Shown: positions 1 to 34,883 of the stretch, one piece after another | Numbering within the stretch: the first letter of the stretch is position 1 | How the letters are laid out: every line of letters starts with the position of its first letter | Assembly (NCBI GenBank): GCA_005882895.1 | Contig: VBBD01000022.1 | Location: 1 to 34,883, forward strand | Source: Candidatus Bathyarchaeota archaeon | GTDB lineage: Archaea > Thermoproteota > Bathyarchaeia > 40CM-2-53-6 | DNA: 34,883 nt | Direction: 5' to 3' | Made by a program: the position numbers and the translations under genes | Notes under the pieces: model-generated | Database searches by the model: none | Told to the model about the DNA's origin: nothing | What the model saw: the letters and a program-made list of their open reading frames with translations, nothing else

Positions 1-498
1 CTTCTTTCCCATCAAGTAGAAGTGTCGGATAATCCGGTAGATAGTGTTGAGAGCCCAAGACGCCTCCACCAAGTTCTCCAGGTTCATGACCTGAGAAGAA
101 TCAGCGCCCGGCGCAATCCTGCGAACATCCTCCTTGAACTTCTCATCCCGAACATCCAGCAGATGATCGATCTTGCCGACGATTCCGGCCGGATCCATAT
201 CGACCGGCGAGATCAGAAACTGCTCCATCAACACGTTGATCTGTGGACCCGGATCAGTTGAGGGTTTTCCTATTTCCTTGACTGTCTTGAGTGTTAGATC
301 CTTCGCGGAGTTCCGGAACATGTCCAATTTCCGCAACCCCTTGTCGATATCCCAGAGAAACTGGCGCATTTGCAATTTCTGGCCGAAACCGAAGAACAGC
401 GCGATGAAAAGAACAGTAAAGAGCAATTGACTGATTGTGCCCAAGTTGCTCAGCAGCGAGCTGAAGATATCGCTCTCGTGGAGAATTACAGGCAGCAA
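1..498 (-). CDS. DUF1512-like archaeal protein, partial (runs off the left window edge)
   Basis: Continuous minus-strand reading frame LPVILHESDIFSSLLSNLGTISQLLFTVLFIALFFGFGQKLQMRQFLWDIDKGLRKLDMF...YRIIRHFYLMGKK with an N-terminal TM helix; not in the ORF track because it is open at the edge; possible TTG start at 498. Family name is from recall. Confidence 0.5.
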   Translation of the reverse strand, partial: MLPVILHESDIFSSLLSNLGTISQLLFTVLFIALFFGFGQKLQMRQFLWDIDKGLRKLDMFRNSAKDLTLKTVKEIGKPSTDPGPQINVLMEQFLISPVDMDPAGIVGKIDHLLDVRDEKFKEDVRRIAPGADSSQVMNLENLVEASWALNTIYRIIRHFYLMGKK

Positions 499-635
499 TG
501 ATTGGGCCCCGGAATATGCTCAATATTCCGGTCTGAACATTATAAACGTTGATCCCTAAGACTGAACAGCAGTAGCTCAAACTGATCCGAAAGATATCCA
601 GGAAAGAAACCGCCCGTTCCCGAGATAAGAAATGA

Positions 636-758
636 GGTTGGCAGCGGTCCAAGCTTCGCGTGGGCTTTCGCACCACACTACCACATAGATCGCATGGGAG
701 ATTCACTTCCGTGTTCGGAATGGGTACGGGTCCTAGCTCCCACCTATGGCCGCCAACC
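636..758 (-). rRNA. 5S ribosomal RNA
   Basis: Reverse complement GGTTGGCGGCCATAGGTGGGAGCTAGGACCCGTACCCATTCCGAACACGGAAGTGAA...GGACCGCTGCCAACC; helix I GGTTGGC/GCCAACC closes a 123-nt molecule with the conserved CCCATTCCGAACACGGAAG loop. Confidence 0.93.
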
Positions 759-2754
759 CCGTGAACAATCCACCTCGGAATCGGCTAGATAAGCCTTCTC
801 TGAAATCAGGCCTCGAAGCATACGTCGGGGGCGCTTCAACCGGGTGATAATATGGTGAGGAAGGTTCACTCTTTCTCCTTGATACTAGCGCGATCAGAAC
901 AACTAGGAATAGCAGAGCTGCTCCGGCGATAATGAAGATGAAGGGAATCCCAGAGACCTTCAAGTTCGTCAGGTTTGGAATCCCGTTCACCGTAACTGTC
1001 ACAGTGTCTTGTCCCGAGGAGAACCCGGGTTTCGAGGCTTGAATCGTGACAGTTGGGCTTGAAGCCTGAAGCGGTGTACTATAGACGGCGGTGTAGTTTC
1101 CGTTGCCTCCATCCGTCGGGGCTGAGAAAGCCCCTCCTGCTGAGGAGGAGAGGAAGATCGTGGCCCCCATCACCGGACTAGTTCCATTTGTGACTCTAAT
1201 CTCCAGGACGATCTCGCCCCCTGGAGTGATAGATGTTGGACTGGCCGCGGTGGCGACCGTCAAAGGTGGGAAAGGATTCACAGTGATCGTGGTCTGGGCG
1301 GAACCGCTCAGAAAGCCAGTCTCGCTAGCCACGACCTGAATTATCGTACCGGTAGTGGAACTCACTAGAGGCGCTGTGAAATTGGAATAGTACAAGCCCG
1401 GACTACCGGGCACTGGTTGAGTGAAACCGCCCCCAGCCGAGGAGGTTAGAGCAAGCGTGACTCCGGTCTGTGGAGCTGACCCGTTTGTCACGGTGATCGT
1501 TAGTGTTGATATTTGCCCCGGCTTAAGGCTCGTCACACTTGGAAATACTGTCGCCTGCAACTTGGGGGCTACTACGCCCAACGCGTACACGTTGTAGTCG
1601 TTAGAGCCAAAGAATACCCTGCCATCAGCGACCGCGGGCGATGACCAGATTGGCGCGCTGGTCAAGTACCTCCAAAGTCTAACGCCTGACGTGGCGTTTA
1701 GTGCGTAAAGATAGTGGTCGTTGGATCCGGCGAGGACCATGTTGGAGCCCAGGGAGAGAGCGGGAGAGGAAGAGACCGACGCCCCGGTTGTAGCGACCCA
1801 TTTCTGTACCCCGGTAGTAGCATTGACAGCGTAAACGTTGCCTTTCCCTGTTCCGAAGTAGACGACCCCGTTACTGACTGCGGCGGAGGTAGAGTTCGAG
1901 TTGCCTGTATTGAATGACCAGTCAGTCGCCCCGGTCATCTCGTCCAGCGCGAAAAACTTGGTTGCAGTGCCGATGTAAACCCGTCCATAAGCTATCGCCA
2001 ACGCGTTTCTGACAGCTACGGCTCCGCCTGGTACTACTCTCCATATTGCCTTGCCATTAGTCTCGTTGAGAGCGGTAACAGATCCGTCATCCAGTCCAAA
2101 GAAGACCCGACCTCTATCCACCGCCGGCGAGGAGGCTACGGGAGCGGAAGGAAGTGTTGCGTTTGCCCAGACAACAGCACCCGTGCTTGCGTCTAAGGCA
2201 ACAAACTGTCCGAACTGGAAACAGCCCGAGGCGCACCAATTACCGTAGAAGATTTTCCCGTCTGCGATGGCAGGAGATGATGCGATGAAATAGTTGAGAG
2301 TGCCTCTGCCCCAGACTTCGGAGCCTGTCTGCTCGTTGAGCGCGTATAGAATCCCTCCGTTTCTGGACGCAACATACACCATACCGTTTGCGACTGCAGG
2401 CGAGGAAAAGATGACGCTTCCGGTGTTGAACGACCATTTTTGCTGGCCGCTGTACTCGTCAATCGCATACACGTTAGTGTCCCATGAGGCTACAAAGACA
2501 AGCCCATCTGAAACAGCGGGAGACGAATAAACGAAAGACCCGGTCGCGAACCTCCACATCTGGTTCGCAGTGCCTGGCGCACTCGCCAGCGTCGCGCCGG
2601 ACCTAAATTGGTCGTAGTGGAACATCGTCCAAGGATAATCAGTCGATCCCAACGGCCCAGCGGAATAAGGCTGAGGGCGAAATGTTCCGGCGCTAGGGAT
2701 TCCGATGGCCAGTATGAAAAGAGAAAAGATTGTGAAAACTGCTACCCTTCTCAA
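733..2754 (-). CDS. PQQ-like beta-propeller repeat surface protein with two Ig-like domains and a C-terminal TM anchor
   Basis: Signal peptide; repeated VxDGxVFxxSxDxxVYALxxxTGxxxW propeller motifs; two ~95-aa Ig-like modules; C-terminal FIFIIAGAALLFLVVLIALVSRRK. Confidence 0.88.
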   Translation of the reverse strand: MRRVAVFTIFSLFILAIGIPSAGTFRPQPYSAGPLGSTDYPWTMFHYDQFRSGATLASAPGTANQMWRFATGSFVYSSPAVSDGLVFVASWDTNVYAIDEYSGQQKWSFNTGSVIFSSPAVANGMVYVASRNGGILYALNEQTGSEVWGRGTLNYFIASSPAIADGKIFYGNWCASGCFQFGQFVALDASTGAVVWANATLPSAPVASSPAVDRGRVFFGLDDGSVTALNETNGKAIWRVVPGGAVAVRNALAIAYGRVYIGTATKFFALDEMTGATDWSFNTGNSNSTSAAVSNGVVYFGTGKGNVYAVNATTGVQKWVATTGASVSSSPALSLGSNMVLAGSNDHYLYALNATSGVRLWRYLTSAPIWSSPAVADGRVFFGSNDYNVYALGVVAPKLQATVFPSVTSLKPGQISTLTITVTNGSAPQTGVTLALTSSAGGGFTQPVPGSPGLYYSNFTAPLVSSTTGTIIQVVASETGFLSGSAQTTITVNPFPPLTVATAASPTSITPGGEIVLEIRVTNGTSPVMGATIFLSSSAGGAFSAPTDGGNGNYTAVYSTPLQASSPTVTIQASKPGFSSGQDTVTVTVNGIPNLTNLKVSGIPFIFIIAGAALLFLVVLIALVSRRKSEPSSPYYHPVEAPPTYASRPDFREGLSSRFRGGLFTGLAAIGGS

Positions 2755-2915
2755 GCGAAACCCCTACAACAACGTCTGGTCTAGCACTCTTCTCCATGGA
2801 AGAATTCGTGGAGTCCATGACTAAAAGAGACATGTAACTCACGCTTCCAAAACCGCAGGTATGCCTCAGATCCTTGGAGCTAAGCCGAAAACTAGATTAA
2901 TCTAGACCTGGCACA

Positions 2916-3218
2916 ACGCCCGAGCAAGGTGCACCCTGTCTGATATTCGCCTTCCTAATCTTCTACCGAGTAAGACCCCTATCCGAAGCAGATAAGAAGA
3001 AAGCCACAGCCGACTGGGCACGTTTCAAGAAGACACTGTCCAAAGACCTCGCCATAGTAGCAGAATACGCCCACATCTGGGGAACAACCTACAACGGCAT
3101 GATCCTCATCGAGTCACGCGACCTATCCACATTCCACGACTTCTGGCACCGTTTCCGAGAAGCAACAAGATGGTACGTGCCCGAGACAAGAACGTACATC
3201 GCGCAGAAAGAAGAATAA
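2916..3218 (+). pseudogene. Small conserved-looking ORF without a canonical start codon (possible 5'-degraded gene or unusual start)
   Basis: Open frame ...CLIFAFLIFYRVRPLSEADKKKATADWARFKKTLSKDLAIVAEYAHIWGTTYNGMILIESRDLSTFHDFWHRFREATRWYVPETRTYIAQKEE*; no ATG/GTG/TTG upstream of the internal ATG. Confidence 0.35.
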
Positions 3219-3248
3219 GCCGACTCCGTCCCTATCTTTCGACTAAGC

Positions 3249-3254
3249 TTTATA
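3249..3254 (+). promoter_or_regulatory. TATA-like element upstream of tRNA-Trp
   Basis: GCTTTATACC, about 60 nt before the tRNA 5' end; further than usual. Confidence 0.3.
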
Positions 3255-3314
3255 CCAAGAATTTCCGACACCCGCCTTTCGGTGGGGCGCTGCATAGAGC
3301 CTTCGTTACAGCAC

Positions 3315-3501
3315 GGGGCCGTAGTCTAGCCAGACCCATCGAAAGCGCGGGGTCCTAGAAAGGAATGACGACGGGCTCCAGAATCCATTACAACAGGACA
3401 TACCGACCTAAATTGAGGGATGAGGAAATTCAGGAGCGCGTGAAGATACCCGTAGACGAGAGACTCGGCGGATGTCGTGGGTTCGAATCCCACCGGCCCC
3501 A
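3315..3501 (+). tRNA. tRNA-Trp(CCA) with three introns (3332-3360, 3382-3447, 3456-3473); CCA encoded at 3502-3504
   Basis: Acceptor GGGGCCG/CGGCCCC, T-arm GTGGG-TTCGAAT-CCCAC. Removing the three inserts gives GGGGCCGTAGTCTAGCCAGGAATGACGACGGGCTCCAGACCCGTAGGTCGTGGGTTCGAATCCCACCGGCCCCA (74 nt) with stem ACGGG/CCCGT and loop CTCCAGA. Introns 1 and 3 fit bulge-helix-bulge geometry. Confidence 0.85.
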
Positions 3502-3593
3502 CCAAAGTGGCGACGAATCCTGCAGACTTAAGTCCGGCTTTCGTCCTTGTTGTTCGATGACGTAGTATTGGTAGGGTGCAAGATCGTTGGTGA

Positions 3594-3863
3594 CTAGGGG
3601 CGGTCGGCAAGTTGCTGGAGCAGCCCTGCGAGCTCTTTGAGCTTTCCCTTTACGGCCGCCGTGTACCCGTCCTTCGCAATCTTCATAGCTAGAGTGTTCA
3701 GCTCGGCTCTTAGAACTGTCAGTGGGTCTTTCTTGTCTGCTCGAATCATTCCCCCGAAACAAGTCTGACACACCCACGCATGGAAATACGGGTCATACTC
3801 ATGGTAGGTCGCTTCTTCGCAGTACCGGCAGTAAGGATGGTTAGGGTCAGAGGGTTGCGACAA
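3594..3863 (-). CDS. Small zinc-ribbon-like protein (CxxC...CxxC)
   Basis: 89-aa ORF with YCRYCEE...WVCQTCFGG. Confidence 0.6.
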   Translation of the reverse strand: MSQPSDPNHPYCRYCEEATYHEYDPYFHAWVCQTCFGGMIRADKKDPLTVLRAELNTLAMKIAKDGYTAAVKGKLKELAGLLQQLADRP

Positions 3864-3997
3864 CAGAGGATGCCTCCCCTTTGACGGATTGCGCTCCCGA
3901 TAATAGCCAAGTCAAACCCTACCATGGAAAACACGGTGACAACCGATTCAGTCAACCCCGGCACCGAACTGCAACCGGCTAGGATTTCTGGCCCATC

Positions 3998-4471
3998 TCA
4001 GGCCGTTTTTCGCGGTTTCTGAGCGTTGAGGTATTTTGAATCGAGCTTCTTGGCTCGCTCGATAAGCTCCGCATCGACCCCAGTCTTTACGGGGTCGCTA
4101 GAAAACCATGCATCCAGGATCTCCTTTGCGACCGCTGGCGAGGTGGATCTCAAACTCATCGCTAGAACGTTCGCATCGTCCCACATGCGAGCACCCTTGG
4201 CCGTTTCCGCGTCCCAGCAAAGAGCGGCTCGGACCCCTGGCACCTTGTTAGCGGCGATGGTGACGCCAGTTCCAGTCCAGCAGAAGAGAATACCTTGGTC
4301 AGCTTTCCCACTACTCACCTCCGCGCCTATTTTTTCGCCGACATCAGGCCAACCCATTGCCTCTCCCTCAAGCGGACCAGAGAGAGTGAGATCATGACCA
4401 CGTCGCTTCAACTCCTCGACAACAAAGTCGGTCAGTACAGTCTTCTCGTCGCTTCCAACAGCGAGCTTCAA
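3998..4471 (-). CDS. rpiB: RpiB/LacA/LacB family sugar-phosphate isomerase
   Basis: MKLAVGSDEKT...GILFCWTGTGVTIAANKVPGVRAALCWDAETAKGARMWDDANVLAMS; TTG start. Confidence 0.85.
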   Translation of the reverse strand: MKLAVGSDEKTVLTDFVVEELKRRGHDLTLSGPLEGEAMGWPDVGEKIGAEVSSGKADQGILFCWTGTGVTIAANKVPGVRAALCWDAETAKGARMWDDANVLAMSLRSTSPAVAKEILDAWFSSDPVKTGVDAELIERAKKLDSKYLNAQKPRKTA

Positions 4472-4558
4472 GTCTCGATTGAGAACATGAATGCCTCAAC
4501 ATAGGTTTTGTTCCGGGAAAGCTAAAGTCTCTCTAGATTACTCCGTGAGCTGAGCAAT

Positions 4559-5053
4559 ATGAGCAGGCCGTCAAAGCCGGTAAGCGCCTCCAAGACCACT
4601 CTTTCCAGCCAGATGATGCCGGTGGATGCGAACCCGATGGGAAACGTCCACGGTGGCACAATCCTCAAACTTGTTGATGTCGCTGCAGGCGTCACAGCCC
4701 TCCGGCATGCAAGATCCGTTGTGGTCACGGCGAGTATCGACCGTATGGACTTTTACCACCCGGTCTATGTTGGAAACCTTCTCAGCCTCAAAGCCTCCGT
4801 TAACTACGCTGGAACAACTTCGATGGAAGTTGGGGTCCGAATAGAAGCTGAGGATTTGAAGACGGGTAGGATTACACACACTGGCTCATCCTACCTGACC
4901 TACGTTGCTATTGATGAAAACGGACGCCCCGTCGAAATCCCCGATGTCGTCCCTGAGACGCCTGAAGAGAAAATACGATGGAGGGAGGGAAAACAGCGGA
5001 GAGCTGAGCGTCTCAAGATCCTACAAGACCGGAAAAGGAAAGGCAAGGCCTAG
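4559..5053 (+). CDS. Hotdog-fold acyl-CoA thioesterase
   Basis: MMPVDANPMGNVHGGTILKLVDVAAGV, typical YciA/BFIT-like acyl-CoA hydrolase motif. Confidence 0.85.
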   Translation: MSRPSKPVSASKTTLSSQMMPVDANPMGNVHGGTILKLVDVAAGVTALRHARSVVVTASIDRMDFYHPVYVGNLLSLKASVNYAGTTSMEVGVRIEAEDLKTGRITHTGSSYLTYVAIDENGRPVEIPDVVPETPEEKIRWREGKQRRAERLKILQDRKRKGKA

Positions 5054-5064
5054 GTAGATCAACG

Positions 5065-5946
5065 ACGAAGGTCGCAATTATCGGATTCGGCATGATGGGA
5101 CGACAGATAGCACAAGTATTCGCCCAACATGGCTACGAAGTAGAGGCCACAGATGAAGATCAACAAGCCCTGAAAACAGGGATCGACGAAATAGCAAACG
5201 GACCATATGGAATTCACGCATCCGTCTCAAGGGGCAAACTGACTCCCGACCAGGCAAGCAAGGCTCTAGCCAATATCAAGACTAGTCCCAAGCTGGACGA
5301 CGCATGCAGAAACGCGAATTTGGTAATTGAGGCCGCCTTCGAGGATTTGCAGCTCAAACAGAATCTCTTTCAGAAAATCGAATCCGTTGCACCTGCAACC
5401 GCGATAATAGCATCAAACACATCGACATTGAGCCTCGACAAGATCTCCCAAAAAATCTCAGTGAGAGATAGAACGGTCGGCATGCACTTCTTCAACCCAG
5501 CCCAGGTAACAAAACTCGTCGAGATCATCCGAGGAACGACGACATCACCTGAGATGGTCGAGAAAGCGTCTCAGATTGTGCGCGAGATCGGCAAGACTCC
5601 CATCCTCGCCCAAGACGAACCCGGTTTCATCGCCAATCGCCTCGGACTCACGCTCTACATGGAAGCTTCAAAGCTCCTAGAGGACCGGCTCGCCAGCCTG
5701 CAGGACATCGATACCTGCATGAAACTCGGTTACAACCATCCAATGGGACCCTTCGAACTGGCAGATTTCGTCGGACTGGACACTAGACTACGGAACATAG
5801 AATCCCTCTACAAGGCGACGAGTGACAGTAAATGGATACCACCTAAGCTTCTGAGAGAAATGGTCCAACAAGGATACCTCGGCGATCCTACAAGAAAGAC
5901 GACGAGCAAGGGAGGATACTACGAGTACCTCCAGGTCAAACGCTGA
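5065..5946 (+). CDS. 3-hydroxyacyl-CoA dehydrogenase (HBDH/PaaH-like)
   Basis: KVAIIGFGMMGRQIAQVF Rossmann motif, GMHFFNPAQVTKLVEII, DEPGFIANRL, GYNHPMGPFELADFVGLD. The frame needed for the GxGxxG motif lies upstream of the first ATG (5092). Confidence 0.88.
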   Translation, partial: TKVAIIGFGMMGRQIAQVFAQHGYEVEATDEDQQALKTGIDEIANGPYGIHASVSRGKLTPDQASKALANIKTSPKLDDACRNANLVIEAAFEDLQLKQNLFQKIESVAPATAIIASNTSTLSLDKISQKISVRDRTVGMHFFNPAQVTKLVEIIRGTTTSPEMVEKASQIVREIGKTPILAQDEPGFIANRLGLTLYMEASKLLEDRLASLQDIDTCMKLGYNHPMGPFELADFVGLDTRLRNIESLYKATSDSKWIPPKLLREMVQQGYLGDPTRKTTSKGGYYEYLQVKR

Positions 5947-5960
5947 AAAAATCCTAACAC

Positions 5961-5966
5961 TTTATA
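5961..5966 (+). promoter_or_regulatory. TATA-like box upstream of enoyl-CoA hydratase
   Basis: ACTTTATACA ~35 nt before the TTG at 5998. Confidence 0.45.
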
Positions 5967-5997
5967 CAGAACACAAACCACGAAACACCGATAACGA

Positions 5998-6771
5998 TTG
6001 CCTTACGCCCACATACTAGTCGAGACTGAGCCACCAATCGGAATCATTCGACTAAACCGTCCGAAAGCCCTCAACGCCCTCAACTTCGAACTCATACGAG
6101 AAACAGTGGACGCACTCGAGACTTTCGACAAAGAAGACAAGATCAAAGCAACAATCTTAACCGGAGGAGACGACGCCTTCTCCGCAGGCGCCGACATCAA
6201 AGAACTAGCCGAAGCCACGCCTGTCACGTTGATCGAGGAGAACAAATTCGCCCTCTGGGATCGGCTGAAGAAGATCGCGAAGCCGATCATAGGAGCGGTC
6301 AGCGGCTACATCTATGGAGGCGGCTGCGAACTAGCCATGAACTGCGACATCATCGTCGCATCCGAGACCGCCCGGTTCGCCCAACCCGAGATTAACATTG
6401 GAATAATGCCCGGGGCAGGTGGGACCCAGCGTCTCACAAGAACTATTGGAAAGTATAGGGCAATGGAAATGGTTCTAACTGGACAACCCGTGACTGCGAG
6501 AGAGATGGAGAAACATGGACTCGTCAACAGGATCGTTCCCGTAGAGGCTTACTTCGATGAAGCGCGTAAGCTTGCGATGCAAATCGCCCAGAAAGCCCCC
6601 ATAGCCACTCGTCTAGCCAAGGAAGCAGTTTTGAAAGCCTTCGACACGCCGCTCGAAGAGGGACTGCAGTTTGAGAGGAAGAATTTCTACCTCCTGTTCT
6701 CGACCGAGGACATGAAAGAGGGGATGAAAGCTTTCACGGAAAAACGTCCTCCAAGCTTCAAAGGACGATAA
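5998..6771 (+). CDS. Enoyl-CoA hydratase (crotonase)
   Basis: GGCELAMNCDI and QPEINIGIMPGAGGTQRLTR, both catalytic Glu motifs; TTG start. Confidence 0.9.
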   Translation: MPYAHILVETEPPIGIIRLNRPKALNALNFELIRETVDALETFDKEDKIKATILTGGDDAFSAGADIKELAEATPVTLIEENKFALWDRLKKIAKPIIGAVSGYIYGGGCELAMNCDIIVASETARFAQPEINIGIMPGAGGTQRLTRTIGKYRAMEMVLTGQPVTAREMEKHGLVNRIVPVEAYFDEARKLAMQIAQKAPIATRLAKEAVLKAFDTPLEEGLQFERKNFYLLFSTEDMKEGMKAFTEKRPPSFKGR

Positions 6772-6774
6772 TGC

Positions 6775-7569
6775 TTGGCACCTGAAACACTCATCGTCGA
6801 AGAACACGACCATATCACCAAAATCACCCTGAACAGGCCGAATGCGCTAAACGCCATAAACGACAAGATGGGAGAAGAACTACTTGCAACTCTCAAAGAC
6901 ACGGAGAAGAGCGAGACAGTCCGTTGCCTCATCATAACCGGCGCCGGCAGAGCCTTCTCGGCAGGCGAAGACGTAGCGGGGCTGAAAGACCGCTACGGCG
7001 AAGGAACACATCCCTCACTGGGAGATCATCTGCGGAAAAAATATCATCCAATCATAACCCGGATTCGAAATATCGAGAAACCAATTATCGCCCGTTTGAA
7101 CGGTATCGCAGCAGGAAGCGGAGCGAGCCTCGCCCTCGCCTGCGATATCCGAGTAGCCTCAGAGGAGGCAGGCCTCAAACAAGCCTTCATCGGAGTAGGC
7201 TTGGTACCAGATTCTGGAAGTAGCTACCTCCTGACGCGAATGATTGGTCTCGGAAGAGCCCTCGAACTGATCATGACCGGAAAAACAATATCCGCCAGAG
7301 AAGCCGAACAGCTGGGACTCATCAACAAAGTCGTCGCGGCCACCGAACTTGACAAGCATACGGACGAGCTAGCCCATCGGCTTGCAACCGGCCCAACAAA
7401 AGCGCTAGGACTATCCAAACGAATCGTCAACCGAGTTACTAGCCTCGAACTTCCCGAAGCCCTCGAGTACGAAGCGTACAACCAGGATATAGCGGGACGA
7501 ACGAGCGATCATCTCGAAGCCGTGAAAGCCTTTCTAGAAAAACGCCAACCCAGATTCTCAGGAAAATGA
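6775..7569 (+). CDS. Enoyl-CoA hydratase/isomerase family, PaaG-like
   Basis: GRAFSAGEDVAGL, GSGASLALACDI, KQAFIGVGLVPDSGSSYLLTRMIG; retains the PaaG-like VPDSG Asp and lacks the hydratase Glu pair; TTG start 3 nt after the preceding stop. Confidence 0.85.
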   Translation: MAPETLIVEEHDHITKITLNRPNALNAINDKMGEELLATLKDTEKSETVRCLIITGAGRAFSAGEDVAGLKDRYGEGTHPSLGDHLRKKYHPIITRIRNIEKPIIARLNGIAAGSGASLALACDIRVASEEAGLKQAFIGVGLVPDSGSSYLLTRMIGLGRALELIMTGKTISAREAEQLGLINKVVAATELDKHTDELAHRLATGPTKALGLSKRIVNRVTSLELPEALEYEAYNQDIAGRTSDHLEAVKAFLEKRQPRFSGK

Positions 7570-7636
7570 GACACAGAACATTCTCGGAGTTTCACGTTTA
7601 AGTAACAAGCTCCTCAATCGCGAGAGTTGAAAAACC

Positions 7637-8641
7637 GTGCCGGGCAAGGACAAGAACAAACGACCAAAGCTGGACCTCAACATCTTCCCGGGAAACTGGA
7701 CCGTAACGAACCAGCAAATGTTCAAGGCCTTCGACCTGTCCTTCGCCCAAAACTGGAACCCGGCCACCTTTCCCTGGGACGAACTTGACCAGAAAAACTT
7801 CGACTCGAAGGAACGAATAGCGCAAGCCTACTGGATGTCAAAACTCGCCCTCTTCGAGAAATCCGGAATCGGAGCCTTCGGCTTCGGCGCCGTAAGAGCA
7901 GCAGAGCTGAACATGGATGACCCTACGAAGAAGATGCTCGCCTCCATCACGTATGACGAGTGCCGGCATGACGAGGTCTGCCGGAGAGCCTGCGACAAGC
8001 TCTGCCCCAACTGGCCGTACGGCTACAAGCCACAATCAGATTTCGAAGCGAGGGCCCTCCGAAACATCCAAGCACTATACGATGATGGTAGACGCTACTG
8101 GGAAGGATTCCTAAAGGCATGGGAATACCTGCCCCCTGAGATACTGTTCGCAGGTTTCTTCTTCGCGGAAATAGGCGCAGAAACAATCTTCAACGCTATG
8201 CGCCAGACCAGCAAACTAGGAATCTACCAACAAACCTTCCGCAACATAACACGAGACGAGACACGCCACCTAGTAGCCACCATGGCCCTGCTCCGAGCCA
8301 TGGCCGAAAAGTTCACGGAGGAGCAAAAGCTCACCATAACGCGCCAGATGAAACAAGGTTTCATCTTTCTCTCACCCCTCCTCTACCAGCATAAGCCCGA
8401 ATTCTGGCACCTCCCCGCAGACTTCGACAAGGTCGACCAAGAGATGGAGGAAGCTGCCAGGGACGCGGGGCTAGGAGTGCTCACTCTCGAGGAGAAAGTG
8501 AAGTTCTGGAGAGAAGCGATTGAGAAGAAACGGTCAGAGATCGAAGAGATGGGAATCAAAGTACCAGCCATACCTGAGCTGGGAGTTGAGGGCGAAGTGG
8601 TTCAGGTTAAGAAGAACGAAACCATAGCTACAAGCTTCTAG
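7637..8641 (+). CDS. Ferritin-like/R2-like diiron protein, putative oxygenase
   Basis: Two ExxH motifs (ITYDECRHDEV, ITRDETRHLVA) plus upstream acidic helix residues (LALFEKSG, FFFAEIGAE); GTG start. Confidence 0.75.
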   Translation: MPGKDKNKRPKLDLNIFPGNWTVTNQQMFKAFDLSFAQNWNPATFPWDELDQKNFDSKERIAQAYWMSKLALFEKSGIGAFGFGAVRAAELNMDDPTKKMLASITYDECRHDEVCRRACDKLCPNWPYGYKPQSDFEARALRNIQALYDDGRRYWEGFLKAWEYLPPEILFAGFFFAEIGAETIFNAMRQTSKLGIYQQTFRNITRDETRHLVATMALLRAMAEKFTEEQKLTITRQMKQGFIFLSPLLYQHKPEFWHLPADFDKVDQEMEEAARDAGLGVLTLEEKVKFWREAIEKKRSEIEEMGIKVPAIPELGVEGEVVQVKKNETIATSF

Positions 8642-8654
8642 GAGACGGCGAAAA

Positions 8655-8966
8655 GTGGCAAAGATCATAGTTCTGTTCGGACAGCCGAAGGACCCGAGGC
8701 TGTTCGATGAGCAATACTGGAAAGATCATGTTCCAATGGCGAAGGCAATGCCAGGACTGAAAAAATACACGGTTCACAAGATCGTCGGGGCACCGCGAGG
8801 AGAACCCGCCTACTACCAAGTTGTCGAGCTAGAATTCGAAGACATGGACAGCCTAAAGAAGGCGTTGGAGAGCCCAACTGGACGCGAATCAGGCAGGCAC
8901 AGCGTCAAGATCGCCACAGGCGGCATAACGTTCCTCTACGCGGAATCAAAAGAAGCATTGCCCTAG
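8655..8966 (+). CDS. EthD-like dimeric alpha/beta barrel small protein
   Basis: MAKIIVLFGQPKDPRLFDEQYWKDHVPMAKAMPGLKKYTV matches the EthD pattern; GTG start. Confidence 0.75.
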   Translation: MAKIIVLFGQPKDPRLFDEQYWKDHVPMAKAMPGLKKYTVHKIVGAPRGEPAYYQVVELEFEDMDSLKKALESPTGRESGRHSVKIATGGITFLYAESKEALP

Positions 8967-9063
8967 CACGCCTCCGGCCCTTTTTCCGATTTACCTGAAA
9001 CAACTGCAGAAAACGTTCTTCTAGTAAAGACGTAAGCGATTCTAGCCTGGGAGCTTAGAATCT

Positions 9064-10218
9064 ATGGGCCGTATCGGAATCATCGGAGTCGGCCACACAA
9101 AGTTCGGGAAGAGGAGTGACGCGTCCCTCCGTGAACTGGCCTTCGAAGCGTACAGTTCCGCTCTTGACGACGCCGACATGGACTCCTCGAAAATAGACGG
9201 TTCAGTGGTTTGCTCCGCTACCCACTACGACAAACAACGCTCACCCGCAGGCGTGGTGGCGGAATACCTCGGACTCAACCCACAACCAACGTTCAACGTC
9301 GAAGCAGCTTGCGCTTCCAGTGCGGTTGGCCTCCGGACCGGCTGGGCTCTAGTCTCATCAAAACTTCACGACGTTATGGCGGTCGTAGGAGTGCAGAAGA
9401 TGACCGAACTTTCCTCGGAGGAGATCCAGGAACTCATGGGTAGAGCGGGAGATGTCATGTGGGAATCCCCCTTCGGGACGACAATGCCCGCGTACTACGC
9501 AATGTACGCGACAGCCCACATGGCAAAATACGGAACCACAGAAGAACAGATGGCACTAGTGACTGTGAAGAATCGAAAATACGGATCGAAAAACCCGAAC
9601 GCGATGTTTCAGAAGCCCATAACCACGGAGGAAGTTCTCAAGTCACGGCCTGTGTCAGCTCCGTTGAAGCTCTTCGACTGCTGTGCGAACGCTGACGGTG
9701 CAGCATGCCTCATCATCGCAAACGCAGAGAAAGCCAAGAAGCTCACAGACAGACCGGTATGGGTCGCCGGGCTGGGTCTCGCCTCGAGCCCAATGTCTCT
9801 AGCGGGACGAACGGGTCCGTTGACAAGCTTCGATGTCACGAAGAACGCCGCGAAAGCCGCATACCAGATGGCCGGAGTGGGTCCAAACGATGTCGATGTT
9901 GCTGAGGTTCACGACTCGTTCTCGATCACCGAGATTTTGAACTATGAGGATCTCGGGTTTGCGAAACCTGGAAGTGGAACGAGACTTCTTGAAAAAGGGG
10001 AGACTGAGCTTGGAGGAAAGATTCCGGTGAACATTGATGGGGGTCTCATCTCGAAGGGCCATCCCGTCGGTGCTACGGGCGCCTCCCAACTCTTCGCCTT
10101 GACCAGGCAGCTCAGAGGTGAAGCAGGTTCGACTCAAGTCGATGGAGCTAAGTTAGGGCTCGCTCAGAACATCGGAGGAATAGGCATGTACTCAGCCGTT
10201 ACGATCTTGAGGGCGTAG
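9064..10218 (+). CDS. Thiolase family protein (SCP-x/archaeal acetyl-CoA acetyltransferase type)
   Basis: NVEAACASSAVGLRTG active-site Cys; EVHDSFSITEI; GGLISKGHPVGATG; AQNIGGIGMYSAVTIL. Confidence 0.9.
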   Translation: MGRIGIIGVGHTKFGKRSDASLRELAFEAYSSALDDADMDSSKIDGSVVCSATHYDKQRSPAGVVAEYLGLNPQPTFNVEAACASSAVGLRTGWALVSSKLHDVMAVVGVQKMTELSSEEIQELMGRAGDVMWESPFGTTMPAYYAMYATAHMAKYGTTEEQMALVTVKNRKYGSKNPNAMFQKPITTEEVLKSRPVSAPLKLFDCCANADGAACLIIANAEKAKKLTDRPVWVAGLGLASSPMSLAGRTGPLTSFDVTKNAAKAAYQMAGVGPNDVDVAEVHDSFSITEILNYEDLGFAKPGSGTRLLEKGETELGGKIPVNIDGGLISKGHPVGATGASQLFALTRQLRGEAGSTQVDGAKLGLAQNIGGIGMYSAVTILRA

Positions 10219-10223
10219 CCTGG

Positions 10224-10631
10224 TTGGGTTTCGAAAAGTTTGGCAGATTCGGCTACGTCTCCCAGACCAAGGTCAATCCTCTGTTATCCTACCTTGAAAA
10301 AGGGAAGATCGCTGCCACAAGGTGCAAGAAATGCGGGAGAAAGTATTTTCCACCTAGAGCTGACTGCCTGGACTGTCGCCATAGTATCATAGAGTGGGTC
10401 GTGCTGGACGGGAAGAGCAACCTGATAACTTTCACCCAAGTTTTCTTCGCGCCACCCGTTTTTCAGCCTGAAACCCCGTACCTACTAGGGCTGGCAGAAC
10501 TCGTGAGTGGGTCGCGCGTTTTCGCGCCCATCAGTCCCACCGTAGACAAGGAGCAACTGAAACCAGGCCTCGAGCTGAACCTGAAAGTTGCAAAGGGCTC
10601 GCGTGACAACTTGTACTACTGGCTTGAATAG
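10224..10631 (+). CDS. DUF35/Zn-ribbon OB-fold protein (thiolase partner)
   Basis: ATRCKKCGRKYFPPRADCLDC followed by an OB-fold-like domain; 5 nt after the thiolase; TTG start. Confidence 0.85.
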   Translation: MGFEKFGRFGYVSQTKVNPLLSYLEKGKIAATRCKKCGRKYFPPRADCLDCRHSIIEWVVLDGKSNLITFTQVFFAPPVFQPETPYLLGLAELVSGSRVFAPISPTVDKEQLKPGLELNLKVAKGSRDNLYYWLE

Positions 10632-10724
10632 AGACGCCTTCCCTATGCAAGATTACCGTTTCACTTTCGTGGAAACTCAGGTAAGGAACAGGGTTATTCC
10701 CTGCCCGAGCGATAGACAGTCAAG

Positions 10725-10936
10725 GAATCGCCCGTTATCAGCCCTGATCTTGAAAAGGAGAGGGGGTCTCTAGATTTCCGTGTAATCGTTCGGGATGCAC
10801 CGATGAAATCACTTTATCCGCCCTGGCATCCAAGCCCAGTCTAAGCCCTGAATCGCGAGCCTCGCCCAGAATCCATGCCAGACAGCAAATGACCTCTCCA
10901 GACCGGGGGGGTCTTAGCGACTCGACCTCGCGACGC
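10725..10936 (-). repeat. Interspersed noncoding repeat, copy A
   Basis: Reverse complement matches 19172-19380 over ~210 nt, including GGGCGAGGCTCGCGATTCAGGGCTTAGACTGGGCTTGGATGCCAGGGCGGAT; single-nt indels between copies. Confidence 0.85.
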
Positions 10937-10954
10937 AAGAGTGGTCTTTCCGGG

Positions 10955-11800
10955 CTATTCGAGCCGAGGTAATCGGAGATCATCGCCCGCAGTTCGATAG
11001 CCCAGCTTCATGGCTAAAGGAGGACGTCTCTTGTGCTCCGACTTCAACCATCGTTCTCGGACTTTCCTAACCAACGCTAGCGCCAATCCTGTTTCTTTCG
11101 CAATTTCTTCTGGTGCCATCCATCTTTCGAGTCCCCAGAGAATCCTATCCAGCTTCTCATAGCTGAGTCCCAGTTCTTTCTCAGCGGTCTGCCCGGGCCA
11201 TAGCTCAGGGCTCGAGGCTTTCACGCGGATCCTCTCAGGAATACCCAATTGTCTAGCGAGGTGGCGTACTGATGTCTTGTAGACGTCCGCCAAAGGCAGA
11301 ATATCGCAGGCCCCATCTCCGAACTTGGTGAAGTAGCCTAGCATGATCTCGCTCTTGTCACCGGTTCCCACAACGAGACCACGCTCGGAGTTAGCGAAGT
11401 AGTACAGAACCATGGCCCGGAGCCGTGCTTTTACATTCCCCCAGGGAATTCCCTTCGCCATCTTAGCGCTGAGCGTAGTCCGAGCAGATTCGACAATCGG
11501 CGTAATATCAATTATCTTGAAACGTATTCGAGATTTCGATGCCACCAGTCTGGCATCTTTCAGAGCCTTATCGTTCCTCGTCTCCTTCTCCGGCAGACTT
11601 ATCCCCAGAACTTTCTCGCCACCGACAGCGAGCGCGCAAAGAGCTGCAGTGACGCTAGAATCGAGGCCGCCGGACATACCTACGACGAGGCGCCTTGCAC
11701 CGGTTTCTTCTAGGTGAGTTTTGAGAAATCGTTCAAGTCGGCTTACTGTCTCTTCTGGCTCCCGAATGGCGAAAGAATCGTCGCCGAACCTAGAGGACAT
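10955..11800 (-). CDS. nadE: NAD+ synthase
   Basis: LVVGMSGGLDSSVTAALC PP-loop; GTGDKSEIMLGYFTKFGDGACDILPLADVYKT. Confidence 0.92.
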   Translation of the reverse strand: MSSRFGDDSFAIREPEETVSRLERFLKTHLEETGARRLVVGMSGGLDSSVTAALCALAVGGEKVLGISLPEKETRNDKALKDARLVASKSRIRFKIIDITPIVESARTTLSAKMAKGIPWGNVKARLRAMVLYYFANSERGLVVGTGDKSEIMLGYFTKFGDGACDILPLADVYKTSVRHLARQLGIPERIRVKASSPELWPGQTAEKELGLSYEKLDRILWGLERWMAPEEIAKETGLALALVRKVRERWLKSEHKRRPPLAMKLGYRTAGDDLRLPRLE

Positions 11801-11846
11801 AGCGCCCTCAACATTCAGGCCAGTGTAATAAGCCGAGAGACTTGGT

Positions 11847-13106
11847 CTAGCTGACGATACGTGAGCCGCGATCTTCTGTGAGGAGGCTCTTGAACAGAGG
11901 AAGCATCCTCTCCATCGTCACCCAGCGCTCACTCGCAAAAGAAGCCTCGCTCGCCGCTTCCTGAACAATATTCTTCAGATCCCGAGGCGTCACAACATAC
12001 TGCTCACGAACAGTAACCCCTCGCTCAGGAATCGAAGCCTCATACAACTGCTTCCTAGACCTAATCGTCCGCCAGATATCCCCAAACGCCTCGTCAGTCA
12101 ATCCTCCCCGATAGTTCGAGATAGACGGATCCAACTCGACCTTGGAGCAGTAAAAGTCCAACAACCTCTTCACTTCCTCCATCGATCTCGGAGGCGGAAC
12201 ATAGATGATCCGCTTGATTCTATCCAGGAGCGCGGTATCTATGACGCTCGGATAGTTTGTGGCAAATATCACAGACACGTTCCTATTGACATGGAACCCC
12301 TCTCCAAGCTCGGTAAGAATCTGGTTCAGCATTCCCTGAACATCTCTCCCCGCATCCGTCGTCGCCTCCATCCTCGCACGCCCAATAGCATCAGCCTCAT
12401 CGATGAAAAGAACCGTAGGAGCTGATTCCCGAGCCAGCTTGAAGACTTCCTTGACATTCTTCGCCGACTCGCCAAGCCACTTTGACACTATCTCGTAGCT
12501 CTCTATCTTGAGAAAGCTAGTCTCTTGACCCCGCTGCCCAATCGTCCCCGCTACAGCCTTCGCCATGTAGGTCTTGCCCGTACCAGGCGGACCGAACAAC
12601 AGAATGGACCCGGCTTCCTCCAACATCCTTGGGTCGCGGATAATTTGCTCCCGCCGAGTACGGACCTGAGGGTCAAGTATCCACTCGACCGCCTGTCTCA
12701 GACTAAGCAGTTCCTTTTCGAGACCAACAACATCCTCGTAGAACACCTTGGGCGATTTTTCGACCTGATACTCTAGGAGTGAGCGCTCGCGCAACCTGTC
12801 AATTACGTCGACAATAACCCCCTTCGTAGGAGAGAGGACTGCATCCACTTCAGTCGACACTTTTTCTCTAATCTCTGGAGGAATGCTAACCTGGAAAGCC
12901 TGCCCGCCCGATAACCGGACCAACGCCATGTCTCCCTTGACCTCTTCAATAGTCCCTATCGGACGCATACCCTGTTTCAGCTCCTCCATCAGGTTGTGGT
13001 ACCGGCGGAGCTCGGTCTGGAGATACTCTATCTGCCGCTCCTTTCGGGTCAGTTCCCTTTCGAGGTCTAATGCAGGAGGATATTCTGGCGAGTTCTGCTC
13101 GGCCAT
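11847..13106 (-). CDS. AAA+ ATPase, PAN/proteasomal ATPase-like with N-terminal coiled coil
   Basis: Coiled coil + OB-like region (GTIEEVKGDMALVRLSGG), Walker A FGPPGTGKT, Walker B VLFIDEADA; C-terminus GSRIVS lacks HbYX. Confidence 0.85.
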   Translation of the reverse strand: MAEQNSPEYPPALDLERELTRKERQIEYLQTELRRYHNLMEELKQGMRPIGTIEEVKGDMALVRLSGGQAFQVSIPPEIREKVSTEVDAVLSPTKGVIVDVIDRLRERSLLEYQVEKSPKVFYEDVVGLEKELLSLRQAVEWILDPQVRTRREQIIRDPRMLEEAGSILLFGPPGTGKTYMAKAVAGTIGQRGQETSFLKIESYEIVSKWLGESAKNVKEVFKLARESAPTVLFIDEADAIGRARMEATTDAGRDVQGMLNQILTELGEGFHVNRNVSVIFATNYPSVIDTALLDRIKRIIYVPPPRSMEEVKRLLDFYCSKVELDPSISNYRGGLTDEAFGDIWRTIRSRKQLYEASIPERGVTVREQYVVTPRDLKNIVQEAASEASFASERWVTMERMLPLFKSLLTEDRGSRIVS

Positions 13107-13137
13107 GCAGCTTCTGCTCCAACATAGCCCACCGAGG

Positions 13138-13145
13138 AATAAATA
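13138..13145 (-). promoter_or_regulatory. TATA-like box upstream of the AAA+ ATPase gene
   Basis: TATTTATT on the minus strand ~32 nt before the start codon at 13106. Confidence 0.45.
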
Positions 13146-13343
13146 GATATGGGCTTCACCCCCGCGCCAATCTTGTGGTCTTTCGAATAGAGAGCTGATT
13201 GGAGTCTCAACAAAATAGGACGCAGGGACCTAAGAAAAGAGCACTCACGAGATCTATCAACTTCAGAGTAGACATTGACGCCTACCCAGACAAATTGGTG
13301 GAGAGTTGAGACTTGATTGATTCTGGGAAAACATGTGTTCAGC

Positions 13344-14114
13344 CTAGCTTATTCGACCGGTCGTCCCTGCGCTCGGCCGATTTCTCAGGAATCCGAATCG
13401 AGGGAGATGAAGTTGGATACCTATTCCACTGATAATATCGAAGCGTACCAGTCGTGGGATGATCTGGCGACGATCCATTTTCCTGACGAGCAGGTATCGA
13501 CGTAGCACCTGATGTTCTTCCACCATTCGCAATTCGACTACACCATCTACAAGACTCTCGACCTTGTGAAATAGCTCGGGCTGGACACTTCCCGTAGAGA
13601 GAGTGGCTATCATTTTTCCACCCGCCTTCTTGACTTTGGCGGCGATACTCTGGAGGAAGCTGACCGCGTGTTTCGGTTCCGTCTCGCTGAAGATGGGCAT
13701 CAACGAGTCGACTATTATAGTAACTTGATGGTTCCCCATTTTTTCCATAACTGACGTCAAGTAGATGCTCACATTGGTCAGGTCGAATGGTTGAGGCACG
13801 ACTCCTTCAGTCACGCCTGCAGTGGCCGAGTAACAGTCGACGATGCTCAGCTTGTTCAGCAGCTGGTATTTTCTGGGGTCCCATCCAAACTGGCCCATCC
13901 TCTCAAGGATGTTGGCAGGGAACGTGTCATATGTGACAATGATACATGGTCTCGATCTCTGGAGCTCCTCATACAGAATTTGTTGTGCAAGAGTGGTCTT
14001 CCCACTTCCCGGGTCGCCAGTCACCAGCACTGAGGACGAGTCGGGTAGACTTCCTCCTATGAGCTCATAGAATCCTTTGAAGGGCGAGGACCCGTATTCC
14101 AGTTGTAAGTTCAC
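13344..14114 (-). CDS. RAD55/KaiC-like RecA-superfamily ATPase
   Basis: VLVTGDPGSGKTTLAQQILYE Walker A; VTIIVDSLMPIF Walker B. Confidence 0.8.
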   Translation of the reverse strand: MNLQLEYGSSPFKGFYELIGGSLPDSSSVLVTGDPGSGKTTLAQQILYEELQRSRPCIIVTYDTFPANILERMGQFGWDPRKYQLLNKLSIVDCYSATAGVTEGVVPQPFDLTNVSIYLTSVMEKMGNHQVTIIVDSLMPIFSETEPKHAVSFLQSIAAKVKKAGGKMIATLSTGSVQPELFHKVESLVDGVVELRMVEEHQVLRRYLLVRKMDRRQIIPRLVRFDIISGIGIQLHLPRFGFLRNRPSAGTTGRIS

Positions 14115-14511
14115 CTAGGGGAAATTAACCGTCGAAGCCACTATTTCCCGTTAGGATGCTCCGGCATATGAATGGGGATTGTAACCTGTACACCTAGCAT
14201 TGAGTGACCGAGCTCGTGAAAATGAGTTCACTCAAGCCCTAAGCTTGTCCACACTTGCTACAAGTTCATCGCGACAAGGAGCCGGAATTCAGATGCGTAT
14301 TGTGTCGAACATTCTGGTGCAGTTTTCAAGAGAAAGTAGAGGTGGCGATGGAAGGAGTCTGAAAGATATAAGGCTCGCTTGTTTCCCGGTACTCGTAAGA
14401 TGGGCAGAAGTCGGTTGCGGGCGATATTTTGTCTTAACAGTTCTTGTTTGTTAATTTAGTGCGGGAACTGCTGCGAAAAATGTGCGATAACGTTCTAAGT
14501 CCGGGCAAGTT

Positions 14512-14643
14512 TTAGTCGAACTCGTTCTCAAGGCCACTCGACTCGCTTATGAGGCGCGCATGTAGCTCAAGTAGGTTAATCAGAGTGGCAATGTCGTCGA
14601 GATCTTCGGCCGCAAATATCCGCTTGGGGGTTCGCTCTCCCAT
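14512..14643 (-). CDS. Candidate 43-aa acidic small protein
   Basis: ATG-initiated frame MGERTPKRIFAAEDLDDIATLINLLELHARLISESSGLENEFD*; below the ORF-track size cutoff. Confidence 0.35.
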   Translation of the reverse strand: MGERTPKRIFAAEDLDDIATLINLLELHARLISESSGLENEFD

Positions 14644-14770
14644 GCCATCTCGACGCGTGTGTTCGCTTGTCCGGTGTTAGTATAAGGATTATCATTCTTC
14701 GAATATCGAAACCAAAGTCTGGAAACTTGACAAAGAAGCGAACCTACGGCAAATCAGATTCGTCGCGATG

Positions 14771-15811
14771 CTATATCGTTGGTGGCGGCGGTGGCTTTCG
14801 TACCTTGATGGCCAATAGGATTAGGAAAAGCGCCACTCCGAATATCGTCAGTAGCACGACCGCGGAGACGACGGGAGCAGAGGTTGTGCCGCTTATGTTC
14901 AGAGTGATGGTGCTCACACCTCCAGGTGTTGCTGATGCATCTTCAGACCATTTTACATCCTGCCCTTGGTACGTGACGCGAGCTGTGTAAGGTCCGAGCG
15001 GAATGTCTCCAAGGCCGACCGTTCCCTGGCTGCCGGTTAGGTGGCTTACACTGGTTGAGTTTGGAGGAGCAAAAGTAACGGTTACATTCGCACCAGACAC
15101 TGGATTATTGTTTAGGTCAACGACTTTTACGCTAGCCGGGTAGACTGCGAGTTGAATCGACTTTGTCACCGGACCGTTGGTAAGGTCTATCGTTTGTGCA
15201 CCTATTACAAGACCGGGTATCCCTTCCCATTTCGCATCTACGACACTCCAGCTTGCGGCTTGCAACCACTGACCAGAGTAGGCGGAGGTCGTCAGAGCGC
15301 CAGTGGGACCTGACAGCGTAATGCTGGCCGGAGCAGGACTCAATGCGGCTCCGTTATAGTCTGTAAATGTTAGCGTATATTGGAATTGCTTGTCAAACTG
15401 GGCCGTGAACTGGTCGTTGGGTAAGGTGTAGTTGTATATCATCAGAGGAGTGGTCATGTTCGCATTGGGATACTGCAGCGTGTGCCAAGTCCAGGCGGCT
15501 TTGGAATCCCAGAGGTAGCGGGCACCAGATGGCGTGCCGCTGACCGTTAGAGTGAGGACTTCGAGTGAATGGGTCGTTCCATTTGTAAACGCGAACAGGT
15601 GTGGCAGAGGGTATTCTAGAGCATTGTTGCCGTCCTGTCGAACTATTACTGAACCCTCTGCACTTGGCACATTGGTCTGAGCGTATAGATAGCATGTGGG
15701 CGGCGTTCCCGGTTTACACCCTTGAATGGCGTGTACATTTGTGATGAATAAAGGAGCGAGTATAGCTGCGACGATAAGGGTGAGAACTGTGATAGTCCCT
15801 CTTGATCTCAT
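14771..15811 (-). CDS. Secreted/membrane-anchored protein with Ig-like/carboxypeptidase-regulatory-like domain
   Basis: N-terminal signal; VKVVDLNNNPVSGANVTVTF; C-terminal TM APVVSAVVLLTIFGVALFLILLAIKVRK. Confidence 0.75.
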   Translation of the reverse strand: MRSRGTITVLTLIVAAILAPLFITNVHAIQGCKPGTPPTCYLYAQTNVPSAEGSVIVRQDGNNALEYPLPHLFAFTNGTTHSLEVLTLTVSGTPSGARYLWDSKAAWTWHTLQYPNANMTTPLMIYNYTLPNDQFTAQFDKQFQYTLTFTDYNGAALSPAPASITLSGPTGALTTSAYSGQWLQAASWSVVDAKWEGIPGLVIGAQTIDLTNGPVTKSIQLAVYPASVKVVDLNNNPVSGANVTVTFAPPNSTSVSHLTGSQGTVGLGDIPLGPYTARVTYQGQDVKWSEDASATPGGVSTITLNISGTTSAPVVSAVVLLTIFGVALFLILLAIKVRKPPPPPTI

Positions 15812-16346
15812 GATAATCCTCGCTTGGAGTCAAGGGAAGTTCGAACTACTGAGTTTAGAACGTCTTGAACCGTGCGATGGCAGGTGAGGGTACTAGAGTC
15901 CTTTAGAGTTAATCAACTTCGAGCGCCCGAAATTCGGGAGGGCTGTATTGTGAGTCGGAATCAGCCTCCCTCGAAAGTGGGCCTCTAGCGATTCTGAGTG
16001 GTGCGATCGCGCTCTTTTGAAGAATATTCCTCCTTCTCTTCCTTTTCGAAAGACGAAGTCTTCCCGACTTAGATTACGCTAGCTCTTCCGTCTTCGTCGG
16101 AAGGGTACTTTGGACTAGCTGCGTCTGTAGGAGCGAGAAAGGTAGAGAGCACGAACGGTTGACGTGGTTTTGATCGTGGTGAGGGTAGTTGCTTTACAAT
16201 TTGCGGGATGTATTCTCTAGCCTTTCGAACCGGCTCTTCTAGGGATATCAGGACTGGTTGGAAGCATCCGCCCAGATTTCTTGGATAGCTCCGACCTGAA
16301 TAGAAAGTTAGATATTGAGGACCTACATTAGAAGTTCCGTCGGGCC

Positions 16347-16727
16347 TTGGAACTAGGAGACCTGGAAGCAGCGGTTCTGGGAAGCGTTGTACGGCTTGGC
16401 AGAGCCTCTGCCAGGGAGGTTGCTCAAGACCTTCATTCCAGTCGCGGGCTTGCATACACTACTATCAGTACTACCCTAGATCGGCTCTTCAAGAAGGGTA
16501 TTCTGACCCGCGACGAGGCCGTTGGAAGAGGAGGGTCCCGATACGTTTACCGGCTTTATTCGGAGGACAAGGTGAAGGGTCGGGTCGTCAAAGGGTTTGT
16601 CGATAGGTTGCTCACAGCTTTCGGACCGAGCATAATCTCCACCTTGCACGACTACATGGATGAAATTCCGAAAGATGAACTGAAGAGGCTGGAAGAAAAA
16701 GTTCGAAGGGAGTCCGGGCAACGATAA
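16347..16727 (+). CDS. BlaI/MecI-family winged-helix transcriptional regulator
   Basis: LGDLEAAVLGSVVRLGRASAREVAQDLHSSRGLAYTTISTTLDRLFKKGILTRD...GSRYVYRL; TTG start. Confidence 0.85.
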   Translation: MELGDLEAAVLGSVVRLGRASAREVAQDLHSSRGLAYTTISTTLDRLFKKGILTRDEAVGRGGSRYVYRLYSEDKVKGRVVKGFVDRLLTAFGPSIISTLHDYMDEIPKDELKRLEEKVRRESGQR

Positions 16728-17650
16728 GCCTGGAACTCTACTCTGTCTACTTTCTTTCGAGAGCGACTCTTGGAATCGTAGCCGCCGTCTTAGTAGTCCA
16801 AGCCCTCTCTTTCCTTGCCTACCGATCGAATGCAGGGAATCCTTTGCGAAGATCCAGACTGCTCTATCCGATTTTATCCTCCTCTGTTTTCTTTTGGTCG
16901 TTTCTTGGGACTAGCTTTGTCGTGTGCACTCTTTTCCTCAACACGTATGAGTGGCAGCCGCAACGAGTGATAGAACTCGTGCTTGGAAGCTCGCTGCTTG
17001 CATCTATAGGAATCGCGTCTCTATTGTCGCTAATTGCGCGAAGATACGCGTTCCCTCGGATGATGGAAGGCATGATTGCAGGAACATCCTCAGGCTCGCT
17101 ACTGAGCGAGACATTCGCAGATCTCTGCGGAAAAATGAACATGCGAGGAGTCGACCTAAGAGAAGCAACAGTTGGAAACGCTTTTTCCTTGGATAACAAG
17201 GGATTGAAAGTCGTGGCGGTGTCTCCAGAACTGGTCTCGTCAATGTCCCCGGTAGAGGTTGAGGCGGTCATTGCTCACGAACTCTCCCACTTGAAGAACA
17301 ACGATTCTCTGGAAAAGGGACTAGCTAGATTGGCCAAATTGGCGCTTGCTTTTGATCCAATCGTGCATCTTGTTGAGGCGGCAGTCCATAGGGAACGAGA
17401 GCTCTTGGCCGACCTGTCCTCGGTCAAGTACACTCAAAAGCCATTGGCTCTGGCATCCGCTTTGCTCAAGGTTCACTCAGCGTTTCAAGCCGGCTCACCC
17501 GGACCAGGTGCCGGATTGTTTGTGGGCCACAAGGGAAGAGGCTTGCTCAGCAGGTATCCCGACCTTGACCGAAGAATCCAACTATTGATCGACATGTCCC
17601 GTGAGATGAAGATGACGACGATTCCCGCCTGGGGAAACGCTCTTTTATAG
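16721..17650 (+). CDS. M56/M48-type membrane metallopeptidase (BlaR1-like, no sensor domain seen)
   Basis: TM segments then VSPELVSSMSPVEVEAVIAHELSHLKNND (HExxH) and RERELLADLSSVKYTQKPLALASALLKV; open frame extends 41 codons upstream of the ORF-track start 16844. Confidence 0.8.
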   Translation, partial: TISLELYSVYFLSRATLGIVAAVLVVQALSFLAYRSNAGNPLRRSRLLYPILSSSVFFWSFLGTSFVVCTLFLNTYEWQPQRVIELVLGSSLLASIGIASLLSLIARRYAFPRMMEGMIAGTSSGSLLSETFADLCGKMNMRGVDLREATVGNAFSLDNKGLKVVAVSPELVSSMSPVEVEAVIAHELSHLKNNDSLEKGLARLAKLALAFDPIVHLVEAAVHRERELLADLSSVKYTQKPLALASALLKVHSAFQAGSPGPGAGLFVGHKGRGLLSRYPDLDRRIQLLIDMSREMKMTTIPAWGNALL

Positions 17651-17674
17651 TCTCATCCAGTTTGGAATGCGGAC

Positions 17675-19132
17675 TTGACCGTTCAGATTCAGAAGTACAA
17701 GATGCTGATTGGCGGAGAATGGAAGGACAGCTCAAACGGTGCCGTCTCATCAGTTCTTGACCCTTCGAACAACGAGGTTGTCGCCGAAGTTCCACGAGCC
17801 ACAAAACAAGATGCGAAGGCCGCAGTCGAGAGTGCGAAGACGGCGCTCGAGTCGGCGGGCTGGATTGACATCGATCCCAGTAAGAGAGGACGTCTTCTTT
17901 CCAAGCTCACAAGCCTAGTCCGAGAGAGCTCGGAGCAGCTGGCAAGGCTTGAGACTCTGAGCGAGGGGAAGACTCTCCGAGAGTCAAAGGGCGATGTTGC
18001 ATGGGCGGCCAGGGCATTCGAGTACTGGGCCGGATTGGCAGACAAGGTTGAAGGAGAGACCATCCCGGTTCCTCCGAGGAGGTTGAATTACACTCTCCGA
18101 GAGCCGTTAGGTGTAACGGTGCACATTGTTCCCTGGAACTATCCGATTGCACTGGCTGCGAGAAGTTTGGCACCGGCTATTGCGGCGGGGAACACTGTCG
18201 TCATGAAGCCATCTGAAATTACGCCACTTACAGCCATCATGCTGGGAGATCTGGCGCTAAAGGCCGGCTTCCCCAGAGGAGTCATCAACATTGTGACTGG
18301 ATCAGGCGCTGAAGTTGGCGGAGCTCTTGTGTCGGACTCGCAAGCGGACGGGATAGTTTTCACCGGGTCTGCTGAGACTGGAAAGCAGGTAATGGAATCC
18401 GCCGCGAAGCATGTTACTAGAGTTCTATTGGAACTAGGAGGGAAGAATCCTCACATTGTTTTCCCTGACGCCGACTTGGCGAGAGCCTCCAAGAGTGTGA
18501 AGGAGGGGATCTTTACCAACGCTGGACAGATGTGCTGGGCTGGATCCAGAGCTTTCATTCACGAGAGTGTATACGACGGCTTCGTCAAGGATCTCGTGGC
18601 CAAGACTCGAGCGATCAAAGTTGGGCCCGGCACTGATGAAACGAGCGAGATGGGGCCTTTGGCGTCCAAGTCTCGCCAAGACGCGGTTCTAGGGTTTGTC
18701 AAGGACGGCCTCGAAGAAGGAGCGAGTCTACTCTGCGGAGGGAAGAAACCCGCAGATCCGAGACTGCAGAAGGGAAACTTCCTCGAACCTACAATCTTCG
18801 AGAGTGTCAACGGGAAGATGAAGATTGGCTGTGACGAGATTTTTGGGCCTGTCCTAGGCATTACCAAGTTCAAGACCCTCGATGAGGTTGTTGCCATGGC
18901 AAATGAGACGGATTATGGACTCTATGGAGGAGTTTGGACGAGCAATTTGAAAGTAGCTCATGAACTCGCGGCTCGTCTCCAAGTCGGTGGATTGGCGGTG
19001 AACGAGTATTTGGTGACTTTTCCGCAGACCCCGTTCGGTGGCTACAAAGACAGCGGCATCGGGCATGAGAATGGAATCCGCTCGTTGGAATTCTACACGC
19101 GGACCAAGAATGTCTCGATAAACTTGTCATAA
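17675..19132 (+). CDS. NAD(P)-dependent aldehyde dehydrogenase
   Basis: VPWNYPIALAARSLAPAIAAGNTVVMKPSE, LLELGGKNPHIVFPDAD, NAGQMCWAGSR, EIFGPVL. Confidence 0.93.
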   Translation: MTVQIQKYKMLIGGEWKDSSNGAVSSVLDPSNNEVVAEVPRATKQDAKAAVESAKTALESAGWIDIDPSKRGRLLSKLTSLVRESSEQLARLETLSEGKTLRESKGDVAWAARAFEYWAGLADKVEGETIPVPPRRLNYTLREPLGVTVHIVPWNYPIALAARSLAPAIAAGNTVVMKPSEITPLTAIMLGDLALKAGFPRGVINIVTGSGAEVGGALVSDSQADGIVFTGSAETGKQVMESAAKHVTRVLLELGGKNPHIVFPDADLARASKSVKEGIFTNAGQMCWAGSRAFIHESVYDGFVKDLVAKTRAIKVGPGTDETSEMGPLASKSRQDAVLGFVKDGLEEGASLLCGGKKPADPRLQKGNFLEPTIFESVNGKMKIGCDEIFGPVLGITKFKTLDEVVAMANETDYGLYGGVWTSNLKVAHELAARLQVGGLAVNEYLVTFPQTPFGGYKDSGIGHENGIRSLEFYTRTKNVSINLS

Positions 19133-19171
19133 GGCGCTTTTGTAGGCTCCGGTCCCGTCCCTCGGCACTTT

Positions 19172-19380
19172 GTGTCGCGAGACTCGGTCGCTAAGACCCC
19201 CCTCCCCCTAAGGACCATTTGCTGTCTGGCAGGGTTTTTGGGCGAGGCTCGCGATTCAGGGCTTAGACTGGGCTTGGATGCCAGGGCGGATAATGGGATT
19301 TCATCGGTTACATCCCGAACGATTACAGGGAAATCTAGGGACCCCCCCTTTTCAAGATCAGGGCTGAAAATGGGCGATTC
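19172..19380 (+). repeat. Interspersed noncoding repeat, copy B (inverted relative to copy A)
   Basis: Near-identical to the reverse complement of 10725-10936, from GTCGCGAG...GTCGCTAAGACCCCC to GATCAGGGCTGA...GGGCGATTC. Confidence 0.85.
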
Positions 19381-19609
19381 TTACCGAACCATGGTTAGGT
19401 CTCTGGCTACCACACACGATTTCGCCGGATGACGTCTGATACCAACATTCATGGGCGTAGTTCGTCGCGGTCGTTTCGACGAGTGGCAGGACCTCAAAAT
19501 GAGCCGTAAGGTTTGACCTCACCAGAGTAATGGGGGACGGACTCTATGCCTTGAAAGGTGGACTGAAAGGGCTCGTAAATCTCGAGTACAGCTGAGATTT
19601 TTTCGGCGG

Positions 19610-20536
19610 CTATGTTAGTTCATCCAGTAAGGGCGTAATGTCGCGGTTGTAGATGTCCTGTTCAACGAAGGGTTTGTCCTTCAGCGCGGGCATTCGAAGA
19701 GCCAACTGGTCTTCGAACGTTGGTACCTCCATCTTGAGGAAAACGCCGATGGGTATCTTGTCGCCCCACTCGAACGATTTCACAAGCGCATTTCCTTTCT
19801 TTGCATTAACCTCGTCTGTGGAGGGATCGACCACCGAACCATTGTATCCTGAATCCTCCAGCTTGTAGAGTCTCGGTGCTTTGACCGGAAGGTCTTCGCC
19901 ACCATACCACTCCTTTGTGTTTATGTCATTGTAGGTCGGGCATGTCTGCAGAACGTCCACGAAAGCGCTTCCCCGATGCTCAATCGCCGCTCGAAGAGTC
20001 TGCTTCAAGTGGCGAACATCGAGAGCGTAACTTCGCGCCACGAACGTATAGCCCGAGGCTACAGCCATCGCGATCGGATTCACACGTTCAATAATGGCGG
20101 GCGCGGGCATAGACTTCGTCTTAACACCCTTAGGCAAAGTAGGGGATGCTTGACCTTTCGTCAGACCGTAGACTCCGTTATCGTAAAGGACGTATGTAAA
20201 GTCCAGATTCCTCCTACCCGTGTTGACAAAGTGTCCGGCGCCTATGCCCAGCCCGTCTCCATCACCGCCAACCGCGACAACGGTCAATCCCGGATTGGCC
20301 AGACGGGCACCAGTGGCGATTGGGAGTACTCGGCCATGGAGGGTATGGAATCCGTAGGCGTTTACAAAGTGTGGAGTCTTACCAGAGCATCCGATTCCCG
20401 AGAAGATTGCGATCCTATGGGGTTCTAGCTGCATTTCCAGAAGGGTCATCTGAATCGCGTTGACGATTCCAAAATCGCCGCAACCGGGGCACCAGTCGTT
20501 GTGAACCTGTGTTCGGTACGTCTTTAACTCAAGCAT
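19610..20536 (-). CDS. 2-oxoacid:ferredoxin oxidoreductase, beta subunit
   Basis: WCPGCGDFGIVNAIQMTLLEM...GIGCSGKTPHF; GDGDGLGIGAGHF TPP motif; LQTCPTYND. Confidence 0.92.
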   Translation of the reverse strand: MLELKTYRTQVHNDWCPGCGDFGIVNAIQMTLLEMQLEPHRIAIFSGIGCSGKTPHFVNAYGFHTLHGRVLPIATGARLANPGLTVVAVGGDGDGLGIGAGHFVNTGRRNLDFTYVLYDNGVYGLTKGQASPTLPKGVKTKSMPAPAIIERVNPIAMAVASGYTFVARSYALDVRHLKQTLRAAIEHRGSAFVDVLQTCPTYNDINTKEWYGGEDLPVKAPRLYKLEDSGYNGSVVDPSTDEVNAKKGNALVKSFEWGDKIPIGVFLKMEVPTFEDQLALRMPALKDKPFVEQDIYNRDITPLLDELT

Positions 20537-22385
20537 GAGATACAGTAACCTCTTTCATTCCGTTCTTTATTATGTCTTTGACGCCTTCATAGATTTCGTT
20601 TTGGGAAAATGGTCTTCCATCGAACTTCACAATAGTGTTATCCATTCCAATCCCGGTTTTTTCGCGGATTAACCCCGCCATCTGAGCCGAGTAATTGTTT
20701 TCAATTGCTATTTTTCTCCGGGCAGAACCGAGTACTTGTTGGACGTAGTCAGTGGGGAAGGGGTTGACGAATCGCACCTGAAGGAAGTTTGTTTCTATTC
20801 CATCGCTCTTAAGCTCTTCCATTCCGTCGAGTATAGCTCCCTTTGATGATCCCCAGCCGACAAGGGTTATTCGAGAGGAGCTGGGTCCGTGCAGTGTTGC
20901 TTTCTTCGAATCTGGAATGACTTGACCTGCAAGCTCGATTTTCCGCATTCTCTTTCTCATCATTTTGATTCGGATATCCGCTGCTTCGGTGATGTGTCCA
21001 TACTCGTCGTGTTCGTCGCCGGTGGTCCAGAATATTCCGCCTTTCTGGCCCGGGATTGCTCGAGGCGAAATGCCCAACTCTGTCCAGCGGTATCGTCTGT
21101 AATCCGTGGCGCCAGCAAGGTCTGAATCACTCACAATGTCCCCTCGATCAACCTTCAGGTTGTCACCATTGAATAGAGGAACATCTTGGTATGTGCTTGC
21201 GAGGAATTTGTCAGTTAGCAGTATCACGGGTACCTGGTAATGTTCCGCGTAGTTGAACGCGTCAAAGGTGTCGTAATAGTTTTCGACCACATCTCCGGGT
21301 GCAATGATGATTCTGGGAAATTCTCCGTGAGCTGCATGGAGGGCGAATCTTAGATCCGCCTGCTCAGTCCGAGTCGGCAGGCCCGTAGCGGGACCCGCTC
21401 GCTGGTATAGTATGATGACGGGCCCAGGGGCTTCAGTTATTCCTGCCCATCCCAAACCTTCCGCCATAAGCGAAAACCCTGGCCCGGATGTCGAGGTTGA
21501 AGATCGGAGGCCAGCGTGCGCGGCACCGGTGGCCATGTTGATGGCAGAAATCTCGTCTTCTGCCTGTACGACAATCATGTTGTAGTCTTTTTGATGGGAC
21601 TCCAGGTACTCGCTCTCATCAGTAGCTGGCGTAATAGGGTAGTAGGTTTGGAAGCCACATCCAGCCTTAAGTTTCGCGATTGCAACTGCTTGGACACCTC
21701 TGATCATCATCCGTTTTCCTGTTAATGGTTGTTTTCGCAGTTTGATCGGAAATGCGTCTTCACCGAAGCTTTTCTTCGCGTAGTCATACCCATGCCTCGC
21801 AGCACTAACGTTCAGGTCCCCGAGCGCCGCCTTTCGTCCCGTGAACCCTTCTCTGATAGCTTCGGTGGCGAGGTCGAAGTCGTAATCAGCAAGGCCCAGC
21901 GAGGCGCCTAGGGCAATCGTGTTGACCATTACTTGGTACTTGCTGAGTTCCTTGTCCTTTCCGAACTCTTTCAGAGCGTCAACAAGGAGATCCATGTATG
22001 GGATGGGAAAGAGTTTGATGTCGTCTCTTCCAAAAGACTCCGGTGTTAAGTTGAGACTACGGTCGTAGATTATTCCCCCTCCAGGGCTGACCTCGTGTCT
22101 GTGACCTCGATGTGTCGGGTGTACCTTGTTCATGTCGCCGAAGATTGTTTCTCGATCGAGGGCGACAAGCAGGTCTACCCAGTCCACGTGGGAGCGAGGC
22201 GGTTTTGATTCTACCCTGAGCCTGTAGTAGCTATGCTCCCCCTTGATGTTGGAATGGTACTCGATGTTGGCAAATATGTGAAGCCCCCCTCGTATGCATG
22301 ATTTTGCAAAGTTCTCTGCAACTGAGTTGATCCCGCTGCCCTGGGGACCGCCTATCATCCAGGTGAAACTGTTTGTTACCGTCAA
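20529..22385 (-). CDS. 2-oxoacid:ferredoxin oxidoreductase, fused gamma-alpha subunit
   Basis: IGGPQGSGINSVAENFAK gamma domain; YYPITPATDESEYLE; TSTSGPGFSLMAEGLGWAG; overlaps the beta gene by 8 nt; TTG start. Confidence 0.92.
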   Translation of the reverse strand: MTVTNSFTWMIGGPQGSGINSVAENFAKSCIRGGLHIFANIEYHSNIKGEHSYYRLRVESKPPRSHVDWVDLLVALDRETIFGDMNKVHPTHRGHRHEVSPGGGIIYDRSLNLTPESFGRDDIKLFPIPYMDLLVDALKEFGKDKELSKYQVMVNTIALGASLGLADYDFDLATEAIREGFTGRKAALGDLNVSAARHGYDYAKKSFGEDAFPIKLRKQPLTGKRMMIRGVQAVAIAKLKAGCGFQTYYPITPATDESEYLESHQKDYNMIVVQAEDEISAINMATGAAHAGLRSSTSTSGPGFSLMAEGLGWAGITEAPGPVIILYQRAGPATGLPTRTEQADLRFALHAAHGEFPRIIIAPGDVVENYYDTFDAFNYAEHYQVPVILLTDKFLASTYQDVPLFNGDNLKVDRGDIVSDSDLAGATDYRRYRWTELGISPRAIPGQKGGIFWTTGDEHDEYGHITEAADIRIKMMRKRMRKIELAGQVIPDSKKATLHGPSSSRITLVGWGSSKGAILDGMEELKSDGIETNFLQVRFVNPFPTDYVQQVLGSARRKIAIENNYSAQMAGLIREKTGIGMDNTIVKFDGRPFSQNEIYEGVKDIIKNGMKEVTVSHA

Positions 22386-22509
22386 ATTCCTGCACTATTA
22401 AGTGATCGTCAACTATAGAAAATTCTTTGCCCCACGAGATTCGCGGTCCTAGAGAATGAGCGCCAGTCTGGGCTGTCTGCGAAGCAAAGCCCCGTTGGAA
22501 AACAAGCGC

Positions 22510-22515
22510 TATATA
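22510..22515 (+). promoter_or_regulatory. TATA box upstream of the aquaporin gene
   Basis: GCTATATACAG ~30 nt before the ATG at 22543. Confidence 0.5.
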
Positions 22516-22542
22516 CAGAGTCCATCGTGAAATCGTTTCGCA

Positions 22543-23250
22543 ATGAATCGGATGGGACGCGCGGCCTTGGCTGAGGCTTACGGGACGTTTCTTCTTACCA
22601 TGATTGGTCCTGGGACAATTATAGCGGTGACGTTTCTCGATGGCTCCATCACGAGTGCAGGTCTGGGCTTTATCGGTCTTGCCCACGGGGTGGCTTTGCT
22701 ACTGGCAGTCTATACCATAGGCCGGCTGACTGGTGCTCACATCAATCCTGCGGTCACAATCGCTCACTGGGCTACCCGGAGGATCGAGACAAAGAAAGTG
22801 GTGCCCTACATTCTTGGCCAACTTGGAGGCGCGTCTCTTGCAGGGTTCGTCCAGCTGGCGTTGTGGACATCTAGCAATAACAGAGAACTCGTTCAGGCTG
22901 CTCATTCAACCTTTCTTGGAGATACCATTCCAAGCCCCGAATTCGGCGTTGGCGCCGTACTTCTAGCCGAGGTGATTGGTACTGCCATTCTCGTCTTCAC
23001 CGTATTCGGGGCAACGGATAAGACTGCGGACCCGAGTCGGGCTGGAGTCACCATAGGATTCGCTCTAGCGGCCATCGTCTGGATTTTCGGCCGAATTTCC
23101 GGAGCGTCTCTCAACCCAGCTAGAACATGGGGACCCACATTAGCTTCAGCAGTCTTTAGTCTGACCCCGCTGGGAAACCTTTGGATATATGTCGTAGGAC
23201 CAGTCCTTGGAGGTTTGCTAGGAGCCTTCTTGTATGATGCCTTTAGGTAG
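22543..23250 (+). CDS. MIP-family aquaporin/glycerol channel
   Basis: Two NPA motifs (AHINPAVTIAHW, ASLNPARTWGP) and six TM segments. Confidence 0.93.
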   Translation: MNRMGRAALAEAYGTFLLTMIGPGTIIAVTFLDGSITSAGLGFIGLAHGVALLLAVYTIGRLTGAHINPAVTIAHWATRRIETKKVVPYILGQLGGASLAGFVQLALWTSSNNRELVQAAHSTFLGDTIPSPEFGVGAVLLAEVIGTAILVFTVFGATDKTADPSRAGVTIGFALAAIVWIFGRISGASLNPARTWGPTLASAVFSLTPLGNLWIYVVGPVLGGLLGAFLYDAFR

Positions 23251-23575
23251 AGCATTAGCGAGGAATTTGGCATAAAGACAGAGCCGTTCTCCACTCTGAC
23301 CGCATGTGTTCTAAGAGGCATAGTTAGATCAGCTTGCACCGGCAATCTTGTTGCTTGGTTAAACTAGCCGAAATGCTGAGGAGATGTAATCGGTTGATCT
23401 TCCATTGCCCGCAGAGAGGGGTCCTCCCGGCGAGTGTACCTTTCCTCCAAAGCGTACTATTGGCCTTCGAATTTAGGTAGTAAAATTTCCTTTGCCTAGA
23501 TGAGGAAACGCTTGAAAGTTCCTTCGGGAACTTCTTCGACGACCAGAGTCTGATGAGCGGGAGGTTATGACCGAC

Positions 23576-23914
23576 TCATGCCTTTGTCTGAGCGGGTGAA
23601 GCTGGCTGAGCGGGTGGGGGAGTGTAGCTGGGGTTTACTCTCTGGTTGATCTCGTTTGCGAGAGCGTGTCCATGGAGGATAACTGTGACCTTCTTGACTC
23701 CTTCAAGCTTGGATGTCAACATCCGTATGTTCATTCCGATGTCTTCTGCAAAGATCGGCGGACAGAACGGCGCGGTCAGATGATACTTGATGAGGATCTC
23801 CCCGTTGTCCTGAATGTTTATCTCGTCCACGAGATGCATCTCTGTGATCGGAAGCCCGATCTCTGGGTCGACAACCTTCTCAAGCTCTCTTTCGATCGCT
23901 TCGACGGTAACCAT
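23576..23914 (-). CDS. Stand-alone DUF59 (MIP18-like, PF01883) protein
   Basis: VEAIERELEKVVDPEIGLPITEMHLVDEINI...YHLTAPFCPPIFAEDIG. Confidence 0.85.
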   Translation of the reverse strand: MVTVEAIERELEKVVDPEIGLPITEMHLVDEINIQDNGEILIKYHLTAPFCPPIFAEDIGMNIRMLTSKLEGVKKVTVILHGHALANEINQRVNPSYTPPPAQPASPAQTKA

Positions 23915-23943
23915 ATTTCCTTAATCTAAATGCGCGTGTTTTG

Positions 23944-23950
23944 ATTTATA
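23944..23950 (-). promoter_or_regulatory. TATA box upstream of the DUF59 gene
   Basis: CCTATAAATC on the minus strand ~30 nt before the start codon at 23914. Confidence 0.5.
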
Positions 23951-24066
23951 GGTTCCTCGGTTGCCTCGACGTCTGCTCCGCGGGGTGCCAGAATTGAGAT
24001 CAGGGTCGATTATGGGCGATTTTCGTCCGGAGGAGTCGTCTATCAAGGATTATGACGTAAGTCATG

Positions 24067-24074
24067 TTTAAATA
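24067..24074 (+). promoter_or_regulatory. TATA box upstream of the HTH regulator
   Basis: TTTAAATA ~32 nt before the TTG at 24106. Confidence 0.5.
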
Positions 24075-24105
24075 GATTCCAGGACTTTCCCATGTTGGCC
24101 TTTTA

Positions 24106-24555
24106 TTGATCATTCCCTGCGAAGTCGCAGCGAAATCCGTCATTCCGGCATTGCGCGCCATGATAGCCCGTGAGCTAATAGAGGGTTATGGGATGAAACA
24201 GGAACTAGTCGCACAGCGACTAGGAGTTACACAAGCGGCCGTCAGCAAGTACAGGCACCAAGTTCGCGGAGAAGCAGTAGACCTTGAATCTGCGGCCGAG
24301 GTCCGGCAGATTAGTAAGGATATCGCTTCCGCACTGGTCGGGGACCCGAGCCCACTGAACGTCTCAAGAAGGTTTTGCCAGGCCTGTACCGACATTCGTG
24401 CATTAGGCCTGATGTGCGAGACTTGCAGGAAGGTGGATCCTAGTTGGGATGTGGAACATTGCACGATTTGTTTCGGGCAACACAGCTGCGCCGACACTGT
24501 CAGTATTGAACCCAGCAGCATCGCAAAGTATCGAAGGATACCTATCCAGGACTAG
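24106..24555 (+). CDS. HTH transcriptional regulator with C-terminal Cys-rich region (COG2522-like)
   Basis: MKQELVAQRLGVTQAAVSKYRHQVRG HTH; FCQACTD, MCETCRK, CTICFGQHSC. Confidence 0.8.
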   Translation: MIIPCEVAAKSVIPALRAMIARELIEGYGMKQELVAQRLGVTQAAVSKYRHQVRGEAVDLESAAEVRQISKDIASALVGDPSPLNVSRRFCQACTDIRALGLMCETCRKVDPSWDVEHCTICFGQHSCADTVSIEPSSIAKYRRIPIQD

Positions 24556-24682
24556 ATCGCTCACTCGGCTTCAATAATCCTCGTTCTCGGAATCTGAGTT
24601 TTCAACGGTTTTCCAGTGCCCGCGAGATACTGACCTGTTTGAGAATGAACCGTACGAAGTTTCGGTCGCGGCGGGATCGCTT

Positions 24683-24793
24683 TTAGTACTTGATGACCCT
24701 TCCGCTGGAGGATTTCCTATAGGGCCCTCTCTTCCGCCTACGGGCCTTATTCTTAGACTCTCTTCCCCGAATCATCTTGTCTTCAACACTCAC
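24683..24793 (-). CDS. Candidate 36-aa highly basic small protein
   Basis: GTG-initiated frame MSVEDKMIRGRESKNKARRRKRGPYRKSSSGRVIKY*; below the ORF-track cutoff. Confidence 0.4.
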   Translation of the reverse strand: MSVEDKMIRGRESKNKARRRKRGPYRKSSSGRVIKY

Positions 24794-24897
24794 TTATCGA
24801 CCCTCCCAATGTCCATTCCTGCCCCGTCTCCAAAAAGAGTCAATTCTTAAATTGTTCACTAAAGAGCTTACGACCCCTCCCGGAGACCCTGAGTAGC

Positions 24898-25323
24898 TTG
24901 AAGCTAGGCTTTGGCAAGCCGAAACAGAAAGATCCCTCTCTCGAAATCAATGCCCAGTCCGTGGTGGCCAACAGACTAAAAGAGCTCTGCGGTGGCGACG
25001 GCGACTTATACAGAGCAATGTCCCGCCTCATGTTCCTCGACCCGAAAAAAATCACAACGCCAATTGACCGTGTGCTAGCCGAGACTCAAACCTTCGAGGC
25101 CCAAGGGAACAAGTTGCGAGCTGAAGTGGGGTATAGGATAGCCGGCGGAATCTCTCTGTATAAAGGTGACCTCGATGGAGTGAAGAAGTACTTCGAAAAG
25201 GCAGCCTCGTTCGCCGGCGACTCACATCCTGAGTACCAAGCTATTCTCAAACGGAGTGATGAGGCTGTGAGCATAGCTCGAAAGTATTATGACGAATTTG
25301 GCTCATTGGGCACACAATCGTAG
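24898..25323 (+). CDS. Hypothetical protein
   Basis: 141-aa helical-looking ORF with TTG start, flanked by short intergenic regions. Confidence 0.6.
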   Translation: MKLGFGKPKQKDPSLEINAQSVVANRLKELCGGDGDLYRAMSRLMFLDPKKITTPIDRVLAETQTFEAQGNKLRAEVGYRIAGGISLYKGDLDGVKKYFEKAASFAGDSHPEYQAILKRSDEAVSIARKYYDEFGSLGTQS

Positions 25324-25341
25324 CACACGACGCAAACAGAT

Positions 25342-25623
25342 CTAACCAGTTATTCTGAACCCTCGAAACTCGCCCTTGAAATCAAACCAGTCCACGTCAA
25401 CACTCCTCACTCTCGCCCCAGAAGGACCAACACGGCAGAACTGGATGACCCTGTCAAGCTTCCCGATGTCTCCCTCGCAAACCACCTCAACACCACCATC
25501 TGGAAGATTCCTCACCCAACCTGTGATGCCCAGTTGCCTTGCCAAGTCGGCGATCCCGCGACGAAAGAAAACGCCTTGCACAAGTCCAGAGATCAGAATT
25601 CGTGCGCAAGCATCCAAACTCAA
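25342..25623 (-). CDS. acyP: Acylphosphatase
   Basis: ARILISGLVQGVFFRRGIADLARQLGITGWVRNLPDGGVEVVCEG. Confidence 0.92.
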   Translation of the reverse strand: MSLDACARILISGLVQGVFFRRGIADLARQLGITGWVRNLPDGGVEVVCEGDIGKLDRVIQFCRVGPSGARVRSVDVDWFDFKGEFRGFRITG

Positions 25624-25692
25624 ACACTGATGACTCTCTTGACCACAAAGTTTTTCGCCGGTGAGAAGATATCCGGAAACGAGAAAGTTGAG

Positions 25693-26136
25693 CTAGGCGG
25701 CGGAGGGTGCGACGAGTTGGGTCACCGCTTGCTGAGGTGGAGGCTCCTTGGCAGCCTCAACGAGTTCCTGGACAAGACTTTCGGCTTTCAACCCGTTCAT
25801 GGCGGAGAAAGCATCAAGGGTCATGTAGATATCTCCGGCGTCCTCCGCTTCCAGCCTCAGACCCTTTCTAACCAGAACATCCCTTATTCGAGGGAAAGTA
25901 ACAAGAAGGTCTCCGATCGCGGTGTCGCCACGAATATTTTCGACCGTTATCCTTGACCGCTCCCGAACTGGTCGCTCGACGGAAAGAGGCGGCAACACGA
26001 CTGGTTTGAGCACGGGTGGAGATTTCTTCACTTCGACTCTCTTTCGGGAGTGACCAGCCTTCCCAGTTCTTGCCTGCCTAAGCTTCTTCCCTGATTTATT
26101 CGCCCTTCGAGTAACAGCTCGACGCTTTGTTGCCAT
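25693..26136 (-). CDS. DUF1858-like domain protein with a basic N-terminal tail
   Basis: MATKRRAVTRRANKSGKKLRQ... tail; ITVENIRGDTAIGDLLVTFPRIRDVLVRKGLRLEAEDAGDIYMTLDAFSAMNGLKAESLVQEL. Confidence 0.65.
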   Translation of the reverse strand: MATKRRAVTRRANKSGKKLRQARTGKAGHSRKRVEVKKSPPVLKPVVLPPLSVERPVRERSRITVENIRGDTAIGDLLVTFPRIRDVLVRKGLRLEAEDAGDIYMTLDAFSAMNGLKAESLVQELVEAAKEPPPQQAVTQLVAPSAA

Positions 26137-26233
26137 GCCCTATAGCCCCCGAACTACCCATGTATGGTAGAACCTGCGTTAAAAGATTCGCAGCAGCAGA
26201 ATACCCACTCTAAAGGAGGAGGGCGAGTTACCG

Positions 26234-27442
26234 TCAGGGCTCGATAGACCAAGCGATTGGAAGCCCTTGGGTTAGCTGTTCAACCTGTCTGGCGGCTCGG
26301 GTTCTGAGCTCGCTCACAATGCCTCCGATTATTGAGTTGGAATACTCTTCGATTTTGCCCTCGTCAGACAATTTGGCAATGGCGGGGTCTAAGGGGATGG
26401 CACCTAGGAATGGCACTCCTAGGCTTGAAGCCAGGTTCTCTCCCTTCGGCTCTCCGAAAACATTCATCGTCTTCCCACAACTCGGACATTTGAGATAGCT
26501 CATGTTCTCAACTAGACCAAGTATTGGGACGTCCATCTTCTTGGCCATATTCACCGCTTTTGAGACGATCATTGAAGCGAGATCTTGTGGGGAGGAAACT
26601 ACGATGACGCCGTCTAACGGAAGAGATTGGAACACGGTTAGAGGGGCATCGCTGGTCCCTGGTGGAAGGTCCACGAGAAGATAATGAAGATCGCCCCAAT
26701 CGACGTCCCAGTAAAGTTGTCGGATTACGCTGTTAACGATTGGACCTCGCCAGACAACCGGCATGCTAGGGTCCTCCAGAACAAGGTTGATTGACATGAC
26801 TTTGATTCCAGTTTTCGTCCTAAGAGGCACGATTCCACCTCCGGGGCCCTTGTACGGCTTACCGAAAACACCAAGCACCTTGGCGATGCTTGGACCAGTG
26901 AGATCCGCGTCTAGGACCCCTACCTCGTATCCACTTCTCTTTAGCTCCGACGCGAGCATGCTGGTGACGAAGGATTTTCCAACGCCTCCCTTCCCTGAGA
27001 TGACCGCGATAATGCTGCGGACGCCCCGCTTTCCGAGACGTTCAATCCCAGGTCCAAGCCCGGGTCCACCCTTTGACGGAGTTGAGGAGACTGCTCCTGG
27101 TTGCAACTGTTGCTTCAACTCCTCCAGCTCCTTTCTCGACATGGTCGTTGTCTCGACTTTCACCGATCTTACGTCCTCGAGTTCTCGCACTGCCTTCTCG
27201 ACATCTGCCTGAAGGGTCTTTGCAAGCGGACAGTGCGCAACGGTCAGGGCAATTTTCACGTAAACATTCCCATCGCTAGCCGAAATATCTCTGACCATTT
27301 TCAGATCAACGATACTCCGGCCAATCTCCGGGTCCAGCACGCCCCTCAGCTTTTCCAAGACTAGGTTCTTATCGACCAAACGATAGCCCACAGTTCGAAA
27401 CACTATCATGAAGCCTTTCTTGCTATTTACACCCTCCTTCAA
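26234..27442 (-). CDS. Mrp/NBP35-family Fe-S carrier ATPase with N-terminal DUF59 domain
   Basis: LRGVLDPEIGRSIVDLKMVRDI; ISGKGGVGKSFVTSMLASEL; LLVDLPPGTSDAPLT; CPSCGK. Confidence 0.92.
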   Translation of the reverse strand: MKEGVNSKKGFMIVFRTVGYRLVDKNLVLEKLRGVLDPEIGRSIVDLKMVRDISASDGNVYVKIALTVAHCPLAKTLQADVEKAVRELEDVRSVKVETTTMSRKELEELKQQLQPGAVSSTPSKGGPGLGPGIERLGKRGVRSIIAVISGKGGVGKSFVTSMLASELKRSGYEVGVLDADLTGPSIAKVLGVFGKPYKGPGGGIVPLRTKTGIKVMSINLVLEDPSMPVVWRGPIVNSVIRQLYWDVDWGDLHYLLVDLPPGTSDAPLTVFQSLPLDGVIVVSSPQDLASMIVSKAVNMAKKMDVPILGLVENMSYLKCPSCGKTMNVFGEPKGENLASSLGVPFLGAIPLDPAIAKLSDEGKIEEYSNSIIGGIVSELRTRAARQVEQLTQGLPIAWSIEP

Positions 27443-27490
27443 AGATGTAACGTAAGGTCGCCTGCTTAGCTCGAAGAGAAAGAAGATCTG

Positions 27491-28249
27491 ATGATGGTCT
27501 CCGAAACAACTAGAAGAGCCCTAAAGGAATTCGGGCTCACAGAATACGAGGTCAAAGCATACATTGCCCTAGTGGAATCTGGACCGATGCCCGCGAGCCA
27601 GCTGAGTACTACTGCCGCGATTCCCTACTCGAAGATATACGAAATACTAGGGAATCTGGAGAGAAAAGGCTGGGTGGAAAGCGAACAGGGCAGACCAAGT
27701 AAGTATTTCCCCAAACCTCCCAGTGCAGCCCTCGAATCCTCCAGGGTGAGAATGGAGAACACGCTCAAGTCCAGCCAGACAGACGCGATGTCGGAGCTAC
27801 AGCCCCTCTACGAGAAGAAAAGAGTCCAAGAAAGACCGGACATATGGATCGTTAGAGGACAAAACAATATTCTAGACAGAATCAAAGAGACGCTGGGTAG
27901 AACAAAGAGAGAACTGCTCGTTGCTATGCCGATAGTTCCCGACTCGGTGATTTCCATGGCGACACCATTACTTTCCCTCATGAACAGTCGAGGTGTCAAA
28001 GTCTCAGTCATGATTCCGAGCCTGATCAGCAAAGAGATAACGAGGAAACTGAAAGGGCTGGCAGAGGTCAGGGTCCGCGAGCAAATGTTCGGCGGAGGAA
28101 TTATCTCCGACAGTAACGAGATCATCCTTCTGCTCGGAGAAGAGCCGGAGAGAGGACTGACCCTAGCAATATCATCTGATCACGCGGGACTGGTAAGATT
28201 CGGAAAAAGCTACTTCGAATTCCTGTGGGAGAACTCCAAACCGTGCTAG
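27491..28249 (+). CDS. TrmB-family transcriptional regulator
   Basis: ALKEFGLTEYEVKAYIALVESGPMPASQLSTTAAIPYSKIYEILGNLERKGWVESEQGRPSKYFPKPP. Confidence 0.88.
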   Translation: MMVSETTRRALKEFGLTEYEVKAYIALVESGPMPASQLSTTAAIPYSKIYEILGNLERKGWVESEQGRPSKYFPKPPSAALESSRVRMENTLKSSQTDAMSELQPLYEKKRVQERPDIWIVRGQNNILDRIKETLGRTKRELLVAMPIVPDSVISMATPLLSLMNSRGVKVSVMIPSLISKEITRKLKGLAEVRVREQMFGGGIISDSNEIILLLGEEPERGLTLAISSDHAGLVRFGKSYFEFLWENSKPC

Positions 28250-28306
28250 CTAATGCTCTGGGCTGACAAAAAGGGTAATAGACTATGAGTCAGAGTCCCG
28301 GACGAT

Positions 28307-28472
28307 GCTCCGGTGGTGTAGCCCGGTTTAGCATAGCGGCCTTAGCCCGACAATGAAGCTCGGGTGGCCATTCGAGCGAATAACCAGCCAGCGGCGGAGA
28401 ATCGAAACCTCCAGAGCCGTTGATCGCGGGTTCAAAAGCGGTCGTTTGCCGCGGAGAGTCCCGCCCGGAGCA
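28307..28472 (+). tRNA. tRNA-Glu(TTC) with three inferred introns (28344-28371, ~28376-28415, ~28436-28457); CCA encoded at 28473-28475
   Basis: Acceptor GCTCCGG/CCGGAGC, D-arm GTGTAGCCCGGTTTAGCAT, stem GCGGC/GCCGT, T-stem GCGGG/CCCGC. Removing inserts gives a 76-nt tRNA with loop CTTTCGA. Intron 1 fits BHB (central helix GGCC/GGCC, bulges TTA and ATT, inner helix GCCCGA/TCGGGT). Intron 2 borders are inferred only from the mature consensus. Confidence 0.82.
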
Positions 28473-28479
28473 CCATCAC

Positions 28480-28590
28480 GCGGGGGTACCATAGCCAGGT
28501 CAAATGGGCAGAGGGTCACTGGAAAGCACCCGCCTAGGGCTTAGGACCCTGTGGCGAAGGCCTTCGTGGGTTCGAATCCCACCCCCCGCA
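28480..28590 (+). tRNA. tRNA-Leu(TAG) with one intron (28512-28537); CCA encoded at 28591-28593
   Basis: Acceptor GCGGGGG/CCCCCGC, long variable arm, T-arm GTGGG-TTCGAAT-CCCAC. BHB: central helix GGGC/GCCT, bulges AGA and AGG, inner helix GGGT/ACCC; splicing restores CAGGG-CTTAGGA-CCCTG. Confidence 0.9.
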
Positions 28591-28628
28591 CCACTTGAGC
28601 CAAACCTTCCAAAAAACTCTATTCAGAA

Positions 28629-30956
28629 TCATGCGGGCCGGTATGCGGGTGAAGGCCCCTTTCGTCGTTTGAGGATTAGTAGCAGAGAAAGCACAATCAC
28701 AACAGCTATGAGCCCTCCGATTATCGCCGTGGTGAGATTGCTGGTGGGTGCTGTGGAGGAGAGAGAATACACGCCACCAGTCTTGTTACTGCTCCAAGCA
28801 TTGCCTTTCGAGATCGTCGCAGTCACAACATCGGTTGCGGGGTTTGACGATGTAGTGTCCCAAGAGAACGGGTAGGACTTTTGTTGGCCTGCCGGGAGCG
28901 TCTCGCTCATCTGAGCGATGGTAGTAGTTCCCCATTTCACCGTTATGTTGAAACTTGCGTCAACGCTTCCAGTGTTCGACACAGTTACGGTTCCTGTGAC
29001 AGAGTGGCCTGTAGTCGCGGTACCGCGAGGGGAAAGAGTGATGTCACTGATCGTTGGCACTGCAGATACGGTGATCGTAGCGACGAAATTCTGGGACGTT
29101 GCACCGCTGGTCGCAGTTACCGTGATCGTGTATGTTCCAGGGGACGTCGAGGTAGTCGAACCGATTCTCAGGACAGCACTGCCAACTGAGCCGGAGATCA
29201 GTTTGACAATGACGACGGTCGCAGTAGAACTGGAATTGCTCAAGAATACTGAAGGACTATTAGCACCGGCGGGAGAAATGGATGCAACAAGGGCCAGGCT
29301 CCCCGTCAAGCCAAGGCTGGTCAACGTAATGGTGGATGTGGCGGAACCGCCCGCGATGAAGGAGCTAGGAACGACAGGAGTGCTTGTCAATGTGAAGCTA
29401 CTAATCATACTGACCGACACTAGCAGCGAATGTTGCAGCGAACCGTTGGTACCCGTGAGAACCACAAGATAGACGCCCGCAGGGGTGGAGGTTGTCGTTG
29501 CAACATTTAACGTGGCACTGGTCGCTCCGCCTGCCACAACTCTGACAATAAGACTGGTACCACTGAAGGTCGAGTTGCTCAAAGATATCAGAGGACCATT
29601 AGCTACAACCGGCGATACAGAGGCGGTAACGGTTACGTTGCCGGCGAAACCGAAAACGCTACCAACTGTGACTGAGGAGACGCCTGAAGATCCAGCCGCG
29701 AAAGACAGAGAGGGATTACTCGCCGTGATACTGAAGTCGACCGTATTCACACTCACGAGGAGAAAGTGTTGCAGAGGACCACTAATCGCTGTAACGTTGA
29801 CGGTGTAGGCTTGAAGAGGCGTAGAGGCTGTCGTCGTAACACTCAGAGTGGCAGTACCCGCGTTCCCTCCGCCCACTAGTGTGATTATGACGCTGGTTCC
29901 TGTGAAAGAAGAGTTAGTCAATGCTGCAACGGGACCACTAGCCACTAGGGGTGAAACTGCGAGCCTCAATGTAACATTGCCCTCGAAACCATTCAGACTA
30001 GTCAGACCAATCGATGACGTTCCAAAAGAACCCGGGACGAAAGACAGCGATGTGGTACTAGCCGTGATGCTGAAGTCTACCACGTTCACGGGCACCAAGA
30101 AAAAGCGTTGAAGGATACCGCTTGCCTCAGTAACGTTGATGGTAAAGGTTTCGAGAGGTGTAGCGGTTGTCGTTGTAACATTCAAGCTAACCTTACTCGT
30201 CCCACCTGCGGAGAGAAGGACGCTAACCTTCGGACCGGTGAAAGGAGTAGAGTTAGTCAACAGTGCCAAAGGTCCATTGGAGAGAATGGGAGAGACGACT
30301 GCGGTAACGTTCACTTTGCCCGCGAAACCATTGATACTATTGACCGTAATTGTCGAATTCCCAAAGGAGCCCACTGGGATGTTCAAGAATGCGGGCTTGG
30401 AAATTATTGGTGCGATCCCATAGACACCTTCGGCTGTTGTGTGAGAAACGGTGCTACCGCTGTTTGCCAAGATATCCAAACCCGGAGGAATCGTAAGATA
30501 GCTAAACCCGCTACCTGCCACTTGGTACGTTATTGTGAAGAGAAGACCACTTCCACCGACGGCTATGCCAGTGCCTGATGCCGCAGATGAATGCGCTACC
30601 CCCGCACCGTCGGTAATGCTACAGCCTGTTCCCGAGCCGTTGATGCAGTTTGCGACTTGAAAGACGGATCCGAGGATGTCCCCGGCTACGCTGATGCTAA
30701 CAGGATTCAGAACACTCGGATCTGTTTCAACGCTGACGTCCCACGCGTTAAAAGGATCCATGCCGGTGACGTTGACCTGGTACGTGATCATGGTTCCCAT
30801 TGCAAAGGGCCCCTGGCTAGCAGGAGAAAAGAATAGGGTGCCTGCAGCATGCGCAAGAGGAGTTGACGAAGGCGCGAGGAATAAGGCCGGAACGAGCAGA
30901 CATGCCAGCGACACGGCTCGTATCGTTGAAAGTTGGAGGTTACGCATGCTTGACAA
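28629..30956 (-). CDS. Large secreted repeat protein: N-terminal cohesin-like domain, tandem ~115-aa Ig-like modules, C-terminal TM anchor
   Basis: Signal peptide; TLFFSPASQGPFAMGTMITYQVNVTGMDPFNAWDVSVETDPSVLNPVSISVAGDILG; repeated VDFSITAS..LSF..GS.G.S.I...S; C-terminal TAIIGGLIAVVIVLSLLLILKRRK. Confidence 0.8.
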   Translation of the reverse strand: MSSMRNLQLSTIRAVSLACLLVPALFLAPSSTPLAHAAGTLFFSPASQGPFAMGTMITYQVNVTGMDPFNAWDVSVETDPSVLNPVSISVAGDILGSVFQVANCINGSGTGCSITDGAGVAHSSAASGTGIAVGGSGLLFTITYQVAGSGFSYLTIPPGLDILANSGSTVSHTTAEGVYGIAPIISKPAFLNIPVGSFGNSTITVNSINGFAGKVNVTAVVSPILSNGPLALLTNSTPFTGPKVSVLLSAGGTSKVSLNVTTTTATPLETFTINVTEASGILQRFFLVPVNVVDFSITASTTSLSFVPGSFGTSSIGLTSLNGFEGNVTLRLAVSPLVASGPVAALTNSSFTGTSVIITLVGGGNAGTATLSVTTTASTPLQAYTVNVTAISGPLQHFLLVSVNTVDFSITASNPSLSFAAGSSGVSSVTVGSVFGFAGNVTVTASVSPVVANGPLISLSNSTFSGTSLIVRVVAGGATSATLNVATTTSTPAGVYLVVLTGTNGSLQHSLLVSVSMISSFTLTSTPVVPSSFIAGGSATSTITLTSLGLTGSLALVASISPAGANSPSVFLSNSSSTATVVIVKLISGSVGSAVLRIGSTTSTSPGTYTITVTATSGATSQNFVATITVSAVPTISDITLSPRGTATTGHSVTGTVTVSNTGSVDASFNITVKWGTTTIAQMSETLPAGQQKSYPFSWDTTSSNPATDVVTATISKGNAWSSNKTGGVYSLSSTAPTSNLTTAIIGGLIAVVIVLSLLLILKRRKGPSPAYRPA

Positions 30957-31279
30957 CTTGGGACGCTAGCAATTCGAAGGACGAGGCAGAGTTTCGCTCT
31001 AAAAAGGCTTATCGAGAACTTGGCACTCCGATGCTTTCGGATGCTGTTTGGCAGACCCGTTTATCCCAGAGATCTTGAGAGTCTCGCCTAGCCGCAAGAT
31101 CTGAAAGGTCTTCGAACTAGCTTCGTTTATCCAAACGCTCGTGACAGTTTATCATTCCTCAGATTCTAGAATTAGAACAAGTCGACCGGACGGGAAGTCA
31201 GGGGCGGGGAAATGATAGTAGTATGACTTGAACGAGGGGAGAAACAGGAAAGGCGCGGCTTCGGTGCTGAAAAGATGGG

Positions 31280-34200
31280 TCAAACGGTGACGGAGAAGGA
31301 CGAGAATTCCAAATGATGATGCCTTACGGTGACCACCTGACTTATGATCGTCCCATCTGGCAACGAGGATTCAACCGTGAACGTCGATTTGCCTGAAATG
31401 TGAGGATGAAACCCAACGAAACCATCGGCGTCCGTGAACGCCATCGCCACCAGGTTTCCGCCCGAATCAAAGAGCGAGACGGATATGTTCGCCACCGGAC
31501 TTCCCATCTGGTCAGTGATAATGCCCGCGACCACCCGGTCCTGTTTGAACACGTTGTCGCTCACGATAGTCTGGGTGTCCGTAAGAGAGCTGGCGCTGAC
31601 GGAGAAGGAGTATGTGGCGTCATCGGGGATTACCACCTGACCCGTACCCGGATTTGTAGCGTTGTCGTCACTCTTTCCGAACGACGAGCCCTTCAGACCA
31701 TAGTTCAGATGCACCGTCAGGTAAACCATTCCAGATGATGGAACACTGCCTGAGACCGTTATCGTCACTGTTGACCCGAGAGCTTGCGCGCTGTAGTCCG
31801 TAAGAGCAATCGCGGCTGGAGTTATTGCAAAGCTATTGCTGACATTATTGATCGGCACAAAGCAGCCCGACTGAAGACCAAAGTTCGAGAAGACCTGGAC
31901 AGGGTTTGTGCCCTGTGTCACGAATGGATACGGGACAGACATGGACAACGTGACGGGCGTGCCTGCAGTCCCGTTGAAGAAAACATTGTAGGCAAACTGG
32001 CCTGGATTACTCGCTGCCAGCGTAAACCCGGAAGCCAACTTGCTCTTGGCGTTGCTTTGCACGAAAATCAAGTGGAACTGGTCGCCGAAGCCGCACAGGC
32101 TACCATCAGTCACTACACTACTCAGCTGCCCGATACTTACGATAGCGAATGTGAACGTGGCCGTGGTCGACTGGGACGCGGTGCCAGGCGAACCAGTACC
32201 GGTAATGGTTACAGTGAAAGCGTTCGCAGTAGTCGAAGTGCACGACAGACTGGAGGTGCCAGTACCGTTAGCAGCGAGCGATACGGGTGTTACGGTGAAC
32301 GGGTTGCAGGTCAAACCAGCAGGAAGAGGAGTATCAGAGAGAGCAACAGAGCCAACAAAGTTGAACGTACTAGTCAGAGTAATCGTCGAAGACATTGATG
32401 TGCCGGTAGCTCCACTAGGAGACGTAGCACTGATCGTGAAATCGCCTACGTGGGATACGAAGCTAGCTGTGTGAGTGCGACCGCCACCGGTTGCCGTGAT
32501 TGACACAGTGTAGGTTCCTGGGGTTGAGGAGGAAGGAGTGCAAGTACCAGTAACAGCTCCAGAAGTCACGGTCAGACTCGTAGCGCAGTTGGCGGTAAGA
32601 CCGGTGGAAGGTGAAACGACAGTGGTGAGAGTAACAGCACCAGTGAAGCTTCCAATCGGAGTGATAGTGATCGTTGAGCTGCCTGTTGTGCCAGTGTTGA
32701 AGTCAGCAGGCGAAGTTGCACTGATTGTGAAGTCCACTAATCCTGTGAATGTGAACGTGGCCGTAGTCGAGTGAGACGCGGTACCAGGCGAGCCAACCCC
32801 GTTGATGCCCACGATGAAAGCGTTAGCGGTAGTCGAAGTACAGCTGATGCTGGCCATGCCCGTACCGTTCGCTGAGAGCGGAACGGTGGCCGTTGGGCTA
32901 AAGGGCTGGCAGGTCAGACCAGAAGGAACAGTATCACCGAGAGCAACAGAGCCCACAAAGTTGAACGTGCTGGTAAGAGTAATCGAGGAAGAGATCGATG
33001 TGCTCGTCGCACCGCTTGGAGACGTAGCACTGATAGAAAAGTCACCGACATGAACGGTTGCAACAGCAAAGTGAGACGCGGTGCCAGGCGAGCCGATACC
33101 AGTGATAGTCGCGCCATAGGTTCCGGCAGCTGTCGAAGCTAGAGAACAGGAAGCGGCGACAGTAGCATTCGCAGTAATGCTAACAGGCGCAGGACACGTG
33201 ACCGTCAAACCGGTAGCTGGAATATTCACCGCGGCCAGACTGACAGTGCCAGCGAAGTTGAAGGTACTAGCGAGAGAGACGGAGATAGCAGAACCAGTAG
33301 CACCGGAATTGAAGTTCACAGGGCCACCAACGGAAATTGAAAAGTCACCAACATGTGAGGCGAAGCTGTTAGTGTGAGTGTGACCGCCGCCACTAGCAGA
33401 GATAGAGATACCGTAGGTTCCAGGCGCAGAAGAGGACGGACTGCAGGTACCAGTCACCACGCCGGTTGTCACGGTCAGACTCGTAGGACAATTAGCCGTG
33501 AGACCGGTAGATGGCGAGATAACAGTCGTCAGAGTCACGGTACCCATGAAACCGTTGAGCGGAGTTATGGTAATCGTCGAACTGCCAGTCGCACCAGTGT
33601 TGAAATCAGCTGGGGAAGAAACGCCGATAGTGTAGTCTACAACTCCAGTAAATGTGAACGTGGCCGTGGTCGAGTGAGACGCAGTACCAGGAGAACCCAC
33701 ACCGCTGATGTTCACATTGAAAGCGTTCACGGTCGTCGAAGTGCACGAGAGATTAGCGGTTCCCGTACCATTTGTTGCTAGAGAGACTGCGGCGGAGGGA
33801 CTAAACGACTGGCATGTAAGACCCGCAGGAACAGTATCACCGAGAGCAACCGTACCAACAAAGTTGAACGTACTCGTCAGGGTAATCGTCGAAGAGATCG
33901 ACGAGCCCACAGCACCGCTTGGAGACGTAGCACTAATCGTGAAGTCACCAACATGGACTGTTGACGCAGCAGAGTGAGAAGCTGTACCAGGCGAACCCGC
34001 ACCAGTAATAGTTACACCGTACGTTCCGGCAGTCGTAGAGGCCAAAGTACACGAGGCAGCAACAGTAGCATTCGCAGTAGTACTGACAGGAGCAGGACAT
34101 GTGACTGTCAAGCCAGTAGCCGGACTTGTAACCGCAGTCAGACTGATCGTGCCAGCGAAGTTGAACGTACTGGTCAGAGAGACAGAGATAGCAGAACCAG

Positions 34201-34883
34201 TGGCACCGGAATTGAAGTTGACAGGGCTACCGGCAGAGATGGAAAAGTCCCCGACGTGAGAGATGAAAGTTGCACTGTGAGTGTGACCACCACCCGTGCC
34301 GGTGATAGTGACCAGATAGGTTCCAGGAGTCGAAGAGGAAGGAGCACATGTCCCGGTAACGGCGCCTGAGACGACCGTGAGACTTGTCGGACAATTAGCC
34401 GCAAGACCAGTCGAAGGCGAGACAACCGTGGCAAGGTTGACTGCACCAGTGAAACCTCCCGAGGGAGTGATGGTAATCGTCGAACTGCCGGTCGCACCCG
34501 TATTGAAATCAGCAGGCGACGAAGCCGTAATCGCAAAGTCGGTGCCAACAGTGAAGGTGAACACGGCAGGGGCCGAGTGCGACGCGGTGCCAGGCGAACC
34601 AGCACCGGCGATAGTTACGGGGAACATGCCCGCTGAGGTTGAATTGCAGGACAACGATGACGTACCAGTACCGTTTGAGGTAAGCGACACAGGAGTCACG
34701 GTGAACGCGCTACAGGTCAAACCAGAAGGAAGAGGAGTATCAGAGAGAGCAACAGAACCAACAAAGTTGAACGTACTAGTCAGAGTAATCGTCGAGCTGA
34801 TCGACGAACCCGCAGCACCACTAGGAGACGTAGCACTAATCGTGAAATCACCAACATGGACTGTTGAAGCGGCAGAGTGAGAA
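31280..34883 (-). CDS. Very large secreted repeat protein, 5'-partial (continues past the right window edge)
   Basis: Frame stays open to 34883 beyond the track start at 34720; nine ~100-aa modules then a C-terminal region with carboxypeptidase-regulatory-like AGIITDQMGSPVANISVSLFDSGGNLVAMAFTDADG. Confidence 0.85.
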   Translation of the reverse strand, partial: SHSAASTVHVGDFTISATSPSGAAGSSISSTITLTSTFNFVGSVALSDTPLPSGLTCSAFTVTPVSLTSNGTGTSSLSCNSTSAGMFPVTIAGAGSPGTASHSAPAVFTFTVGTDFAITASSPADFNTGATGSSTITITPSGGFTGAVNLATVVSPSTGLAANCPTSLTVVSGAVTGTCAPSSSTPGTYLVTITGTGGGHTHSATFISHVGDFSISAGSPVNFNSGATGSAISVSLTSTFNFAGTISLTAVTSPATGLTVTCPAPVSTTANATVAASCTLASTTAGTYGVTITGAGSPGTASHSAASTVHVGDFTISATSPSGAVGSSISSTITLTSTFNFVGTVALGDTVPAGLTCQSFSPSAAVSLATNGTGTANLSCTSTTVNAFNVNISGVGSPGTASHSTTATFTFTGVVDYTIGVSSPADFNTGATGSSTITITPLNGFMGTVTLTTVISPSTGLTANCPTSLTVTTGVVTGTCSPSSSAPGTYGISISASGGGHTHTNSFASHVGDFSISVGGPVNFNSGATGSAISVSLASTFNFAGTVSLAAVNIPATGLTVTCPAPVSITANATVAASCSLASTAAGTYGATITGIGSPGTASHFAVATVHVGDFSISATSPSGATSTSISSSITLTSTFNFVGSVALGDTVPSGLTCQPFSPTATVPLSANGTGMASISCTSTTANAFIVGINGVGSPGTASHSTTATFTFTGLVDFTISATSPADFNTGTTGSSTITITPIGSFTGAVTLTTVVSPSTGLTANCATSLTVTSGAVTGTCTPSSSTPGTYTVSITATGGGRTHTASFVSHVGDFTISATSPSGATGTSMSSTITLTSTFNFVGSVALSDTPLPAGLTCNPFTVTPVSLAANGTGTSSLSCTSTTANAFTVTITGTGSPGTASQSTTATFTFAIVSIGQLSSVVTDGSLCGFGDQFHLIFVQSNAKSKLASGFTLAASNPGQFAYNVFFNGTAGTPVTLSMSVPYPFVTQGTNPVQVFSNFGLQSGCFVPINNVSNSFAITPAAIALTDYSAQALGSTVTITVSGSVPSSGMVYLTVHLNYGLKGSSFGKSDDNATNPGTGQVVIPDDATYSFSVSASSLTDTQTIVSDNVFKQDRVVAGIITDQMGSPVANISVSLFDSGGNLVAMAFTDADGFVGFHPHISGKSTFTVESSLPDGTIISQVVTVRHHHLEFSSFSVTV
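32150..34883 (-). repeat. Coding tandem repeat: ~300-bp modules in a ~900-bp A-B-C higher-order unit
   Basis: Signature GAGCAAC...CAACAAAGTTGAACGT at 32341, 32941, 33841 and ~34747 (spacings 600, 900, ~906 nt). Confidence 0.9.

What the first reader, a model, noticed from the sequence alone, without database searches (positions are those of the whole stretch)
28307..28475. tRNA-Glu with three introns, including one inside the T-loop
Intron 1 splits the anticodon (34/35) with near-perfect BHB geometry. An intron of ~40 nt lies at about 37-38/39. A 22-nt intron (AAGCGGTCGTTTGCCGCGGAGA) with a GCGG/CCGC hairpin interrupts the T-loop. The first intron breaks the TTC anticodon itself, so decoding depends on splicing. 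Loop sequence TTTCGA can pair with TCGAAA in intron 2, hinting at ordered or structure-dependent splicing.
Basis: seen in the sequence. Interest (0 to 1): 0.75.

Follow-up and report, generated by a model that had tools for sequence, protein, structure and literature searches.

The report
Glutamate tRNA gene broken by introns
A soil archaeon's only detected gene for the glutamate tRNA that reads GAA codons is interrupted at three places, and one interruption looks like an intron inside an intron, so the cell must cut and paste this RNA in a fixed order before it can use it.

Summary
Window 28307-28475 (+) is a tRNA-Glu(UUC) gene with encoded CCA, in a Bathyarchaeia soil MAG. Twelve of 17 other congeneric genomes carry orthologues with the same two long anticodon-loop insertions. 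The exon between the first two introns is 3 nt (TCG). Spliced exons give the exact 76-nt tRNA seen uninterrupted, piece by piece, in relatives.

In 13 genomes its 3' end has 0-1 of 4 required pairs with C32-U35, against 3-4 of 4 for every other intron. It does fit a nested pair: a 13-nt inner intron on its own bulge-helix motif, whose removal recreates an ordinary 37/38 intron. That predicts a fixed order.

Two congeners have introns at four sites; the literature I could read gives a maximum of three. The genome encodes an (alpha-beta)2-type splicing endonuclease. Three-intron tRNA-Glu(UUC) and order-dependent nested introns are already described: a new variant of a known kind. No RNA data were available.

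The parts
28266..28282 (+). Putative promoter element (ACAAAAAGGGTAATAGA), TATA/BRE-like
   Evidence: Similar ACAAAAAGGTAAAAGA stretch at a similar distance upstream in many of the orthologues; inference, no transcript data
28307..28343 (+). Exon 1, tRNA positions 1-34 (ends with the first anticodon base U34)
   Evidence: Identical in the congeneric orthologues with the same introns; ARAGORN on spliced RNA
28344..28371 (+). Intron 1 at 34/35, 28 nt
   Evidence: Central helix GGCC(29-32)/GGCC, 4 of 4 pairs, 6-bp inner helix; helix probability 0.96 in the whole precursor; absent in G002, G003, G007, G011, G018, G020, G038
28372..28374 (+). Micro-exon TCG, tRNA positions 35-37 (anticodon bases 2 and 3 plus position 37)
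   Evidence: Comparison with relatives lacking the flanking introns
28375..28401 (+). Outer part of intron 2 (2a) at 37/38, 27 nt; carries GCGGC (copy of anticodon-stem strand 27-31) and GGAG-AA
   Evidence: GGAG pairs C32-U35; this pairing is standard in all 13 genes; same RRRG-NN end as simple 37/38 introns in G002 and G038
28402..28414 (+). Inner nested intron (2b), TCGAAACCTCCAG, 13 nt
   Evidence: BHB GCGGC-GGAG-AA|T / CTCC-AG|A-GCCGT; helix probabilities 1.00 in the whole precursor; shuffles 0 of 2000; both-side changes in 3 of 4 central pairs across genomes
28415..28436 (+). Exon, tRNA positions 38-59
   Evidence: Comparison
28437..28458 (+). T-loop intron at 59/60, 22 nt
   Evidence: Central helix UUCA(54-57)/GGAG 3 of 4 pairs, 5-bp inner helix, outer helix = T stem; absent in G017, G020, G021, G027, G038
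28459..28475 (+). Last exon, positions 60-73 plus encoded CCA
   Evidence: Acceptor stem closes with exon 1
28480..28593 (+). Neighbouring tRNA-Leu(UAG), same strand, with a 26-nt intron at about 29/30
   Evidence: BHB splice search with ARAGORN check; co-located in G013, G001, G012, G009, G015, G006, G014

Best explanation
This is a working tRNA-Glu(UUC) gene, the only one detected in its genome, whose transcript is assembled by the archaeal tRNA splicing endonuclease (an (alpha-beta)2 enzyme) and an RNA ligase from four exon pieces, one of them only 3 nt long. Shown by sequence comparison: introns at 34/35, 37/38 and 59/60. Inferred from structure and covariation: the 37/38 intron is two nested introns removed in order. 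First the inner 13 nt leave, using a BHB in which the intron's own copy of the anticodon-stem strand (GCGGC) pairs with exon 39-43, and intron 1 leaves using exon 29-32. Only then do C32-U33-U34-U35 become contiguous and the GGAG-AA end come next to A38, so the remaining outer intron can form the ordinary 37/38 BHB and be removed last. The T-loop intron leaves independently.
For: Spliced RNA is a full cloverleaf. Exons are 75-76 of 76 identical in the congeners with these introns while introns differ, and individual introns are missing in relatives. Every non-composite intron at any site shows 3-4 of 4 central pairs (shuffle mean 1.76), but all 13 long 37/38 introns show 0-1 of 4 when cut in one step. 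The nested reading gives 4+4 central pairs in 11 of 13 (0 of 2000 shuffles for this gene once the outer helix is included). The inner central helix has both-side changes at 3 of 4 pairs (G-C to A-U, A-U to G-C) and sliding the register destroys it; CUUU/RRRG is 100% paired; the direct pairing is 2.8%. The unconstrained fold of this precursor contains both the intron-1 and inner-intron helices with probability 0.96-1.00. The genome encodes a catalytic alpha subunit with Tyr/His/Lys and a loop lysine region aligned with the A. pernix enzyme, plus a second divergent subunit.
Against: No RNA evidence. In the fold after removal of the other introns the outer 37/38 helix is not favoured (probability 0.0, penalty 7.4 kcal/mol), although simple 37/38 introns used as controls behave the same (4.6-7.6 kcal/mol). 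In four of 13 genomes (G005, G017, G016, G008) the inner motif is energetically poor, and in G017 its central helix has only 2 of 4 pairs. Only nine distinct rows support the covariation, and they are related. The assembly is 86.6% complete, so a second gene could be missing.
Confidence: 0.68

Rival explanations
1. Three ordinary introns, the 37/38 one being a single 40-nt intron removed in one step by relaxed recognition without a BHB central helix.
For: (alpha-beta)2 endonucleases with the loop lysine accept relaxed motifs (PMC6379350); four of 13 orthologues fit the nested motif poorly by energy.
Against: 0-1 of 4 central pairs in all 13 genes while every other intron in the same genes keeps 3-4; covarying GGAG/CTCC-type helix inside the intron; the GGAG-AA end matches simple 37/38 introns of relatives.
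Confidence: 0.25
2. A decaying pseudogene, with an intact tRNA-Glu(UUC) elsewhere doing the work.
For: Assembly is incomplete (86.6%).
Against: Exons 75-76 of 76 conserved across species whose introns have diverged; no second UUC gene recognised here or in 92-95% complete relatives G005, G012, G014, G016, G017 (a few weaker partial hits there were not all inspected, the inspected one, L059, is the CUC gene); compensatory changes inside introns.
Confidence: 0.03
3. Assembly or binning artefact.
For: Single MAG contig.
Against: The same gene structure occurs in 12 other genomes, including named public MAGs BA_2, BA_3, BA_4, BA_7, BA_22, BA_23 and BA_25.
Confidence: 0.01

Closest known systems
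[quoted passage not shown] islandicum (PMC4390854)
   Same: Same isoacceptor (the Glu case), three introns in one archaeal pre-tRNA
   Different: Those are Thermoproteales; here a soil Bathyarchaeia genus, a composite 37/38 intron, and congeners with four sites. Intron positions of the Pyrobaculum gene could not be read here
Nested multimeric introns in archaeal pre-tRNAs (Sugahara 2007; Tocchini-Valentini 2009, as cited in PMC3978253)
   Same: The last intron can form its BHB only after the others are removed
   Different: Here the inner intron lies at the 3' end of another intron and uses an intron-borne copy of the anticodon-stem strand. The originals were not held, so an identical case cannot be excluded
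T-loop introns at 59/60 in tRNA-Glu of Nitrosocaldus, Nitrososphaerales, Aenigmatarchaeota and other Bathyarchaeia
   Same: Same position, same TTCAAA|...|TCCCGC layout
   Different: None of substance; the T-loop intron alone is ordinary
Cyanidioschyzon merolae multi-intron tRNAs (PMC3978253)
   Same: Several BHB introns per tRNA removed sequentially, 37/38 last
   Different: There the motifs can fold independently; here they depend on each other

Membership tests
Archaeal BHB tRNA intron | 3-nt bulges around a 4-bp central helix at each splice pair | tested here: met
   Introns 34/35 (4/4), 59/60 (3/4); nested 2b (4/4) and 2a (4/4). Not met if the 40-nt intron is treated as one unit (0/4)
Archaeal BHB tRNA intron | Splicing endonuclease able to cut relaxed motifs encoded in the genome | tested here: met
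   Alpha (C14) and beta (C18) subunits, PF01974 + PF02778; alpha keeps YEHG/DHAP/VRKQ and the loop lysine region of A. pernix EndA 3p1z. Enzyme activity itself not tested
Archaeal BHB tRNA intron | Precise excision and exon ligation in vivo | not testable with these tools
   No RNA reads available
Multi-intron archaeal tRNA (Thermoproteales kind) | Two or three introns in one tRNA gene with conserved mature sequence | tested here: met
   Three sites here, up to four in G004 and G005
Nested, order-dependent tRNA introns | Later BHB cannot form until an earlier intron is removed | tested here: inconclusive
   Sequence logic and covariation support it; order itself not observable
Split or trans-spliced tRNA | Halves encoded at separate loci | tested here: not met
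   All exons contiguous and in order within 169 nt
Group I intron | Self-splicing core of about 200 nt or more | tested here: not met
   Introns of 22-40 nt; no Rfam group I match in the window

The most novel reading that the evidence does not exclude
A BHB intron nested inside another BHB intron, carrying a copy of the anticodon-stem strand as a decoy so that splicing runs in an enforced order, in a tRNA with a 3-nt micro-exon holding two anticodon bases; in congeners G004 and G005 the same gene carries introns at four sites (five introns counting the nested one), above the maximum of three per tRNA stated in the reviews and the tRNAscan-SE 2.0 paper read here.
Probability: 0.5. Interest if true: 0.68.

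Novelty: new variant of a known kind. Interest (0 to 1): 0.5.

Why it matters
Heavily interrupted tRNA genes are usually described from hyperthermophilic Thermoproteales. Here one soil genus shows the full range for a single tRNA whose mature sequence barely changes: one intron site (G003, G007) up to four sites (G004, G005), plus an apparent nested intron. That makes intron gain, loss and enforced splicing order testable within close relatives. It also shows that standard tRNA finders can miss such a gene.

Tried and rejected
TTTCGA/TCGAAA pairing as an ordering device: not conserved, not in the fold. Intron 2 at 38/39: excluded by variable flanking bases. One-step cleavage of the 40-nt intron: no central helix. 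Removing 2a before 2b: leaves TCGAAACCTCCAG with no motif (CUUU against CTCC, 0 pairs), a dead end. My automated intron finder failed on this gene because it does not model nesting, but worked for the neighbouring Leu and, tentatively, the Trp gene. The original papers on multi-intron pre-tRNAs (Sugahara 2007, Tocchini-Valentini 2009, Soma 2013) are not in the library. One viral-contig query was mis-specified and not repeated.

Full report
WHAT IS THERE. The stretch 28307-28475 on the + strand starts with a tRNA acceptor strand (GCTCCGG) and ends with CCGGAGC-A-CCA. ARAGORN and Rfam at gathering score find no tRNA at this place. Removing three internal stretches gives a 79-nt RNA that ARAGORN reads as tRNA-Glu(ttc) with all four stems. 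The window lies on contig C65 of a 1.97-Mb, 92-contig genome, 86.6% complete. Related public records with the same gene are soil Bathyarchaeota MAGs (BA_2, BA_3, BA_4, BA_7, BA_22, BA_23, BA_25), so the organism is placed in class Bathyarchaeia; its own name was not shown.

EXACT SPLICE SITES. Searching 60 relatives with the gene and cutting out each orthologue gives a series in which single introns are present or absent while the mature tRNA stays nearly the same. G003 and G007 have neither anticodon-loop intron and read GGCCTTTCGAGCCGT directly; G017, G020, G021, G027 and G038 have an intact T-loop (TTC[A/G]AAT). From these, the introns of the window are: 34/35, AGCCCGACAATGAAGCTCGGGTGGCCAT (28344-28371); 37/38, AGCGAATAACCAGCCAGCGGCGGAGAATCGAAACCTCCAG (28375-28414); 59/60, AGCGGTCGTTTGCCGCGGAGAG (28437-28458). 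Between the first two lies a 3-nt exon, TCG (positions 35-37), so two of the three anticodon bases sit on a micro-exon. Twelve congeneric genomes besides this one have both the 34/35 intron and a long 37/38 intron. In ten of them the spliced exons are 76/76 identical to the window's and in two (G014, G017) 75/76, although the whole genes are only 74-92% identical where they align.

IS IT THE ONLY COPY. The exon-1 pattern with up to three mismatches and the whole-gene search each find one place in the genome. A search for the Glu 3' end finds one other Glu gene, tRNA-Glu(CUC) on C80, itself with D-arm and T-loop insertions. No second UUC gene was recognised in the congeners, several of them 92-95% complete; a few weaker partial hits there were not all read, and the one inspected (L059) is the CUC gene. 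With an incomplete assembly this is strong but not final.

THE 40-NT INTRON IS COMPOSITE. In an archaeal BHB intron the four exon bases ending two bases before the 5' cut pair with the four intron bases ending two bases before the 3' cut. I counted this for all 57 introns in 23 genes. The 44 introns at 34/35, 53/54, 59/60, 70/71 and the four short 37/38 introns all have 3 or 4 of 4 pairs (shuffled introns average 1.76). Of the 13 long 37/38 introns twelve have 0 of 4 and one has 1. They therefore cannot be cut in one standard step. Each, however, contains a four-base RRRG word followed by AA or AG, as at the end of a simple 37/38 intron (AAGG-AA in G038, GAGG-AG in G002). In the window this is GGAG-AA, followed by TCGAAACCTCCAG. 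GGAG pairs with CTCC just before the 3' cut, the preceding GCGGC pairs with GCCGT (exon positions 39-43), and the unpaired bases on either side are AA|T and AG|A: a BHB whose 5' strand lies entirely within the intron. Excising TCGAAACCTCCAG puts GGAG-AA next to A38, and GGAG then pairs with C32-U35, an ordinary 37/38 motif. The nested model gives 8 of 8 central pairs in 11 of 13 genes; for the window no shuffle of 2000 did as well once the outer helix was included.

COVARIATION AND FOLDING. Across nine distinct rows the inner central helix has both-side changes at three of four pairs, and moving the register by 1-3 bases drops pairing from 91% to 33-54%. The second-step helix is standard in every row, with only one-sided changes because C32-U35 never varies, so that helix has no covariation support of its own. 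The one-step helix is paired in 2.8% of cells. Unconstrained folding of the full precursor of the window gives the intron-1 central helix at 0.96 and both inner-intron helices at 1.00. Weak points: in G005, G017, G016 and G008 the inner motif folds poorly, and the outer motif is disfavoured by 3-9 kcal/mol, which is also true of the simple 37/38 introns used as controls.

ORDER. The outer motif needs C32-U35, which is contiguous only after intron 1 is gone, and needs GGAG-AA next to A38, which is so only after the inner intron is gone. If the outer part left first, TCGAAACCTCCAG would have no partner. The order {intron 1, inner intron} then outer intron is therefore predicted; the T-loop intron is independent. 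This is inference, not observation.

ENZYME. Two endonuclease genes are found. The C14 protein has both Pfam domains, matches the Aeropyrum pernix-type catalytic subunit 3p1z (E 1.7e-43) over its whole length, keeps the YEHG, DHAP and VRKQ motifs and aligns a KPKP stretch with the loop whose lysine gives broad specificity in A. pernix (PMC6379350; that 3p1z is the A. pernix enzyme is from my own knowledge). The C18 protein is divergent and lacks those motifs. This fits an (alpha-beta)2 enzyme, the type known to cut relaxed motifs.

RELATIVES WITH MORE. G004 and G005 carry introns at 34/35, 37/38 (composite), 53/54 and 59/60: four sites, and five introns if the 37/38 one is nested. G017 lacks the T-loop intron and has one at 70/71 in the acceptor stem. 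G011 and G018 have 53/54 plus 59/60, leaving a 6-nt exon TTCAAA. Texts read here give a maximum of three introns per archaeal tRNA (PMC4033280; PMC4390854; PMC8450103).

COMPARISON WITH THE KNOWN. Three-intron tRNA-Glu(UUC) is known from Pyrobaculum calidifontis (PMC4390854). tRNAscan-SE 2.0 already iterates because one intron may have to be removed before another motif forms (PMC8450103), and nested multimeric introns are mentioned with references I could not open (PMC3978253). T-loop introns in tRNA-Glu also occur in Nitrosocaldus and other archaea. So the kind is known. The composite 37/38 intron with a decoy stem strand, the 3-nt micro-exon and the four-site congeners are the unusual parts. 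A library search for Bathyarchaeota together with tRNA introns returned one paper, which does not describe this; that is weak evidence of absence.

Noticed in passing
window 3316-3504 (+): A tRNA-Trp(CCA) gene with three predicted introns (D-loop 29 nt, a 66-nt anticodon-loop intron, and an 18-nt intron in the variable region). Splice sites are predicted only by BHB scan plus ARAGORN; the 5' end is approximate.
   Followed up: partly
L153 (G012), L154 (G014), L156 (G005), L165 (G017), L166 (G003); degenerate in L155 (G013), L157 (G010), L159 (G015), L169/L171 (G004): A LAGLIDADG homing-endonuclease gene (PF14528) lies just upstream of tRNA-Trp in about nine of 18 genomes, broken by stops or frame changes in several. 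In G012, G013 and G014 it is flanked upstream by a truncated 5' copy of tRNA-Trp holding one D-loop intron type, while the intact tRNA downstream has a different D-loop intron. This looks like a mobile cassette that swaps the 5' part of the tRNA and its intron, a possible route for tRNA intron gain.
   Followed up: partly
window 28480-28593 (+): tRNA-Leu(UAG) directly downstream of the tRNA-Glu, with a 26-nt intron at about 29/30; missed by ARAGORN without the intron option.
   Followed up: partly
G000 contig C80, minus strand, around 35789-35899 (locus L102): tRNA-Glu(CUC) of the same genome appears to carry a D-arm insertion and a T-loop intron at 59/60, so both Glu isoacceptors are interrupted.
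   Followed up: no
L040 (G017), within about 1500-1680: tRNA-Glu(UUC) with a 32-nt intron at 70/71 in the 3' acceptor strand, an 11-bp inner helix and a perfect central helix, and no T-loop intron.
   Followed up: partly
L060 (G029): tRNA-Glu(UUC) in a more distant relative has an insertion around the D arm (GCATTAAAAAAGCATCGAAAGCAT) plus a 34/35 intron.
   Followed up: no
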